Shown here one piece after another: positions 1-64,000 of a DNA stretch of 64,000 nt (position 1 is the first letter of the stretch; each line of letters starts with the position of its first letter). Where the stretch lies: NCBI RefSeq assembly GCF_000971215.1, contig NZ_BBMA01000002.1:388749-452748 (forward strand), read 5' to 3'. The translations under genes were made by a program, and so were the position numbers. The notes below the pieces were generated by a model that made no database searches, was not told the DNA's origin, and saw only the letters and a program-made list of their open reading frames with translations. The stretch comes from Demequina silvatica. Lineage in GTDB: Bacteria > Actinomycetota > Actinomycetes > Actinomycetales > Demequinaceae.

Positions 1-249
1 GCGGCGCCCGCCGCATCGGTTGCGTCCGCGTCGCCTGCCGCGCGGCAGGCGACGCCGGCGCCCGCCCCGACCCCCGCATCGTCCCCCTCGGATGCCCCGC
101 CGCCGTGGGACGTGCCGCCGCCCGAGGACGAGCCCCCGTTCCACGACGAGGAGGAGATCTCCGCGGACGACGCACGCGCGGAGGACGCCGGCCTCAGCGC
201 GGCGGAGATCCTCGCGAAGGAGCTCGGCGGGACGGTCATCGAGGACTGA
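1..249 (+). CDS. dnaX: DNA polymerase III subunit gamma/tau, C-terminal end (partial)
   Basis: The frame is open from the first base to TGA at 247-249, giving 82 residues. It is a long Ala/Pro/Ser-rich linker followed by an acidic stretch (PWDVPPPEDEPPF) and the ending AAEILAKELGGTVIED. That ending is characteristic of actinobacterial DnaX, the clamp-loader subunit of DNA polymerase III, and recR follows 52 bp downstream, the usual dnaX-recR order. The ATPase domain lies outside the window. A copy of the 12-mer repeat (75-86) encodes part of the linker (PASSPS). Identification rests on the tail and the neighbour only. Confidence 0.8.
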   Translation, partial: AAPAASVASASPAARQATPAPAPTPASSPSDAPPPWDVPPPEDEPPFHDEEEISADDARAEDAGLSAAEILAKELGGTVIED

Positions 250-288
250 CGGCGCGCGCGGCTGACCGGGCCTGTCGGTCCGGGCGCC

Positions 289-294
289 TACGCT
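289..294 (+). promoter_or_regulatory. -10 element of recR (leaderless type)
   Basis: TACGCT fits TANNNT and ends 7 nt before the recR ATG. No ribosome binding site fits between them, so the mRNA is probably leaderless. Confidence 0.55.
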
Positions 295-301
295 TGTCCC
301 C

Positions 302-898
302 ATGTACGACGGCGCGGTTCAGGACCTCATCGACGAGCTCGGGCACCTCCCGGGCATCGGCCCCAAGAGCGCCCAGCGCATCGCGTTCCACATCCTCTCC
401 GCCGACCCGACGGACGTCCGCCGCCTCGCCGACGCGATCATCACCGTCAAGGAGAAGGTGCGCTTCTGCACCACCTGCGGCAACGTCGCGGAGGCCGAGC
501 AGTGCCGCATCTGCCTGGACCCGCGCCGCGCCGAGGACCTGCTGTGCGTGGTCGAGGAGCCCAAGGACGTGGTGGTGATCGAGCGCACCCGCGAGTTCCG
601 CGGCCGGTACCACGTGCTCGGCGGCGCGATCGACCCGATGAACGGCGTGGGCCCCGACGACCTCCGCATCCGCGAGCTCCTCACCCGCCTGGGCGACGGC
701 CGCATCGAGGAGGTCATCATCGCGACCGACCCCAACATCGAGGGGGAGGCCACCGCGACGTACCTTGCGCGCATGCTCGTGCCGATGGGCGTGACCGTGT
801 CGCGCCTCGCGTCGGGCCTGCCCGTGGGCGGCGACCTGGAGTACGCCGACGAGGTCACCCTGGGCCGCGCCTTCGAGGGTCGCCGCAAGGTCAGCTGA
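302..898 (+). CDS. recR: Recombination mediator protein RecR
   Basis: 198 aa, the normal family length. RecR acts with RecF/RecO in loading RecA at single-strand gaps. Visible domains are the N-terminal helix-hairpin-helix ([18 protein letters not shown], about residues 12-30), a four-cysteine zinc finger with Cys at 56, 59, 68 and 71 (CTTC...CRIC), and a Toprim domain from about residue 80 ([12 protein letters not shown]). The gene follows dnaX as in most bacteria. Its stop codon overlaps the end of the convergent ABC permease gene by 8 bp. The start is fixed by the TACGCT -10 element 7 nt upstream. Confidence 0.96.
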
Positions 899-2072
899 CC
901 CGTCTGGTGGGCAGGCGGAGCCTGCGCACCGTGACCGCGAGCGCGGCGGCGAGCAGCACCGCCTGCACCCCGAGCCCGACCCATGGGGCGGGCGCGAGCA
1001 TCGCGCGGTCCTCGCGGGCGGTGTCGGTGGCGGCGACGTCGAGTGGCGCGGTGCACTCGTCGAACAGCAGGTCGGCGGGGTCCGGGCCCAGCCGCTGCGC
1101 GCTCACCCACGCGTGCGTGTGCGCGAACAGCCCCGGCGCCGCGCCGTCCGACCCTGCGGTGTCCGGGCGCACCAGCGGCGCGGTCTCCGCGATGGACACC
1201 ACGGGGTTCGCCAGCAGCATCCAGGCGGTGCGCTCGGTGCGCTCGACCGTGGTCGCGTAGGACTCCTCGCGGCACGGCAGCGACGGGACGTCGATGCCCG
1301 ACAGGTCGCCCGCGGCCCACGCCTGCTCGACGGCGGCCTGCTGCTCCTCCGTCATCGCGTCGTAGTCGAGGAAGCGTTGGCTCACCTGCGCAGGCGACGC
1401 GACCAAGGGCTGGGTGACCGCGAACAGCACCAGCGTCCCGAGGATCAGCGCGGCGGTGGTGAGGTGTGCGAACGCGACGGACGTGCTGGGAGAGGCGACA
1501 TGCGCCGACCACGCCAGTCCCGCGGCGGTCGCGGCCAGGACCACCAACAGGATGGCCGCGACGGTGACCACAAGCGCGCCGCCTCGCCAGCCCGACCGCC
1601 CCCAGGTCGCCCCGAGGAACGGCACCAGCGGAAGCATGCCGGCCGCCCCGACCAGCCACGCGGCCAGCAGTTTGCCCAGCGCGATGTCCGCGGCGGTGAG
1701 CCTGGTCATCTGCAGCGCCGCGAGCGCGCCACCGGCGGCGTCCCGGTTCACGGACGTCGCGGCGAGCGACGGCGCCGCGACCAGCCCGACCACCAGCATC
1801 AGCAGGAGCAGCAGCTCCATCGGGATCGAGGACTCCCCCGCGGGCGCCAGCACCACCACCGCGACCCCGACGCCCGCCAGCGCGAGCGCGAGCAGGCCCA
1901 GCGCCACCCACCCGCGCCGCCCCGGGCGCCTGCGCTCCAGCTCGACGCGCACAGCGATCCACGTGCGCCGCGGCGTCGGCACCCACGGGTTCCCCGGCAC
2001 GCCCCGGCGAGCCGACGGCTCGGGCGCGGACGCCGCCTGGGCGACCGCCGCATCGTCCCTCACGGCGGTCAT
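891..2072 (-). CDS. ABC-2 type exporter permease (second copy of a tandem pair)
   Basis: 393 aa. After a cytosolic N-terminus containing [12 protein letters not shown] come about six hydrophobic membrane spans, with a long extracytoplasmic segment between spans (around [10 protein letters not shown]) and a last span near the C-terminus. It is a clear paralogue of the permease at 3087-4310, with the same order of motifs ([19 protein letters not shown], DYxALTEEQ, DEC). The start codon overlaps the stop of the upstream ATPase as ATGA (2069-2072), so translation is coupled. I chose this start rather than an upstream one because of that overlap. Substrate unknown; it is probably the membrane half of a drug, lipid or peptide exporter. 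Confidence 0.85.
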
Positions 2073-2998
2073 GACCCGGAGCCGCCGTCGGGCACGGCCC
2101 GACCGGACGCGCCCGCGAGGCCGAACCGGTGCACCGGCACGCCGTTGCGCACGAGCCACGCGAGCGCCTGGGCGGCCTCGTCCGCGTCGTCGAGCCGGAG
2201 GATGACGCCGTCGCGCACCGGCTCGTAGTCCACGTGGGACGCGTCGAGGAGCGCGCGCACGGCGCCGTCGTCGAGCGACTCGACCAAGTATCGGCTGCGG
2301 GGGTCGAGCGCGCGCAGGGTGCCCTGCTCGTCGAGCGTGGAGCCGTCGGCGATGTACACCGCGTCGTCGATCATCTCGTCGACCTCGTCGGGATCGCGGG
2401 CGGAGATCAGCACCGCCGTGCCCGCCTTCGCGAGGCCTCGCAGGATCCGCCGGAGGTCGTCGCGACCGCGCGGGTCGAGGTCGGCCGCCGGGGCGTCGAG
2501 CATCACCACCGGCGGGTCGCCCATGAGCGCGACCGCGAGCGCGAGCCTGGCCCGGTGGACGCGGGCGAGGCTCCGCGCCGGACGGTCCGCGACGTCCGCG
2601 AGCCCCACGGCGTCCAGCACCGCCGCCGCCCGCTCACGAGCCGCAGCGGCGCGCTGGTCGTGGGCGAGCCCCGTGAGCGTGAGCGCGCGCCGGCACGTCG
2701 CGGCGCCCCAGGACCCGGGCTGCTCGGGCACCCACCCCACGGCGGCGCGGACCGCCGCCGGATCCGTCGCCGGGTCCTCGCCCGCGATCCGGATGTCCCC
2801 CGCCTCCGCACGGGCGCGACCCGCGAGCATGCGCAGGAGCGCCGTCTTGCCCGCGCCGACGGGGCCGATGAGCGCGGTGACGGTGGCCGCGGGAACGGTA
2901 AGGGTCGCCTCGACCACGCCACCCGCGCCGGCGCCGGCGCCGCCCGCGACGCCGTGCGCGAGGACGGCCTCGCCCGCGCCCGTGGTGGTCGCCGTCAT
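2069..2998 (-). CDS. Degenerate ABC transporter ATPase subunit
   Basis: 309 aa, paralogous to the ATPase at 4307-5242. Walker A is intact (GPVGAGKTA, about residues 46-54). Three other motifs are altered. The signature is SLARVHR instead of LSGGQ. Walker B reads VVMLDAPAADLD, so the catalytic glutamate is Ala. The H-loop histidine is Arg (VLISARDPDE). The canonical sibling has LSRGQ, LLLDEP and VLVSSH at these places. By knowledge of the family such a subunit binds ATP but hydrolyses it poorly, so I infer a non-catalytic half of an asymmetric transporter. The frame is intact, which argues against a pseudogene. It is third in a four-gene operon. Confidence 0.85.
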   Translation of the reverse strand: MTATTTGAGEAVLAHGVAGGAGAGAGGVVEATLTVPAATVTALIGPVGAGKTALLRMLAGRARAEAGDIRIAGEDPATDPAAVRAAVGWVPEQPGSWGAATCRRALTLTGLAHDQRAAAARERAAAVLDAVGLADVADRPARSLARVHRARLALAVALMGDPPVVMLDAPAADLDPRGRDDLRRILRGLAKAGTAVLISARDPDEVDEMIDDAVYIADGSTLDEQGTLRALDPRSRYLVESLDDGAVRALLDASHVDYEPVRDGVILRLDDADEAAQALAWLVRNGVPVHRFGLAGASGRAVPDGGSGS

Positions 2999-3086
2999 GG
3001 ATCCCCCGTCGCCATGCGGCGGCGGCCGGCGGCCGCACGCCCTGAGTTCACCATGGCACAGGGAGCCGCGGGCCGCCGGGCGGGGG

Positions 3087-4310
3087 CTACGCCACTCGCG
3101 TGCCCTGACGCAGCTTCTTGTACGGCACCCGCAGGCGGGCGATGACGATCCACAGCGAGCCGATCAGGAGCAGCACCTGGACGCCGAGCCCGATCCACGG
3201 GGCGCGCGGGTAGACCGAGTTGACCTCCTGCTGGTCCTCCCAGCCGTCGTCGTAGCGCTCGCCGTTGGCCTCGGCGACGAGCATCGCGCACTCGTCGTAC
3301 TGCTGGCCCGCCAGGTCCGCCTCGGAGGGCCCGATGCGCGCGTCGCTGACCGCGCGGTGAATCTCCGCGAACAGTCCGGGCGCGGCGCGCCCGTCCTCCT
3401 CCCAGGTGTCGTAGCTGATGATCGGCGACGACTCCCCGATGAGGACCACCGGGTTCGCCAGCAGCAGCCACGCGATCTGCTCGGTGTGCGCGACCGGGTA
3501 CTCCCACTGGTCCTGGCTGGTCACGCACGGCAGCGTGGCCGGGTCCACCTCGGACCAGTCCCAGTTCTCGTACGCGTAGAGCTGCTCCTCCGTCAGCGCC
3601 TCGTAGTCGACGTAGCTCGAGGTGTCCTTGACGGTCTCCGACACCAGCGGCTGCACGAACACGAACGCCAGCAGCGTGCCCAGCAAGAGCGCGCCGGTGG
3701 TGAGGTGCGCGAGCGACACGGAGGCGACGGCGCGCGCCGCGAGCGAGGACCACGCCAGCCCGATGGCAGTGGACGTGAGCACCACCAGCAGGATCACGCC
3801 GATCACGGTGAGCAGCTCGTCCCAGTGCCAGCCCGACCGCGTGAACGCGTAGACCAGGAACGGCGTCATGGTGAGCAGCACGGCGAAGGCGATCACCCAG
3901 GAGGCGATGAGCTTGCCGAGCGCGAGGTCGCCCGCGGTGAGGCGCGTCATCTGGAGCGGTGCGAGCACGCCCTCCGAGGAGTCGCCGTTGATCGAGGTCG
4001 CCGCGAGCGACGGCGCGATCAGCATGCCCGCGCCCAGCACGAGCACCAGCACCAGCTCCATGGGCATCGACGTCTTCTCGTCGCCACTCACCACCGCGAG
4101 CAGGATCCCGAGCCCGAGGATGGCCGCGAGCAGCAGCCCGTAGAAGATCCACCCCTTCACGGTGGGGCGCCGGCGCCGCAGCTCGATTCCGGTGACGAGC
4201 CACACGCCGCTCGGGGTGGGCAGCCACGGGTTGCCCTTGACCCGCGGACGCGGGGACGATGCGGGGTCGGGGGCCGCGGAGGGCGCCGGGTTCTGGTCCA
4301 CGAGGGTCAT
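3087..4310 (-). CDS. ABC-2 type exporter permease (first copy)
   Basis: 407 aa, about six membrane spans, with an extracytoplasmic region after VQPLVSETVKD that contains cysteines and acidic residues, and a final span before a basic C-terminus (RVPYKKLRQGTRVA). Its ATG overlaps the stop of the canonical ATPase (4307-4310, ATGA), the usual arrangement for ABC-2 ATPase/permease pairs. The degenerate pair follows 88 bp downstream on the same strand, so the whole block at 891-5242 looks like one operon produced by tandem duplication. One 12-mer repeat copy (4252-4263) encodes part of the N-terminus. Substrate unknown. Confidence 0.88.
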   Translation of the reverse strand: MTLVDQNPAPSAAPDPASSPRPRVKGNPWLPTPSGVWLVTGIELRRRRPTVKGWIFYGLLLAAILGLGILLAVVSGDEKTSMPMELVLVLVLGAGMLIAPSLAATSINGDSSEGVLAPLQMTRLTAGDLALGKLIASWVIAFAVLLTMTPFLVYAFTRSGWHWDELLTVIGVILLVVLTSTAIGLAWSSLAARAVASVSLAHLTTGALLLGTLLAFVFVQPLVSETVKDTSSYVDYEALTEEQLYAYENWDWSEVDPATLPCVTSQDQWEYPVAHTEQIAWLLLANPVVLIGESSPIISYDTWEEDGRAAPGLFAEIHRAVSDARIGPSEADLAGQQYDECAMLVAEANGERYDDGWEDQQEVNSVYPRAPWIGLGVQVLLLIGSLWIVIARLRVPYKKLRQGTRVA

Positions 4311-5242
4311 CGCCGCTCCTCCTCCATCGACATATAGGTCTGTTCGAGCGCGCTTCCCGCGGGCCCGAAGCGGTGCACCTTGACGCCGTGCGACATCAGC
4401 CACGCCAGCGCCTGGAACGCCTCCTCCTCGTTGCCCACGCGGATGACCACGCCGGAAGGATCGTCGTCGAACGGCACCCCGCCGTTCTTGAGGACGGTGC
4501 GCAGCGCGACGTCGTCGAGCGTCGACACCCGGTAGCGGCGCTTCGCGTCGGCCACCTTCGCGGCGGCCTCGTCGCCGAGTGTGCGGCCCTTCGACATGAA
4601 GACCGCGTCGTCGACCATCTCGTCGAGCTCGGCGAGCACGTGGCTCGACACCAGCACGGCCTTGCCGTCTGCCGCGAGGTCGCGCACCAGGGTGCGCAGC
4701 TCGATGCGCGAGCGCGGGTCGAGCCCGTTCGCGGGCTCGTCGAGCAGCAGCACCTGGGGGTCGTTCATGAGCGCACGCGCCAGCGACAGGCGCTGCTTCT
4801 GCCCGCGGGACAGCACGCGCGTGGGTCGGTCCGCGAACTCGCTCAGGTGGACCATCGCCAGCAGCCCGGTGCCGCGCTCGCGCGCCTCGTCCTTGTGAAG
4901 GCGGTACCCGCGCCCCATGAGGATGAGGGTCTGCAGGCAGGTGAGGTTGTCCCAGGATCCGAGCTGGTCGGGCATCCACCCGATCGACGCCCGCACGGCC
5001 GCCGAGTCGTGGCGCGGGTCCGCTCCCGCGACGCGGATCTCGCCGGCGTCGGGCCGCAGCAGCCCGGCGAGCATCAGCATGAGCGTGGTCTTGCCGCAGC
5101 CGTTGGGACCGATCAACGCGGTCACGGTCCCCGGCCGCACCTCGAGCGTCGCGTCGGCGACCGCCTGCACCGATCCGAACGCTCTCGCGACGCCGCGCGC
5201 GCTCACCGCCGCGGTCATCACCTCCGGCTCCGTCGCCGTCAT
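4307..5242 (-). CDS. ABC transporter ATPase subunit (canonical)
   Basis: 311 aa. Walker A GPNGCGKTT, signature LSRGQKQ, Walker B LLLDEPANGLDP and H-loop VLVSSH are all intact, as in CcmA/DrrA-type exporter ATPases. A C-terminal region of about 90 residues (from KGRTLGDEA) resembles the regulatory tail of this group. The start at 5242 (MTATEPEV) is preceded by GGGGGAGAG. A longer frame to 5296 is open but has no better start signal. It is first in the four-gene exporter operon and likely energises the permease at 3087-4310, possibly paired with the degenerate ATPase. Confidence 0.92.
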   Translation of the reverse strand: MTATEPEVMTAAVSARGVARAFGSVQAVADATLEVRPGTVTALIGPNGCGKTTLMLMLAGLLRPDAGEIRVAGADPRHDSAAVRASIGWMPDQLGSWDNLTCLQTLILMGRGYRLHKDEARERGTGLLAMVHLSEFADRPTRVLSRGQKQRLSLARALMNDPQVLLLDEPANGLDPRSRIELRTLVRDLAADGKAVLVSSHVLAELDEMVDDAVFMSKGRTLGDEAAAKVADAKRRYRVSTLDDVALRTVLKNGGVPFDDDPSGVVIRVGNEEEAFQALAWLMSHGVKVHRFGPAGSALEQTYMSMEEERR

Positions 5243-5341
5243 CTCTCCCCCAGGTTCCCTCGGGCGCGGGCCCCTCGCCGCGCGCCGTGAGCCCACACTC
5301 CCACACGGCGCAGCGCGCGCCTATCAGGGACACCCCGGATG

Positions 5342-6859
5342 TTATTCCTGGTGATCCCCCATTTCTGGGGTCTCCAGCGCGAGCGCGAGGCGCTCCTCTC
5401 CCTGGTATCCGGGCCGCACGTCGCGCAGGGGCTCCCCGTACACGACCGTCGCGCACCCGTCGGCGTGCACCGGGGCGTCCACGCGGCCCTCGCGGATGAG
5501 CGTCAGCCAGTCGGCGTGGACGGCGTCCGCGAGCGCCTGCGGCGGCTCGGCTCCCGTGCGCCGCAGCGCCGTGGGCTCGCGCAGGATGTCGAAGCCGAAC
5601 GGCAGCTCCAGGCAGTGCACCGCCAGGCCCTCGACGGGTGAGGCCCACCGGAAGTCGTAGGCCCACGTGAGGGACGATGCGGCGGTCGCCGCGCGCTGCC
5701 CGGCCCAGCGGGCGACGTGGCGGCGGAACATGCCGTCGGTCAGCGCCTGTCCGGCGACGGAGGCGGCGTCGCGGGCCGGGGCGCGCGACGCGAGCGCCTC
5801 GCGCTCCCGTGCGGGCACGCCACCGCGGGCGAGCAGGTCCATCGGCTCGGCGCCCTCGAGGCCGGTGACGTGCGCGAGCGCGGCGTTGAACTCGTGCGCG
5901 GTGGCGCCGATCAGCAGCGCGACGTCCGCGCCCACGCCGGCGGTGATCGCGCCGCTCACCGTGTCGGGGACCAGGTCGCCGTCGATCACGGGCGACAGCA
6001 GCAGCCCGCGCCGTCCCATCGCGCCCGCAAGCGGGTCCTCGGGATCGAGCTCCGTGGCGGCCTCCTGCGCGTCGAGCAGGGCCGCCTCGCTCACCGACGC
6101 GAAGCCGTCGCGATCCGCCGCCACCCCCAGGGCCGCCGCGACCCGCGCGGCCGCCGCCCGCGCATCGTCCGCCGTCACCGGCACGTCCGCGGGCGAGAGC
6201 GCGAGCGCGGCGCGGAACAGGCCCCGCGAGGCCGGCAGGGTGAGCAGGCGCATCACGGCGGCGCCGCCCGCGGACTGTCCGGCGATGGTCACCTTGGCCG
6301 GGTCCCCGCCGAACGCGCGGATGTTCTCCTGCACCCACGCGAGCGCGGCGAGCCAGTCGCGCACGCCGCGGTTGCCCGGGGCGCCGTCGATCCAGCCGAA
6401 GCCGTCGAAGCCCAGCCGGTACGCGACGGACACGGTCACCACGCCGTCGCGGTGGAAGGCCTGCCCGCCGTACCAGGGGCTCGCGTGGGAACCGGCGACG
6501 AACGCCCCGCCGTGGACGTAGACCAGCACGGGGAGGCCGGCGTCGGGCGACGGGTCGGGCGTGCCGACGTCGAGCGTAAGGGTGTCCTCGCCGGGGACGG
6601 TGGGCTCGGGCACGTACGAGTCGGGCCACGGGGAGCGGCGCTGCGGGGTCGCACCGTGCAGGACGGCCGGGCGCACGCCGTCCCAGGGCGCGCGAGGTTG
6701 CGGCGCGGCGAACCGCAGCGCGCCGACGGGCGGCTCGGCGTACGGGATCCCCAGGAAGATCGCGGCGCGGCTCACGCCGCCGTCGGCGGACAGGTGGTCG
6801 CGCCAGGCGCCGCTCAGGGCGCCGGCGCGAGTACGGACAACGGGTGCGTCAGGGGTCAC
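5342..6859 (-). CDS. Type-B carboxylesterase
   Basis: 505 aa, alpha/beta hydrolase of the carboxylesterase/cholinesterase family, hydrolysing carboxylic esters. Visible are the substrate-pocket motif FLGIPYAEPPVG, the oxyanion hole HGG (VYVHGGAF), the nucleophile elbow GQSAGG with the catalytic Ser, and plausible Glu (GATAHEF) and His (AVHCLELPFG) partners further on. There is no signal peptide, so it is probably cytosolic. GTG start at 6859; a TAGGGT -10 lies 6 nt upstream. Divergent from lysC. Contains two copies of the 12-mer repeat core (5671-5681, 6161-6170). Natural substrate unknown. Confidence 0.92.
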   Translation of the reverse strand: MTPDAPVVRTRAGALSGAWRDHLSADGGVSRAAIFLGIPYAEPPVGALRFAAPQPRAPWDGVRPAVLHGATPQRRSPWPDSYVPEPTVPGEDTLTLDVGTPDPSPDAGLPVLVYVHGGAFVAGSHASPWYGGQAFHRDGVVTVSVAYRLGFDGFGWIDGAPGNRGVRDWLAALAWVQENIRAFGGDPAKVTIAGQSAGGAAVMRLLTLPASRGLFRAALALSPADVPVTADDARAAAARVAAALGVAADRDGFASVSEAALLDAQEAATELDPEDPLAGAMGRRGLLLSPVIDGDLVPDTVSGAITAGVGADVALLIGATAHEFNAALAHVTGLEGAEPMDLLARGGVPAREREALASRAPARDAASVAGQALTDGMFRRHVARWAGQRAATAASSLTWAYDFRWASPVEGLAVHCLELPFGFDILREPTALRRTGAEPPQALADAVHADWLTLIREGRVDAPVHADGCATVVYGEPLRDVRPGYQGEERLALALETPEMGDHQE

Positions 6860-6865
6860 CCGGCC

Positions 6866-6871
6866 ACCCTA
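6866..6871 (-). promoter_or_regulatory. -10 element of the carboxylesterase gene
   Basis: On the minus strand TAGGGT ends 6 nt before the GTG start, the leaderless layout used widely in this window. Confidence 0.5.
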
Positions 6872-6914
6872 GAACCGGGACCGATCGGCCGCCCGGGACC
6901 CGCGCATCGTCCCC

Positions 6915-6920
6915 TAGAAT
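6915..6920 (+). promoter_or_regulatory. -10 element of the lysC-asd operon
   Basis: TAGAAT lies 54 nt upstream of lysC. Here there is a leader with a Shine-Dalgarno sequence (CTGGAG, 7 nt before ATG). A 12-mer repeat (6903-6914) abuts the element directly. Confidence 0.45.
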
Positions 6921-6974
6921 GAGACACCGTGTCCGCTGTGCGGTCACGGACCCCCATTCCTCCTGGAGTCTTGC

Positions 6975-9286
<2,312 letters not shown>

Positions 9287-9334
9287 GCTCCGTCCCCGCG
9301 ACCGGTGCGACCGGTCTCCACACGCTTTCTGCAG

Positions 9335-9368
9335 CTGGCGGCGCGTTCCTCGAGGAACGCGCCGCCAG
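9335..9368. terminator. Bidirectional hairpin terminator between asd and lctP
   Basis: A perfect 34-bp palindrome (17-nt arms, CTGGCGGCGCGTTCCTC and its complement) lies between convergent genes. There is no long T tract on either side, as is common in high-G+C actinobacteria. Confidence 0.8.
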
Positions 9369-9459
9369 TTGCATGCGGGGCACGTTCACATCGCGCCGCG
9401 CGTGTGGAGCGCGGTCGGGGGGCCCGGGGACGATGCGCCGGTCGCCTCACGCTCCCGCC

Positions 9460-11028
9460 TCACGCGAGCAGCAGCGCCATCCCGCCGGTCAGCACCAGCG
9501 TGACGAGAGCCACCGGCAGCGTGCCCTTGAGCAGCTCGCCCTCGCGGCCCGCGAGCCCCACCGTCGCGGCCGCCGCGATGATGTTGTGCGGGCAGATCAT
9601 GTTGCCGATCGCGGCGCCGGCGTTCTGCGCCCCGATCAGCGGCAGCTGCTCGAGCCCGGCCTCGCCGGCGGTGAGGTCCTGGAAGTCGGTGAAGAGGATG
9701 TTCGAGGACGTCGCGGAGCCGGTCATGAACGTGCCGAGCGCGCCCACGAAGGGCGACAGCAGCGGCCACGCGGCGCCCGCTCCCGCCGCTGCGACAGCGA
9801 GCTGCGTGGTCATGCCCGACTCGGACATCGTGTACGCCACGGTGACCATCGCGACGAGCGCCGCGAACACCGGCACCACCTGCCGGGTGGCGACCGAGAA
9901 CGCTCCCCCGATCTCGGACCGGGTCGCGCGCTGCCACAGCGCGCCGCCCAGGAAGGCCACCAGCAGGAGCGGGCCGGGGTGGTACAGCGGCTGGATGCCG
10001 TCCCCGAATGCGCCGTCGAACAGGCTCCACGTGACGTCCCACGACTGGGACGCGTCCTTGATGGGCGGGACCAGCCGGGTGAGGAGCACCAGCACCACCA
10101 GGATCGCGTACGGCGCCGTGGCCGCCATCATGCCCATGTGGTGCGGCTCGCTGCGCTCCGCGGCGTCGGCGGCGCGCTCGACGTCGCGCTCCGCGGCCTC
10201 CTCGGGCCCGGTGAGCAGCACACGCGCGCGCGCCCGCCGCATCACCACGGCGCGCACCAGCGCGATGAACACCCCGGCGCCCAGGATCGACCCCACGAGG
10301 GACGGCAGCTCGGGTCCCACGAAGCGCGCGATGAGCAGGTACGGCGCGAAGAACGCGACGTAGGCGACCGCCATCCACCTCCACGGCGGCCCCGCCGTCG
10401 GGATGAGCGTCCCCACCAGCCGCGCCACGGTCAGGGCCAGGATCACGCCGGTGACCACCATGTAGGGCGACACCGCCCAGGACAGGTCCACGGGGTCGTA
10501 GTCCACGATCGCCGCCTGCGCGAGCGTGGGCGTGCCCACCGCGCCGAACGGCACGGCCGCCACGTTGCCCGCCATCGCGGCGACCACGGCGGTGACCGGC
10601 TTGAAGCCCGCCGCGACCAGGAACGGGGCGGACAGCGCGACCGGCGTGCCGAACCCGGCGGCACCCTCGATGAGCAGCGTGAAGAACCACGCGATGAGCA
10701 GGGCCGCCACCCGCGGATCGGGAGTGATGCGCGCGAGCCCCGCCTCGATCGCTGAGGTCGCCCCGGTCTTCTGCTGCAGGTGGTGGATGCCGAGCGCCGG
10801 CCCGATGATGAGCATCACGGTGAGCGCGGTCCAGGCGGCGCTCACCACCACGCCGGTCACGCCCTGGACGCGCCCGAAGCCCTCGTCGGTGCCGAACCCG
10901 AAGGTGGTCAGCGCGATCACCACCGCGACCACGGCCGCGGTCACGCCCGCCCAGATCGCCGACCACTTGAGCCCGATCATGAGCACCAGCACCACCACGA
11001 TCGGCAGCGCGGCCAGCAGCGTATCCAT
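9460..11028 (-). CDS. lctP: LctP-family L-lactate/organic acid permease
   Basis: 522 aa, about 12-14 hydrophobic spans along the whole length. The sequence has features of the lactate permease (LctP/LldP) family, including KWSAIWAGV near the N-terminus, EGAAGFGTPVA in a central span and ICPHNIIAAAATVG near the C-terminus. It imports lactate or glycolate with protons in known members. The start at 11028 has GGGAGG 7 nt upstream; an ATG nine codons earlier lacks this. No lactate dehydrogenase gene is adjacent, so the physiological substrate is not fixed. A 12-mer repeat (9426-9437) sits just past its stop. Confidence 0.9.
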   Translation of the reverse strand: MDTLLAALPIVVVLVLMIGLKWSAIWAGVTAAVVAVVIALTTFGFGTDEGFGRVQGVTGVVVSAAWTALTVMLIIGPALGIHHLQQKTGATSAIEAGLARITPDPRVAALLIAWFFTLLIEGAAGFGTPVALSAPFLVAAGFKPVTAVVAAMAGNVAAVPFGAVGTPTLAQAAIVDYDPVDLSWAVSPYMVVTGVILALTVARLVGTLIPTAGPPWRWMAVAYVAFFAPYLLIARFVGPELPSLVGSILGAGVFIALVRAVVMRRARARVLLTGPEEAAERDVERAADAAERSEPHHMGMMAATAPYAILVVLVLLTRLVPPIKDASQSWDVTWSLFDGAFGDGIQPLYHPGPLLLVAFLGGALWQRATRSEIGGAFSVATRQVVPVFAALVAMVTVAYTMSESGMTTQLAVAAAGAGAAWPLLSPFVGALGTFMTGSATSSNILFTDFQDLTAGEAGLEQLPLIGAQNAGAAIGNMICPHNIIAAAATVGLAGREGELLKGTLPVALVTLVLTGGMALLLA

Positions 11029-11172
11029 CAACGACCCTCCCGCCGTCGACAACATCCCTGGTTCACGCTAGCGCGGACCGGTCCGTCGGGCGCGGGAACC
11101 GGGCCGCCAGCGCGCGACGGTGCGCGGGAGACCCACCCGACCGGCGCATCGTCCCCCCGGGAGGGAAAGGCG

Positions 11173-11202
11173 AAGGGCCGGATCCGTACGGATCCGGCCC
11201 TT
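11173..11202 (-). terminator. Terminator of the tRNA-Pro gene
   Basis: A perfect 30-bp palindrome (AAGGGCCGGATCCGT and its complement) begins 11 bp downstream of the tRNA 3' end and is followed on the minus strand by a short T-containing stretch. Confidence 0.75.
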
Positions 11203-11212
11203 CTCTCAACCG

Positions 11213-11286
11213 TCGGGGTGACAGGATTTGAACCTGCGGCCTCCTCGTCCCGAACGAGGCGCGCTACCAAGCTGCGCCACACCCCG
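11213..11286 (-). tRNA. tRNA-Pro (anticodon CGG)
   Basis: The minus strand reads as a 74-nt tRNA. The acceptor stem is CGGGGTG/CACCCCG with discriminator A. The D arm contains AGCTTGGTAGC. The anticodon stem-loop is CCTCG-TTCGGGA-CGAGG, giving anticodon CGG. The T loop is TTCAAAT. CCA is not encoded. It reads CCG proline codons, which are frequent in this genome. Confidence 0.96.
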
Positions 11287-11333
11287 GTTTTTGAGCCCGC
11301 TAAGAATATCGGACTCGGGGCCGAAACACGAAA

Positions 11334-12236
11334 TCAGCCCCGCGGCACCAGCGTGAGGACCGTGGCCTCGGGGCGGCAGGCGAACCGGATGGGTGTGTAC
11401 GGCGACGTGCCGAGCCCGGCCGACACGTGCACGTAGGTGCCGGTGCCGCCCGAGTCGGGGCGCACCCCCGGCCAGCCGTGGAGGCCGCTCGCGCGGCTGG
11501 TGTCGAGGTCGCAGTTGGTCACCAGCGCGCCGTAGAACGGCACGCACACCTGGCCGCCGTGCGTGTGGCCGGCGAGGATCAGGTCCGCGCCGTCCGCGGC
11601 CATCCCGTCGAGCACGCGGATGTACGGCGCGTGCGCCACGCCGATCCGCACCGCCGCGCCCGCGACGCGCTCCGCGGCGGCGGGCATGACGTCGAGGCCG
11701 ATGTGAGGGTCGTCGACGCCCACCAGGTCCAGCACCGAGCCCACCGCGGAGACGGAGCCGCGCGCGTTGTTGAGGTCCACCCAGCCGCCCGCGGCGAGGC
11801 CCGCGCGCAGGTCCTCGGTGGGCAGCTGCGCCTGGCGCTCCTGGAGGCTCGACGGGCCGGCGAAGTACGCGAGCGGGTTCTTGGGCAGGGGGCCGTGGTA
11901 GTCGTTCGAGCCGAACACGAACGCGCCCGGCTTGGCGAGCAGCGGCTCGAGCGCCTCGAGCACCGTCGGCACCGCATCCGGGTGCGCGAGGTTGTCACCG
12001 GTGGTGATGACGGCGTCGACCTGCTCGTCGGCGAGGCGTCGCAGCCACGCCACCTTGCCGCGCTGCGACGGCGTGAGGTGCAGGTCCGACAGGTGCAGCA
12101 GGCGCAGGGGCCGGCTGCCCGGCGGCAGGATCGGCACCTCGTGGCGGCGCACCGTGTAGGCGCGCGCCTCCGCCAGCGACCACGCGAGCCCGGCCGCCGC
12201 CACACCCGCGAGGGCGAGCGCCGCGCGCCGCGCCAC
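11334..12236 (-). CDS. Membrane-anchored metallophosphoesterase
   Basis: 300 aa. An N-terminal hydrophobic segment (about residues 4-20, [18 protein letters not shown]) precedes a calcineurin-like phosphoesterase domain with the metal-binding motifs DLHL, TGDN, GSNDYHG and AGHTHGGQ in order. By family knowledge this is a YkuE/UDP-diacylglucosamine-hydrolase-like two-metal phosphodiesterase facing the outside of the membrane; the substrate is unknown. GTG start at 12236, only 2 bp after the stop of the penicillin-binding protein gene, so translation is coupled and a role at the envelope is likely. This gene pair is common in actinobacteria. Confidence 0.88.
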
Positions 12237-12238
12237 GC

Positions 12239-14791
12239 TCAGTTGCCCCGTCCGCGGCCGTTGCCGTTGTTGCCGTCGTTGTCGCCGTCGCCGCCCGTCC
12301 CCGGCCAGCCCGCGGGCGGGTTGGTCTCGAACCAGGCCGGCGGCCACTCGCCCGTGTACCCGTCGGGCGCGACCGTCGGGTCCCAGCCCTTGGGCCACTT
12401 GGTGTACCACTCGGGCTGGACGTCCGTCGCGACCGAGTAGCTGACCGTCGAGCCGGGGAGCGTCTTGTAGTAGGCGCTCGGCGACTGCGACACGATGGTG
12501 CCCGGCGCGTACTCGGTCGTGTAGACCTCGCCGCCCGAGGACGCCAGCGTGAAGCCGGCGGAGGAGACCACGCCCGCGGCGTCCTCCGGCGTCATGCCGA
12601 TGATCGACGGGACCGGGATCGGCTCGCCGTAGAGCACGTCGTCGTTCGCGTCGGAGAACTGCTCGACCGGCAGGTCGGTGACCGCCGCGTCCATGTAGGC
12701 CTTCCACGTGGGCGCCGAGAGGGAGGATCCGTACAGGTACTGGTAGTAGGTGCCGTTGAGCGTGATGCCCTGGCCCGGCTCGTCCTCGTTGGGGTTGCCC
12801 AGCCACACCGTCGCCACCAGGTTCGGGGTGTAGCCCATGAACCACGTGTGGGTGTTGTTGTTCGCGGTGCCCGTCTTGCCGGCGGACGGTCGCCCGTCCG
12901 CAAGGTTCACGTACTGGCCGGAGCCCGTCTTCATGACCTCCTGCATCGCGTAGGCGACGCCGTCGGCGATCTCCTTGTCGATGACGCGCTCGCAGTTCTG
13001 CTGCGGCACGTCGAGCTCCTTGCCGTCCGCGTCCGTCACGGACAGGATCGCGATCGGGTCGCAGCGCACGCCCTCGTTCGCGTAGACCTGCGCGACCTGC
13101 GCCATGGTGAGCGGCGACGCGTTCTGGGTGCCCAGCGCGATCGACGGCACCACCTCGAAGTCCTCGCCGTCCGCGCGGTGGAAGCCCAGCTGGTCCGCCG
13201 TGTCGCGGATGTTGCACAGGTCGAGCTGGTTGGTCATGTTCACGTACGCGGTGTTGACCGAGTTCGCGGTCGCCTTGAGCACCGTCTGCGTGTACGTGTA
13301 CGCGTTCTCGACGTTCCCGGGCTCCCACGTGCCGTAGTAGAACATCGGGTTGTCGAGGCACTTGGCGTTCCACGAGTCGCCCGTGTAGGCCTTCTGCGCG
13401 CCGCTCACGTTCTCCATGAGGGTGCGCCCGCTCTTCAGCCACTCGGTGAGGATGATCGGCTTGAACGTCGATCCGGGCGAGAAGCCGCGCGAGCCGCCCC
13501 ATTCGCGGTCGACGGAGTAGTTGATCGCGGTGGACCCCTCCTCCTCCGCCGACGGGTCGAACGTCTTCGACTGCGCCATCGCGAGGATCTGCCCCGTGCT
13601 CGGGTCGAGCGACACGAGCGCCATCGCCCAGCCGCTCGGGTCGTCCGCAGGCAGGGCGTCCGCCAGCGCGCTGTTCGCCGCCTTCTGCTTCTTGAGGTCG
13701 AGCGTGGTGATGACGTCGAGGCCACCACGGCTCAGCAGCTCCGCGCCGGTGAGCTCCGCGCCGTCCTTGTTGAACACGTCGTCGCGACGGATGATCTTGG
13801 TGACGTAGTCGCAGAAGAACGGCGCGTCCTGCGCCGCGACGCACGAGAACTTCGGGTTCGAGACCTTGAGGGTCTCCTCGACCGGGATCGAGCTGTACTC
13901 GTCGTACTCCTCGGCCGTGATGAACTCCTGCTGGTACATCTGGTACAGCACGGTGTCGCGGCGGGCCTTCGCGTTCTGCGGGTAGCGGATCGGGTCCCAC
14001 TTCGACGGGTTCTGCGTGATGCCGGCGATGGTCGCCGCCTCGATCGCGTTGAGGTCCTTGGCGGACTTGGAGAAGTACAGCTGCGAGGCGGCCTCGGCGC
14101 CGTACGTGTTCGCGCCGAACTGCGCGATGTTGAGGTACTGCTCGAGCACCTGCTCCTTGCCGCAGTCGACCTTCGGCTCCGTCTCGTCGCACTCGACGCC
14201 GTACTCGCGGTCCAGGTTCTCCTCGAGCGCGAGGGCGAGGCGCCACTCGCGGATCTTGCGGGACAGCGACACCTCGGTCGCGGAGTCCTGCGCGTCCTCG
14301 TCGTCGGACAGGATCGCCTTCTGCAGGAGCGTGTTCTTCACCAGCTGCTGCGTGAGGGTCGACGCGCCGGGCGAGTCGGGCGACGTGAGGTTGACGTACG
14401 CCGCGCGGAGCAGGCCCTCGCCGTCGACGCCGTGGTGCAGCCAGAAGCGCTTGTCCTCGATGGACACCACCGCGTTCTGCAGCCACGGCGAGATGTCCTC
14501 GAGCGGGACCACCACGCGGTTCTGGTCGTAGAACGTGGCGAGCAGGTGCTTGCCCGTGCGGTCGTAGATGTTCGACTGCTGGGGCAGGGTCACGGCGGAC
14601 AGCTCCTCCGGCAGCTCCTCGAACAGCTCGGCCGAGCCGCTCGCGGCGGATCCCGCGACCGTCACCGCAGGTAGAGCTAGGCCCGCGACCAGGAAGCCGC
14701 CCATGATCGAGAGGGCGACGAACAGCGCGAGCGCGGTGACGAGGTGGACGAACGTCACCTTGGTGCGGGGGCGCGAGGAGGACGAAGGCAT
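12239..14791 (-). CDS. Bifunctional penicillin-binding protein (transglycosylase/transpeptidase) with PASTA domain
   Basis: 850 aa. A short cytosolic N-terminus and one membrane span (about residues 15-40) lead to a GT51 glycosyltransferase domain (EDKRFWLHHGVDGEG; GASTLTQQLVKN). The transpeptidase domain follows, with SxxK in SPGSTFKP (about residue 443), SxN in TANSVNTAY and KTG in AGKTGTA (about 637). A PASTA domain (VPSIIGMTPEDAAGVV) precedes a Trp/Pro/Gly/Asn-rich tail. It polymerises and cross-links peptidoglycan outside the membrane. The start at 14791 is supported by TACCAT 6 nt upstream on the minus strand, with no Shine-Dalgarno. Confidence 0.95.
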   Translation of the reverse strand: MPSSSSRPRTKVTFVHLVTALALFVALSIMGGFLVAGLALPAVTVAGSAASGSAELFEELPEELSAVTLPQQSNIYDRTGKHLLATFYDQNRVVVPLEDISPWLQNAVVSIEDKRFWLHHGVDGEGLLRAAYVNLTSPDSPGASTLTQQLVKNTLLQKAILSDDEDAQDSATEVSLSRKIREWRLALALEENLDREYGVECDETEPKVDCGKEQVLEQYLNIAQFGANTYGAEAASQLYFSKSAKDLNAIEAATIAGITQNPSKWDPIRYPQNAKARRDTVLYQMYQQEFITAEEYDEYSSIPVEETLKVSNPKFSCVAAQDAPFFCDYVTKIIRRDDVFNKDGAELTGAELLSRGGLDVITTLDLKKQKAANSALADALPADDPSGWAMALVSLDPSTGQILAMAQSKTFDPSAEEEGSTAINYSVDREWGGSRGFSPGSTFKPIILTEWLKSGRTLMENVSGAQKAYTGDSWNAKCLDNPMFYYGTWEPGNVENAYTYTQTVLKATANSVNTAYVNMTNQLDLCNIRDTADQLGFHRADGEDFEVVPSIALGTQNASPLTMAQVAQVYANEGVRCDPIAILSVTDADGKELDVPQQNCERVIDKEIADGVAYAMQEVMKTGSGQYVNLADGRPSAGKTGTANNNTHTWFMGYTPNLVATVWLGNPNEDEPGQGITLNGTYYQYLYGSSLSAPTWKAYMDAAVTDLPVEQFSDANDDVLYGEPIPVPSIIGMTPEDAAGVVSSAGFTLASSGGEVYTTEYAPGTIVSQSPSAYYKTLPGSTVSYSVATDVQPEWYTKWPKGWDPTVAPDGYTGEWPPAWFETNPPAGWPGTGGDGDNDGNNGNGRGRGN

Positions 14792-14797
14792 GCAGCA

Positions 14798-14803
14798 ATG
14801 GTA
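14798..14803 (-). promoter_or_regulatory. -10 element of the penicillin-binding protein gene
   Basis: Minus-strand TACCAT ends 6 nt before the ATG, which suggests a leaderless transcript. Confidence 0.5.
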
Positions 14804-14856
14804 AGGGAGGCTCCTGAGAGCCCCGCCAGGGACCCCCGGCGCGGGGCGCCCCGGGC

Positions 14857-14862
14857 TAGGCT
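14857..14862 (+). promoter_or_regulatory. -10 element of the DUF4177-ridA unit
   Basis: TAGGCT ends 7 nt before the ATG at 14870; leaderless layout. Confidence 0.55.
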
Positions 14863-14869
14863 CGGCGGC

Positions 14870-15028
14870 ATGACCACATGGGAATACGCGACCGTTCCGC
14901 TCATCGACCACGTCACCAAGCAGATCCTCGACCAGTGGGGCTCCGACGGCTGGGAGCTCGTCCAGGTGGTGACGGGCCCGACCGGCGGCCTGGTCGCCTA
15001 CCTCAAGCGCCCCAGCGGGGAGAAGTAG
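14870..15028 (+). CDS. DUF4177 small conserved protein
   Basis: 52 aa, beginning MTTWEYATVPL and containing QILDQWGSDGWELVQVV, the hallmark of the DUF4177 family of small soluble proteins. Actinobacterial members lie, as here, beside a RidA gene. Function unknown. Start chosen from the TAGGCT -10 element 7 nt upstream. The next gene starts 2 bp after its stop, so the two are probably one transcript. Confidence 0.88.
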   Translation: MTTWEYATVPLIDHVTKQILDQWGSDGWELVQVVTGPTGGLVAYLKRPSGEK

Positions 15029-15030
15029 AG

Positions 15031-15504
15031 GTGTCGGCGAGCCAGCGCCTCGCCGCGCTCGGCCTGTCCCTGCCCGAGGTCGCGACGCCCGTGGGCACCT
15101 ACGTGCCCGCCCGGCGCCACGGCGACCTGGTGCACACGTCGGGCCAGCTCCCGCTCGCCGACGGCGACCTGCTCGCCGTGGGCATGGTGGGCCAGCGCGC
15201 CGGCGACGTCACGCCCGAGCGCGCGGTCGAGTGCGCCCGCCAGTGCGCGCTCAACGCGCTCGCCGCTGCGGCTCAGGCCGCGGGCGGGCTCGACAGCATC
15301 GAGTCCGTGGTCAAGGTGACCGGCTTCGTGGCGTCCGCGCCCGGCTTCACGGCGCAGCCCGCGGTCCTCAACGGCGCCTCGAGCCTCATGGTCGAGGTCT
15401 TCGGCGAGGCCGGGCGCCACGCCCGCTCGGCGGTCGGCGTCGCGGCGCTGCCGCTCGGCGCGCCCGTCGAGGTCGAGATCACGGTCGCCCTGCGCGCCCT
15501 GTAG
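15031..15504 (+). CDS. RidA-family (YjgF/Rid) protein
   Basis: 157 aa, GTG start. The fold is recognisable from HTSGQLPLADGD, ECARQCALNALAAA, VKVTGFVASAPGF and the terminal RSAVGVAALPLGAPVEVEITVAL. Rid proteins hydrolyse reactive enamine/imine intermediates made by PLP enzymes. The RidA catalytic arginine equivalent may be the Arg in RHARSAVGV. This longer subgroup (about 150 aa) is less characterised than RidA proper. Cotranscribed with the DUF4177 gene. An inverted pair of the 12-mer repeat follows immediately. Confidence 0.88.
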   Translation: MSASQRLAALGLSLPEVATPVGTYVPARRHGDLVHTSGQLPLADGDLLAVGMVGQRAGDVTPERAVECARQCALNALAAAAQAAGGLDSIESVVKVTGFVASAPGFTAQPAVLNGASSLMVEVFGEAGRHARSAVGVAALPLGAPVEVEITVALRAL

Positions 15505-15513
15505 CGACCTTCG

Positions 15514-15553
15514 GGGGACGATGCACGGGTCACCCGGCCCGCGCATCGTCCCC
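15514..15553. repeat. Inverted pair of the GGGGACGATGCG repeat
   Basis: The left arm GGGGACGATGCACGGG and the right arm CCCGCGCATCGTCCCC pair over 11 + 4 bases with one mismatch and a short loop. The hairpin lies between the convergent genes ridA and crp and could act as a terminator for both. Best-formed of three inverted pairs of this repeat family. Confidence 0.8.
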
Positions 15554-15602
15554 TGACCCCGTGGCACCAGGGACGGGCCCGGTCGGTGGCGCCGGGCGGG
15601 GA

Positions 15603-16295
15603 TCAGCGGGAGCGGGCGCGCAGGCGCTCGGGCTCGTAGACCTCGACGGCGCCGATGTGCACGTCGATCCAGCCGCGCGACGCGAAGTCCGCGAGCGCCT
15701 TGTTCACCGTCTCGCGGGAGGCGCCCACCAGCTGGGCGAGCTCCTCCTGGGTGAGGCCGTGCCGCACGGTCACGTGGCCGCGCTCCATGCGTCCGAAGCG
15801 GTGGCCCAGGTCGAGGATCGCCTTGGCGACGCGGCCTGGGACGTCGGAGAACACCAGGTCCGCCATGGTGTTGGACTGGCGACGGATGCGCTGCGCGAGG
15901 GCGCGCAGCATGTGGCGGGACATCTCGAGGTGGTCGTCGAGCCACACGTCGAGCACCTGCTTGGGCAGCTCGTAGACCACGGTGTCCTCGACGGTGTGGG
16001 CGCGGGACAGGCGCGGGCCCGGGTCGAAGACGGACAGCTCGCCGAGCATGTCGCCCACGCCCACGAGCGCGAGGAGGTTCTCGCGGCCGTCGCGGGCCGT
16101 GCGGGCGAGCTTCACCTTGCCCTTGACCACCACGTAGAGCGCGTGGCCGTCGTCGCCCTCGACGAAGAGGTTCTCGCCGCGGGAGAGCTCGCGGCGCTTC
16201 ATCTGGGAGATCAGCGAACGCGCCGTGGCGGCATCCATGCCGCCGAAGAGCGGCGACGACCGGAGCAGCTGCTCCTCGCGGCCCGCCTCGGCCAT
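15603..16295 (-). CDS. crp: Crp/GlxR-family cAMP-type transcription regulator
   Basis: 230 aa. The N-terminal cyclic-nucleotide-binding domain (about 15-130) includes GDMLGELSVFDPGPRLSRAHT, matching the phosphate-binding cassette of actinobacterial Crp/GlxR. The C-terminal helix-turn-helix (LTQEELAQLVGASRETVNKALADFASRGWI) is almost identical in form to mycobacterial Crp. It is a global regulator of carbon metabolism in relatives. Start at 16295 chosen from GGAGG 6 nt upstream. The preceding gene ends 1 bp before this start on the same strand. Confidence 0.93.
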   Translation of the reverse strand: MAEAGREEQLLRSSPLFGGMDAATARSLISQMKRRELSRGENLFVEGDDGHALYVVVKGKVKLARTARDGRENLLALVGVGDMLGELSVFDPGPRLSRAHTVEDTVVYELPKQVLDVWLDDHLEMSRHMLRALAQRIRRQSNTMADLVFSDVPGRVAKAILDLGHRFGRMERGHVTVRHGLTQEELAQLVGASRETVNKALADFASRGWIDVHIGAVEVYEPERLRARSR

Positions 16296-16296
16296 G

Positions 16297-16701
16297 TCAC
16301 GCCTCCTTGGTCGCAATCTCCGCCTGATGCGCATGCGCCAACGCACGCACCATCTGGGCCGTCACATTATCAAGGGTGGCGGCCACCCGGGATTCGTACT
16401 CACCGAGCCGCGCGTCGAGCGCTCCCAGGTCCTCGAGCGAACCGACCGTGAAACCCGTGGAATCGGGCCACACCGCCGCCGCGAGCTCGGAGGACGTGGG
16501 CGCGCCGGCGGCGAGCGCCTCCCACGACAGGTCGAGCGCCGTGGACGAGTGCACGTCCGGCTGCGCGAGGAACGCGAGGGCCAGCTCGCGGCGGGCGTGC
16601 ACCAGGCGGCGCCACCACCGCACGCGGGCGAGCTCGCGGCGCATGTCCCTGCGGCGCTGGCGAAGGTCGGCGATCACGTCGGCGGTTACCGCAGCGGTCA
16701 C
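16297..16701 (-). CDS. Coiled-coil protein, RsiG-like (tentative)
   Basis: 134 aa from the GTG at 16701, which has GGGAGG at 5-nt spacing; a GTG two codons earlier would sit on top of that ribosome site. It has two long charged helices. One is near the N-terminus (RRDMRRELARVRWWRRLVHARREL). The second is near the C-terminus (LGEYESRVAATLDNVTAQMVRALAHAH). A Trp-containing linker of about 35 residues joins them. The helix pattern resembles RsiG, the antiparallel coiled-coil that binds sigma factor WhiG with c-di-GMP in Streptomyces, but this match is by eye. It is directly upstream of and cotranscribed with crp. Confidence 0.55.
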   Translation of the reverse strand: MTAAVTADVIADLRQRRRDMRRELARVRWWRRLVHARRELALAFLAQPDVHSSTALDLSWEALAAGAPTSSELAAAVWPDSTGFTVGSLEDLGALDARLGEYESRVAATLDNVTAQMVRALAHAHQAEIATKEA

Positions 16702-16784
16702 GTCCACCTCCCTCGGGCCTCGCGCATCCCGTGCGCCTGTCCCTCCGTCTATCGGCGGCGGGCCCCGGGCCCTTGAGCGCTCGC

Positions 16785-16790
16785 TAGGGT
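16785..16790 (+). promoter_or_regulatory. -10 element of nth
   Basis: TAGGGT ends 6 nt before the nth ATG; leaderless layout. Confidence 0.55.
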
Positions 16791-16796
16791 GAGGCC

Positions 16797-17501
16797 ATGG
16801 CCGGCCGCACCCCCCTCACCGTCGCCTCGTCCACCCAGGCGACGCCGCCGGTGGCGCTGGTGCGGCGCGCCCGCGCCATCAACCGCGCGCTCGCGGAGGT
16901 CTACCCCGACGCGCACTGCGAGCTCGACTACCGCAACCCGTTCGAGCTGCTCGTCGCGACGGTGCTGAGCGCGCAGTGCACGGACGTGCGCGTCAACCAG
17001 GTCACCCCCGCCCTGTTCGCGCGCTACCCGGACGCGGCGGCCATGGCGGGCGCCGACCGCGACGAGCTCGAGGCGCTCATCCGCCCCACCGGCTTCTTCC
17101 GCGCCAAGGCCGAGTCGCTGCTGGGCCTGTCCCGCGACCTGGTCGAGCGCTACGACGGCGACGTGCCCGGCCGCCAGCGCGACCTGGTCACCCTGCGCGG
17201 CGTGGGCCGCAAGACCGCCAACGTGGTGCTGGGCAACGCGTTCGACGTCCCCGGCATCACCGTCGACACCCACATGGGCCGGCTCGCGCGCCGCCTGGGG
17301 CTCACCGTCAACGACGACCCGGTGGTGGTCGAGCGCGACCTCATGGCGCTGATCGAGCGGCGCGAGTGGACCCTGTGGTCGCATCGCGTGATCTTCCACG
17401 GCCGCCGTCGCTGCATGGCGCGCAAGCCCGACTGCGGCAGCTGCGAGATCGCGGCGCTGTGCCCCACCGCGCCCGGCGCGAAGGTACGCGTCGACGGGTA
17501 G
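16797..17501 (+). CDS. nth: Endonuclease III
   Basis: 234 aa. DNA glycosylase/AP lyase that removes oxidised pyrimidines. The helix-hairpin-helix has the catalytic lysine region [15 protein letters not shown] followed by the Asp loop ([11 protein letters not shown]). The C-terminal [4Fe-4S] cluster has Cys at about 206, 213, 216 and 222 (C-X6-C-X2-C-X5-C). The crp/nth neighbourhood is conserved in actinobacteria. Convergent with nhaA, with a 12-mer repeat (17516-17527) in the 26-bp gap. Confidence 0.96.
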
Positions 17502-17527
17502 CGCCCGGTCCGGACGGGGACGATGCG

Positions 17528-18874
17528 CTAGTGCGCCTTGTCCTCCGCCGGCGGCTCCTCGACGCCCACCTCGGCCGGGTCGACCCCGACGGACCTCCCG
17601 AGCTCGTGCGGCTTGGCCATCCGGTTGGACGGCAGCGGCACGGGGGTCGAGCGACGCTCGTAGAGCTTGCGGTAGAACCGGTCGCGCGCGAACAGCAGGG
17701 ACGCGCCCAGCGCCGCCGCGAGCACGGAGGCGGACAGCACGGACAGCTTCACCACCTCCGCGTTCTCGCCGCCGAAGGCGAGGTCGCCGATCAGCAGCGA
17801 CACCGTGAAGCCGATGCCCGCGAGCATGCCCATGCCGGTGACGTCGAGCCAGGACAGGCCGCGGTCCAGCTGCGCGCGCGTGAAGGTCGCGACCAGCCAG
17901 GTGGCGAGCACGATGCCGAGCGGCTTGCCGATCACCAGGCCCGCCATGACGCCGTGCGCGACGGGGCTCGAGACCAGCTCGGAGATCGCCTCGGAGTTGA
18001 TGGTGACTCCGGCGGCGAAGAACGCGAACACCGGCACCGCGACCGCGGCCGAGACGGGCCGCCACACGTGCTCCCAGTGCTCTGCGAGCGAGGTGCGCTC
18101 GCCCTTGCGGGCCACGGCGGGCACCATCATGCCGAGCGCGACGCCGGCGATGGTCGCGTGGATGCCCGAGGCGTGCATGAACGCCCATGCCGCGAAGGCG
18201 ATGGGGAACAGCAGGTAGGCGCTGCCCCAGCCCTTCCGGATCAGCAGCCCGAAGATCACGATGGTGACCACGGCCGCCGCGAGCCACAGGAAGTTGAGGT
18301 CCTCGGAGAAGAACACCGCGATGATGATGATCGCCAGCAGGTCGTCGACCACGGCGAGCGTGAGGAGGAACGCGCGCAGCGCGTTCGGCAGCCACTTGCC
18401 CACCACGGCGAGCACCGCGATCGCGAACGCGATGTCGGTCGCCGTCGGCACCGCCCAGCCCTCGAGCGAGCCGTCGGGGCCCAGGTTGAAGACCACGTAG
18501 AGCAGGGCCGGCACTGCCATGCCGCCCACCGCGGCCACGATGGGGACGATCGCGGTGGCGGGGCGGCGCAGCTCGCCGGCCACGATCTCGCGCTTGAGCT
18601 CGAGGCCGACCACGAAGAAGAAGATCGCGAGCAGTCCGTCCTTGGCCCACGTGGCGATGGTGAGGTCGAGGTGCAGGGCGTGCGGGCCGATGGTGAAGTC
18701 GCTCAGCCGCTCGTAGAAGCCCTGGAGGCCCGTGTTCGCGAAGATCAGCGCCGCCGCGGTGCCGACGAGCAGCAGGATCCCGCCGGCACGCTCCGTCCGC
18801 AGCACGTCGACGAGCGTCCGTTCGGTGGACGGCGTCAGGCGCGAGAAGAGGCGGGCGGCTGGGCTCGAGGTCAT
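17528..18874 (-). CDS. nhaA: Na+/H+ antiporter NhaA
   Basis: 448 aa with about 12 membrane spans. The paired aspartates of the ion-binding site are seen in LAVVDDLLAIIII. Other family stretches are GLELKREI near the N-terminus, SGIHATIAGVALGMM and IGFTVSLLIGDLAF. It exchanges internal Na+ for protons and serves in salt and alkaline pH tolerance. The start at 18874 has AGGAG 6 nt upstream; a longer frame upstream is open but unsupported. The cytosolic C-terminal tail of about 70 residues is hydrophilic. Confidence 0.95.
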   Translation of the reverse strand: MTSSPAARLFSRLTPSTERTLVDVLRTERAGGILLLVGTAAALIFANTGLQGFYERLSDFTIGPHALHLDLTIATWAKDGLLAIFFFVVGLELKREIVAGELRRPATAIVPIVAAVGGMAVPALLYVVFNLGPDGSLEGWAVPTATDIAFAIAVLAVVGKWLPNALRAFLLTLAVVDDLLAIIIIAVFFSEDLNFLWLAAAVVTIVIFGLLIRKGWGSAYLLFPIAFAAWAFMHASGIHATIAGVALGMMVPAVARKGERTSLAEHWEHVWRPVSAAVAVPVFAFFAAGVTINSEAISELVSSPVAHGVMAGLVIGKPLGIVLATWLVATFTRAQLDRGLSWLDVTGMGMLAGIGFTVSLLIGDLAFGGENAEVVKLSVLSASVLAAALGASLLFARDRFYRKLYERRSTPVPLPSNRMAKPHELGRSVGVDPAEVGVEEPPAEDKAH

Positions 18875-18923
18875 GACGCTCCTGGGACGGCTACGGGGGG
18901 TCGCCGCCATCCTATCGAGAGCG

Positions 18924-19628
18924 TCAGACGGTCTCCTGAACCCCCGTGCGCTGCGGCTGAGGAGGGTCGAACCGGTAGCCGACGTTGCGGACGGTGCCGA
19001 TCAGCTGCTCGTGCTCGGCGCCCAGCTTGGCGCGCAGGCGGCGCACGTGGACGTCGACGGTGCGGGTACCGCCGTAGTAGTCGAAGCCCCACACCTCCTG
19101 GAGCAGCTGGTCGCGGGTGTACACGCGGCCCGGGTGCTGCATGAGGTACTTGAGGAGCTCGAACTCCTTGTAGGTGAGGTCGAGCGGCACGCCCTTGAGG
19201 CGCGCGGTGTAGCCGCCCACGTCGACCGTGAGGTCGCCCGAGGAGAACTCGGCGACGCGGTCGAGCGGGTCGGCGGCGTTCGCGCGGCCGATGAGGAGCC
19301 GGATGCGGGCCTCGACCTCGGCCGGGGACGCCTCCGCGAGCACCACGTCCGCGGCGCCCCAGTCCGCGTTGACGATCGACATGCCGCCCTCGCGCAGCAC
19401 CAGCAGCAGCGGCACCGCCACGCCGGTCACCTGGATGAGGTTGCAGTTGTTGCGGGCCTCGACCAGGTCGGTGCGGGCGTCGACCACCAGGACGTCGGCG
19501 TCCATCGCGTCGAGCATCGCGGACGGCTCGGGCGCGACCACGCGGGTCCGGTGGGACAGGAGCGCGAGGGCAGGCAGGACGTCGGCCGCGCCGTCAGCTG
19601 ACGGTGTGAGCACGAGCAGGTCTGCCAT
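18924..19628 (-). CDS. glnR: GlnR-type atypical OmpR-family response regulator
   Basis: 234 aa. The receiver domain (about 1-115) resembles actinobacterial GlnR. It keeps an aspartate in [10 protein letters not shown] but lacks the N-terminal acidic pair and the conserved lysine needed for ordinary phosphorylation. The C-terminal winged helix ([26 protein letters not shown]...[18 protein letters not shown]) is strongly conserved. No histidine kinase is adjacent, as for GlnR, the nitrogen-assimilation regulator. Start at 19628 has GGAGG 5 nt upstream. Divergent from the membrane protein at 19685. Confidence 0.82.
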
Positions 19629-19684
19629 CGCCACCTCCGATTGCGCTTCACTTTAGCGGTGCCAGGTCTGAGACACTAACGCCC

Positions 19685-20419
19685 ATGCTTTCGACCACCA
19701 GGGCGACCATCAGCGCGTCTGCCGCCGCGCTCATCGCCGTGGGCGGGTTCCTCGGGGCCACGGCGCTGGCCGCGGCGGTGTTCGCGCTCGTCGTGGTCCT
19801 CGCCCTCGGCTGGCCCGTGCTGCTGCGCGCGTCGCGCCGCCGGACCGCGTCGGTGATCCTCATCGGCGGCGGCGCTCTCGCGCTGGTCGCGGTCCTCGCG
19901 GGCCGGGTCGAGCCGCACCTGCGGCACATGGCCGTCGCCGTCGCGCTCATGGTCATCGCCGCGCTCGTGTCCGAGGTGTTCTGGCCCAGCTCCCGCGGTC
20001 GCGCCGTCACCTCGGTGGCCGCGACGTGCGGCGGGGCGATCGTGGTGGCGTCCGGCGCGGCCTGGGTGGCCGCCGCCCGCACCAACGGGGCGGAGGACCT
20101 GGTGGTGACCGGCGGCATCGCCCTCGCGGTGGCCGCCGTGACCGGCGTCATGACCCGCAGCGCGCAGGCCAACTCCCTCATCGCGCTCGGCATGGGCACG
20201 CTGTCGGGCGCCGCGACCGGCGCCCTGTTCCCGGAGATCCCGTGGTACGCCGGGGCGGGCGTCGGGCTGCTGTGCGCGATCATCGTGACGCTGCTCCAGG
20301 AGCTCAACAGGCGCGAGCCGCGCCAGCCCGGATGGCTGCCGGGAATGGCATCGGCCCTCGCGCCCGTTCTTGCTGCAGGGGCGCTCGTCTACATCGGCGG
20401 CCGCCTGCTCGTCGGCTGA
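19685..20419 (+). CDS. Polytopic membrane protein of unknown function
   Basis: 244 aa, about seven or eight hydrophobic spans (first at about 10-40, last GMASALAPVLAAGALVYIGGRLLVG). A conserved-looking WYAGAGVGLLCAIIVTLLQELNRREP loop precedes the last span. No catalytic motif is seen. GACACT, 7 nt before the ATG, may be a -10 element. It is followed 18 bp later by the thioredoxin-like gene on the same strand and may share its transcript. I do not recognise the family with certainty. Confidence 0.75.
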   Translation: MLSTTRATISASAAALIAVGGFLGATALAAAVFALVVVLALGWPVLLRASRRRTASVILIGGGALALVAVLAGRVEPHLRHMAVAVALMVIAALVSEVFWPSSRGRAVTSVAATCGGAIVVASGAAWVAAARTNGAEDLVVTGGIALAVAAVTGVMTRSAQANSLIALGMGTLSGAATGALFPEIPWYAGAGVGLLCAIIVTLLQELNRREPRQPGWLPGMASALAPVLAAGALVYIGGRLLVG

Positions 20420-20437
20420 GGGAACCCCGGAGGAACA

Positions 20438-20872
20438 GTGCTGCTGCGCATCGTCATCGTCGTCGCGATCCTCGCGGTCGCGACCGCCGTCGCGCTGTGG
20501 TGGCAGCGGCGCCAGGGCGTCGCCCGCGAGGTGGAGCGCGCCGGCGCCCTGTCCTCCACCACGCTCGGCGCGAAGCGCGGCTACCACGCGACCTTCGTCC
20601 AGTTCTCGACGCCCATGTGCGCCAAGTGCCCGCCCACGGCCACGCTGCTCTCGCGCATCGCGGCGGAGGACCCCAAGGTGGCCCACATCGAGATCGACGC
20701 CGCCGAGCGGCTCGACCTGGCCCGCGAGCTCGAGATCATGCGCACCCCGACCATCCTGCTGCTCGACGGCGACGGCGTCGTGGTGTCGCGGATCTCCGGC
20801 GCGCCCACCGAGCAGCAGGCGCGCGAGGCGCTCGCGGCGGTGCCGCGCACGGGCACCGACTACGCCATCTAG
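20438..20872 (+). CDS. Membrane-anchored thioredoxin-like protein (CAKC)
   Basis: 144 aa, GTG start with GGAGGA 5 nt upstream. An N-terminal membrane anchor (about 3-22) precedes a thioredoxin fold with the redox pair Cys61-Ala-Lys-Cys64 (TPMCAKCPPT) and the cis-proline loop RTPTILLLDGDG. The anchor orientation (WWQRRQ after the span) would place the domain on one membrane face; positive-inside suggests the cytosol. The next two genes, DUF4395 and DsrE-like, also carry paired cysteines, so a membrane-linked thiol or sulfur relay is likely. Confidence 0.85.
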   Translation: MLLRIVIVVAILAVATAVALWWQRRQGVAREVERAGALSSTTLGAKRGYHATFVQFSTPMCAKCPPTATLLSRIAAEDPKVAHIEIDAAERLDLARELEIMRTPTILLLDGDGVVVSRISGAPTEQQAREALAAVPRTGTDYAI

Positions 20873-20905
20873 CCGTAGACTCCGGCTACCAGCGAGGGGA
20901 GCATC

Positions 20906-21343
20906 ATGAAGGACATCCAGATCGACCCGCGCGGGCCGCGGTTCGGCGCGTTCTGGCAGCTCGCGTTCTCCGTGTCCGCGCTCATCGCGGGCGCCAACCC
21001 CGTGGGCGTCGCGATCATGGCCGTGCTCCTGGTCCTCTTCATCCCCGGCGCGATCATCGGCCCGCAGGCCACGCTCCAGGGCTGGGTGTTCCGCAAGGTG
21101 ATCCGCCCGCGCCTGGACCCGCCCCGCGAGACCGAGTCCTTCCGCCCGCCGCGCTTCGCGCAGCAGATGGGCATCACCTTCTGCATCCTCGCGGTGGGCT
21201 CCGGCCTGCTGGGCTTCGACACCGGCTTCTACGTGTTCACGGGGTTCGTGACGTTCGCGTCCTTCCTCAACAGCGTGTTCGACCTGTGCCTGGGCTGCGA
21301 GATCTACCTTCTGTTCAAGCGCGCCACCACCCGCGCCGCCTGA
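20906..21343 (+). CDS. DUF4395 membrane protein
   Basis: 145 aa, four predicted spans, with the family pattern DPRGPRFGAFW at the N-terminus and a terminal CxxC pair (FDLCLGCEIYLLFKR, Cys128 and Cys131). DUF4395 proteins repeatedly occur beside thioredoxins and sulfurtransferases. The biochemical role is unknown, but the conserved cysteines suggest thiol exchange at or through the membrane. GAGGGG lies 4 nt before the ATG; 33 bp after the thioredoxin-like gene. Confidence 0.85.
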   Translation: MKDIQIDPRGPRFGAFWQLAFSVSALIAGANPVGVAIMAVLLVLFIPGAIIGPQATLQGWVFRKVIRPRLDPPRETESFRPPRFAQQMGITFCILAVGSGLLGFDTGFYVFTGFVTFASFLNSVFDLCLGCEIYLLFKRATTRAA

Positions 21344-21344
21344 C

Positions 21345-21704
21345 ATGGCCACCCTCGTCGTCAAGATCACGTCCGGCACGGATCGCGTCGAGACCCTCAT
21401 GCAGGCCTTCACGGTGGCCTCCACCGGGGCCGCGTCCGGCCTCGACGTGAGCGTGTGGCTCACCGGCGACGCGACCCTGCATGCCCTCCCCGGCACCGAG
21501 GAGGTGGTGATCCCCCACTCGCCGCCGCTGTCGCAGCTGCGGGACGCGATCCTCGCCTCGGGCGGCACGCTCACCGTGTGCGCGCAGTGCGCGATGCGCC
21601 GCGAGATCACCGAGCAGGACCTGGTCCCCGGCGCCCGGATCGCCGGCGCCGCCGCCTTCGTCGCGGAGGCGACCGCCGCCGACGCGACCGCGCTGGTCTA
21701 CTGA
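21345..21704 (+). CDS. DsrE-family sulfur-relay-like protein
   Basis: 119 aa. A Rossmann-like DsrE fold is indicated by LVVKITSGTDRVETLMQAFTVA and the cysteine motif VCAQCAMRRE (Cys79, Cys82), the place of the persulfide-carrying cysteine in DsrE/TusD proteins. Starts 1 bp after the DUF4395 stop, so the two genes are translationally linked. With the thioredoxin-like protein they form a three-gene set with CxxC motifs. Partners and sulfur acceptor unknown. Confidence 0.8.
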   Translation: MATLVVKITSGTDRVETLMQAFTVASTGAASGLDVSVWLTGDATLHALPGTEEVVIPHSPPLSQLRDAILASGGTLTVCAQCAMRREITEQDLVPGARIAGAAAFVAEATAADATALVY

Positions 21705-21757
21705 GCCACCGCATCGTCCCCCCGCGCTGCGCGTGGAACGGGACCTCCGTCCCGGCA

Positions 21758-21763
21758 TAGACT
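21758..21763 (+). promoter_or_regulatory. -10 element of the small membrane protein/nitrobindin unit
   Basis: TAGACT ends 6 nt before the ATG at 21770; leaderless layout. Confidence 0.55.
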
Positions 21764-21769
21764 CGGCGC

Positions 21770-21880
21770 ATGACTGCTCTCGAGGTCACGTTCATCGCGC
21801 TCGCCGTCGCCGCCTTCGCCGCCACCGCCTGGGTGGCGGGCGTGGTCGCCTTCCGCCTGGTGAAGGGCCCGAAGCGGTGA
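21770..21880 (+). CDS. Small membrane protein, 36 aa
   Basis: The frame encodes one transmembrane helix (residues about 3-29, from EVTFIALAVAAF to GVVAFRLV) with a basic end (KGPKR). Three things support it as a real gene: the TAGACT -10 element 6 nt before its ATG, the GTGA overlap of its stop with the next gene start (21877-21880), and the absence of any other start for that transcript. It resembles no characterised family that I can name. It may be a leader peptide that couples translation of the next gene, or a small membrane subunit. Confidence 0.65.
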   Translation: MTALEVTFIALAVAAFAATAWVAGVVAFRLVKGPKR

Positions 21881-22464
21881 CGTTCGTCATCCCGTCCGAC
21901 CTCGCCCCCGAGGTCTACCCCCTCGCCTGGGTGGTGGGCACGTGGGAGGGCCACGGCGTCATCGACTACCCGGGCATCGACGCAGCGGACTTCCGCCAGC
22001 GCGTGGTGTTCGACCACGACGGCGGACCGTACCTCTCCTATACGTCCTCCATCACGCTGATGGGCCCCGACGGCGAGGTGGGCCAGGTGTGGTCCGTCGA
22101 GTCCGGCTTCTGGCGCGTCGCGCCGAGCGCGCCCGAGGGCGTCGAGCTCGCCGACTTCCAGCACCCCCTCGAGGTGGTCCTGGCGGACGCGTCGGGCCTG
22201 CTCACCGCGTACTTCGGCGCCGTGGGCAACGGTCGCATCGACCTCGCGACCCGCTTCGCGGCGGCCACCGAGTCCGGCCCCGACGTGCGCGGCGCGACCC
22301 GCATGTACGGCAACGTGGGCGGCGAGCTCATGTGGGCGTGGGACATGGCCGCCTTCGGGCACGAGCTGCAGTCCTACGCGAGCGCACGTCTCGCCCGCGT
22401 CGACGGCCCGGCCGTGCCCGAGGGCGCGGAGACGGTGGGTCCCGACGACGCCCAGGAATCCTGA
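21877..22464 (+). CDS. Nitrobindin/FABP-like beta-barrel protein
   Basis: 195 aa, GTG start overlapping the stop of the 36-aa gene. The N-terminal GTWEGHG (GxWxGxG) motif and repeated beta strands match the heme-binding nitrobindin (THAP4-C/DUF1794) family, common in actinobacteria. A candidate distal heme ligand is a late His (AFGHELQSY). Members bind ferric heme and isomerise peroxynitrite. The following gene, ygfZ, is involved in iron-sulfur protein maintenance, so the pair may relate to iron and redox stress; this link is an inference. Confidence 0.85.
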   Translation: MTFVIPSDLAPEVYPLAWVVGTWEGHGVIDYPGIDAADFRQRVVFDHDGGPYLSYTSSITLMGPDGEVGQVWSVESGFWRVAPSAPEGVELADFQHPLEVVLADASGLLTAYFGAVGNGRIDLATRFAAATESGPDVRGATRMYGNVGGELMWAWDMAAFGHELQSYASARLARVDGPAVPEGAETVGPDDAQES

Positions 22465-22489
22465 CCGCCTCCCCGCGCGTTCAGACGTC

Positions 22490-23626
22490 ATGACCTCCCC
22501 ACTTCTCGATCGCCACGGCGCCGTCGCGGGCCTCGGCACCGACGCGCCCGTCGCGTGGCACTACGGCGACCCGACCGCGGAGCAGCGCGCCCTCGAGGCG
22601 GGTCGCGCGGTCGCCGACCAGTCGCACCTCGGCATCGTCACCGTCACCGGCCCGGACCGGCTCACGTGGCTCGACTCGCTGTGCACGCAGCAGGTCGCGG
22701 GCCTCGTGCCCGGCGAGTCCGCGGAGCTCATGATCCTGTCCCCGCAGGGCCGCATCGAGCACGTCGCCGGCCTGGTCGACGACGGCACCACCGCCTGGCT
22801 GATCACCGAGTCCGCGCCGGCGCTCGCCGCGTTCCTCGACCGCATGCGCTTCATGCTGCGGGTCGAGGTGGACGATGCGACGGCCGGGTGGGCGGCGATC
22901 GGCGAGGCGGTCTCGCGTCCCGCGAGCGACGGCGAGCCGGTCACCTGGGTGGACCCGTGGCCCGGCGTCACCGCCGGCGGCACCTCGTACGCGGCGGATC
23001 CGGCCGCGCTGTCCGGCGCGGTGCGCCCGTGGCGCATCGTGCTGGTCCCGCGCGAGACGCTCGCCGCCGAGATCGAGGCCCGCGTCGACGCCGGCTGGAC
23101 CCTCGCCGGCACCTGGGCGACGGAGGCGATCAGGATCGCCGCGCATCGTCCCCGCGCCGCCCTCGACGTCGACGACCACTCCCTCCCCCACGAGCTCGAC
23201 TGGCTGCGCACGGCCGTGCACCTGCACAAGGGCTGCTACCGCGGCCAGGAGACCGTCGCCAAGGTGCACAACGTGGGCCGCCCCCCGCGCCGCCTCACCA
23301 TGCTGCTGCTCGACGGCTCGGGCCACTCGCTGCCCGAGCTCGGCGCGGACGTGCTGAACGCCGAGGGCGCGACCGTGGGACGCGTCACGTCGGTGGCGCG
23401 CCACCACGAGCTGGGCCCCGTCGCACTCGCGATCCTCAAGCGCTCCGTGGACCCGTCCTCCGTGCTCACGGTGCCCACCGACGGCGGGCCGGTGACCGCC
23501 GCGCAGGAGCTGATCGTGAACGCGGACGGCTTCTCCGCCGACCGTCCCCCGAAGCCCGGTCCCACCATGAAGGGCCTGCTCATGGGCAAGGGCTGCGCCG
23601 CCGACGGCGGCGACCTGCCCGGCTGA
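22490..23626 (+). CDS. ygfZ: YgfZ/GcvT-type folate-binding protein
   Basis: 378 aa. It has the GcvT-like fold with the diagnostic motif KGCYRGQE (about residues 246-253) containing the conserved cysteine of YgfZ proteins, which help assemble or repair iron-sulfur enzymes in a tetrahydrofolate-dependent way. The N-terminal half contains VTGPDRLTWLDSLCTQQV, typical of the family. The ATG at 22490 starts 25 bp after the nitrobindin-like gene. It contains two repeat copies (22870-22879, 23142-23153). Confidence 0.92.
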   Translation: MTSPLLDRHGAVAGLGTDAPVAWHYGDPTAEQRALEAGRAVADQSHLGIVTVTGPDRLTWLDSLCTQQVAGLVPGESAELMILSPQGRIEHVAGLVDDGTTAWLITESAPALAAFLDRMRFMLRVEVDDATAGWAAIGEAVSRPASDGEPVTWVDPWPGVTAGGTSYAADPAALSGAVRPWRIVLVPRETLAAEIEARVDAGWTLAGTWATEAIRIAAHRPRAALDVDDHSLPHELDWLRTAVHLHKGCYRGQETVAKVHNVGRPPRRLTMLLLDGSGHSLPELGADVLNAEGATVGRVTSVARHHELGPVALAILKRSVDPSSVLTVPTDGGPVTAAQELIVNADGFSADRPPKPGPTMKGLLMGKGCAADGGDLPG

Positions 23627-23664
23627 TCCCGGCGCCGCTCCCGGCGCTCCGGGCGTCGCGGGGT

Positions 23665-23670
23665 TACGGT
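23665..23670 (+). promoter_or_regulatory. -10 element of the PIN toxin-antitoxin pair
   Basis: TACGGT ends 6 nt before the GTG at 23677, which fixes the antitoxin start. Confidence 0.5.
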
Positions 23671-23676
23671 GGCCCC

Positions 23677-23937
23677 GTGGAGATCCCCCTGAGCGATCTG
23701 GCATCGCACCTGGACGATGCGCTGGCCGCCGCCCGCGCCGGCGAGGACGTGATCCTGACCGAGGGCGGCCTGCCGGTCGCCAAGCTCGGCCCCGTCGAGT
23801 CCGCGTCCCTGCTCGAGAGGCTGGCCGAGGAGGGCGTGATCGCCGTGCCCGCCTCGGACCGCGCCGTGCCGCGCCTGCCGCAGGCCGAGGCGGCCAAGGA
23901 CGCGCTGTCCAGCCTGCTCGGGCGACTGCGCAGGTAG
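23677..23937 (+). CDS. Phd/VapB-type antitoxin
   Basis: 86 aa, GTG start set by the -10 element 6 nt upstream. The N-terminal half (MEIPLSDLASHLDDALAAARAGEDVILTEGG...AKLGPV) matches Phd/YefM-type antitoxins that bind DNA and cap the toxin. The C-terminal helices (AEAAKDALSSLLGRLRR) would wrap the toxin. The toxin gene begins 2 bp after its stop. It contains one repeat copy (23712-23721) encoding an Asp-Asp-Ala. Confidence 0.82.
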   Translation: MEIPLSDLASHLDDALAAARAGEDVILTEGGLPVAKLGPVESASLLERLAEEGVIAVPASDRAVPRLPQAEAAKDALSSLLGRLRR

Positions 23938-23939
23938 CC

Positions 23940-24371
23940 GTGGCACTCGTCTACCTCGACACGTCCGCCCTGCTCAAGCTGTGCGTCCTCGAGACGGGCA
24001 GCGACCTCGCCGTGTCCCTGTGGAAGGGGGCCGATGCGCTGGTCACCTCCCGCCTCGCCGACGCCGAGGTGCGGTCCGTGCTGGCCTCGGCGGAGCGCAT
24101 CGGTCGCATCGACGCGGCGCCCGCGGCCGCCGCGCGCGAGCGCTGGGACGAGCTGTGGCCGGGGGTGGTCAAGGTCGAGGTGAGCGCCGCGGTGTGCGAG
24201 CGCGCCGCGGACCTGACGGACCGCAGGCCGCTGCGCGCGGGCGACGCCATCCACCTCGCGAGCGCGCTGACCCTCGCCGGCGCCTCGCCGGTGTTCGCGT
24301 GCTGGGACCGGCGCCTCGCGGCGGCCGGGAGGGCCGAGGGACTGCAGGTCCTGCCCCCTGCGTTAGCGTAG
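23940..24371 (+). CDS. VapC-type PIN-domain ribonuclease toxin
   Basis: 143 aa, GTG start. PIN-domain acidic residues are visible: Asp7 (YLDTSALLKL), Glu in ADAEVRSVL, Asp in RAGDAIHLASAL and Asp in CWDRRLAAA. They would bind the metal that cleaves RNA. The adjacent Phd-like antitoxin makes a standard VapBC-type module. Base composition is like the neighbours, so there is no sign of recent arrival. Confidence 0.88.
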   Translation: MALVYLDTSALLKLCVLETGSDLAVSLWKGADALVTSRLADAEVRSVLASAERIGRIDAAPAAAARERWDELWPGVVKVEVSAAVCERAADLTDRRPLRAGDAIHLASALTLAGASPVFACWDRRLAAAGRAEGLQVLPPALA

Positions 24372-24402
24372 GAACCCGTCGCGCCTACCCGGAGGTACTC
24401 CC

Positions 24403-24744
24403 ATGTTCGGCTTCCTGCAGAACACCGTCGTGCTCCTCATCTCGCTCGCCGCGTTCGCGGGTGCCATCTGGGGGCTCATCGACGCGGCGCGCCGTCCCGA
24501 GGGCGCGTTCACCGCGGCCGGCAAGTGGTCCAAGACCATCTGGCTGGTGATCCTGGGCGTCGCGACCATCATCGCGTTCATCTCGCTGCCGTGGCCGCTC
24601 GGCACGGGCGGCGGGATCGGCGGGATCCTGGGCATCGCGGCGATCGTCGCGGTCATCGTCTACCTGGTGGACGTGCGCCCCAAGCTCGGCGGCGGCTACG
24701 GCCCGTCGGGCGGCTCGCGTGGCCGCTCCACCGGCGGCTGGTGA
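24403..24744 (+). CDS. DUF2516 membrane protein
   Basis: 113 aa with three hydrophobic spans (about 5-27, 47-65, 69-88) and a Gly/Ser-rich tail. The N-terminal span, [14 protein letters not shown] and [14 protein letters not shown] match the actinobacterial DUF2516 family. Function unknown. GGAGG lies 7 nt before the ATG. The dtd gene starts 7 bp downstream. Confidence 0.85.
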
Positions 24745-24751
24745 CCCGCGG

Positions 24752-25177
24752 GTGAAGGCGGTCCTCCAGCGCGCCTCGCGCGCGTCCGTGACCGTCGACG
24801 GCACGGTCACCGCGTCGTTCGACCGCCAGGGGATCGTGGCGCTCGTGGGCGTCACCCACGGCGACGGCCCGGAGCAGGTGCAGACCATCGCGCGCAAGAT
24901 CGCGGAGCTGCGGATCCTGACCGACGAGAAGTCGTTGGCGGATGTCGACGCACCCGTGATCGTGGTGTCGCAGTTCACCCTCTACGCCGACACGCGCAAG
25001 GGCCGCCGTCCCTCCTGGAACGGCGCCGCGCCCGGCCCCGTGGCCGAGCCGCTGGTCGAGGCCGTCGTGGCCGCGCTGCGCGCGCGGGGTCTCGAGGTAG
25101 GCACCGGGGTGTTCGGCGCGCACATGGACGTCGAGCTGGTGAACGACGGGCCCATCACCATCCTGCTCGAGGCGTGA
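24752..25177 (+). CDS. dtd: D-aminoacyl-tRNA deacylase
   Basis: 141 aa, GTG start. It removes D-amino acids (and glycine mischarged on tRNA-Ala) from tRNA. Family landmarks: [15 protein letters not shown] at the N-terminus, the active-site [16 protein letters not shown] and the terminal [11 protein letters not shown] (Gly-cisPro motif region). Close to the DUF2516 gene and probably cotranscribed. Confidence 0.95.
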
Positions 25178-25246
25178 GTGTGGGCCCGCCCCTGCGGGCG
25201 GGCCCCGCATCGGCCCTCGCGTGTTTCGAGGCGGTAACGGTCGTCA

Positions 25247-25260
25247 CGCCCCTGGCGAAC
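25247..25260 (-). promoter_or_regulatory. Possible ClgR box upstream of clpC
   Basis: On the minus strand GTTCGC-N5-GCG matches the half-conserved inverted site bound by ClgR, the activator of clp genes in actinobacteria (GTTCGC-N5-GCGAAC type). It ends 28 bp before the clpC -10. The second half-site is imperfect (GCGTGA). Confidence 0.4.
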
Positions 25261-25288
25261 ACGGGCATGAGCGGCGGGGGGCCGCCGT

Positions 25289-25294
25289 TAGCCT
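25289..25294 (+). promoter_or_regulatory. -10 element of clpC
   Basis: TAGCCT, about 66 nt upstream of the ATG. The leader carries a good Shine-Dalgarno (GGGAGG, 25350-25355). Confidence 0.45.
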
Positions 25295-25360
25295 GGAATC
25301 ACCCGCGGTGGGCGACCGCCGCGACCCCGGCCCCGGCCGGACGAATCAAGGGAGGCTGAC

Positions 25361-27871
<2,511 letters not shown>

Positions 27872-27892
27872 CCCTCACCGTCCGCTCGTGTC

Positions 27893-27930
27893 GAGAGGCC
27901 CGATCCCCGTTCGCGGGGGTCGGGCCTCTC
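27893..27930 (+). terminator. clpC terminator
   Basis: A near-perfect hairpin has the arms GAGAGGCCCGATCCCCG and CGGGGGTCGGGCCTCTC around a TTCG tetraloop. It marks the left limit of host DNA before the insertion sequence. Confidence 0.9.
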
Positions 27931-28239
27931 GCATGTCCGGGCCGCGCGTCGAGTTCCTGCAAGTGTGAGGTTGGCTGGCCCGGGGCTGGCTGTCGGGGTG
28001 GATGCTGGTCCTGACGCCCGAGTGTGACTCTTCGAGTTCCTGACCCCCGATGTGGGGTGTCTTGTCATTGGCATGTCCACTCGGGCGTGGGGACCGGCGC
28101 CGGCCCGTCCACCCCGATGGCTTGATAGAAGCTTGCCCAACCCGTGGGTTGTGGCCCTTTGCAGGATTGCCTCGCAGTGATCCCACCGGGTCGACGCCGG
28201 TCCATGACAGCGACGTCACCCGGAAGGAGATCCACCGCC
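27931..28239 (+). ncRNA. Gene-free left end of the IS110 element; candidate bridge RNA region
   Basis: About 300 bp without a coding frame between the clpC terminator and the transposase ATG, visibly less G+C-rich than the surroundings. In IS110-group elements the non-coding left end produces the bridge RNA that pairs with target and donor DNA. Structure visible here includes a hairpin with CAACCC/GGGTTG (28138-28151), a CCGGCGCCGG palindrome (28093-28102), and a direct repeat TCGAGTTCCTG at 27949-27959 and 28032-28042. An octamer GTCATTGG (28065-28072) recurs just right of the gene (29394-29401) and could reflect a donor guide. RNA ends are not determined. Confidence 0.35.
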
Positions 28240-29330
28240 ATGACCATCGTCGCAAACACCTACCTCAATGTCATCGGGATCGACACCCACGCCCGCACCC
28301 ACACGGTGACCGCGATCACCGCGGCAACCGGTGCCCGCGGCGACACCGCGGCGTTCCCCACGAACGCGCGAGGACTGTCGCGCGCGGTTGCCTGGATCGG
28401 TCGACAGTGCAGCCACATGGCGACGCTGGTCGTGATCGAAGGGATCGGCTCCTACGGTGCGCTGATCGCCCACGCCGCCCGTCAGGCCGGCTACCGCGTG
28501 GTTGAACCCGGGCCGATCCCCAAGGCGTGGCGGTCCGGACGAGGCAAGTCCGACCCCATCGATGCGGAACTGATCGCCCGTTCGGTGCTTCCCGCGGACG
28601 TCGACGAGCTGCGCGATCCCCGCCACGACGAAGGCATTCGTGCGGCGGTGGCGGTGCTGTTGGCTGGTCGTGAGCAGCTGACGCGCCATCGCACCGCGTC
28701 GATCAACGCCCTGACCGCGCTGCTCCGCCTGCACGATCTGGGGATCGACGCCCGCCACCCCCTCAAGACTTCTCAGATCGCGACCGTCGCCGCCTGGCGC
28801 GACCGCGTCGAGGACGTCGCAACCGCCACGGCACGCGCCGAAGCGCGCCGCATGGCCCACGCGATCATCCAGGCCGATCTCGAGCTGGCCGACAACCACG
28901 ACCGGCTCCACGCCCTCGTGCTGGCATCACCGGTCGCGATCTTGCTCGACGAGGTCGGTATCGGACCGATCAACGCCGCGATCATCCTCACCGCCTGGTC
29001 CCACCCCGGCCGCATCCGCTCCGAGGCCGCGTTCGCCTCGCTGGCAGGCGTATGCCCCATCCCAGCCTCATCGGGTAACACCACGCACCATCGCCTCAAC
29101 CGAGGCGGCGACAGAAGACTCCACCGTGCCCTGCACTCGATCGTTCTGACACGCAAGCGCATCGACCCTGTGACGCGCGACTACGTCGCGCGTCACACCA
29201 CCGACAACCGCAGCAACCGCGACATCACCCGTTCCCTCAAGCGCTACCTCGCCCGCCGCATCTACAGGCTCCTCGCACACGCACCGACCCCTTGACGCGA
29301 CATAGAAGCGTCAATGACGCTTGTGCAGGG
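27940..29330 (+). mobile_element. IS110-family insertion sequence
   Basis: One full-length transposase gene with a long non-coding left end and a short right end, between clpC and an aldo/keto reductase gene. Terminal inverted repeats were not found at plausible ends, as expected for IS110 elements. The boundaries given are approximate: the left end lies after the clpC terminator, and the right end probably lies shortly after the stop codon (ACATAG motif at 29300-29305). Exact ends need an empty-site comparison. Confidence 0.75.
28240..29295 (+). CDS. IS110-family DEDD transposase
   Basis: 351 aa from the ATG at 28240, which has AAGGAG at 28224-28229. The N-terminal RuvC-like DEDD domain shows GIDTHARTH, VIEGIGSYG and KSDPIDAELIARS with the acidic residues. 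The C-terminal Transposase_20 domain shows DEVGIGPINAAIILTAW and PASSGNTTHHRLNRGGDRRL with the conserved serine. It acts as an RNA-guided recombinase in this family. The reading frame is intact. Codon use is less extreme than in the neighbours, consistent with transfer. A longer frame back to 28144 is open but lacks a ribosome site. Confidence 0.95.
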   Translation: MTIVANTYLNVIGIDTHARTHTVTAITAATGARGDTAAFPTNARGLSRAVAWIGRQCSHMATLVVIEGIGSYGALIAHAARQAGYRVVEPGPIPKAWRSGRGKSDPIDAELIARSVLPADVDELRDPRHDEGIRAAVAVLLAGREQLTRHRTASINALTALLRLHDLGIDARHPLKTSQIATVAAWRDRVEDVATATARAEARRMAHAIIQADLELADNHDRLHALVLASPVAILLDEVGIGPINAAIILTAWSHPGRIRSEAAFASLAGVCPIPASSGNTTHHRLNRGGDRRLHRALHSIVLTRKRIDPVTRDYVARHTTDNRSNRDITRSLKRYLARRIYRLLAHAPTP

Positions 29331-29400
29331 AGTGACGCGGATCGACTCGTGAGGCGGTCACATCCGTCACGCGAGAACACCCCCGTCACAAGCGTCATTG
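29306..29400. repeat. Nested inverted repeats right of the IS110 transposase
   Basis: AAGCGTCA-A-TGACGCTT is a palindrome (29306-29322). A 14-bp perfect inverted repeat CAATGACGCTTGTG (29312-29325) / CACAAGCGTCATTG (29387-29400) encloses a second imperfect pair (GTGACGCGGAT / ATCCGTCACGC). The unit TGACGC or its complement appears six times in about 110 bp. It may be the IS right end, its target site or an operator. Confidence 0.6.
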
Positions 29401-29443
29401 GGATTCATCCCGCTGCCAGGAGGAATCACCCCGCGCCACCGCC

Positions 29444-29449
29444 TAGGCT
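29444..29449 (+). promoter_or_regulatory. -10 element of the aldo/keto reductase gene
   Basis: TAGGCT ends 6 nt before the ATG. The nearby AGGAGG (29418-29423) is too far upstream to be the ribosome site. Confidence 0.55.
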
Positions 29450-29455
29450 GAGCCC

Positions 29456-30469
29456 ATGACCCACGATCCGTATGTGGCCGACGCCGCCCGCTACGACTCC
29501 ATGGACTACCGTCGCTCGGGCGACTCGGGGCTGGTGCTGCCCGCGATCAGCCTGGGCCTGTGGCAGAACTTCGGAGGCCACCACGCCCTCGACAACCAAC
29601 GGGCGATCCTGCTCGCCGCGTTCGACATGGGCATCACGCACTTCGACCTCGCGAACAACTACGGCCCTCCGCCGGGCAGCGCGGAGACCAACTTCGGCGG
29701 CTTCCTCGCGCGCGACCTCAAGCCCTACCGCGACGAGATCGTCATCTCCACCAAGGCCGGCTACCACATGTGGCCCGGTCCGTACGGGGACTGGGGCTCC
29801 CGGAAGTACCTGCTCAGCAGCCTCGACCAGTCCCTCACGCGCATGGGCGTGGACTACATCGACGTGTTCTACCACCACCGTCCGGACCCGGACACGCCCA
29901 TCGGCGAGTCGATGATGGCGCTGGACCGCGCGGTCCGCTCCGGCAAGGCGCTGTACGCAGGCATCTCGAACTACGGCCCGGAGGAGACCCGCGAGGCCGC
30001 CGCGATCCTCGCGGACCTGGGCACCCCGCTGCTGATCCACCAGTTCAAGTACTCGATGTACGAGCGCACCCCCGAGGACGGCCTCCTCGAGGCGCTCGAG
30101 GACACGAGCACCGGCTCGATCGTGTTCTCGCCGCTGGCGCAGGGCATGCTCACGGACCGCTACCTCAAGGGCATCCCGGACGGCTCGCGCGTCACGCACT
30201 CGCAGTTCCTCAGCGAGGGCCAGATCACGGACACCTACCTCGAGCGCACCCGCGCGCTCAACGCGATCGCGCAGGGGCGCGGCCAGACGCTCGCGCAGCT
30301 CGCGCTGCAGTGGGTGCTCCGCGGCCGGCGGGTGACGTCCGCGCTGGTGGGCGCGTCCTCGGTCGCGCAGCTGCGCGCGAACGTGGAGGCGCTGTCCTTC
30401 CCCGACCTCACCGAGGCGGAGATCGCGGCGATCGAGCCGCACGCGGTGCACGGCACGTACTACGCGTGA
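29456..30469 (+). CDS. Aldo/keto reductase (YghZ/Gpr-like)
   Basis: 337 aa TIM-barrel reductase. The catalytic Asp and Tyr lie in DLANNYGPPPGSAETNFG, the Lys in STKAGYHMWPGPYGDWG, and the His in VFYHHRPDPDTP. The insertion pattern and the phrase NYGPPPGSAE match the YghZ group, which includes L-glyceraldehyde-3-phosphate reductase and Kv-beta-like proteins. The C-terminal NADPH-binding part contains VGASSVAQLRANVEAL. Cytosolic. Monocistronic and convergent with mutY, with a repeat core (30470-30479) in the 13-bp gap. Confidence 0.9.
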   Translation: MTHDPYVADAARYDSMDYRRSGDSGLVLPAISLGLWQNFGGHHALDNQRAILLAAFDMGITHFDLANNYGPPPGSAETNFGGFLARDLKPYRDEIVISTKAGYHMWPGPYGDWGSRKYLLSSLDQSLTRMGVDYIDVFYHHRPDPDTPIGESMMALDRAVRSGKALYAGISNYGPEETREAAAILADLGTPLLIHQFKYSMYERTPEDGLLEALEDTSTGSIVFSPLAQGMLTDRYLKGIPDGSRVTHSQFLSEGQITDTYLERTRALNAIAQGRGQTLAQLALQWVLRGRRVTSALVGASSVAQLRANVEALSFPDLTEAEIAAIEPHAVHGTYYA

Positions 30470-30482
30470 GGACGATGCGCGG

Positions 30483-31394
30483 CTAGAGCGAGCAGCGACC
30501 GGTCCGGTCGTCGCGGGTCACCAGCCCGTCGGCGACCAGGCCGTCGAGGCACCGGTCGAGTTGCCCTGGCTCGACGTCCGCGAGCGCCGCGTGGCCCGCG
30601 ACGTTGAGCGGTGAGGAGGCGGCGCGCAGCAGCGCCATGATGCGGCCGCGGACCTGACGGTCCGTGCCGTGCCAGGCCTGCGTGCGGCGCGGCGCCGCAT
30701 CCAGCCCCGGGCAGCCGGCAGCGAACCACGCGCACGAGGAGGCGAGCGGGCACGCGTCGCACCGCGCGACCCTGGCCGTGCACACCAGCGCCCCGAGCTC
30801 CATCGACGCGACCGCCCACTCCGCGGCGCCCGCCGCGTCCGCGGGGATGAGCGACTCCGCGTGCGCACGCTCGCCGACGGTCTGGTGCGCGGCGGGCAGC
30901 GCCTCGCCGCGCCACGCCCGCCCGATCACGCGGCGCACGTTGGTGTCGAGCACCAACGCGCGGCCGTGGAACGCGAACGAGACCACGGCGGCGGCCGTGT
31001 AGTCGCCCACGCCCGGCAGCGCACGCAGGTCCTCGAGCGTGGCCGGCACCTCGCCGCCGTGGCGCTCCACTAGCGCGACCGCGCACTCCCACAGCCGCTT
31101 CGCGCGCCGCGGGTAGCCCAGCCGTCCCCACGCGCGCACCGCCTTGGCCTGCCCGGCGGCCGCGAGCGTGGCGGGCGTGGGCCAGCGCTCCATCCACTCG
31201 CGCCACACCGGCTCGACACGGACCACCGGGGTCTGCTGCAGCATGATCTCGCTCACCAGCACCCCCCACGGGGTGGTGCGGCCGCGCCAGGGCAGGTCGC
31301 GTCCGGCCTCCACGAACCACGCGCGCACCGCCTCCACCATCTCCTCGGAGCGCGCGTCGGCGCGTGCGGGAGCGTTCTGCGGTGCGGTCGGCAT
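30483..31394 (-). CDS. mutY: A/G-specific adenine glycosylase
   Basis: 303 aa. It removes adenine mispaired with 8-oxoguanine. Visible are LPWRGRTTPWGVLVSEIMLQQTPV (start of the glycosylase fold with the catalytic Glu), the helix-hairpin-helix LPGVGDYTAAAVVSFAF, the catalytic Asp in VLDTNVRRVIGR and the [4Fe-4S] set CTARVARCDACPLASSC (C-X6-C-X2-C-X5-C). The C-terminal domain is short (about 70 aa) and looks like a winged helix rather than the full NUDIX-like 8-oxoG recognition domain, as in other actinobacterial MutY. Start at 31394 (MPTAPQ); a longer frame is open but unsupported. Confidence 0.93.
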   Translation of the reverse strand: MPTAPQNAPARADARSEEMVEAVRAWFVEAGRDLPWRGRTTPWGVLVSEIMLQQTPVVRVEPVWREWMERWPTPATLAAAGQAKAVRAWGRLGYPRRAKRLWECAVALVERHGGEVPATLEDLRALPGVGDYTAAAVVSFAFHGRALVLDTNVRRVIGRAWRGEALPAAHQTVGERAHAESLIPADAAGAAEWAVASMELGALVCTARVARCDACPLASSCAWFAAGCPGLDAAPRRTQAWHGTDRQVRGRIMALLRAASSPLNVAGHAALADVEPGQLDRCLDGLVADGLVTRDDRTGRCSL

Positions 31395-31453
31395 GCCTTC
31401 ATCATCCCAGCGGATCGCGCACCTACCGTGGATGGCGAACGTGGGGAGGAACC

Positions 31454-32080
31454 ATGAAGGGTCTACGCGCACCCGTGGGGAACCAGCCCTCGGAGGTCTA
31501 CTGGCGACGCCGGATAGTGCTGCTGGTCGCCGTCGGCGTGATCGTCGCTCTCGGCTGGCTGATCGTGAGCGCCCTGTCCTCCGACGGCGCGAAGGCCGAG
31601 CCGTCCGCGAAGCCCGAGGCCGTCACCACCACCGGCCCCGAGCCGGAGCCCACGGAGAGCACCACCACGAGCGCGTCGAACGCGGTAGGCGAGTGCGACG
31701 CGGCCGCGATCGAGGTCTCCGTCGCGGCCAACCCGGCGAACGTGCCGGCGGACACGCAGCCCAAGTTCGACGTCACCATCGATCAGAATGGCGACGTCGC
31801 CTGCCTGCTCGACACCACGGGCAAGAACACCAAGCTGGTGATCACCTCGGGCGAGGACCGCATCTGGAGCTCGGCGGACTGCCCCGCGGAGCAGTCGCTC
31901 ATCGGCAAGGAGTGGCTGCTGGACGCCGGTGACACCAAGGACGTGCAGGTCGCATGGCCCCGCATCCGCAGCGCCGAGGGCTGCGCCGCGACCGACCAGG
32001 CGCCGGGCGCCGGCACCTACTGGGCGCAGGTCACCGTCGCGGGCGTCAAGGCCGACGCGGTGCCGTTCGTGCTCGAGTAG
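31454..32080 (+). CDS. Membrane-anchored extracytoplasmic protein, unknown
   Basis: 208 aa. A basic N-terminus (YWRRR) precedes one membrane span (about 24-42), then a Thr/Pro/Glu-rich linker (about 45-75) and a beta-rich domain with four cysteines (CDAAA, CLLDTTG, CPAEQ, CAATD). The fold looks Ig-like: VEVSVAANPANVPADTQPKFDVTI and ending YWAQVTVAGVKADAVPFVLE. Such proteins are widespread near radA/mutY in Micrococcales, but I know no function. Ribosome site AGGAACC before the ATG. Convergent with radA. Confidence 0.75.
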   Translation: MKGLRAPVGNQPSEVYWRRRIVLLVAVGVIVALGWLIVSALSSDGAKAEPSAKPEAVTTTGPEPEPTESTTTSASNAVGECDAAAIEVSVAANPANVPADTQPKFDVTIDQNGDVACLLDTTGKNTKLVITSGEDRIWSSADCPAEQSLIGKEWLLDAGDTKDVQVAWPRIRSAEGCAATDQAPGAGTYWAQVTVAGVKADAVPFVLE

Positions 32081-32086
32081 CGGCGC

Positions 32087-33463
32087 TCAGGCGCGGGTGG
32101 GGAGCGCGAGGCTGACCGCCTGACCCACCGAGCCCACCGGGTGGACGCGCACGTTCGCGGCCACCTTGCCCACCTCGACGCCCGCGGGCACGATCACGTC
32201 GGTGAAGCCCAGCCGCGCGGCCTCGGCCACCCGCTGCGCGACGGCGGAGACGGGACGCACCGCACCGGACAGCGCCACCTCCCCGACGGCGGCCCAGCCG
32301 GTGCGCAGCGGCCGGTCCGCGCGCGCGGAGGCGAGCGCGAGGGCGAGCGCGACGTCCGCGGCCGGCTCGGTGACGCGCGCGCCGCCGACCGTCGACACGT
32401 AGACGTCGTCCGCGGCGACCGCGAGGCCCACGCGCCGGTGGAGGACCGCGAGCAGCATGGCGACGCGCGGGCCGTCCACGCCCGACGTGGCACGGCGGGG
32501 GTTCGACAGCGCGCTGGGCGCGACGAGCGCCTGGATCTCCGCCGGCAGGGGACGCTTGCCGTCGATGGTGATGGTGGGGCACGTCCCGGGGACGGCCTCG
32601 GTCTCGCGGGACAGGAACAGCCCGGAGGGGTCGGAGACGGACTCGATGCCGGAGTCGACCAGCTGGAAGCAGCCGACCTCGTCCACCGAGCCGAAGCGGT
32701 TCTTGAGCGCCCGCAGCAGGCGCAGCGGGCTGTGCTGGTCGCCCTCGAAGTGGCACACGACGTCGACCAGGTGCTCGACGATCCGGGGCCCCGCGACGGA
32801 GCCCTCCTTGGTGACGTGACCCACGAGCACCATCGGGATGCCGCGCGTCTTGGCGGCCTGGATGAGCGCGGAGGAGACCTCGCGGACCTGACCCACGCCG
32901 CCCGGCGTGCCCTCCACCTCCGAGGAGGCGATGGTCTGGATGGAGTCGATCATGACGAGGGCCGGCTCCGCGTCCGCGAGGTGGGCGAGCACGGCGCCGA
33001 GGTCCGTCTCCGCGGCCAGCAGCACGTCCCGCTCGAGCGCCCCGATCCGCTCGGCCCGCAGCCGCACCTGACCGGCGCTCTCCTCGCCCGTGACGTAGAG
33101 GACGCGTCCGCCGCCGCGCGCCGTGCGGGCGGCGACGTCGAGCAGCAGCGTGGACTTGCCCACTCCAGGCTCGCCCGCGAGCAGGATCACCGCTCCCGGC
33201 ACCAGCCCGCCGCCCAGGACCCGGTCGAACTCCCCCACCCCGGTCGCGGATCGCGTCGCGGCGGCGGCGGACACGTCGGGGATGGGGGTGGCCGGCGCGG
33301 TCACCGCGGTCGCCTTGGTCGCAGGGCCGGCCGGCGACGCGCCCGCCTCGATCACGGTCCCCCATGCCTGGCACTCGCCGCACCTGCCCACCCACTTGAC
33401 CGCCGTCCAGCCGCACTCGGTGCAGCGGTATCCGGGGGTCGCCTTGCGGGTGGTGGTGGCCAT
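32087..33463 (-). CDS. radA: DNA repair protein RadA
   Basis: 458 aa. It is a RecA-like branch-migration ATPase in recombinational repair. The N-terminal zinc finger (YRCTECGWTAVKWVGRCGEC), Walker A (GEPGVGKST), the RadA-specific KNRFG motif (ALKNRFGSVDEVG) and a C-terminal Lon-protease-like domain (about 290-458) are all present at normal length. ATG at 33463 with TAGCGT 6 nt upstream on the minus strand. Confidence 0.97.
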   Translation of the reverse strand: MATTTRKATPGYRCTECGWTAVKWVGRCGECQAWGTVIEAGASPAGPATKATAVTAPATPIPDVSAAAATRSATGVGEFDRVLGGGLVPGAVILLAGEPGVGKSTLLLDVAARTARGGGRVLYVTGEESAGQVRLRAERIGALERDVLLAAETDLGAVLAHLADAEPALVMIDSIQTIASSEVEGTPGGVGQVREVSSALIQAAKTRGIPMVLVGHVTKEGSVAGPRIVEHLVDVVCHFEGDQHSPLRLLRALKNRFGSVDEVGCFQLVDSGIESVSDPSGLFLSRETEAVPGTCPTITIDGKRPLPAEIQALVAPSALSNPRRATSGVDGPRVAMLLAVLHRRVGLAVAADDVYVSTVGGARVTEPAADVALALALASARADRPLRTGWAAVGEVALSGAVRPVSAVAQRVAEAARLGFTDVIVPAGVEVGKVAANVRVHPVGSVGQAVSLALPTRA

Positions 33464-33469
33464 GCGCCC

Positions 33470-33475
33470 ACGCTA
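33470..33475 (-). promoter_or_regulatory. -10 element of radA
   Basis: Minus-strand TAGCGT ends 6 nt before the ATG; leaderless layout. Confidence 0.55.
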
Positions 33476-33545
33476 CCGGCGGCCTCCGACAGCCGAGCCT
33501 GGCGGACACGCGAGCGCGCTCGGCGGCGGTGTCGGACCCCGGCCC

Positions 33546-33551
33546 TACGCT
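33546..33551 (+). promoter_or_regulatory. -10 element of the gene at 33558
   Basis: TACGCT ends 6 nt before the ATG; leaderless layout. Confidence 0.55.
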
Positions 33552-33557
33552 GACCCC

Positions 33558-34754
33558 ATGACGCGTGAAGAGCCGGGCAGGGGCACGCCCGTGCGGGAGG
33601 AGGCCGTCGCGACGGTCCGTGAGGTCGCGCCCTCCAAGCCCGTGGCGCCCCGCGCCCCGGTCGGGCCGCCGGTGCCGGTCCCCATCGACCTCGACATCGA
33701 CGGTGATGACGTCGCCTCGCCGGTGCCGGCCCCGCCCGCCCATGAGGTGATGCCGGAGCCGCGGTCGCCGTTCGACCTCGCCGCCGAGGCGGAGTCGCTC
33801 GCGGCGCCACCCGCGGCCCCCACGTCGTACGAGCTGCTCGGCGCCGCGGCCGCCCGCAACGCGGCGCTCCACGCGGCCGGCGCGCCCACCCCGCTCGGTG
33901 GAGTGCCGCGCATCGTGCCCGTGCAGGCCCCAGTGGACCTCGACCCGGCCGTCGACGCTCCGGCCGCGCCACCCGCGTACACCCCGGCGGTACCCGCCCG
34001 CACCCAGGCTCCCGCACCGATCCCCTCGTGGGTCTCCGTCGCTGAGGACGGCGGCGCGCCGCCCGCGGACACGGCCGGCCCCGCCCTGTACCGCCCGCGC
34101 ATGGCGACCGCGGAGGTCCCGGTGACCCCCGCATCGTCCCCCGCCGCGCCCGACCACGGCGGCGGCGACGGCGACGGGACCCCCGCGCCGGCCGGGCCGG
34201 GCCGCGACCGCTCCTGGCCGCTCATCGCGATCGGGCTGGTGGTGCTGGCCGCGGTGCTCGCCGGCGCCGCGTGGGCGCTGTTCCGCCCGTCGGAGGTCGA
34301 CATCCCCGCGCAGCAGGTGGTGGACGTGCCGGCGGCGCGCGAGGTCGAGCCGATCGTGCCCGAGGACCCCACGCCGTTCCTCGCGGCCATGCCGGTCACG
34401 TCGGGACTGTGGGCGCTCACCGAGGTCGCGACCCCGGACCCCGACGCGGACACCGCGCTGCCCGATCGGGTGGCCGAGGTCCAGGTCCTCACCTACGACG
34501 ACGGCGCGGACCAGGTCACCCTGACCGCGCGCCAGCTCTACACCGAGCAGGACGCCCACGACGCCCTGGTGCGCGCGGCCGGGAAGGACGCGGGGCTCGA
34601 GGACGCGATGGTCGGCTCGACGGTGGTGGGCGAGCGCGCGGTCGAGGAGAAGGACGGCGTCACCACGGTGAGATGGACCAACGGCAGCGCGTACTTCGAG
34701 GCCACCGGGCCGTCGGGCGCGGTCGAGGCGTTCGTGGAGACGCTGGGCCTCTGA
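33558..34754 (+). CDS. Pro/Ala-rich single-span membrane protein, unknown
   Basis: 398 aa. A long low-complexity, Pro/Ala/acidic cytosolic region (about 1-215) is followed by one membrane span (about 220-240, WPLIAIGLVVLAAVLAGAAWALF). The outer domain of about 155 residues ends WTNGSAYFEATGPSGAVEAFVETLGL. No known motif is recognised. The topology resembles actinobacterial envelope or divisome-associated proteins with disordered cytosolic arms, but no function can be assigned. A 12-mer repeat copy (34130-34141) encodes part of the linker. Divergent from radA. Confidence 0.7.
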   Translation: MTREEPGRGTPVREEAVATVREVAPSKPVAPRAPVGPPVPVPIDLDIDGDDVASPVPAPPAHEVMPEPRSPFDLAAEAESLAAPPAAPTSYELLGAAAARNAALHAAGAPTPLGGVPRIVPVQAPVDLDPAVDAPAAPPAYTPAVPARTQAPAPIPSWVSVAEDGGAPPADTAGPALYRPRMATAEVPVTPASSPAAPDHGGGDGDGTPAPAGPGRDRSWPLIAIGLVVLAAVLAGAAWALFRPSEVDIPAQQVVDVPAAREVEPIVPEDPTPFLAAMPVTSGLWALTEVATPDPDADTALPDRVAEVQVLTYDDGADQVTLTARQLYTEQDAHDALVRAAGKDAGLEDAMVGSTVVGERAVEEKDGVTTVRWTNGSAYFEATGPSGAVEAFVETLGL

Positions 34755-34786
34755 TGCCAGCCCGCGAGCCCGTCGGGGGTCCGCGC

Positions 34787-34792
34787 TAGGTT
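34787..34792 (+). promoter_or_regulatory. -10 element of proC
   Basis: TAGGTT ends 6 nt before the proC ATG; leaderless layout. Confidence 0.55.
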
Positions 34793-34798
34793 GGACGC

Positions 34799-35644
34799 AT
34801 GAGCACCGAAGCAGCCGAGTCCCCGTCCGCCCTGCCCGCCGTCGCCGTGGTCGGGGGCGGCGTGATGGGGGGCACCCTCATCTCCGCGATGCGCGTCGCC
34901 GGGTGGCCAGGCGGCTCCATCACCGTCGCGAACCGCGGCGCCGAGCGGCGCGACGCCCTGGTCGCCGCGCATGGCATCAACGCCGCCGAGGACGCCGTCG
35001 CGGCCGTCACGGGCGCCGGGATCGTGGTCCTCGCGGTCAAGCCGCAGCAGATGGGCGAGGTCCTCGACACCATCAGCGACGCGGTTGCGCCCGGCACGCT
35101 CGTGGTGACCGTCGCGGCCGCGCTGCCGTCCTCCTTCTACGAGGAGCGCCTGCCCGCGGGCACGCCCGTGGTGCGCGCCATGCCCAACACCCCGTCCGTG
35201 GTGGGCCGCGGCGCGACCTCGGTGTCCGCCGGCGCGCATGCGACCGAGGAGCACCTCGCGCTCGCCGAGCGGATGCTGCGCGCCACGGGCCTGGTGGTGC
35301 GCGTCCCCGAGGAGCAGATCGACGCGGTCATCGCCGTCGCCGGGTCCGCCCCCGCCTACTACTACGCGATCACCGAGGCGCTCACGGAGGCCGGCGTGAT
35401 GCAGGGGCTCGACCGGGACCTCGCGACGCTGCTCGCGCAGCAGACCTTCACGGGCGCCGCGCAGCTCCTCGCCGAGTCCGGCGACACCCCGCAGGAGCTC
35501 CGCCGTCGCGTCAGCTCCCCCGGCGGCACCACCCTCGCCGCGCTCGAGGCCATGGAGCACGCCGGCCTGCAAGGCGTCATCTCCGCCGGCGCGAACGCCG
35601 CGGTGGCACGGTCCAAGGAGCTCGGCGCGCAGCTCGCCGGATGA
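34799..35644 (+). CDS. proC: Pyrroline-5-carboxylate reductase
   Basis: 281 aa. It catalyses the last step of proline synthesis, reducing pyrroline-5-carboxylate with NAD(P)H. The N-terminal Rossmann glycine motif (VVGGGVMGGTLISAM), the central VRAMPNTPSVVGRGATSVSAG and the signature region SPGGTTLAALEAMEHAGLQGVI are present. Cytosolic. Ends next to a degenerate inverted copy of the 12-mer repeat and converges on a PLP-enzyme gene. Confidence 0.96.
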   Translation: MSTEAAESPSALPAVAVVGGGVMGGTLISAMRVAGWPGGSITVANRGAERRDALVAAHGINAAEDAVAAVTGAGIVVLAVKPQQMGEVLDTISDAVAPGTLVVTVAAALPSSFYEERLPAGTPVVRAMPNTPSVVGRGATSVSAGAHATEEHLALAERMLRATGLVVRVPEEQIDAVIAVAGSAPAYYYAITEALTEAGVMQGLDRDLATLLAQQTFTGAAQLLAESGDTPQELRRRVSSPGGTTLAALEAMEHAGLQGVISAGANAAVARSKELGAQLAG

Positions 35645-35648
35645 CCGC

Positions 35649-35690
35649 GGGGGCGGATGCACGGGTCGGGTGACCCGCGAATCGTCCCCC
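35649..35690. repeat. Degenerate inverted pair of the GGGGACGATGCG repeat
   Basis: The left arm GGGGGCGGATGCACGGG and the right arm CCCGCGAATCGTCCCCC are arranged as in the pair at 15514-15553, here with substitutions in both 12-mers. It lies between the convergent genes proC and the aminotransferase-like gene. Confidence 0.6.
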
Positions 35691-35695
35691 GCACG

Positions 35696-36727
35696 TCAGG
35701 CGGCCTGGGCGACGCGCATCGCGGAGGCGGCGGCGTCGACGTCGCGCTCGTCGTTGTAGACGTAGAAGCCGAGACGGGCGCGGCCGCCGCGGGCGGCGGC
35801 GCGGATGCCGGCCCTGGCCAGCGCGGCCGGGTCGACGCCGTCGACGGAGACGATGGGCGAAGCTCCGGCGGGCATCCCCAGCCGCGCGCGGAGCTCGCTG
35901 GCAAGGCCCACGCTGTGGCGGCCGATCGCGTCGACGCCCTGGGCGGCGAGCAGCTCGAGCGCAAGGGCGCCCGCCTCGACCAGCTGCCACGGCGGGGAGG
36001 TGTCGAGCCGGCGCGCGGCGGTGCTGAGGCGGACCTCGTGACCGTAGAGCGACGTCCAGGGGCTGTCGGCGCCGTACCAGCTGGCGTTGACGGGCCGCAC
36101 CCAGGCGGCCTCGGGGCGCACCGCGGCGAGCGCGATGCCGCGCGGGGCGCCGAGCCACTTGTACGCGCTGGCCACCACCACGTCGAAGTCGCGGGCGCGC
36201 AGCGGCATCCAGCCCGCGGCGTGGCTCGCGTCCACCAGGGTGCGCGTGCCGGTGAGCCGCGCCGCGGTGGCGAGCGCGTCGAGGTCGGCGACCGCGCCGT
36301 TCGAGGACTGCACCGCGCTCACCGCGACCAGGTCCGCGCCGCGCATCACCTCCGGCACCACCCGGTCGAGCGGCACCGCGCGCACCTCGAGGCGAGGGTC
36401 GTGGACGAAGGGCAGCGGCACGGAGGCGAAGTCCCCCTCCGCCACCACCACGCGCGCGCCGGCGGGCAGCGACGCCGCGACCATGCCCACCACCTGCGAC
36501 GTGGAGCCCGCGAGCGCGACGTCCTCGGGCATCGCGCCCACCAGGGTCGCGTAGGCGGCGCGGAGGCGGTCCACCACCGCGTCGAGGCGGCACGGGCCGA
36601 GCGTGCCGCGCTCCCACTCGCGGGTCGCGCGGCGCAGCGCGGCCGCGGTCGCGCGGGCGGGGAGGCCGTACGAGGGCGTGTCGAGATACCCCGGCAGGCG
36701 GCGGAAGGAGGACGCGATCTCGAGCAT
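35696..36727 (-). CDS. Class-V aminotransferase-like PLP enzyme
   Basis: 343 aa, fold type I. The PLP lysine is seen in VVASAYKWLGAPRG; DASHAAGW supplies the Asp that contacts the pyridine nitrogen. It begins SFRRLPGYLDTPSYGLPARAT, like the cysteine-desulfurase/isopenicillin-epimerase-like group. Substrate unknown. ATG at 36727. It is divergent from a LysR-type regulator (36806), which probably controls it. Confidence 0.87.
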   Translation of the reverse strand: MLEIASSFRRLPGYLDTPSYGLPARATAAALRRATREWERGTLGPCRLDAVVDRLRAAYATLVGAMPEDVALAGSTSQVVGMVAASLPAGARVVVAEGDFASVPLPFVHDPRLEVRAVPLDRVVPEVMRGADLVAVSAVQSSNGAVADLDALATAARLTGTRTLVDASHAAGWMPLRARDFDVVVASAYKWLGAPRGIALAAVRPEAAWVRPVNASWYGADSPWTSLYGHEVRLSTAARRLDTSPPWQLVEAGALALELLAAQGVDAIGRHSVGLASELRARLGMPAGASPIVSVDGVDPAALARAGIRAAARGGRARLGFYVYNDERDVDAAASAMRVAQAA

Positions 36728-36793
36728 GCGACCATGATCGCGACGGCTCGACCCCTCGACAAGAACGTATCGCCAGCACCCAGACCTCGATGA

Positions 36794-36799
36794 GATGAT
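36794..36799 (+). promoter_or_regulatory. -10 element of the LysR-type regulator
   Basis: GATGAT, 6 nt before the ATG; weaker match to TANNNT but at the standard distance. Confidence 0.35.
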
Positions 36800-36805
36800 G
36801 GTCCG

Positions 36806-37684
36806 ATGATCGACGTCGAGCGCCTGCTGATCCTGCGCGAGGTCGCGCGCCACGGCTCGAAGGCGGCCGCCGCGCGGGCGCTGCAGCTGAGCGAGCCCAC
36901 CGTCGCGCACCACCTGCGCGCGCTCGAGCGGCGCGCGGGCGTGCCTCTCACCATGCGGGCGGGCCGGGTCACCCGCCTCACCCCGACCGGGGAGGCGCTG
37001 GTGCAGCACGCGGACGCGATCGCGGCCAGCCTCGAGGACGCGGAGCGGAGCCTGCACCGTCACGCCGACCTCCAGGTGGGTCAGCTGCGCATCGCGGCGT
37101 TCACGTCCTTCTGCGCGACCGTGCTGCCGCGCCCGCTCGCGCAGTTCGCGCACACGTACCCGGGCGTGGAGATCGGGCTCGAGGAGACGGAGACGGATCC
37201 GGCGCTCGACCTCCTGCGGTCGGGCGCGGCGGACCTGGTGATCGGGTTCTCCGACGCGGCCACGCCGCCGCCCGTCGACATCCCCACGGTGCCGCTGGGC
37301 CGCGACGAGTACCTCGCGATCCTGCCCGAGACGCACCCGCTCGCGGGCCGCGCGGCCATCGACATGGGCGCGCTCGCGCACGAGCGCTGGATCTCCGGCT
37401 GCGTGCGCTGCCGCACCCACCTGGTGGCCCACGCGGACGAGGCCGGCTTCGTGCCCCACATCGCGTTCGTCACCGAGGACTACATCGCGGCGCAGCGGCT
37501 CATCGCGGAGGGCCTCGGGGTGGCGCTCCTCACGCGCATGGCCCTCGACGCGAGCCCGGCGATCCCCGGCATCGTCGCCGTGCCCACACGCCCGGACACG
37601 TACCGGGACATCTTCCTCGCGCTGCCGCGAGACGCCGCGCCCGCCGCGGAGGCCTTCGCGAGCCTGCTGGTCACGGGGCTGTAG
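36806..37684 (+). CDS. LysR-family transcription regulator
   Basis: 292 aa. The N-terminal winged helix-turn-helix (LLILREVARHGSKAAAARALQLSEPTVAHHLRALERRAGV) is followed by an effector-binding domain with two lobes (about 90-290). Two cysteines close together (SGCVRCRTHL) sit in the effector pocket region. It is divergently transcribed from the PLP enzyme at 35696-36727, the classical layout for a LysR regulator and its target. A strong hairpin terminator follows at 37692. Confidence 0.92.
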   Translation: MIDVERLLILREVARHGSKAAAARALQLSEPTVAHHLRALERRAGVPLTMRAGRVTRLTPTGEALVQHADAIAASLEDAERSLHRHADLQVGQLRIAAFTSFCATVLPRPLAQFAHTYPGVEIGLEETETDPALDLLRSGAADLVIGFSDAATPPPVDIPTVPLGRDEYLAILPETHPLAGRAAIDMGALAHERWISGCVRCRTHLVAHADEAGFVPHIAFVTEDYIAAQRLIAEGLGVALLTRMALDASPAIPGIVAVPTRPDTYRDIFLALPRDAAPAAEAFASLLVTGL

Positions 37685-37691
37685 ACGGCCG

Positions 37692-37726
37692 CGAGGCCCC
37701 CGATGTGGCAGTCATCGGGGGCCTCG
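37692..37726. terminator. Bidirectional terminator after the LysR gene
   Basis: The hairpin CGAGGCCCCCGAT / ATCGGGGGCCTCG has a 9-nt loop. It serves the LysR gene on the plus strand and, on the minus strand, could end the proposed small transcript that starts near 37950. Confidence 0.85.
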
Positions 37727-37955
37727 CACGGTCTCGGGGCGGCGTTGGCAGCCGCCGCCCCTACTCGGGAGCCGAGAGGCGTCCACGGCCTCGCTCCGGC
37801 CCGGCCGCGGCCGGTCATCAGGCCCGGAGCTCACCGGCCGCCGTCCAGTCGGGACCCTCGGGGAGGACGAGGGCCGTCGACGCGGGGTGGACGGCGGGGC
37901 CGGCGACCATGGGCGCCTCTCGGCTCGGAGCCCCTGGGGGGCGGGGGCTCCTGGT
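37700..37955 (-). ncRNA. Proposed small regulated transcript (sRNA or mRNA of a 30-aa peptide)
   Basis: A minus-strand promoter-like TATGAAT (37955-37961) lies 14 nt downstream of the response-regulator direct repeat (37976-37993). The predicted RNA of about 250 nt contains hairpins GGAGCCCC/GGGGCTCC (about 37927-37952) and GGGGCGGCG/CGCCGCCCC (about 37736-37761) and ends at the terminator 37692-37726. A 30-codon frame at 37818-37910 has AGAGG before its ATG. No start site is proven. Confidence 0.35.
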
Positions 37956-38156
37956 ATTCATACAATCGTCCGCTCCTGGGAGAACGCTGGGAGCCAGGCG
38001 AGAGGTGCCGGGGAGTGGGCCACGCCGTGCGCTCCTCCACACACGAAGAGCACTCCTCCACACACCACCCCTGATGTGAGCGGGCACATGCTCGGCATGG
38101 GCCCGATCCGGGGTGAAGCGTGTGGAGGAGCGCTCGGCGGAGGTCAGGGCTGCGGG
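37727..38156. other. Gene-poor interval between the LysR and lipoprotein genes
   Basis: About 430 bp between two genes that converge. No protein family is recognisable. It holds the proposed small transcript, a CTCCCAG-type direct repeat, a TACAAT/TATGAAT promoter-like stretch, and three copies of CTCCTCCACAC. Two of these are direct and 21 bp apart (38032, 38053); one is inverted (38120-38130) and can pair with either to form alternative long hairpins after the lipoprotein gene. Confidence 0.6.
37976..37993 (-). promoter_or_regulatory. Direct repeat CTCCCAG-N4-CTCCCAG, site A
   Basis: On the minus strand CTCCCAG occurs twice with an 11-bp period, as expected for a dimer of an OmpR-family regulator. 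It is 14 nt upstream of a TATGAAT sequence. Two further sites of the same form lie upstream of the two-component genes (41450, 41506). Confidence 0.5.
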
Positions 38157-39974
38157 TCAGTCCGCCGTCACGGTGCCCAGCTCGTCACCGCCGGTCGCGC
38201 CCGCGCCGAGCACCAGCCCACCCGCGACCGCGTCGCCCGACACCGCCGCGCCGGTGGTGATGGTGTACGTCTCGCCCGACACGATCGCGTCCGAGGACAG
38301 CACCAGCGACTGCGAGATCTTGCCCGTGGTGAACGTCGCCACCTGGTTGCCGTCCGCGTCCGTCACGGTGATGGGCGTGCCCTCCGCGATCGCGGAGGCG
38401 AACGTGATGGTCAGCACGCCCTGCCCGTCGGCCGTGGGCGACACCAGCATCCCCGAGGCGCCTGACGCCGCGAGCGTGCCGCCGCTCACCGTGAACTCGC
38501 CGTTGACGTCGATCGCGCCGTTGCCGCTGTTGGTGGGGCCGTCGACCACCACGGTGCCGCCGGTCATGGTCGCCGTGCCGTTCGAGTCCAGCCCGTCGCC
38601 GTCGGCGTCGATGTACCAGGTGCCGCCCGAGATCTCGAGCGCACGCCCCTCGGCCGCCTGATCCATGCCGCCCATGCCGCCGGCGACCGTGGTCGCCTCG
38701 GTGCCGTCGGTGGTCCCGTCCGTCGTGGCCGTGGAGGTGGACGATGCGTCGGTCGAGTACGCCGCCGACGTCACCGACGCGGTGGTCGACGTGGAAGTGC
38801 CGGTGTCCGTGGTGGACTCCCCGGGCATCCCGCCGTCCGTGGGACGCTCGGGACGCGTGCCGTCGGACGGCATCTCGCCGCCCATTCCGCCACCCATGTC
38901 GCCGCCGGAGGACGTGCCGCCGGAGACGTTGACGCCGTCGTCGCTCGACTTGATGGTGCCGGTGCCGCCGCTGAGGCGGATGATCCCGCCCTCGAGGCCC
39001 TCGACCGACGTGGTGACGTCCACGGTGCCATCGGAGATGTGCAGGACACCGTCGGTGGTGATGCCGTCGTCGCCGGCGGCGATCGCGAGCTCTCCGCCCT
39101 CGACGGTGACCTGGTTGACCGCGTCGATGCCGTCGACCCCGGAGGTGATGTCGAGCGTGCCTCCGGAGATCCACACCACGCCCACCGCCGTCTCCTCCTC
39201 GAGGGACTCGTTGGTGGACTTCAGGCCGTCGCCCTCGGCGTCGACCGTGATGTCGCCGCCGGAGACCACCAGGTAGTCCTTGCCGCGGATGCCGTCGTCG
39301 GCGGCGGTCACGGAGATCGAGCCCGACTCGATGACCAGGCCGTCCTTGGACCCGATGCCGTCCTCGGCCACCGCGTTCACGGTGAGCGCGCCGTCGCCGG
39401 CGATCCACAGGTCCGCCGTCGAGTACAGGGTCGCGTTGGGGACGTCGGTCTCGGAGTCCGCGGCCGCGGTGGCGTCGGCCGCGTCGGACAGCGTGTTGGC
39501 GGAGCCGTCCTCGAGCCAGATCACCACCTCGTCGGCGCCCTCGATGTCGATCGCCGCGGTGTCCGCGGAGGTGATGTCGACGCCGTCGAGGATCAGGGTG
39601 ACGTCCTCGTCCTCGGTGGCGACCACCACCTGGCCCGCGGACAGGGTGCCGGACAGGCGGTAGGTGCCGCCCTCCGTGATGGTGACGGTGTCGCCGTCGA
39701 CGGTCACGCCGTCCCCGCCGGTCGAGCCGGAGTCGGACAGGGTGATGTCGGTCGCGCCGTCGAGGTCGGCGGAGGTGTCGAGGTCATTGACGCCGAGCTC
39801 GTCATAGGTGGCCTCGGTGAGCTCGGTCGAGGTCGCCGCGGTGGTGGTGGTGGTCGTGGTGGTGTCGTCGCTCGCGGTGGTCGACGTCGCGTCGGAGCCG
39901 GTGGTGGTGGAGCAGCCCGCGAGGAGCAGCGTGCCGGCGAGGATGCCGGCGAAGACGGTGGTGGGCTTGCGCAT
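38157..39974 (-). CDS. Cthe_2159-like carbohydrate-binding lipoprotein
   Basis: 605 aa. A signal peptide with lipobox (LLLAGC, Cys about residue 21) and a Thr/Ser-rich linker are followed by a parallel beta-helix of repeated units of the type GGTLDITSGVDGIDAVNQVTV, with many D-G-I/D-G-L turns. A low-complexity Gly/Met/Ser/Thr insertion (about 345-425) interrupts it. The C-terminal half continues (SGGTWYIDADGDGLDSNG). This matches the Cthe_2159 family (PF14262), which binds acidic polysaccharide or cellulose with calcium. It is the last gene of an operon with a VTC-domain protein and DUF4956 protein, an association seen in other bacteria. Confidence 0.82.
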   Translation of the reverse strand: MRKPTTVFAGILAGTLLLAGCSTTTGSDATSTTASDDTTTTTTTTAATSTELTEATYDELGVNDLDTSADLDGATDITLSDSGSTGGDGVTVDGDTVTITEGGTYRLSGTLSAGQVVVATEDEDVTLILDGVDITSADTAAIDIEGADEVVIWLEDGSANTLSDAADATAAADSETDVPNATLYSTADLWIAGDGALTVNAVAEDGIGSKDGLVIESGSISVTAADDGIRGKDYLVVSGGDITVDAEGDGLKSTNESLEEETAVGVVWISGGTLDITSGVDGIDAVNQVTVEGGELAIAAGDDGITTDGVLHISDGTVDVTTSVEGLEGGIIRLSGGTGTIKSSDDGVNVSGGTSSGGDMGGGMGGEMPSDGTRPERPTDGGMPGESTTDTGTSTSTTASVTSAAYSTDASSTSTATTDGTTDGTEATTVAGGMGGMDQAAEGRALEISGGTWYIDADGDGLDSNGTATMTGGTVVVDGPTNSGNGAIDVNGEFTVSGGTLAASGASGMLVSPTADGQGVLTITFASAIAEGTPITVTDADGNQVATFTTGKISQSLVLSSDAIVSGETYTITTGAAVSGDAVAGGLVLGAGATGGDELGTVTAD

Positions 39975-39989
39975 GATCGTTCGCCTTTC

Positions 39990-40757
39990 TCAGGCCGCGG
40001 TGGCAGCGGTGGGGGTCAGGTGGCGGCGCAGGGTGCGCGCCCAGCGGTTCGCCGGGAGCTCGGGCTGCAGCGCGGCCAGGGTGGTGCAGTACTTGGAGAC
40101 GCGGACCGGGCGGACGCCGCGCGCCCACAGCGCACGGTCCACGTCGCCCGCCCGCAAGGAGGACTTGGTCTCGAGGATGAGCGCCGAGCCGAAGCCCACG
40201 GACTCGCCGCGGGATTCGACCGCGGTGACGTCGCGGTCGATGGTCACGCGGGCGCCGTCGGCGACGAGCGTCGAGCGGCGGTAGCGGGTGGTGAGGACCG
40301 GGCCGAGCGCGTCGACCGCGTCCCCGACCTGGGGGAACGATGCGACGAACGCCCTGGCCTCGCCGTCGAGGCTTCCGCCTCGGGCCACGTGGGCGTCGAT
40401 CCACTCGCGGTGCTTGACGGTCTCGCCCTTCGCGGAGCGGAGCTTGACCTCGATCGCCCTGCCCCCGGTGTCGAGGTAGTCGCGGGTCCGCACCTTGTAG
40501 CGCGCGGGCCGGCGGCGCGCGGCGTCCCGGTAGGACTCCAGGTCGGGGGTGTCGAAGTAGACGGACGCGTAGCCGAAGGCCCGCTCGCCGTCGATCTCGA
40601 GGGCGCGCATCCCGTCCACGGCCCCGAGGACGTCGGCGAGGAGCACCGGGGACACGATGTACTTGCGGTCCACGCGGGTCAGCAGCGCGGCCTCGGCCTC
40701 CAGCTCGGCGAGCGTCACCGCCGGCAGCGCCGCGACCCGCTGCTCCCAGCCGGTCAT
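39990..40757 (-). CDS. VTC-domain polyphosphate polymerase-like protein
   Basis: 255 aa. VTC-family tunnel-fold motifs are visible: RVDRKYIVSP near the N-terminus, YASVYFDTPDLESYRDA, RPARYKVRTRDYLDTGGRAIEVKLRSAKGETVKHRE, LTTRYRRSTL and ILETKSS. These supply the basic and acidic residues that bind polyphosphate and metal in yeast Vtc4. By family it may polymerise or bind polyphosphate; this bacterial subgroup is not well characterised. Its ATG overlaps the stop of the DUF4956 gene, so the two proteins are made together and may form a membrane complex. Confidence 0.85.
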   Translation of the reverse strand: MTGWEQRVAALPAVTLAELEAEAALLTRVDRKYIVSPVLLADVLGAVDGMRALEIDGERAFGYASVYFDTPDLESYRDAARRRPARYKVRTRDYLDTGGRAIEVKLRSAKGETVKHREWIDAHVARGGSLDGEARAFVASFPQVGDAVDALGPVLTTRYRRSTLVADGARVTIDRDVTAVESRGESVGFGSALILETKSSLRAGDVDRALWARGVRPVRVSKYCTTLAALQPELPANRWARTLRRHLTPTAATAA

Positions 40758-41377
40758 CGCGCGACCTCGGTGGCGACGGGGCGCTCGGCGGCCAGCGAGC
40801 CGTCGAACGACGCCTCCGCGCCAAGCGCCGGCTTCGCGAGCAGCGTGTAGCGGACGTCCACCATGGTCGACTCGGTGAGGAGGTCCACCCGACGGATGGT
40901 GACGCGGTTGATCTCCGCGCCCAGGAGCAGCGCGAGGTGGTTCGCCGCCGCCTCCTCGGTGGTGAAGGCGCGGTCCAGGACCATCTGCTGCTGGCGGCTG
41001 CGGGAGAACAGGCGGGGGTTGTCGCCCACCAGGATGACGCCGAGCAGCACGGCCATCAGCGTGAAGCTGAGCGACGCGGACAGCGCGGGGAAGCCGCCCA
41101 GCAGGCCCAGCGCGATCGCGGTGAAGTAGTACGCGATCTCCGCGTGGTCCATCTCGGTCGAGCGCAGGCGGATGATCGACAGCACCGCGAAGATGCCCAT
41201 GCCGAAGCCGAGCGAGATGTCCGCGTTGGTCATCGCGTACGTCACTCCCATGACGCCGACGTTGATCGACAGGAACGCGACGATGAGGTCGCGCCGGCGA
41301 TGACGCGGGAAGTAGAGGCCGAAGACGAGGATGGAGATCGCGATCAGGTCGGCCGCGATGAAGGCGTAGTAGGGCAT
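40754..41377 (-). CDS. DUF4956 membrane protein
   Basis: 207 aa. It has about four membrane spans in the first 130 residues (AFIAADLIAISILVFGLYF; NVGVMGVTYAM; GFGMGIFAVLSIIRLRSTEM; ALGLLGGFPALSASLSFTLMAVLLGVILVG) and a soluble C-terminal domain. The GFGMGIFAVLSIIRLR stretch typifies DUF4956, which is repeatedly encoded beside VTC-domain proteins. Start at 41377 preferred because AGAGG lies 5 nt upstream. First gene of the operon, preceded by a direct-repeat site (41450-41467). Confidence 0.85.
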   Translation of the reverse strand: MPYYAFIAADLIAISILVFGLYFPRHRRRDLIVAFLSINVGVMGVTYAMTNADISLGFGMGIFAVLSIIRLRSTEMDHAEIAYYFTAIALGLLGGFPALSASLSFTLMAVLLGVILVGDNPRLFSRSRQQQMVLDRAFTTEEAAANHLALLLGAEINRVTIRRVDLLTESTMVDVRYTLLAKPALGAEASFDGSLAAERPVATEVAR

Positions 41378-41449
41378 GAGCACCTCTCAGGTCGGGGGCG
41401 TCGGAGGGGCGCTCCGGGCCTGTGTTCACCTCGAGTTAACCGACGGGAC

Positions 41450-41467
41450 CTGGGAGAAGACTGGGAG
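41450..41467 (-). promoter_or_regulatory. Direct repeat CTCCCAG-N4-CTCCCAG, site B
   Basis: The minus strand reads CTCCCAG twice with an 11-bp period, about 10 nt upstream of TTAACT, in front of the DUF4956-VTC-lipoprotein operon. Same orientation relative to transcription as sites A and C. Confidence 0.6.
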
Positions 41468-41505
41468 GGGCGCGAGAGTTGACCGGGGACGCCGCTCCCC
41501 GTCCA

Positions 41506-41523
41506 CGCCCAGCGGCCTCCCAG
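41506..41523 (+). promoter_or_regulatory. Direct repeat CGCCCAG-N4-CTCCCAG, site C
   Basis: The plus strand reads CGCCCAG-CGGC-CTCCCAG, 11-bp period, about 21 nt upstream of the GATACT -10 of the response-regulator gene. It suggests autoregulation. Confidence 0.55.
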
Positions 41524-41556
41524 CGAATGCTCAGGTTGAACCGCGATACTGGGCGC

Positions 41557-42240
41557 ATGCCTGAACGCCGCATCCTCGTGGTCGATGACGAGGACAACCT
41601 CCGCACCATGCTCTGCGCCGCCCTGCGCTATGCGGGCTACGACGTCTCCGAGGCCTCCGACGGCCAGGCCGGGCTGAAGGCCGCGCGCGAGCAGCGCCCC
41701 GATCTGATCGTGCTGGACGTGATGATGCCGGGCCTCGACGGCTTCGCGGTGACGCGCCGCCTGCGCGAGTCCGGCGACCGCACGCCCATCATCTTCCTCA
41801 CCGCGCGCGACAGCTCGCAGGACAAGGTCGAGGGCCTGACGATCGGCGGCGACGACTACCTCGAGAAGCCGTTCAACCTCGACGAGCTGGTCGCCCGCGT
41901 CGAGGCCGTGTCCCGCCGCGTCGAGCGCGCCCCGAGCGCCTCCGACGTCTACCGGGTCGCGGACCTCGAGCTCGACGACGTCGCGCACCGCGTGACCCGC
42001 GCGGGCGAGGACGTCCAGCTGTCCCCCACCGAGTACAACCTGCTGCGCCACCTCATGCAGAACACCGGCCGCGTCCTGTCGCGCGGCCAGCTGCTCGAGG
42101 GCGTGTGGGGCTACTCCCGCGACGACGACCCGGGCGTGGTGGAGACCTACATCGGCTACGTGCGACGCAAGGTCGACACCGTCGACCCCAAGCTCATCCA
42201 CACGATCCGTGGGGTGGGATACACGCTGAGGCTGCCGTGA
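41557..42240 (+). CDS. OmpR-family response regulator (TrcR/PhoP-like)
   Basis: 227 aa. The receiver domain has the acidic pair Asp10-Asp11 (ILVVDDEDN), the phosphoacceptor Asp54 (IVLDVMMPG), Thr (FLTARD) and Lys in LEKPFN. The winged helix (LSPTEYNLLRHLMQNTGRVLSRGQLLEGVWGY...VVETYIGYVRRKVD) is complete. GATACT, 6 nt before the ATG, is the likely -10. The stop overlaps the kinase GTG by 4 bp. The adjacent direct repeats suggest that it controls itself and the divergent DUF4956 operon. Confidence 0.93.
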   Translation: MPERRILVVDDEDNLRTMLCAALRYAGYDVSEASDGQAGLKAAREQRPDLIVLDVMMPGLDGFAVTRRLRESGDRTPIIFLTARDSSQDKVEGLTIGGDDYLEKPFNLDELVARVEAVSRRVERAPSASDVYRVADLELDDVAHRVTRAGEDVQLSPTEYNLLRHLMQNTGRVLSRGQLLEGVWGYSRDDDPGVVETYIGYVRRKVDTVDPKLIHTIRGVGYTLRLP

Positions 42241-43655
42241 CCGCTTCCCCGGGCATGAGCCTCCGCTCGCGCCTCCTCATCGGGCTCGGCGCGATCGCCG
42301 CGATCGCGGTCGCCGTCGCGATCGCGGTCACCGGCGTCACCCACTCGCACCTGGTCACCCAGATGGACGAGCGCCTCGCCTCCTTCTCCGGCCCGGTCGA
42401 CTACGACCGCAAGCCCACGCTCGCGGACTCCGACGACGTCCAGGGCGAGTACGCCCGCCCGTCCGAGGCGTGGCGCGCGGTCCTCGCGTCCAACGGCGAG
42501 GTCCAGGTGCTGTTCGTGCCGAACACCACGGACTCGTCCGACGCCCGGCCCCTCATCGAGGCGGCCGAGATGCCCGCGACCGGCACGTCCTACTTCACCG
42601 TCGCATCGTCCGACGGCCAGGGTGAGTGGCGCGTGCTCGCGCGCGCCACCACCGTCGGCACGGACCTCACCGCGCTGCCGCTCGACTCCGTCGAGGCCAC
42701 CACGCACCGGCTGATCCTCATCGAGGCGATCGGCATCACGTTCATCCTCGCCGCGCTCGCGGTGGTGGGCTGGTGGGTGATCAGGCTCGGCATCGCGCCC
42801 ATGCGCCGCATGGTCGACGCGTCGACACGCATCGCGGAGGGCGACCTCGACGTCCGCCTCGAGGGCAGGGGCCGCGGCAGCGAGTCCGCGGAGCTCGCCG
42901 CCTCGCTCAACACCATGGTCGACACGCTCACCGCCTCGCTCGAGGAGCGCGAGCGGTCGGAGGCGCGCCTGCGCGAGTTCGTCGCGGACGCCTCGCATGA
43001 GCTGCGCACGCCGCTCACCACCGTGCTCGGCTATGCGGAGCTGTACCGCCGCGGGGCGCTCAAGCGCGACGAGGACGTGGCGGACGCGTGGGCCCGCACC
43101 GAGGCCGAGGCGAGCCGCATGCGCCGCCTGGTCGAGGACATGCTCGAGCTCGCGCGCTACGACGCGGAGCCCCAGCTGTCCCCCATCGCGCTCGACCTCT
43201 CGCACGTGTGCGGCGAGGTGGTGCGCGACGCGACCGCTGCCCGCGAGGGCGTGACCTTCACCCTCGACGCGCCCGCCCCGGTCACCATCGAGGGCGACCC
43301 CGACCGCCTGCGCCAGGCGCTCATCAACGTGGTCACCAACGCTGCCGTGCATGGCGGCTCGCACGTCACCGTGCGCGTGACCAGGGACGATGCGCTGGCC
43401 AGGGTGGACATCGAGGACGACGGCCCCGGGATGGCACCGGAGGTGGCGGCGCGCGCCACCGAGAGGTTCGTGCGCGGCGACCACTCGCGGACCCGTGCGA
43501 CGGGCGGCTCGGGCCTGGGCCTCGCCATCACCGCCGCGATCGTCTCGGTGCACGGCGGCACGCTCGCGGTCGACTCGACCGAGGGCGAGGGCACCACGGT
43601 GAGCCTCGCGTTCCCGGCGGCGCCTCAGCCGGCGGAGGAGACGGTCGCCTCGTAG
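42237..43655 (+). CDS. Sensor histidine kinase
   Basis: 472 aa, GTG start overlapping the regulator stop (GTGA). Two membrane spans (about 11-35 and 160-182) enclose an extracytoplasmic sensor of about 120 residues. A HAMP domain follows (IAPMRRMVDASTRIAEGDLDVRLEG). The dimerisation helix has the phospho-accepting His (DASHELRTPLTT, about residue 254). The ATP domain has N box (NVVTNAAVHGG), G1 (DIEDDGPGM) and G2 (GGSGLGLAITAAI). Similar in build to TrcS/PhoR kinases. The last 31 bp overlap the convergent tetR gene. Confidence 0.95.
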   Translation: MTASPGMSLRSRLLIGLGAIAAIAVAVAIAVTGVTHSHLVTQMDERLASFSGPVDYDRKPTLADSDDVQGEYARPSEAWRAVLASNGEVQVLFVPNTTDSSDARPLIEAAEMPATGTSYFTVASSDGQGEWRVLARATTVGTDLTALPLDSVEATTHRLILIEAIGITFILAALAVVGWWVIRLGIAPMRRMVDASTRIAEGDLDVRLEGRGRGSESAELAASLNTMVDTLTASLEERERSEARLREFVADASHELRTPLTTVLGYAELYRRGALKRDEDVADAWARTEAEASRMRRLVEDMLELARYDAEPQLSPIALDLSHVCGEVVRDATAAREGVTFTLDAPAPVTIEGDPDRLRQALINVVTNAAVHGGSHVTVRVTRDDALARVDIEDDGPGMAPEVAARATERFVRGDHSRTRATGGSGLGLAITAAIVSVHGGTLAVDSTEGEGTTVSLAFPAAPQPAEETVAS

Positions 43656-44236
43656 CCCGCGAGGATCGCCTCGCACTGCGGGCCCATCGCGGTGACGAGC
43701 AGCTCCGACGCGGCCGGGTCGGTCGCGTCGGGCATGCGCAGCGCCAGCAGGATGGTCATGAGCATGCCGCGCGAGAAGAACTCGACGGTCTCCTCCGGGG
43801 TGAAGCCGGCCTGCTCGCGGACCAGGCGGTACACGGACAGGAAGCATTCGCGACCCTCGGGGCCGAACACCGGGTCGGCGCCCAGCCCGAACAGGTGCAG
43901 CAGCGCGAGCAGCGTGCCGCGGTCCGACACCAGCTCGGCGTACGCGACTCCCAGCGCGGACTGCCGCTCCTCCGAGGTCTCCGCGCCCGTGAAGGACGCG
44001 ATGACCAGGCCGAACTTCTCACGCAGCCGGTCGGTGGCGCGCCTGGCGACCTCGAGGAACAGGCGCTCCTTGGTGCCGAACATGCGCACCACGTACGCCT
44101 GGGAGATGCCGGCCTGCTTGGCGATCGCGTCGGTGGTGCCGCCCGCGTAGCCCTTGTCCCCGAACACGACGGTCGCGGCGGCGAGGATCTGCTCGCGCCT
44201 GTCGTCGCTGGTCAGACGGGCTTCTGCGGTGCTCAT
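43625..44236 (-). CDS. TetR-family repressor of the adjacent efflux pump
   Basis: 203 aa. The N-terminal helix-turn-helix (RREQILAAATVVFGDKGYAGGTTDAIAKQAGISQAYVVRMFGTKERLFLEV) is followed by a helical ligand-binding domain. Divergent from a 14-span MFS efflux pump. The intergenic region carries two copies of a palindrome (44245-44260 and 44278-44293). One overlaps the tetR -10 (TAACCT, minus strand, 6 nt before ATG), so autorepression and control of the pump are likely. Confidence 0.93.
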   Translation of the reverse strand: MSTAEARLTSDDRREQILAAATVVFGDKGYAGGTTDAIAKQAGISQAYVVRMFGTKERLFLEVARRATDRLREKFGLVIASFTGAETSEERQSALGVAYAELVSDRGTLLALLHLFGLGADPVFGPEGRECFLSVYRLVREQAGFTPEETVEFFSRGMLMTILLALRMPDATDPAASELLVTAMGPQCEAILAGYEATVSSAG

Positions 44237-44244
44237 GTTGACAG

Positions 44245-44260
44245 GTTATCAAGCGATTAC
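44245..44260. promoter_or_regulatory. TetR operator 1 (imperfect)
   Basis: GTTATCAAGCGATTAC differs in a few positions from the perfect palindrome 33 bp away. It overlaps the minus-strand -10 TAACCT of tetR (44243-44248). Confidence 0.6.
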
Positions 44261-44277
44261 TAGCGTGTCGACATGTA

Positions 44278-44293
44278 GTAATCAGTTGATTAC
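44278..44293. promoter_or_regulatory. TetR operator 2 (perfect palindrome)
   Basis: GTAATCAGTTGATTAC is a 16-bp perfect palindrome (18 with flanking A/T), 33 bp or about three helical turns from operator 1, in front of the efflux gene. Confidence 0.75.
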
Positions 44294-44318
44294 TCGCGAC
44301 CGTCCCCGGGGAGGGAAC

Positions 44319-45752
44319 ATGTCCACCACCGCACGCCGGACGCCCGTGGGTCTCGTGATCCTCGCGGCCTCGATCCCGGCCTTCATGGCGAGCCTCGACA
44401 ACCTCGTGGTCACCAACGCGCTGCCCGTCCTCGCGACAGACCTCGACGCGACCCTCGAGCAGCTCCAGTGGTTCATCAACGGCTACTCGCTCGCCTTCGC
44501 GAGCATGATCCTCATGGCGGTCGCGCTCGGCGACCGCTTCGGCCGCCGCCGCATCTTCGCGGGCGGCGTCACGCTGTTCACCTTCGCGTCCATCCTGTGC
44601 GCGCTCGCCCCGACAGCGGAGGCGCTCATCGCCGCGCGCGTGCTCCAGGGCATCGGCGGCGCGGCGCTCATGCCGCTGTCCCTCGCGATCCTCTCCACCA
44701 ACGTCTCGGCACGCATGCGGCCGGTGGCGATCGGCATCTGGGGCGGCGTCGCCGGCCTGGGCGTCGCGGTCGGGCCGCTGATCGGCGGCGCGGTGGTCGA
44801 GGGCCTGTCCTGGCACGCGATCTTCTGGCTCAACGTCCCCGTGGGCGTGCTCGCGCTCGTGCTCATCCGCGCGTTCCTCACGGAGACCCGCGGCGCCGCC
44901 GCGCGCCTCGACCTGGTCGGGCTGGCGCTCGGCATGACGGCCGTGTTCGGCCTGGTCTTCGGGATCGTGCGGGGGAACGATGCGGGGTGGACCTCCGCAC
45001 AGGTGCTCGCCGGGCTCGTGGGCGGGGCGGTCCTGCTGGCCGGCTTCCTCGCGTGGGAGCACCGCCGCCGCGACGCGGCGCTGCTGCCGCTGCGCCTGTT
45101 CCGCGACCGGTCCTTCTCCGTCGCCAACGCCGTGGGCCTGATGTTCTCCGTGGGCATCTTCGGCGCCGTGTTCATCCTCATCCAGTTCCTGCAGGTGGTG
45201 CAGGGCAGGTCGCCGCTCGAGGCGGGCGTCCTCACCATGCCGTGGACCATGGCGCCGCTGGTGGTGGCCCCCCTCACGGGCCTGGTGGCACCCCGCGTGG
45301 GCACCCGCACCCTCATCACGGCCGGCGTCGCGTTCCAGGCCGCCGGGCTCGCGTGGATCGGCACGGTCCTGGACCCCGACGTCGCGTACGCCACCCTGGT
45401 GCCCGGGTTCGTGGCGTGCGGCGTGGGCATGGGCCTGGTGTTCGCGCCCCTCGCGACGGCGGTCCTCGCCCGCATGCGCGACGAGGACCACGCGAAGGCC
45501 TCCGGCACCAACGCGACCGTCAGGGAGATCGGCGTCGCGCTCGGCATCGCCGTGCTCACCGCGGTGTTCACCGGCATGGGCGGGGAGCTCACCCCGACCG
45601 GCTACACGGACGCCGCGCAGACGGCGGTCCTGTGGGGCGCGGCGATCCTCGCCGTCACCACCGCGGTCGCGACGCTGCTGCCGTCGCGGCGCGCCGAGCT
45701 CGCCGACGCGGCCGCCGTCGAGCCCACCCGGGAGGTGCTCGTCGCGGCCTGA
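44319..45752 (+). CDS. EmrB/QacA-family (DHA2) drug efflux MFS transporter
   Basis: 477 aa, about 14 membrane spans. The first span has SLDNLVVTNALPVLATDL, with the acidic residue typical of DHA2 proton-coupled pumps. Motif A appears as GDRFGRRRIFAGG and motif C in span 5 (GVAGLGVAVGPLIGG). ATG at 44319 with GGGGAGGG upstream. Repression by the divergent TetR protein is strongly suggested. Substrate unknown, probably cationic or lipophilic antimicrobials. Confidence 0.92.
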   Translation: MSTTARRTPVGLVILAASIPAFMASLDNLVVTNALPVLATDLDATLEQLQWFINGYSLAFASMILMAVALGDRFGRRRIFAGGVTLFTFASILCALAPTAEALIAARVLQGIGGAALMPLSLAILSTNVSARMRPVAIGIWGGVAGLGVAVGPLIGGAVVEGLSWHAIFWLNVPVGVLALVLIRAFLTETRGAAARLDLVGLALGMTAVFGLVFGIVRGNDAGWTSAQVLAGLVGGAVLLAGFLAWEHRRRDAALLPLRLFRDRSFSVANAVGLMFSVGIFGAVFILIQFLQVVQGRSPLEAGVLTMPWTMAPLVVAPLTGLVAPRVGTRTLITAGVAFQAAGLAWIGTVLDPDVAYATLVPGFVACGVGMGLVFAPLATAVLARMRDEDHAKASGTNATVREIGVALGIAVLTAVFTGMGGELTPTGYTDAAQTAVLWGAAILAVTTAVATLLPSRRAELADAAAVEPTREVLVAA

Positions 45753-45775
45753 CCGTCACGCCCGCGAGCGCGGGA

Positions 45776-45808
45776 GGCCGCCCCTCGTCACCACGGCGAG
45801 GGGCGGCC
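45776..45808. terminator. Bidirectional terminator between efflux pump and cupin genes
   Basis: The hairpin GGCCGCCCCTCG / CGAGGGGCGGCC has a 9-nt loop. It overlaps the last codons of the cupin gene. Confidence 0.75.
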
Positions 45809-46216
45809 CTCGTCGCGCGTCGCGTCGTCGGGCAGGTGCGGCAGCTCGCCGCCGCCAGCGCGGATGCAGAACCAGCGCATCGGCTCGGGGCTGTCGGGCA
45901 CGCAACGCCACGTCCGCCACACACCCTGCCCCACGCGCACCGCGGTGCCAGGCCCCACGTCCACGATGTCGCCGTCGAGCGCCATCTGTCCCTGACCGGC
46001 GAGGAAGACGTAGAGCTCCTCGATGTCGCGATGGGTGTGCCAGTAGCCGGCCTCCTCGCCCGGGACGAACGCGTTGGCCGTCATCCCGATGTACTGCATC
46101 GCCAGCTCGTGGTCCACCACGCGGCGCCCGTCGCGCTGCGTGTGCGGCTGGAATCCGCCGTGGTGGTCGCGCCAGCCGTCGAGCGCGCCCATCTCCAGCA
46201 CCTGGTAATCGCCCAT
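45788..46216 (-). CDS. Cupin-domain protein
   Basis: 142 aa single beta-barrel. The metal-binding cupin motif is visible as YWHTHRDIEELYVFLAGQG (His, His, Glu) and VGPGTAVRVGQGVWRTWR in the second motif, where the usual histidine is absent. Enzymatic role unknown; the family also includes sugar isomerases and sensors. ATG at 46216 with TAGCAT 6 nt upstream on the minus strand. Confidence 0.82.
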   Translation of the reverse strand: MGDYQVLEMGALDGWRDHHGGFQPHTQRDGRRVVDHELAMQYIGMTANAFVPGEEAGYWHTHRDIEELYVFLAGQGQMALDGDIVDVGPGTAVRVGQGVWRTWRCVPDSPEPMRWFCIRAGGGELPHLPDDATRDEGRPSPW

Positions 46217-46222
46217 CCGGCG

Positions 46223-46228
46223 ATGCTA
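46223..46228 (-). promoter_or_regulatory. -10 element of the cupin gene
   Basis: Minus-strand TAGCAT ends 6 nt before the ATG and overlaps the stop codon of the upstream SRPBCC gene. Confidence 0.5.
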
Positions 46229-46717
46229 GCCCTCGGCGTGCGTGTACAGCCGCTGCAGCTCCTCGAAGTGCGCATCCGAGTCGACCTGCGCCGGCTCCTC
46301 GCCCGCGAGGTGCTGCTCGAGCCGGTCCAGGTGCCAGTGCCAGCCGGCGGCGAAGTCGGGATTGTTCGGATCCGGGGCGACGTGGTCGAAGGTGAGCAGC
46401 GTGCCGTGGTGCGAGTCCGCGATCGCGATCCGCACGTGCCACCGCCCGCCGTAGCCCTCCCACGCGTACTCGAGGGCGTGCGGCTCGTCCCACGCGAGCA
46501 CCTCGCCGTCGCCGCCCGAGGACATGGTCACGGCGCCGCCCTCGCGCGGCTCGAACTCGGTCCGGTACGCCCACGCCGCGGTCCGGTCGGGGTGGGTGAG
46601 CGCCTGCCAGACCTCGGCCGGCGGGTGCGCGAGCGTGCGCTCGAAGCGCAGGTAGTCGCCGTCGTCCGGGGACAGGACGCGCCCCTCGCTGGCAGGGTCG
46701 ATCTGGTCCGGGTCCAT
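46226..46717 (-). CDS. SRPBCC/AHSA1-domain protein
   Basis: 163 aa. An activator-of-Hsp90-like START fold is seen from LRFERTLAHPPAEVWQALTHPDRTAAWAY to the long C-terminal helix (FAAGWHWHLDRLEQHLAGEE). Such proteins bind hydrophobic ligands; none is known here. It resembles the two repeated domains of the 47534-48526 protein. The start at 46717 follows GGAGGG closely. Divergent from the methyltransferase at 46773. Confidence 0.85.
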   Translation of the reverse strand: MDPDQIDPASEGRVLSPDDGDYLRFERTLAHPPAEVWQALTHPDRTAAWAYRTEFEPREGGAVTMSSGGDGEVLAWDEPHALEYAWEGYGGRWHVRIAIADSHHGTLLTFDHVAPDPNNPDFAAGWHWHLDRLEQHLAGEEPAQVDSDAHFEELQRLYTHAEG

Positions 46718-46760
46718 CCCTCCAGTCTCCACGCTTCCCCCGTTCCTGCCACCCGAGCGG

Positions 46761-46766
46761 TAGCGT
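46761..46766 (+). promoter_or_regulatory. -10 element of the HemK-like gene
   Basis: TAGCGT ends 6 nt before the GTG start at 46773. Confidence 0.5.
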
Positions 46767-46772
46767 GCCAGC

Positions 46773-47537
46773 GTGACGGGGGACGATGCGGCGGCCCGGC
46801 TTCGCGCGGCCGGCAGCGTGTTCGCGGAGGACGAGGCGACGCTCATCCGCGAGGCGGCGGACGGCGATGACGCGCGCCTCGAGGCCATGCTCGCGCGCCG
46901 GATCGCGGGCGACCCGCTCGAGCAGGTGGTGGGATGGGTCGCGTTCGCGGGCCTGCGGATCCCGGTGGCGCCGGGGATGTTCGTGCCGCGCCGCCGCACG
47001 GAGCTGGTCGCGCGGCTTGCCTCCGCTGCGGCCCCTCCGGACGGCGTGGTGGTGGACCTGTGCTGCGGCGTCGGGGCGATCGCCGTCGCGGTCGCCGCGG
47101 CCCGCCCCGACGTGACCGTGGTGGCGGCGGACGTGGACCCGGCCGCCGTCGCCCTGGCGGCCGCGAGCCTCGCCCCGTACCGCGCATCGTCCCTGGTGTC
47201 CGACGTGGACGCCGCGCTGCGCCACCTCGACGGCACGGTCGACGTGCTCGCCGCCTGCCCGCCCTACGTCCCCACCGCCGCGATCCCCCTGATGCCGCGC
47301 GAGGCCCGCGACCACGAGCCGCGCCGAGCGCTCGACGGCGGCCCCGACGGGGCGAGGTTGCAGCGCGCGGTGCTCGCCGCATCGTCCCGCCTGCTGCGAC
47401 CGGGAGGGACGGTGGTGGTCGAGACGAGCGAGGCCCTCATCGGGCTCACCGCGGAGGCGGCGGCCGACGAGGGCCTCGTGGTGCGCGTCGAGCGGGACGA
47501 GGAGCTCGGCGCCGTGGTCGTGGTCGGGCGGCGCTAG
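46773..47537 (+). CDS. HemK/PrmC-like methyltransferase with variant catalytic motif
   Basis: 254 aa, GTG start. A short helical N-terminus with PLEQVVGWVAFAGLRIPVAPGMFVPRRRTE precedes a SAM-binding Rossmann domain (VVDLCCGVGAIAVAVAAARP). The motif that binds the substrate glutamine amide in PrmC, NPPY, reads CPPY here (LAACPPYVPTAAIPLMPREARDHEP). The family is annotated as putative glutamine N5-methyltransferase in actinobacteria; with Asn replaced the target may differ. The repeat occurs three times in the gene (46779, 47183, 47378). Confidence 0.85.
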   Translation: MTGDDAAARLRAAGSVFAEDEATLIREAADGDDARLEAMLARRIAGDPLEQVVGWVAFAGLRIPVAPGMFVPRRRTELVARLASAAAPPDGVVVDLCCGVGAIAVAVAAARPDVTVVAADVDPAAVALAAASLAPYRASSLVSDVDAALRHLDGTVDVLAACPPYVPTAAIPLMPREARDHEPRRALDGGPDGARLQRAVLAASSRLLRPGGTVVVETSEALIGLTAEAAADEGLVVRVERDEELGAVVVVGRR

Positions 47538-48526
47538 GCGTTCACCAGCTCGGACTCGAGACGCGCGTAGCTGGCCTCCATGCCGTCGGTCATGCCGGTC
47601 GCGAGCACGATGTCGCGCAGCTCCGCGTTCGGGTACGTGATGAGCAGGCTGAGCAGCGTGCCGCCCTCCTCGCGGGGGGTGAGGGTGAGCTCGTTGGTGG
47701 TGCCGGGGCCCTCCATGCCGATCATCCGCTCGGTGGTGACCTCGCGGTACGGCGGCTCGGACTCGAGCAGCTCGCCCTCGAAGCCGAAGGACGGGGCGCC
47801 GTCGGCGGGGCCGCCGGGGACGGGCGCCCACTCGTTGCGGTAGGAGTCGCCGACGTTCTGGGCGACGATCGCGGTGGGCATCTCCCAGCCGTCGGGGCCC
47901 AGGAGCCAGCGCTTCATCAGCTCGGGCTCGTGGTGGGCGCGCCAGATCTGCTCGGCGGTGCCGCGGATGACTCGCGACACGCGGACCTGGGTGTCGGACA
48001 GGATCTGAGAGACCACGCCGCGGCCGGCGGCGAACGCCTCGAGGTCCGCGAGGACGGCGTCGATCTGACCCATCGCGAGAGTCATGCCCTCCTCCATGCC
48101 CATGCCGAGCAGCTGCTCGAGCTCCTCGGCGGAGTTGAACCACGTGGTGGTGACCAGGCGCGAGCCCTCGGGGGTCTCCTCGAAGGCGAAGATCATGCGC
48201 ATGTGAGGCAGGTCGTGGTTGGGCGTGCCGTCCTCGCGCGCGAAGCCGTCGCGCACCTCGAACGATCGCGGCGCGTCCACGGCGAGGAACTCCCAGTAGC
48301 CGGCGGAGACGTCGCCGTCGGGGCCGTGCATCTCGTACTGCGAGCGGCCGCCGGCTGCCATGTCGTGGCGGAGGAACGTGGCGGGGTACGTGGGCGGACC
48401 CCAGAAGCGCTCGATCTGACGCGGGTCCGCGTAGGCGTCCCAGAGGCGCTGGACGGGGACCGCGAAGTCGGCGGTCACCGTCATGGTGAGGGCCTCGGGG
48501 TCCTTGGTGACGGAGGTGATGGGCAT
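47534..48526 (-). CDS. Tandem two-domain SRPBCC/AHSA1 protein
   Basis: 330 aa made of two START-like halves. Half one is about 1-160, with VPVQRLWDAYADPRQIERFWGPPTYPATFLRHDMAAGG. Half two is about 165-330, with GTAEQIWRAHHEPELMKRWLLGPDGWEMP. Function unknown; such proteins often pair with ArsR regulators, as here. ATG at 48526, 4 bp after the ArsR stop; AGGAG 7 nt upstream. A further SRPBCC gene is 0.8 kb away, probably by duplication. Confidence 0.88.
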   Translation of the reverse strand: MPITSVTKDPEALTMTVTADFAVPVQRLWDAYADPRQIERFWGPPTYPATFLRHDMAAGGRSQYEMHGPDGDVSAGYWEFLAVDAPRSFEVRDGFAREDGTPNHDLPHMRMIFAFEETPEGSRLVTTTWFNSAEELEQLLGMGMEEGMTLAMGQIDAVLADLEAFAAGRGVVSQILSDTQVRVSRVIRGTAEQIWRAHHEPELMKRWLLGPDGWEMPTAIVAQNVGDSYRNEWAPVPGGPADGAPSFGFEGELLESEPPYREVTTERMIGMEGPGTTNELTLTPREEGGTLLSLLITYPNAELRDIVLATGMTDGMEASYARLESELVNA

Positions 48527-48529
48527 GGC

Positions 48530-48931
48530 CTACTCCTGTTCGGGGACGGGTGTCGGTGCTGAAGTCGGTGCCGGCGTTGCTGCCGGCGGGGTCGCGAGCG
48601 GGGCGGCGAGCAGCGCGTCGAGCGCGTCGATGCGCGCGCGCCACAGCCGCTCGTAGCGGTCCAGCAGGTGCTGGACGCGTCGGATGGCGTCGGGGTTGCC
48701 GCGGACCAGTCGTTCGCGGCCGTGGTGGTGCTTGGTCACGAGTCCCGCCCTCTCGAGCACCGCGACGTGCTTCTGCACGGCCGCGAAGGACATGTCGTAG
48801 CGATCCGCGAGAGCGCTGACGGACTGCTCCCCGGTGAGGACGCGCTCGACGATGTCGCGGCGCGTCGCGTCGGCCAAGGCCCGGAAGATCCGGTCCACCT
48901 CGGCGTCGGACAGGTCAGTTTCTACAACCAT
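48530..48931 (-). CDS. ArsR-family regulator
   Basis: 133 aa. Winged helix (IFRALADATRRDIVERVLTGEQSVSALADRYDMSFAAVQKHVAVLERAGLVTKHHHGRERLV) of the ArsR/SmtB type. No metal-binding cysteine cluster is present. The tail is Pro/Ala-rich (PPAATPAPTSAPTPVPEQE). It leads the SRPBCC operon. The palindrome TACAACCA-TT-TGGTTGTA (48923-48940) covers its own start codon and is the likely operator. Confidence 0.9.
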   Translation of the reverse strand: MVVETDLSDAEVDRIFRALADATRRDIVERVLTGEQSVSALADRYDMSFAAVQKHVAVLERAGLVTKHHHGRERLVRGNPDAIRRVQHLLDRYERLWRARIDALDALLAAPLATPPAATPAPTSAPTPVPEQE

Positions 48932-48940
48932 TTGGTTGTA
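48923..48940. promoter_or_regulatory. ArsR operator palindrome
   Basis: TACAACCA-TT-TGGTTGTA, perfect 8-bp arms, spans the arsR ATG. It is A+T-rich against a very G+C-rich background, which supports function. Confidence 0.65.
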
Positions 48941-48986
48941 CGTTAACCCCGTATCCGCGCGGGCGCAAGTGCTCTCGTCTCCCGGT

Positions 48987-49063
48987 CCGGGCGGGACGCT
49001 CACCGTGCTTTTCTGCGCTGCTGTGCACCGGGTGGGACAGCAGCCCGGTGCGCGGTCAGCGAG
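48987..49063 (+). repeat. Flanking repeat, copy A
   Basis: Contains GCGGGACGCTCACCGTGCTTTTC and, 41 bp after the first GGGAC, CCGGGTGGGACAG. The second part folds as GCACCGGG/CCCGGTGC. Copies B and C are at 49647 and 50224. A and B are direct and bracket a toxin-antitoxin pair. Confidence 0.8.
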
Positions 49064-49067
49064 CCTC

Positions 49068-49086
49068 GGTATGCTTTTGTCATACC
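49068..49086. promoter_or_regulatory. Operator palindrome of the RHH/RelE module
   Basis: GGTATG-CTTTTGT-CATACC lies 20 bp before the antitoxin ATG. An inverted repeat here fits binding of the ribbon-helix-helix antitoxin. Confidence 0.6.
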
Positions 49087-49106
49087 ACGCGGGGTCGGGA
49101 GGAACC

Positions 49107-49361
49107 ATGCCGGTGCGCAAGGTCGCCGTGACGTTGCCCGAGGAGCTGTTCGAGATTGTCGAGCGCGCCAGGGCAGTGGAGCACCGCACCCGGTCGGAGG
49201 TGATCCAGGAGGCGTTGCGGACGCACTTCGGCGAGGCCGTCTACGTCCCCACCGAGCAGGAGCGGCAACTGCTGGTCGCTGCGCTCGACGAGGCCGGCGA
49301 GCATCCCGCCGGGGACCACGACTGGGCGCAGGTCCGCGCTGAGCTGCACCGCGAGCGGTGA
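49107..49361 (+). CDS. Ribbon-helix-helix antitoxin
   Basis: 84 aa. The N-terminal MetJ/Arc fold has a strand (KVAVTLPEELFEIVERA) and helices (HRTRSEVIQEALRTHF). A C-terminal acidic tail (AGDHDWAQVRAELHRER) would bind the toxin. GGGAGG precedes the ATG. The toxin GTG overlaps the stop codon (GTGA at 49358-49361). The pair lies between two direct copies of a repeat, suggesting that it can move or be lost as a cassette. Confidence 0.87.
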   Translation: MPVRKVAVTLPEELFEIVERARAVEHRTRSEVIQEALRTHFGEAVYVPTEQERQLLVAALDEAGEHPAGDHDWAQVRAELHRER

Positions 49362-49645
49362 CGATCCGGCTCACGGAGCGCGCCGTAGGCGATCTGACCG
49401 AGGCGCGCGACCACTACCGCGCGGTCGACCGGGATCTCGAGCGACGCTTCCTCGACCGGCTCGATCGCGCGATGGATCGGCTCGTGATGTTCCCCAACGG
49501 CGCGCCGCCGGTCGACGGCCTGCCCGGGGTGCGACGCGCGCGCATCCGCGAGTTCCCTTACGGACTCTTCTACCGCCTCGACGCGGGAGACATCCTGATC
49601 CTCCGGGTGCTGCACACCCGACGGGACACGCCCGGCGTCGACTGA
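49358..49645 (+). CDS. RelE/ParE-family toxin
   Basis: 95 aa, GTG start. RelE/ParE fold features: IRLTERAVGDLTEARDHYRAVD at the N-terminus, FLDRLDRAMDRL, and the core VRRARIREFPYGLFYRLDAGDILILRVLHTRRD. The family either cleaves mRNA on ribosomes (RelE) or inhibits gyrase (ParE); the sequence alone does not decide. Translationally coupled to its antitoxin. Confidence 0.88.
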   Translation: MTIRLTERAVGDLTEARDHYRAVDRDLERRFLDRLDRAMDRLVMFPNGAPPVDGLPGVRRARIREFPYGLFYRLDAGDILILRVLHTRRDTPGVD

Positions 49646-49646
49646 A

Positions 49647-49725
49647 CCGGGCGGGACGCTCACCGTGCTTTTCTGCGCTGCCGCGCGCCGGGCGGGACAG
49701 CCGCCCGGCGCGCGCGGGTCAGTGA
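49647..49725 (+). repeat. Flanking repeat, copy B
   Basis: Almost identical to copy A in its first 34 bp. The second half is a perfect hairpin GCGCCGGGCGG-GACAG-CCGCCCGGCGC. Relative to copy A an A:T pair is replaced by G:C on both arms, so the pairing is conserved. Begins 2 bp after the toxin stop. Confidence 0.8.
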
Positions 49726-49758
49726 GGTGGGCGCGCGCTCAGCGCGCCACCCAAGCGC

Positions 49759-50151
49759 TCAGCGCGCCTCGAGCACGTCCACGGTGAACACCAGCGTCGA
49801 GCCGGCGGGGATGGGGCCCATCGGGCGGAAGCCGTAGCCCGACTCCGGCGGCACCACGAGCAGCAGCTTCGAGCCGACCGGCTGGCCCACGATCCCGTCG
49901 ACCCAGCCGTCGATGAGCGAGCCGTACGCGATCGGGAAGGAGATGGACTCGCCGCGGTCCCACGACGAGTCGAACTTCGCGCCGTCCCACAGCCAGCCGC
50001 TGTAGTGCACGGTGATGTGCTGACCCTCGGTCACGGCGGGACCGTCGCCGGCCTCGTGGACCTCGACCACGAGCCCCTCGGGCTTCTCCGCACCGGTGAA
50101 GTCGATGCTGGGCGCGCCGTTCGCGTCGCGGGTGATGGTGGGCAGCGTCAT
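49759..50151 (-). CDS. FKBP-type peptidyl-prolyl isomerase
   Basis: 130 aa, cytosolic. FKBP residues are visible: ITVHYSGWLWDGAKFDSSWDRGE, FPIAYGSLIDGWVDGIVGQPVGSKLLLVVPPESGYG and a C-terminal TLVFTVDVLEAR. ATG at 50151 with AGGAG 6 nt upstream. It lies between copies B and C of the flanking repeat. A 12-bp direct duplication (GCTCAGCGCGCC at 49738-49749 and 49757-49768) surrounds its stop codon. Confidence 0.93.
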   Translation of the reverse strand: MTLPTITRDANGAPSIDFTGAEKPEGLVVEVHEAGDGPAVTEGQHITVHYSGWLWDGAKFDSSWDRGESISFPIAYGSLIDGWVDGIVGQPVGSKLLLVVPPESGYGFRPMGPIPAGSTLVFTVDVLEAR

Positions 50152-50223
50152 GGTGGCTCCTGGGGTCGAGGGCTGTCCCCGCCAGCCTAGGGCGGCGCGG
50201 GCCGGCCGGGTGCCGCGAGCGGT

Positions 50224-50279
50224 GAGCGCCTGTCCCGCCCGGAGCACGGACCGCCTGAAAAGCACGGTGAGCGTCCCGC
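50224..50279 (-). repeat. Flanking repeat, copy C (inverted)
   Basis: On the minus strand GCGGGACGCTCACCGTGCTTTTC, then CCGGGCGGGACAG, with the two GGGAC units again exactly 41 bp apart. The sequence between them differs from A and B, and the terminal hairpin is not conserved. Confidence 0.75.
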
Positions 50280-50401
50280 AGCACGGCGGGGCCGCGCGAC
50301 GCCGGGGCCGCACGGCGCCGCGGCGGCAACACCCCCTCGCCCGCGCATACCCCCCTCGGGTACCGTCGGTGCCACGTACACCGAGGTGCGAGGAGGCCCG
50401 C

Positions 50402-51676
50402 ATGCCCGCCTGGAGGATCCGCGACGCTCACGCCGAGGACCTCGAGGCCGTGGTGCGCCTGTGGGAGAGGTCTCGCGCGGCGGGGGTCGAGCCGGTCTAC
50501 GCGCTCGCGGAGGTGCTGACGTCCGCGACCGAGGACATCGCGGTGGTCGCCACCGCGCAGGACCTGATCGTGGGTGCCGCGGTCGCGCGCCGGGCGCACA
50601 ACCAGGCGTGGGTGGTATTCCACGGCGTGGACGATGCGTGGCATGGGTTGGGCATAGGCCCCGGGCTTCTGCGGGCGGTCGAGACGCGAGTGGCCGAGGC
50701 GGGCCCGAGCACGCTCTCGGCCCTGGTCCCGGGCGAGCAGACGCATCTGGACGCGTTCCGCGACGCCGGCTTCGAGGAGAAGAAGGCGGTCAGGTACCTC
50801 GAGAGGCGCATCCGGGTGCAGCGCGAGGAGATGGTGCTGCTCGAGGAGCTGGGCGGGCGCGTGCTGCCGCGCGGGCTTTGGGACGGCGTCGCGGGCATGC
50901 GCCATGAGAAGGACCTCATCGAGCGGCGCCTGGTGCTGCCGCTGGCGGAGCCGGCCCTGGCGGACCGCTTCGGGGTGGCGCCGCCGCGCGCGGTGGTGAT
51001 GTTCGGCCCGCCCGGCACGGGCAAGACCACGTTCGCGAAGGCGATCGCGTCCCGCCTCGACTGGTCCTTCGTCGAGGTGTTCCCCTCGCGGCTCGCGGCG
51101 GACCCGGCGGGGCTCGCCGGAGCCCTGCGCGACACGTTCCACCGCATCGCGGAGCTCGAGCACGCGGTGGTGCTGATCGACGAGGTCGAGGAGATCGCCT
51201 CGCACCGCCGCGGCGACCCGCCCTCGCCGCTGCAGGGCGTCACCAACGAGCTGCTCAAGCTCATCCCCGCGTTCCGCGAGCGCCCCGACCGCCTGCTGGT
51301 GTGCGCGACCAACTTCATCCGCTCGCTCGACAGCGCGTTCCTGCGCCACGGACGCTTCGACTACGTCATCCCGATCGGCCTGCCCGATGCGGAGGCGCGC
51401 GCCGCGATCTGGGCCCGGTTCCTGCCCCCGGCCGCCGCACAGTCCGTCGACGTCGACGCCGTGGTGGCCGCGAGCGACGGCTTCACGCCCGCCGACATCG
51501 AGTTCGCCGCCAGGCGTGCGAACCAGGCGGCGCTCGAGGCGGCCGTGGACGGCGGCGACGGGGCGGGCCCGTCGACGGAGCACTACCTCGCGGCCGTCGC
51601 GGCCACGCGCGCCACCGTGTCCGCGCAGGTCGCGGGCGAGTTCGCGGAGGACATCGAGACCTTCGGGCGCGTGTAG
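50402..51676 (+). CDS. GNAT acetyltransferase domain fused to an AAA+ ATPase
   Basis: 424 aa. The N-terminal 140 residues look like a GNAT domain: WRIRDAHAEDLEAVVRLWERS at the start, and WHGLGIGPGLLRAVETRVAEAG in the position of the acetyl-CoA-binding loop. A classical AAA+ module follows: Walker A GPPGTGKTTFAKA (about 201), Walker B VVLIDEVEEI (about 258), sensor 1 CATNFIRSLD, and arginine finger region RHGRFDYVIPIGLPD, like FtsH/p97-type domains. No protease or membrane segment is present. Possible substrates are unknown. GAGGAGG lies 6 nt before the ATG. Confidence 0.82.
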   Translation: MPAWRIRDAHAEDLEAVVRLWERSRAAGVEPVYALAEVLTSATEDIAVVATAQDLIVGAAVARRAHNQAWVVFHGVDDAWHGLGIGPGLLRAVETRVAEAGPSTLSALVPGEQTHLDAFRDAGFEEKKAVRYLERRIRVQREEMVLLEELGGRVLPRGLWDGVAGMRHEKDLIERRLVLPLAEPALADRFGVAPPRAVVMFGPPGTGKTTFAKAIASRLDWSFVEVFPSRLAADPAGLAGALRDTFHRIAELEHAVVLIDEVEEIASHRRGDPPSPLQGVTNELLKLIPAFRERPDRLLVCATNFIRSLDSAFLRHGRFDYVIPIGLPDAEARAAIWARFLPPAAAQSVDVDAVVAASDGFTPADIEFAARRANQAALEAAVDGGDGAGPSTEHYLAAVAATRATVSAQVAGEFAEDIETFGRV

Positions 51677-51687
51677 GCGGGGTTGCC

Positions 51688-51693
51688 TAGGCT
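51688..51693 (+). promoter_or_regulatory. -10 element of the deaminase gene
   Basis: TAGGCT ends 6 nt before the ATG; leaderless layout. Confidence 0.55.
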
Positions 51694-51699
51694 GGGCCC

Positions 51700-52170
51700 A
51701 TGACCGATCACCTCGACCACCTGCGCCGCGCGATCGCCGTCTCGCAGGCCGCACGCGACCACGGCAACCACCCGTTCGGCGCGGTGCTCGTGGACGGCGA
51801 CGGGCGCATCGTCCTCGAGGCCGAGAACACCGTGGTGACCCACCGCGACGCGACAGGTCACGCCGAGACCAACCTGGTGCGGCTCGCCTCGAACCAGCTC
51901 GACGCGGACGAGCTCGCCGCCTGTACCCTGGTCACCAGCTGCGAGCCGTGCGCGATGTGCTCCGGTGCGATCTACTGGTCCGGGATCGGCGCCGTGGTCT
52001 ACGGCCTCGCTGAGACGGGGCTGCTCGCCCTCACCGGCGCCCACGAGGACAACCCCACGCTGAGCCTGCCGTGCCGCGAGGTGCTGGGCGCCGGATCGCG
52101 CCGCATCGCGGTCACCGGGCCCCTGCTCGAGGATGAGGCCGCTGCGCCCCACCAGGGGTTCTGGGCGTGA
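51700..52170 (+). CDS. Nucleoside/guanine deaminase of the CDA superfamily
   Basis: 156 aa. The zinc site is HAETN (His and catalytic Glu) and PCAMC (two Cys), with HPFGAVLVDGDG at the N-terminus. The general look, including the terminal HQGFWA, is closer to guanine or nucleoside deaminases than to the tRNA adenosine deaminase TadA, but this is not certain. Its stop overlaps the next gene start (GTGA). Confidence 0.87.
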   Translation: MTDHLDHLRRAIAVSQAARDHGNHPFGAVLVDGDGRIVLEAENTVVTHRDATGHAETNLVRLASNQLDADELAACTLVTSCEPCAMCSGAIYWSGIGAVVYGLAETGLLALTGAHEDNPTLSLPCREVLGAGSRRIAVTGPLLEDEAAAPHQGFWA

Positions 52171-53123
52171 CCCACGCCTGGACCGCACTCCGGCGCCCCG
52201 TCACGCTCGCGATCGCGGCCGCCCTCGCGGCGACCGGCCTCACGCTCGCCCCCGCCGCCCCCGCGGCCACGGCCGCCACGGACACCTGCTTCGGCGCCGA
52301 AGCGATGGCCTACAAGGCGAGCTGCACCACCGACTGGACCGCCGCGCTCACCCCGTCGCCGGCGAAGGCCCGCGCCGACCTGCCGGACTTCAACGCGGAC
52401 AGGTGCCGCACCACGCGCTTCAGCCCGACGCTCAAGAGCTGCACGTTCGGCGATCCGAAGGGGAAGGTGAAGGTCGCTCTCGTGGGCGACTCGCACGCCG
52501 CGCACTGGTTCCCCGCCGTGAAGATCCTGGCGAACCAGAACGGCTGGGACCTCACCATCCACCTCAAGCAGTCGTGCCCGTGGAACGTCGAGGCGCAGAC
52601 GTGGACCGGCACCAAGCTGCGCGAGAGCTGCGCGACGTGGAACGCGAGCGTGCAGCAGCGCCTGCTCCGCGACAAGCCGACCCTGATCCTCACGTCCGCG
52701 ATCTACGGCAGCGCCTACGGCGAGGGCGCCGCGGCCAAGGAGGCCGCAGTGGACGGCTACGCGAGGACCTGGCGTGCGCTGGCGCGGGCCGGCTCGCGCG
52801 TGATCCCCATCATCGACAACCCGGTCGCGAGCACGCAGGCGCTCGAGTGCCTGGTGAAGAACGAGCCCGCGGTCCGCAAGTGCGGCACGCCGCGCGACGT
52901 CGCGTTCGCCCGGCCCAACATGCTCGGGCTCGCGGCGGCTCGTGTCAAGGCCGTCACCCCGGCGAACCTTTCGCGCATGTTCTGCACCGAGACCCGCTGC
53001 CCTGCGGCGATCGGCTCCGTGGTGGTCTACCGCAACGAGAACCACCTCACCAAGACGTTCTCCCGGACCCTCGCGCCGTACCTCGAGCGCCGGATCCCCG
53101 ACCGCTTCCTCGCGGCGCCCTAG
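52167..53123 (+). CDS. Secreted SGNH-domain hydrolase-like protein
   Basis: 318 aa, GTG start. A signal peptide (about 1-38, ending near AATAATD) is followed by a domain like the C-terminal SGNH part of OafA-type acyltransferases, here standing alone. The nucleophile motif is VALVGDSHAAHW. The C-terminal motif that normally supplies Asp and His (DxxH) reads NENH, so Asp is replaced by Asn. Several cysteines suggest disulfides. It may modify cell-wall polysaccharide outside the cell. Confidence 0.8.
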   Translation: MTHAWTALRRPVTLAIAAALAATGLTLAPAAPAATAATDTCFGAEAMAYKASCTTDWTAALTPSPAKARADLPDFNADRCRTTRFSPTLKSCTFGDPKGKVKVALVGDSHAAHWFPAVKILANQNGWDLTIHLKQSCPWNVEAQTWTGTKLRESCATWNASVQQRLLRDKPTLILTSAIYGSAYGEGAAAKEAAVDGYARTWRALARAGSRVIPIIDNPVASTQALECLVKNEPAVRKCGTPRDVAFARPNMLGLAAARVKAVTPANLSRMFCTETRCPAAIGSVVVYRNENHLTKTFSRTLAPYLERRIPDRFLAAP

Positions 53124-53126
53124 GCT
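53121..53126 (+). promoter_or_regulatory. -10 element of the CPA antiporter gene
   Basis: TAGGCT, of which TAG is the stop codon of the SGNH gene, ends 6 nt before the GTG at 53133. Confidence 0.5.
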
Positions 53127-53132
53127 CGGCCC

Positions 53133-54977
53133 GTGAACATCGCCGCCTCCGTGGTCCTGGTCCTGGTGGCCGGGCTCGCGTCCCAGCTGCTCGCCGCCCG
53201 CCTGCGCATCCCCGCGATCGTGGTCCTCATCGCGGTCGGGCTCACGCTCGGACCCTTCACCGGGTGGGTCACGGTGGACCTCGAGCCCGACGAGCTGTCC
53301 GAGCTGATCGGTCTCGGCGTCGCGGTCATCCTGTTCGAGGGCGGGATGAGCCTGCGCTTCTCGGAGTTCCGCCGCGTGGGCAGGGGGATCGGCCGCCTCA
53401 CCATCTTCGGGCCGCCCGTCGCGATGGCGCTCACCGCCGGCGCGGCGCACTGGGTGGGCGACTTCGACTGGCCCGTCTCGCTGGTGCTCGGCGCGATCCT
53501 CGTGGTGACGGGACCCACGGTGATCGCGCCCCTGCTGCGTCAGGCGGGCCTGCGGCGCGACTCCGCGGCGCTGCTCAAGTGGGAGGGGATCGTCAACGAC
53601 CCCATCGGCGTCACGCTCGCGTTCCTCACGTTCCAGCTGTTCGCGCTGTCCGACGACGGCGCCGCCTCCGTGCTGGGCGGCCTCATGTTCGCGATCATCG
53701 TGGGCGGCGGCATGGGCGCCGGCGTGGGCCTGCTCATGGGCGTGGCCTTCCGCCGCGGCTGGGTGCCCGGCCACCTCAAGTCGCCGCTGCTGCTGGTCGC
53801 GGTGCTCCTGGTCGCGGGCCTGGGCAACCGCATGCAGGACGAGACGGGCCTGCTCGCGGTCACCGCGATGGGCTTGGTGCTGGGCAACATGCGCCTCGCC
53901 GAACGCGAGCAGCTGCTCCACTTCAAGGAGGGGCTCACCGTGGTGCTGGTGAGCTCGCTGTTCATCGTCATCCCGGCCACGCTCACCGCCGAGGACCTGC
54001 GCGAGCTGGACCTGCGCATCGTCGCCTTCGTGCTCGTCCTGATGTTCGTGGTCCGCCCCATCACCATCGCCCTGGTCACGCTGCGCTCCGACGTGCCCAA
54101 GCCGGACCGGATCCTGCTGGGGTGGATCGCGCCGCGCGGCATCGTGGCCGCCGCGACAGCGGGATCGTTCGGCCCGGCGATGGAGGCCGCGGGCTACCCC
54201 GACGGCGCCCAGCTGGTGCCCACGGTGTTCCTGGTCATCATCGTCACGGTGGTCGCGCACGGCTTCACGCTCGCGCCGCTCGCGCGCCGGCTCGGGCTCA
54301 CCATGGGACCGCGCAACGGCCTGCTGCTGGTGGGCGCGTCGCGGTTCGGGCTCGAGCTCGCGGAGGCGCTGCGCCGGCTCGGTGTCAGGACCACCATCGC
54401 GGACGGCCGCTACCAGAGCCTCCAGCCCGCCCGCATGGCCGGCGTCCCCACCTACTTCGGCGAGGTGCTGTCCGAGCACGCCGACGAGACCCTCGAGGAG
54501 GCCGGCGTCAGCCACGTGCTCGCGGCCACCGACAACGACTACTACAACGCGCTGGTGGCCCGCAGCCTCGGCACGGAGTACGGCTTCCACCGGTCGTTCC
54601 AGGTCGCGCCCGCGGAGGGCACGGGCGAGCGCCGCGCGCTCACGTTCGAGCGCCGCGCCTCGTACGCGTTCGACGGCAGCACCGACCTGGCCGGGCTCGA
54701 CGCGCATGTCGCGGACGGCTGGCGCATCCACGCGACGCACCTCACGCGCGAGTACGGCAGGCGCGAGCTCGCGCAGCGGCTCGGCGGCGACGCCGACGTC
54801 ATCCCGCTGGGCACCGTCGACCCCGCCGGCGCGCTGCGCCTCATCTCCCCCGACCAGCGCTTCATCCCGCCCAAGGGCTCGACGGTGCTCTACCTGGGTC
54901 CCGCGAAGGCACGCACCGCCACGGCGGCGGTGCCCGTGGTGGACGATGCGGCGGTCGAGGGCGGCGCGACGCCGTAG
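53133..54977 (+). CDS. CPA1-type Na+(K+)/H+ antiporter with TrkA-N domain
   Basis: 614 aa. About 12 spans occupy residues 1-390, with the ion-binding pair in GIVNDPIGVTLAF and the family stretch GWIAPRGIVAAATAG. A cytosolic RCK/TrkA-N nucleotide-binding domain follows (LLLVGASRFGLELAEALRRLGV...VLAATDNDYYNALVARSLG), then a TrkA-C-like tail (FIPPKGSTVLYLG). It exchanges monovalent cations for protons, gated by nucleotide. GTG start set by the -10 element. A second antiporter after nhaA in this window. Confidence 0.93.
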   Translation: MNIAASVVLVLVAGLASQLLAARLRIPAIVVLIAVGLTLGPFTGWVTVDLEPDELSELIGLGVAVILFEGGMSLRFSEFRRVGRGIGRLTIFGPPVAMALTAGAAHWVGDFDWPVSLVLGAILVVTGPTVIAPLLRQAGLRRDSAALLKWEGIVNDPIGVTLAFLTFQLFALSDDGAASVLGGLMFAIIVGGGMGAGVGLLMGVAFRRGWVPGHLKSPLLLVAVLLVAGLGNRMQDETGLLAVTAMGLVLGNMRLAEREQLLHFKEGLTVVLVSSLFIVIPATLTAEDLRELDLRIVAFVLVLMFVVRPITIALVTLRSDVPKPDRILLGWIAPRGIVAAATAGSFGPAMEAAGYPDGAQLVPTVFLVIIVTVVAHGFTLAPLARRLGLTMGPRNGLLLVGASRFGLELAEALRRLGVRTTIADGRYQSLQPARMAGVPTYFGEVLSEHADETLEEAGVSHVLAATDNDYYNALVARSLGTEYGFHRSFQVAPAEGTGERRALTFERRASYAFDGSTDLAGLDAHVADGWRIHATHLTREYGRRELAQRLGGDADVIPLGTVDPAGALRLISPDQRFIPPKGSTVLYLGPAKARTATAAVPVVDDAAVEGGATP

Positions 54978-55010
54978 GGGCGCCGGCGGTCGCCGGGAGG
55001 CGCCGCCGGT

Positions 55011-56015
55011 CTACCGTGCGGCGGAGCCGTCGAACTCCTCGATCAGCTCCAGCTCGCGCGCGCGCGACAGCCCCGCGAGACCCGGCCGGTCGAGCCCGAG
55101 CGACCTCTCCTCGGTCAGCACGTCGCGCACCGTCTCGATGAGGGGGCGGCGCACGCCTCCCGTCGCGAGGAACCGCTCGCCGGAGTGGTAGCCGATCCGT
55201 GCCGGCTCGCCCTGGTCGGGCACCCACAGCGGCAGCGAGCCCGGCCCCTTCCAGGGGCGCACGCCGCGCGCGAGCAGCCACTCGGCGGGCGGTCGCACCA
55301 TGCGCCCGTGCGCGCCCGCCACCTCGCGCATGAGCTCGATGAGATCCAGGCCCTCGCGCCGGTCGCCCACCGCGTTGACCGGGCCCGCGAGGCCGGCCTC
55401 GATCGCCTCGAGCATCCAGGCCACCAGGTCCCGCACGTCGATCACCTGCACGGGATGGGCCGGCGGGGAGGGCACCAGCATGGGCTCGTCGCCCGCCTGC
55501 GCCGCGCGCCGCGGCCAGTACGCGAACCGCTCGGTCGGGTCGCCGGGGCCCACGATCACGCCCGCACGCACCAGCAGCGCGTCGGGATGCGCGGCGAGCG
55601 TGTCGAGCTCGCAGCGCACCTTCGCGGCGTCGTACCGGGAGCCGTCCACCTGCTCGTCGACGCCGGCGGGCTCGCGCAGCGGCGCGTCCTCGGCGACGAG
55701 CGCGCGCGACGGCGCGTAGGCCGCCACGGAGGACACGTAGGTCCAGTGCAGGGCGCGGCCCGCGAGCGCCTCGGCGGCCTCGCGGACGTGGCGGGGCTGC
55801 CAACTCACCTCGACCACCGCGTCCCATTCGCGGTCGGCGACGTCGGCGTAGCAGCCCGCCAGCTCGCGGTCGGCGATCACCAGCTCCGCGCCGGGCGCGA
55901 CCACGCCGGACGCGCCGCGCGCGAGGCACGTGACGTCCCAGCCGCGCGCGATCGCCTGCGCGGCGATCTCGCGGCCGAGCCACGCGGTTCCACCCAGGAC
56001 CAGCAGAGAAGGCAT
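55011..56015 (-). CDS. NAD-dependent epimerase/dehydratase-like protein
   Basis: 334 aa, atypical short-chain dehydrogenase. Nucleotide-binding LVLGGTAWLGREIAAQA at the N-terminus and SRYDAAKVRCE (Tyr-x-x-x-Lys) in the catalytic position. Typical for the NAD(P)-binding reductase group acting on sugars or used in RNA binding; substrate unknown. ATG at 56015 with TAGCCT 6 nt upstream on the minus strand. Confidence 0.87.
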   Translation of the reverse strand: MPSLLVLGGTAWLGREIAAQAIARGWDVTCLARGASGVVAPGAELVIADRELAGCYADVADREWDAVVEVSWQPRHVREAAEALAGRALHWTYVSSVAAYAPSRALVAEDAPLREPAGVDEQVDGSRYDAAKVRCELDTLAAHPDALLVRAGVIVGPGDPTERFAYWPRRAAQAGDEPMLVPSPPAHPVQVIDVRDLVAWMLEAIEAGLAGPVNAVGDRREGLDLIELMREVAGAHGRMVRPPAEWLLARGVRPWKGPGSLPLWVPDQGEPARIGYHSGERFLATGGVRRPLIETVRDVLTEERSLGLDRPGLAGLSRARELELIEEFDGSAAR

Positions 56016-56021
56016 GCGGCC

Positions 56022-56027
56022 AGGCTA
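56022..56027 (-). promoter_or_regulatory. -10 element of the epimerase-like gene
   Basis: Minus-strand TAGCCT ends 6 nt before the ATG. Confidence 0.55.
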
Positions 56028-56059
56028 GCGGGAGGGCGTGCGACCAGGGACGGAGCCGT

Positions 56060-56404
56060 TCAGCCCGCGGCGTCCCAGTCGTAGAACGGCCGCACCTCGA
56101 GCACGCCCTCGCGCGCCATGGGGTGGTCGAGCGCGACCGCGATCGCGTCCTCGAGCGACGCGCACTCGAGGATGTCGAGGCCGGCGATGGCGCCGTGCGC
56201 GGGGTGGAGCGGCCCGGGCTCGACGGTCGCGCCGCCGGCGCGGATCCGCACCACGCGCGACTCGGACGCGTCGGCGAGGCGGTCGCCCCACACGCGGGCG
56301 CCCGTCGCGTCGTGCGTCGCGACCCACGTCTCGATCGCGTCGTCGGGCGGCGGGTCCGCCGGGTCGACCAGCTCCTCGACGCACACCAGCAGCAGGTATC
56401 TCAT
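56060..56404 (-). CDS. YCII-related (DGPF-domain) protein
   Basis: 114 aa. Starts MRYLLLVCVEEL and ends LEVRPFYDWD, the pattern of the YCII/DGPF dimeric alpha-beta barrel family in actinobacteria, often encoded near ECF sigma factors. No sigma factor is adjacent here. Function unknown. Start at 56404 with GGAGG 6 nt upstream; a longer open frame lacks this. Confidence 0.87.
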   Translation of the reverse strand: MRYLLLVCVEELVDPADPPPDDAIETWVATHDATGARVWGDRLADASESRVVRIRAGGATVEPGPLHPAHGAIAGLDILECASLEDAIAVALDHPMAREGVLEVRPFYDWDAAG

Positions 56405-56490
56405 GCCAGGCCTCCCCGCGCGGGCACGCGGGGCCCGACCCCCGCATCGTCCCACCGCGACCGCGCCCGCGCGCGGCGGGGCGGCGGCCG

Positions 56491-58104
56491 CTACCCGAGC
56501 CGCGTGTCCGCGACGGGGGCGCCGGGCCGCACCTCCCAGGCGCGCGTCGGGGCGATCGCGTCGACGAACGCCGCGTCATGGCTCACCACCAGCAGCGCGC
56601 CGCGGTAGCCCGCGAGCGCCTCGATCAGCTGCGCCTGCGAGTCGAGGTCGAGGCTGTTGGTGGGCTCGTCGAGGACCAGGAGCTGCGGCTCGGGCCGCGC
56701 GAGGAGCACGCACGCGAGGAACGCGCGGAACCGCTCCCCGCCCGACAGGGTCGCGACCGCAGCGTCGGCGGAGGCGCCGCGGAACCGGAACCTCCCCAGC
56801 AGGTCGCGCACCTCCTGAGGGCCCGCGCCGGGCGCCCGGCCGCGGACGTTGTCGAGCACCGAGGCGGGCTCGTCGAGCCCCACCAGCCGTTGCGGCAGCA
56901 CGCCCGCCGGCACCGCCAGCCGCGCCCCGCCCGCGACCGCGGGGAGCTCGCCCAGCAGCGTCGACACCAGGGTCGACTTGCCCGCGCCGTTGCGGCCGGT
57001 GACGTGGATCCGCTCCGGTCCGCGCACCAGCGCGTCGAGCGTCGCGCCGGTGCGCGTGACCAGCCCCGCCGCCTCGAGCACCAGCCGCCGCTCGGGCACG
57101 GCGGTGCCGGGGAGGTCCACGCGGATGGTCCGGTCGCGGGGCAGGGCGGCGCGGGCCTCCGCGAGCCGCGCGCGGGCGCTGCTCAGCCGCTCCTCGTGGA
57201 TGCCGCGGACGCGCGCGTCGGTGCGCTCCGCCTGGTGCCGCTTGGCGTCCGCGGCAAGCCCGACCACGCGCCGGTCCGCGCGCGCCTTCTCGCCGGCGCG
57301 GCGCTTGCGTCCCGCGGCGTCGGCGTGGGCCGCGAGCGCCCGGGACTGGCGCGCCACCTGCGAGGACGCGGCGGACACGTCGCGCGCGAGCGCGTCCCTC
57401 TCGGCCGCGATCGCGCGCTCGAGCACCTCGAGGGCGCCGCCGTGCCAGCGGGCCTCGACGGTACGGTCGTCGCGCTCGCGCAGCTCCACGATCCGGTCGA
57501 CCCGCGCGAGCAGCTCGCGGTCGTGGCTCACCACCAGGGTGGCGCCGTCGCGCGCGGCCAGCCGTCCGGCGAGCGCCGCCCGTGCCTCGCGGTCGAGGTT
57601 GTTGGTGGGCTCGTCGAGGATGAGCAGGTCGGGGCCGTCGAGCAGCGCCCCGGCGATCGCGAGCAGCACCGCCTCGCCGCCGCTGAGGCTGCCCACGGTG
57701 CGGTCCAGGTCCGCCGGCAGGCCGAGCGAGTCGAGCATCGCGGTGGCGCGCTCCTCGACCCCCCAATCGTCGGTGAGCGCGTCGAAGCACGCGGGGTCGA
57801 CGGACCCGGCCTCGATGGCGCGCAGCGCGTCCACGCGGGACGCGACGCCGAGGGCGTCCGCGACTGTCGCGCCGAGCGCCAGCGTCACCGTCTGGGGCAC
57901 GTAGGCCCACGTCGGCGGGCGTGTGACAGCGCCCGCGGCGGGGCCGAGCTCGCCCACGGCGAGCCGGATCAGCGTCGACTTGCCGATCCCGTTGCGGCCG
58001 GTCAGCGCCGTGAGGCCAGGCGGCAGGGTGAGGTCGAGGTCGGTGAACAGCGCGCGGCCGTCGGGCCACGCGAAGGACACGTGAGAGAAGGAGAGGGCGT
58101 GCAT
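56491..58104 (-). CDS. ABC-F family ATPase
   Basis: 537 aa, two ABC domains in one chain, no membrane segment. Domain 1: GRNGIGKST, LSGGEAVLL, LLILDEPTNNLD. Domain 2: GRNGAGKST, LSGGERFRAF, LLVLDEPTNSLD. The charged linker between them (about 215-320, rich in Arg/Ala/Asp) is where ABC-F proteins reach the ribosomal peptidyl-transferase centre. Members either protect ribosomes from antibiotics or act as translation factors; the linker does not let me decide. The leader (58105-58200) has inverted-repeat character (GGAGCTGTAGGGA near AGGGAGCTCC) that could be an attenuator. Divergent from an MFS exporter. Confidence 0.92.
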   Translation of the reverse strand: MHALSFSHVSFAWPDGRALFTDLDLTLPPGLTALTGRNGIGKSTLIRLAVGELGPAAGAVTRPPTWAYVPQTVTLALGATVADALGVASRVDALRAIEAGSVDPACFDALTDDWGVEERATAMLDSLGLPADLDRTVGSLSGGEAVLLAIAGALLDGPDLLILDEPTNNLDREARAALAGRLAARDGATLVVSHDRELLARVDRIVELRERDDRTVEARWHGGALEVLERAIAAERDALARDVSAASSQVARQSRALAAHADAAGRKRRAGEKARADRRVVGLAADAKRHQAERTDARVRGIHEERLSSARARLAEARAALPRDRTIRVDLPGTAVPERRLVLEAAGLVTRTGATLDALVRGPERIHVTGRNGAGKSTLVSTLLGELPAVAGGARLAVPAGVLPQRLVGLDEPASVLDNVRGRAPGAGPQEVRDLLGRFRFRGASADAAVATLSGGERFRAFLACVLLARPEPQLLVLDEPTNSLDLDSQAQLIEALAGYRGALLVVSHDAAFVDAIAPTRAWEVRPGAPVADTRLG

Positions 58105-58358
58105 AGGGAGCTCCGCAGGGGTCTGGAAGGTGCGTGACCGTGGCCAGACTCGTGGTCCGGCGTCCCTACAGCTCCAACGTTCCTCCTCGACGCCGGCCCT
58201 CGCGGCGCGCTCGTGCCAGGGTACGCGGCGCATCGTCCCGCCGCCAGCGAGGGACGCTGCGCGGGCCGGGCGGGCGCGCGGGCGTAGGGTGGCGGAGGCG
58301 CCAGTACCGACGCGACGCCGCGGAACAACCGCCCGCGTCAGCCGGTTGAACAGGTGGC

Positions 58359-59699
58359 ATGTCACAAACCTTCGCCTCGCTGCGCTTCTTCAACTATCGC
58401 CTGTGGTTCGCGGGCGCCCTCGTGTCCAACGTGGGGACCTGGATGCAGCGGGTCGCGCAGGACTGGCTGGTGCTCACCGTGCTGACGCCGGAGTCCGGTG
58501 TGGCCGTGGGAATCACCACCGCGCTGCAGTTCGCGCCGTTCCTGTTCCTGTCCGCGTGGGCGGGCGTGCTCGCGGACCGGGTGGACCACCGCAAGCTGCT
58601 CATCTGGACGCAGGTGGGGCAGGGCGCGATGGGGCTGGGGCTGGGCCTCCTCACGGTGCTGGGCCACGTCGAGCTGTGGCACGTGTACGCGTTCGCTCTC
58701 GGCCTGGGCGTGGTGTCCGCGATCGACGGCCCCGCGCGGCAGACCTTCGTGTCCGACCTGGTGCCCACCGGCTCGCTGCCCAACGCCGTCGCGCTCAACA
58801 GCGCCTCCTTCAACGCCGCCCGGCTCATCGGGCCGGCGGTCGCGGGGCTGCTCATCGCCGCGGTCGGCACCGGCTGGGTGTTCCTGATCAACGCGGCGAC
58901 GTTCGGCGCCACCATCGCCGCGCTCATGGCCATGCGGCTGGGCGAGCTGCACCACCAGGAGCGCGCCCCGCGCGGCCGCGGCCAGGTGCGCGAAGGGGTC
59001 CGCTACATCCGGCGCAGGCCCGACATCGTGGTGATCCTCGTGGTGGTGGGCACCGTCGCGGCGCTGGGACTGAACTTCCAGCTGACGAGCGCCATGATGG
59101 CCGCCACCGAGTTCGGCAAGGGGCCGGGCGAGTACGGCATCCTCGGCTCGATCACCGCGATCGGCTCGCTCACGGGCGCGCTGCTGGCAGCCCGCCGCAA
59201 GCGTCCGCGCCTGCGGCTCGTGGTGGGCGCGGCGTTCGCCTTCGGGGTCGCGGCGGGCCTCATGGCGATCGCGCCGTCCTACTGGCTGTACGCGCTCAGC
59301 TGCATCCCGGTCGGCTTCACGGCGCTCACCATGATCACGTCCGCGAACGCCGCGGTGCAGACCACCACCACCCCGCTCATGCGCGGCCGGGTGATGGCGC
59401 TGTACATGATGATCTTCCTGGGCGGCACGCCCATCGGGTCGCCCGTGGTCGGGTGGATCGGCGAGCACTGGGGGCCGCGCTGGGCGATCGGCGTGGGCGC
59501 GATCACCGCGATCCTGGTCTCGCTGGGCGCGGCCGCATGGGTGGTCCGGGACTCCCGCCTCACGCTCAGCTACCAGCTGTCGCGGCCGTTCGTGCGCGTG
59601 CGCTACCCCACCGCGGTCGAGGAGGAGCGCGAGCGCCGCGCGGAGGCCGCCGAGGACATCCTGGCCCAGCAGCTGGCGGACCGTTCCGCTCAGCGGTGA
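58359..59699 (+). CDS. MFS exporter (EntS/MFS_3 type)
   Basis: 446 aa, 12 spans. MFS_3 features: FRFFNYRLWFAG-like N-terminus (LRFFNYRLWFAGALVSNVGTW), GVLADRVDHRKLLIW between spans 2 and 3, DGPARQTFVSDLVP in the central loop, and a cytosolic C-terminus of about 50 residues. It exports small molecules such as siderophores or drugs in relatives. Divergent from an ABC-F gene, which hints at a drug-response pair; this is an inference. AGGTGG precedes the ATG. Confidence 0.9.
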   Translation: MSQTFASLRFFNYRLWFAGALVSNVGTWMQRVAQDWLVLTVLTPESGVAVGITTALQFAPFLFLSAWAGVLADRVDHRKLLIWTQVGQGAMGLGLGLLTVLGHVELWHVYAFALGLGVVSAIDGPARQTFVSDLVPTGSLPNAVALNSASFNAARLIGPAVAGLLIAAVGTGWVFLINAATFGATIAALMAMRLGELHHQERAPRGRGQVREGVRYIRRRPDIVVILVVVGTVAALGLNFQLTSAMMAATEFGKGPGEYGILGSITAIGSLTGALLAARRKRPRLRLVVGAAFAFGVAAGLMAIAPSYWLYALSCIPVGFTALTMITSANAAVQTTTTPLMRGRVMALYMMIFLGGTPIGSPVVGWIGEHWGPRWAIGVGAITAILVSLGAAAWVVRDSRLTLSYQLSRPFVRVRYPTAVEEERERRAEAAEDILAQQLADRSAQR

Positions 59700-59802
59700 C
59701 CCCCGCATCGTCCCTCCCGCGACCGCGTCGCGGCGACTCCCAGCGAACTCACCGGTGCCACCGCCACCGCCGCCCGCCATACTGGGCCCAGGAGGTGGAC
59801 CG

Positions 59803-60234
59803 ATGGACCACGTGACCGAGTACAGCGGCGACTACATCGACTCGTGCCGGTGGCGCATCGAGGCGGAGGTGGCGGCGTTCGACCTGCTGCGCAGCCAGGC
59901 GCCCGGCGACGGCTCGATGGACTCGGCGATCCAGGACATCGAGGACGAGTACTTCGTCGCCGTCGCGAGCCAGCTCGAGGGCATGTTCGCCGACCGCAGC
60001 CGCGACGCCGAGGGCGAGGAGCCGGGGCCGTTGCAGGAGATGCGCGCCGTGGTGGAGTCGCTCAACGGGAACGGAGGGCGCTTCGACCCGCCGGAGGGCG
60101 CCGGGCTCGACGCGGACACCACGGTGCTCGAGCTGGACGCGGGTGACCCGATCAGGCTCGACCGGGAGTCCTTCCAGGACCTCGCCGACGCGTTCTTCGA
60201 CGCGATCGAGGACCACTTCAGCGAGGAGTCGTAG
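59803..60234 (+). CDS. Acidic hypothetical protein
   Basis: 143 aa, strongly acidic, no cysteine except one, no membrane segment. Start at the ATG 59803 with GGAGG 7 nt upstream. The N-terminal helix-rich half (YIDSCRWRIEAEVAAFDLLRSQ) and the C-terminal helix (FQDLADAFFDAIEDHFSEES) suggest a small soluble helical protein. I do not recognise a family. It stands alone between an MFS gene and a convergent PhnB-like gene. Confidence 0.7.
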   Translation: MDHVTEYSGDYIDSCRWRIEAEVAAFDLLRSQAPGDGSMDSAIQDIEDEYFVAVASQLEGMFADRSRDAEGEEPGPLQEMRAVVESLNGNGGRFDPPEGAGLDADTTVLELDAGDPIRLDRESFQDLADAFFDAIEDHFSEES

Positions 60235-60238
60235 GGCC

Positions 60239-60691
60239 TCAGGCCAGCCCGGTGCCCTCGGTGAGCGGGGCGACCATCATCCAGCGGATGCCGTAGCGGT
60301 CCTCGAAGGACGCGAACAGCTGTCCCCAGAACATGGGCGTGGGCTCCATCTCGATGTCCGCGCCGGCGGACAGCCGTCCCCAGATGTCGCGCAGGTCGTC
60401 CTCGTCGTCGAGCTCGAGGTTGATGGAGATCGCGTTGCCGTTGACCAGCACGTGGCCCATCGACGGCACGATGTCGGTGCCGTGGATCAGGTGCCCGCCC
60501 ACGGTCTCGAGCGCGACGTGCATGACCCGGTCGGCCTCCTCGTCCGACAGCGGGGGCACGCCGGGCGGCTGCGGGACCTCGCCGATGCGCTGCAGCGGGG
60601 CTGCGAAGTCGCCGCCGAACACCTCGCGGTAGAAGCCGAAGGCCTCCTCGCACGTGCCGTCGAAGTTGAGGTAGGTGGAGACGGTCGCCAT
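60239..60691 (-). CDS. PhnB-like VOC-superfamily protein
   Basis: 150 aa, glyoxalase/bleomycin-resistance fold of the PhnB/3-demethylubiquinone-methyltransferase-like group: TYLNFDGTCEEAFGFYREVFGG at the N-terminus and MFWGQLFASFEDRYGIRWMMV at the C-terminus. Function in this subgroup is unknown. GGAGGAACC precedes the ATG. An inverted repeat pair of the 12-mer lies just upstream. Confidence 0.88.
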   Translation of the reverse strand: MATVSTYLNFDGTCEEAFGFYREVFGGDFAAPLQRIGEVPQPPGVPPLSDEEADRVMHVALETVGGHLIHGTDIVPSMGHVLVNGNAISINLELDDEDDLRDIWGRLSAGADIEMEPTPMFWGQLFASFEDRYGIRWMMVAPLTEGTGLA

Positions 60692-60747
60692 GGTTCCTCC
60701 CGGGCTCGCGGCGCGGCCGTCGCGCCACCGGCCAGCGTATGTCCCGC

Positions 60748-60786
60748 GGGGACGATGCGCGCGGCGGCGACCACCGCATCGTCCCC
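60748..60786. repeat. Inverted pair of the GGGGACGATGCG repeat (two perfect copies)
   Basis: GGGGACGATGCG (60748-60759) and CGCATCGTCCCC (60775-60786) are perfect 12-bp arms around a 15-nt loop. They lie between the merR stop and the PhnB-like start, two genes on the same strand, where they could terminate the merR transcript. Confidence 0.85.
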
Positions 60787-60793
60787 CGGGGCG

Positions 60794-61639
60794 TCAGCGG
60801 GCCACGTACGGGAAGGCGACGTCGCAGACCGGGTCGTCCATCCCCGCCGCGAGCACGTCGGTGAAGTAGACCTCGCGCGACGGCAGGTCCTCGACCATCT
60901 CGCCGTGCGCGAGCACCCAGCTCGCGACCGCGTCGTAGGCCTCGAGGATCGCGGGGAACCCGTTCTGCGCGCGGGTCAGGGTGGCGAAGGCCTCTTGGTG
61001 GGCCGGCTCGAGCCGGATCGAGATGCCGGGCACCGGCGGCGCCCCGTCCGCGACCACCACGCACACCTCGACGAGGGCGCTCTGGTCGGGGGTGACGGAG
61101 CCGTGGTAGATCGCGTAGGTCGGATGCTCGGACGTGGTGTCGAGCGGCCGCAGTCCCGGATGGGCGGCGGCGTAGTCGAACAGGCGGACGAAGGCGCTCA
61201 TGACGAAGTCATCCAGCTCGGGCTGGTAGACCTCGCGGGCGATGACGGCGAGCGTGCGCTCGGGCACGGTGCGGGTGGTGATGTCCATGGCGGGTTCTCC
61301 CTGGTGATGCAGCTGATGGCCGATGTACCGGGCGAGCCCTCGTCGCTGCTCGTGCCGCCGCTCCTGCGCGACCCACCACGCGTCGAACGCCGGTGCCGCG
61401 TCCGCGTGAGGTCCGTCGAGGATCTCGCGGATCACGGGGAGCGGCACGTCGATGCGTCGCATGGTGCCGATCAGGGTCGCGCGGCGGATCTGATCGGGCG
61501 AGTAGAAGCGGTACGAGCTGACGGGGTCGACCCGCACGGGGGTGAGGAGGCCCTGGTCGTCGTAGTGCCGCAGCGCCTTGACGGACAGGCGGCTCAGCGC
61601 GGCCAGCTGGCCGATGCTGAGAAGCTCTCCCGAGTGCAT
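60794..61639 (-). CDS. MerR-family regulator with GyrI-like effector domain
   Basis: 281 aa. The N-terminal MerR winged helix (LLSIGQLAALSRLSVKALRHYDDQGLLTPVRVDPVSSYRFYSPDQI) is followed by a dimerisation helix (about 75-110). The C-terminal GyrI/BmrR-type ligand domain (ITTRTVPERTLAVIAREVYQPELDDFV onward) binds hydrophobic cations in BmrR. Its own promoter (61646-61676) has the 19-bp spacer and central palindrome typical of MerR control. Confidence 0.92.
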   Translation of the reverse strand: MHSGELLSIGQLAALSRLSVKALRHYDDQGLLTPVRVDPVSSYRFYSPDQIRRATLIGTMRRIDVPLPVIREILDGPHADAAPAFDAWWVAQERRHEQRRGLARYIGHQLHHQGEPAMDITTRTVPERTLAVIAREVYQPELDDFVMSAFVRLFDYAAAHPGLRPLDTTSEHPTYAIYHGSVTPDQSALVEVCVVVADGAPPVPGISIRLEPAHQEAFATLTRAQNGFPAILEAYDAVASWVLAHGEMVEDLPSREVYFTDVLAAGMDDPVCDVAFPYVAR

Positions 61640-61645
61640 GCCGCC

Positions 61646-61676
61646 AGCATCGACCCTCCCCTCATGGGAGGGTCAA
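61646..61676 (-). promoter_or_regulatory. merR promoter with MerR-type operator
   Basis: On the minus strand -35 TTGACC, 19-bp spacer, -10 GATGCT, then 6 nt to the ATG. The palindrome GACCCTCCC-N5-GGGAGGGTC fills the spacer. A 19-bp spacer with a dyad is the hallmark of promoters untwisted by MerR proteins. Confidence 0.75.
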
Positions 61677-61740
61677 GCGACGCGCCCGAACACCTCGTCT
61701 GCGAGGCAGGACGCGTCGCCCGCCGTGGTGTCCCGTCCGC

Positions 61741-61968
61741 TCAGCCCTCGACGCGGCGCTGCTGGTCGACGTGCTCGTCGCGCACCTCGGTGTGCGTGGT
61801 GTGCGAGCGCTGGCGGTTCGCGACCAGCGACACGATGAGGGCGATCACGCCCGCCGCGATGCAGATGTAGCCGACCATCGCGAGGTCGACGCCGTCGATC
61901 GCGTCGTCGACCGCGAAGGCCGCGATCGCGCCGACGACGATGAGGAAGATGCCGGTACCGAGTGCCAT
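61741..61968 (-). CDS. DUF6458-type small membrane protein
   Basis: 75 aa with two membrane spans (about 4-20 and 27-49) and a charged tail (NRQRSHTTHTEVRDEHVDQQRRVEG). The beginning MALGTGIFLIVVGAIAAFAV is typical of the actinobacterial DUF6458 family. Function unknown. Start at 61968; the longer open frame upstream is not supported by start signals. Confidence 0.78.
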   Translation of the reverse strand: MALGTGIFLIVVGAIAAFAVDDAIDGVDLAMVGYICIAAGVIALIVSLVANRQRSHTTHTEVRDEHVDQQRRVEG

Positions 61969-62176
61969 GATGCGTTCCCTGCTCTCCGGCGGGCCGTTCC
62001 GTCGGACCGGGACCTCCGGCCGAGGGCGTCTGTCGCGATCCCGCCGCCAGGTGCAACGCACGTCTGCCAGGGACGATGCGCGGGAGACCGGGCGCTCGCC
62101 TCACCCTTTGCGGCGATTACCAGGGATGACGCGATTTCTCACAGACGGGAATAGGAGAGGCGCTGGGGCCCGCGCT

Positions 62177-62632
62177 TCAGTCGGCGTCCAGCCCGCCGAT
62201 GACCTCGCATGCGCGCGTGTTGAGGGGTCGCAGCTCGCGGTCGCGCAGCATGACGGACTGGAGCAGCTCCTGGTCGCCCATGTCGATGACCAGCTGCGCG
62301 CTGGTGGGACCCTCGCCGGCGGGGCACGTGGCCGCGCCGAGCGAAAGGCGGACCGTCACCTCGCCGCCCGCGGGGAGGGCCACGTCGAGGCCCGCCGCGT
62401 CGAGGCGCTCGAAGTAGGGGGTGAAGACGGTGCCGCCGGCGATCACCACCGGCTGGTCCCACACGGACTCGAGCGTCACGTCGATCGACCGCGTCGCGAA
62501 GGAGTCCGTGGGCAGCTCCGCGACCGCGGCGGTCGCGAGCACGGGGTACTCGGGCGCGCCGGCGCAGCCCGCGAGCGCGGGAAGCACCAGCGCCGTCGCG
62601 GCGGCGAGGCGGATCACGGACGGGTGCGGCAT
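62177..62632 (-). CDS. Small lipoprotein, unknown
   Basis: 151 aa. Signal peptide with lipobox (LVLPALAGC, Cys about 23) then a mature domain of about 125 residues with beta character and two cysteines (ATCPAGEG, TRACEV). CACAAT, 6 nt before the ATG on the minus strand, may be a -10. No family recognised. Divergent from the mutarotase-like gene. Confidence 0.72.
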   Translation of the reverse strand: MPHPSVIRLAAATALVLPALAGCAGAPEYPVLATAAVAELPTDSFATRSIDVTLESVWDQPVVIAGGTVFTPYFERLDAAGLDVALPAGGEVTVRLSLGAATCPAGEGPTSAQLVIDMGDQELLQSVMLRDRELRPLNTRACEVIGGLDAD

Positions 62633-62700
62633 GGCGCCATTGTGGCGCCTCCGCACGTCCGCCGGCATCCCGCCCTGCCGTGGTCCGTCATGATGGATCC

Positions 62701-63615
62701 ATGCCGGAGATCATCACGCTCGAGAACCCGCACTGGCGCGTGGGGCTGGTGCCCGCCACGGGCGGCTCCGTCGCATACGGTCAGGTCCGGATCGGGAACG
62801 AGTGGGCCGACGTGCTGCGACCGACCTCGGCGGCGGACCTCTCCGTGGCGTCCGAGACCGCGTCCTACCCCCTGGTGCCGTGGTCGAACCGCATCCGGGA
62901 AGGCCGCCTCCTGTGGGACGGCGCGCCGTACGCGCTGCGCACCAACTGGCCCGACGGCACCGCCATCCACGGCACCGGCTGGGAGTATCCGTGGGAGGTG
63001 GTCGAGCACACCGGCGAGCGCGCCGTGCTCCGGTTCGACTCGCGCGACTTCTTCGGGGTGAACTGGCCCTGGGCCTTCGTCGCCCGCTTCACGTACGCGC
63101 TCGACGGGGACCGCTTCGAGTGGACCTACGCGATCGACAACGTCGACGAGGAGCCCTTCCCCGCAGGCTTCGGCCACCACCCGTTCCTGCTCAAGCGCGT
63201 GGCGGGCTCGGGCGAGGGCGTGCTCACGCTGCACTGCACGCGGGCGTACGCGCTCGAGAACCAGATGGCGGTCGCGGCCGCCGGCGCGATCCCGGCGCAC
63301 GCGGACTTCTCCGCCGGCCGGCCCATCGGCGACACCTTCGTCGACGACTGCCTCACCGGCCGGACGGGCGAGGTCCTCGCGACCGTCGAGTACCCCGGCG
63401 CGCTGTCGCTCGATGTGACCGCGGACCCCCTGCTCTCGCACGCCGTGCTGTACGTCCCCCCGGGCAAGGACTTCTTCGCGCTCGAGCCGGTGTCGCACGC
63501 CAACGACGCGTTCACGCTGCAGGCGCAGGGCGTCGGGGGCACCGGCCTGGTCACGCTGGACCCGGGCGCCACCGTCGAGGCGGGGTTCGCCATCGCCGCG
63601 ACCGCGCAGCGCTGA
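62701..63615 (+). CDS. Aldose 1-epimerase (mutarotase) family protein
   Basis: 304 aa beta-sandwich of the galactose-mutarotase superfamily. Substrate-binding and catalytic residues are suggested by VPWSNRIREGRL, HGTGWEYPW, FGHHPFLL (His pair) and ALEPVSHAND (catalytic Glu). It interconverts alpha and beta anomers of hexoses or phospho-sugars. ATG at 62701 preferred over one seven codons earlier. Followed 4 bp later by a membrane protein gene. Confidence 0.9.
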   Translation: MPEIITLENPHWRVGLVPATGGSVAYGQVRIGNEWADVLRPTSAADLSVASETASYPLVPWSNRIREGRLLWDGAPYALRTNWPDGTAIHGTGWEYPWEVVEHTGERAVLRFDSRDFFGVNWPWAFVARFTYALDGDRFEWTYAIDNVDEEPFPAGFGHHPFLLKRVAGSGEGVLTLHCTRAYALENQMAVAAAGAIPAHADFSAGRPIGDTFVDDCLTGRTGEVLATVEYPGALSLDVTADPLLSHAVLYVPPGKDFFALEPVSHANDAFTLQAQGVGGTGLVTLDPGATVEAGFAIAATAQR

Positions 63616-63619
63616 CGCC

Positions 63620-64000
63620 GTGAGCGGCACGCGCGGAACCCGCCCCGGAGCGGTGGTCGCGCTCGCGCTGCTCACCGCGGTCGGGGGCGTCCTCGACGCC
63701 GCACTGGCCGCGCTGCTGCTCGCCGTGGGCGGCGAGGCGCCCGGCATCGACCGCGCCACCACCATCGCCGTCGGGATCGCGGGCATCGCGCTCATCGCGG
63801 TCGCGGTCAGCCTGTGGCGCGGGTCGAACGGGGCGCGGGTGGTGCTCACGGTGCTCGCCGGCTTCCGCGTGCTCGAGGCGACGCACGATGCGGCGAACGG
63901 CGGCGCGGTCGCGGAGGCTCTCCTGGTGGTCACCGGCGCGGGCGTCACCCTGGCGCTCGCATGGAGCACGCGCGCGACCGCATGGTTCCAGGGGTCGCGC
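63620..64000 (+). CDS. Small polytopic membrane protein (runs off the window)
   Basis: GTG start at 63620; 127 codons are open to the last base with no stop. Four hydrophobic spans are visible (AVVALALLTAVGGVLDAALAA-type first span to GVTLALAWSTRATAWF). No motif is recognised. It probably ends within a few codons past the window, since RATAWF resembles a typical tail. Likely cotranscribed with the mutarotase-like gene. Confidence 0.65.
   Translation, partial: MSGTRGTRPGAVVALALLTAVGGVLDAALAALLLAVGGEAPGIDRATTIAVGIAGIALIAVAVSLWRGSNGARVVLTVLAGFRVLEATHDAANGGAVAEALLVVTGAGVTLALAWSTRATAWFQGSR

Follow-up and report, generated by a model that had tools for sequence, protein, structure and literature searches.

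Introduction

The response regulator PhoP of M. tuberculosis recognizes the box TCACAGC-N4-TCACAGC, whose 4-bp spacer is strict, and it binds more tightly when three or four repeats are present. In its recognition helix, Asn212 and Ser216 hold a water molecule that contacts the third base of TCACAG (PMC4832192). The motif is mostly oriented in the direction of the gene, and one PhoP-dependent product is Mcr7, a structured noncoding RNA proposed to block tatC translation through a loop acting on the ribosome binding site (PMC4038636). In E. coli, the pho box of PhoB is CTGTCAT-(A/T)4-CTGTCAT (quoted in PMC4832192).

Here, we compare with these systems a locus of Demequina silvatica lying in a 64-kb stretch of DNA, here called the window. 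The original prediction linked a response regulator, a divergent DUF4956 operon, and an unannotated RNA through a shared direct-repeat operator. From sequence comparison, we consider it probable that the PhoP-like regulator (41557–42240) binds these repeats and activates its own gene and that of its kinase, the DUF4956 operon, a few envelope or stress genes, and a structured RNA. No account of a DUF4956/VTC/CotH two-component system or of a Demequina small RNA was found in the literature searched, which included few subscription journals.

Results

The regulator gene (41557–42240, + strand) encodes a receiver domain and a winged helix (Response_reg and Trans_reg_C) and is followed by a sensor histidine kinase gene (HAMP, HisKA, HATPase_c; 42237–43655, +). 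Against solved structures, the regulator matches M. tuberculosis PhoP best (251 bits), followed by PrrA (189) and MtrA (174), and 96 of the 99 genomes sampled from the order contain a regulator of this type (E ≤ 1e-60). The minus-strand operon comprises genes for a DUF4956 membrane protein (40754–41383), a VTC-domain, polyphosphate-polymerase-like protein (39990–40760), and, as its last member, a Cthe_2159-domain secreted protein (38157–39974). The regulator, kinase, DUF4956, and VTC genes occur together in all 32 Demequina loci (10 kb each), and a Cthe_2159 match is found in 29 of them. In other families, seven of eight DUF4956 loci have no such regulator nearby, and the eighth has one that is 41% identical; the motif scan of these loci (L111–L118) returned one weak match, in L118, and otherwise none. 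The Cthe_2159 gene is separated from the RNA promoter by an inverted repeat, GCGCTCCTCCACAC ... GTGTGGAGGAGCGC (38029–38133), read from the sequence as a possible terminator. Relatives have other hairpins in its place.

Two copies of CTCCCAG-N4-CTCCCAG on the minus strand had been reported, one before the DUF4956 operon (41450–41467) and one before the third transcript (37976–37993); both are exact, at those coordinates and on that strand. The copy described as near-identical, at 41506–41523 (+), differs by one mismatch. The distances from the operators to −10-like hexamers, 10, 10, and 21 nt, likewise agree with the original prediction. The operon operator is followed, after N10, by TTAACT (41439–41434), and the third operator, the predicted RNA promoter, by TTGTAT (37960–37965, −), also 10 nt away. 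The regulator promoter carries a longer operator (41495–41534, +) of four half-sites with an 11-bp period, CTCCCCG at 41495, CGCCCAG at 41506, CTCCCAG at 41517, and TGCTCAG at 41528, a layout conserved before related regulators in other families. Its distance of 21 nt is therefore 11 + 10, because the degenerate extra half-site TGCTCAG (41528–41534) ends 10 nt before GATACT (41545–41550, +), a spacing that relatives share. The regulator ATG at 41557 (+) lies 6 nt past GATACT, and its mRNA is predicted to be leaderless. A sharper rule thus emerges: tandem TC[C/T/A]CAG half-sites with an 11-bp period and with 10 nt between the last one and a −10-like hexamer. Sequence comparison supports an operator that is an array of 2–4 half-sites with a constant N10 spacing before the hexamer.

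In the window, the motif occurs six times at ≤2 mismatches against 0.90 expected, and none of 100 shuffles reached six. A genome scan had been proposed as a check. In the 2.92-Mb genome, the exact motif is found at only two places, both at this locus, and one-mismatch motifs at six. At ≤2 mismatches there are 40 places, and a reversed control pattern also gives 40 (16 + 24), so that two-mismatch sites, taken together, are at background level and weak matches alone say little. Seven of the eight strongest places (exact and one-mismatch) are intergenic and oriented toward the downstream gene, as judged from the window gene list for the three window sites and from a crude self-made gene finder for the others; the remaining place, L006, lies inside a gene. 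The N10 spacing holds directly or as stated at three of these eight (37976, 41450, and L004) and through a further half-site spotted by eye at another three (the regulator, L003, and L005); the DedA site, L008, is off by one base, at 11 nt, and L006 has no such spacing. Among the two-mismatch loci, 8 of the 22 examined are intergenic, and 10 further two-mismatch places fall outside that set. The NAGPA, MoxR-like, MgtE-like, and L022 genes were dropped as candidate regulon members, their two-mismatch sites being at background (40 vs 40).

Inclusion of the spacing gives a more selective search. In the same genome, TCNCAG-N5-TCNCAG-N15-T has five matches and the control none; the five precede the DUF4956 operon, the RNA, an FKBP lipoprotein gene, a SigE-like ECF sigma factor gene, and a CotH-like gene. 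A looser spaced pattern gives 10 matches against 4 in the control and adds the regulator and HlyD genes. The assignment of HlyD is based on this looser pattern (10 vs 4) and on similar sites in five relatives, of which L064 alone was read. One-mismatch sites were found upstream of HtrA-like, DedA, and FMN-binding genes. Across the genus, 23 of 44 Demequina genomes together contain 53 matches to CTCYCAG-N4-CTCYCAG-N15-T, whose reverse has none. Sorted by coordinates (by site-sequence similarity for CotH-like and HlyD), these are 12 DUF4956, 5 regulator, 11 third-site, 7 CotH-like, 5 HlyD, 4 CotH lipoprotein, and 9 other sites. A start codon lies 6–7 nt past the hexamer in 5/5 regulator loci and in 5/6 CotH-type loci (the exception is L086, where another frame was listed first), from which leaderless mRNAs are predicted. 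The DUF4956/regulator intergenic region contains a scored site in all 32 Demequina loci, a weak one in L124; with the same hand-made score, used without shuffles, 40 loci of 10 kb gave nine matches outside regulatory regions by an eye count, plus the L118 match.

The link among the regulator, the DUF4956-VTC operon, and the third transcript is therefore supported comparatively, and the predicted regulon extends to several further loci. It appears small: the regulator and kinase, DUF4956-VTC-Cthe_2159, RNA, CotH-like, SigE-like, FKBP, and HlyD genes are predicted members, and the HtrA-like, DedA, and FMN-binding genes are less certain ones. One locus, L028:1025-1477(−), encodes a 150-aa CotH-type protein with a partial match to the CotH profile (144–264 of 322) and a strong site before its start. 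In several HtrA-like upstream regions (L215–L234), CTC-type triplets with the 11-bp period appear by eye to be kept where CTCCCAG has decayed.

The array is not confined to Demequina. Of 20 related regulator promoters from 15 other families (L174–L193), 19 show the same layout, against 0 of 1000 mononucleotide shuffles; the layout scored consisted of three TCNCAG-like half-sites with an 11-bp period (at least 10 of 15 letters), N10, NANNNT, 5–8 nt, and ATG or GTG, the choice of start being free in real and shuffled sequences alike. The −10-like hexamer and, probably, the leaderless start are shared by these regulator genes (19/20). The reading of the repeats as an OmpR-family direct-repeat operator is thus backed by comparative evidence, and, judged from these promoters, this PhoP-type autoregulatory array is old and shared by many families.

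The predicted structured RNA extends over 37689–37953 (−), its start being estimated from the −10-like hexamer and its end being hairpin H4. The region 37955–37690 folds at −189.3 kcal/mol (z −8.97) into a C-loop hairpin (H1), a long helix (P1), arm A with a CCUCC loop, arm B, and hairpins H3 and H4 with CUGCCA loops. P1 pairs GAGCCGAGAGGCGCCCATGG (37907–37926, −) with CCGTGGACGCCTCTCGGCTC (37769–37788, −). H3 spans 37736–37761 (−), and H4 (37691–37727, −) is likely a terminator common to a convergent LysR-type gene. The region past the third site is conserved, at an unchanged position, in ten Demequina genomes. All ten predicted folds contain the CCUCC loop (any CCUCC loop occurs in 55/600 shuffles), and nine contain two CUGCCA loops (0/600 shuffles). 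The consensus structure has 80 pairs with 97.1% of cells paired, and sliding destroys the signal. Changes on both sides are seen at 13 pairs vs 5.2 in shuffles, none of 500 reaching 13, a count for which the structure was taken from the same sequences and which related sequences tend to inflate. P1 is invariant, so that covariation is uninformative about this helix.

With a covariance model and the stricter filters applied to searches spanning more than 40 genomes, the RNA was found once per genome in 10 of the 44 Demequina genomes, and the 92 genomes searched from the rest of the order gave no match. BLAST (E ≤ 0.01) matched 27 of the 44 genomes, 10 at full length and the remainder short and weak. 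A pattern scan for the P1 core over 84,980 species, one genome each, in a sample that may exclude the window's own genome, returned nine records, all from Demequina. A search of Rfam 15, whose families presumably include the actinobacterial 6C RNA, gave no credible match, the best E values being 0.3 and 2, far under gathering scores. These comparisons support a structured RNA that belongs to a single clade of Demequina. The unannotated RNA of the original prediction is well supported as an RNA of about 265 nt by its strong fold, covariation, and conservation, and its transcription is inferred from the promoter. In three other genomes, G040, G026, and G022, the third-site promoter is kept and is followed by different predicted short structured transcripts; as a set, the promoter positions are L100:5878, L101:5532, and L105:4120. 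CCUCC occurs in a C-rich loop of G022 and in a loop of G040, and both G026 and G040 retain an H4-like hairpin.

Discussion

The sites, their spacing, their conservation, and the RNA structure are established by comparison, and from them we infer binding and activation by the regulator and action of the RNA. We propose that the phosphorylated regulator binds head to tail, with one subunit per TC[C/T/A]CAG half-site, and would activate promoters whose −10 is located 10 nt past the last half-site. At this distance, it would replace the −35 contact, as PhoB does. The PhoB box is itself placed 10 nt before the −10, and tandem OmpR-family regulators adjoining the −10 suggest PhoB-like activation. 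The regulator would thereby turn on its own leaderless gene and the kinase, the divergent DUF4956-VTC-Cthe_2159 operon, a few envelope or stress genes, and the structured RNA of about 265 nt, which would be made from a separate promoter beyond the DUF4956 operon. The most likely action of this RNA is in trans, by way of its loops.

The same sites could be used by another OmpR-family regulator. It is improbable, in our view, that they are real and belong to a different member of the family, such as an MprA-like protein, rather than to the adjacent gene. In its favor, SigE-like and HtrA-like genes are among the predicted targets, and genes of these kinds are targets of MprAB in C. glutamicum (PMC12113857). 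However, in Demequina and in 19 of the 20 other-family loci, the adjacent regulator has the array before its own gene. In addition, the motif given there for C. glutamicum MprA, TKTTAAGAAM (PMC12113857), is not matched by the half-sites when compared by eye. The MprAB reading was put aside on the evidence of this motif and of the autoregulatory array that precedes the gene for the PhoP-like protein.

Two other explanations of the third transcript were considered. It might be the mRNA of a small protein (MVAG..., ATG at about 37910, −) whose start is held in P1, the structure then controlling translation; an SD-like GAGAGG and the ATG are indeed invariant in 10 sequences, and a 30-aa frame is present in the window. 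However, the frames from this ATG are 26, 30, 67, 80, or 100 aa long and diverge past the first residues, and the core lengths of 155–159 nt disrupt the frame. We rejected this reading, which has little likelihood, because the frames are not conserved. Slightly less remote, though still unlikely, is a DNA-level dyad with a shared terminator and no functional RNA, in which conservation would reflect an inverted repeat bound by protein. Such a dyad would fit the invariance of both P1 arms and the retention of the H4-like hairpin in G026 and G040, which miss the remainder. It is opposed by compensatory changes in the arm and hairpin helices and by the conservation of both a dedicated promoter and the loop sequences.

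By analogy with Mcr7, this RNA may act in trans through its loops (CCUCC, C-rich, and twin CUGCCA), a possibility that we regard as tentative. A limited search of 72 start regions, obtained with a crude gene finder, and of the HtrA-like loci gave no convincing target, and the mode of action therefore keeps this tentative standing. Kissing of the H4 loop with GUGGCAG in the HtrA-like leader was rejected; the gene ranks 3rd of 72 for H4, but among the leaders visible, only that of the window's genome has TGGCAG. The leader is visible in about 15 of 20 HtrA-like loci, a count without L217, L220, L229, L230, and L231, which were not judgeable, and TGGCAG lies inside the gene in L221 and L233. The arm-A loop was likewise discarded as unspecific against start regions, the SigE-like gene ranking 6th of 72 and the operon's own three genes 54th, 56th, and 61st. 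A more speculative proposal, which we doubt more than trans action itself, is that a PhoP-type system acquired the single-copy RNA as a post-transcriptional arm in one Demequina clade. Its C-rich, anti-Shine-Dalgarno-like loops would damp leader-bearing mRNAs under envelope stress, and leaderless regulon members (the regulator and CotH-type genes) would escape.

Comparison with Known Systems

The significance of the locus lies in a concrete candidate operator code for a regulator type found in 96 of the 99 sampled genomes, in tying DUF4956, VTC, and CotH-type genes, whose role is unclear, to one regulatory circuit, and in the addition of a structured RNA that a PhoP-type regulator probably controls. 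Confirmation would mean that RNAs controlled in this way arose on at least two occasions, and a regulator known chiefly from a pathogen would gain a simple model in Demequina.

Like M. tuberculosis PhoP, the Demequina regulator appears to use 7-bp direct repeats with a 4-bp spacer, in arrays that may exceed two repeats, upstream of its predicted genes, and it keeps Glu215, Tyr217, Tyr220, Arg222, and Arg223 of the recognition helix. Among the base-contacting positions of helix alpha8, Val213, Glu215, Tyr217, and Tyr220 are kept, Asn212 is replaced by Gly, and Ser216 by Thr. In contrast to TCACAG, the third base is mostly C or T in Demequina. Of 44 readable sequences from the genus and order, 43 carry Gly, Ala, or Ser at position 212, and position 216 is Thr in 26/26 Demequina and Ser in 18/18 other sequences; these counts are without L096, L097, L099, L103, L119, L124, L185, and L192, from which the regulator was unextracted, and L129, which was misread. 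The half-site thus seems to depart from that of PhoP mainly at the third base, and the changes at residues 212 and 216 form a correlation that is suggestive but short of proof.

The pho box of E. coli PhoB shares the 7 + 4 layout but has another half-site sequence, and among solved structures PhoB is less closely related to the regulator (about 97 bits, receiver domain). Mcr7, compared by description, resembles the Demequina RNA as a structured RNA under a PhoP-type regulator, a control that is probable for the latter. Mcr7 occupies another genomic place and has one 33-nt loop, whereas the Demequina RNA is predicted to have several small loops. As far as these sequence comparisons reach, the array itself is shared and known in type, and the Demequina regulon with its structured RNA is the new part.
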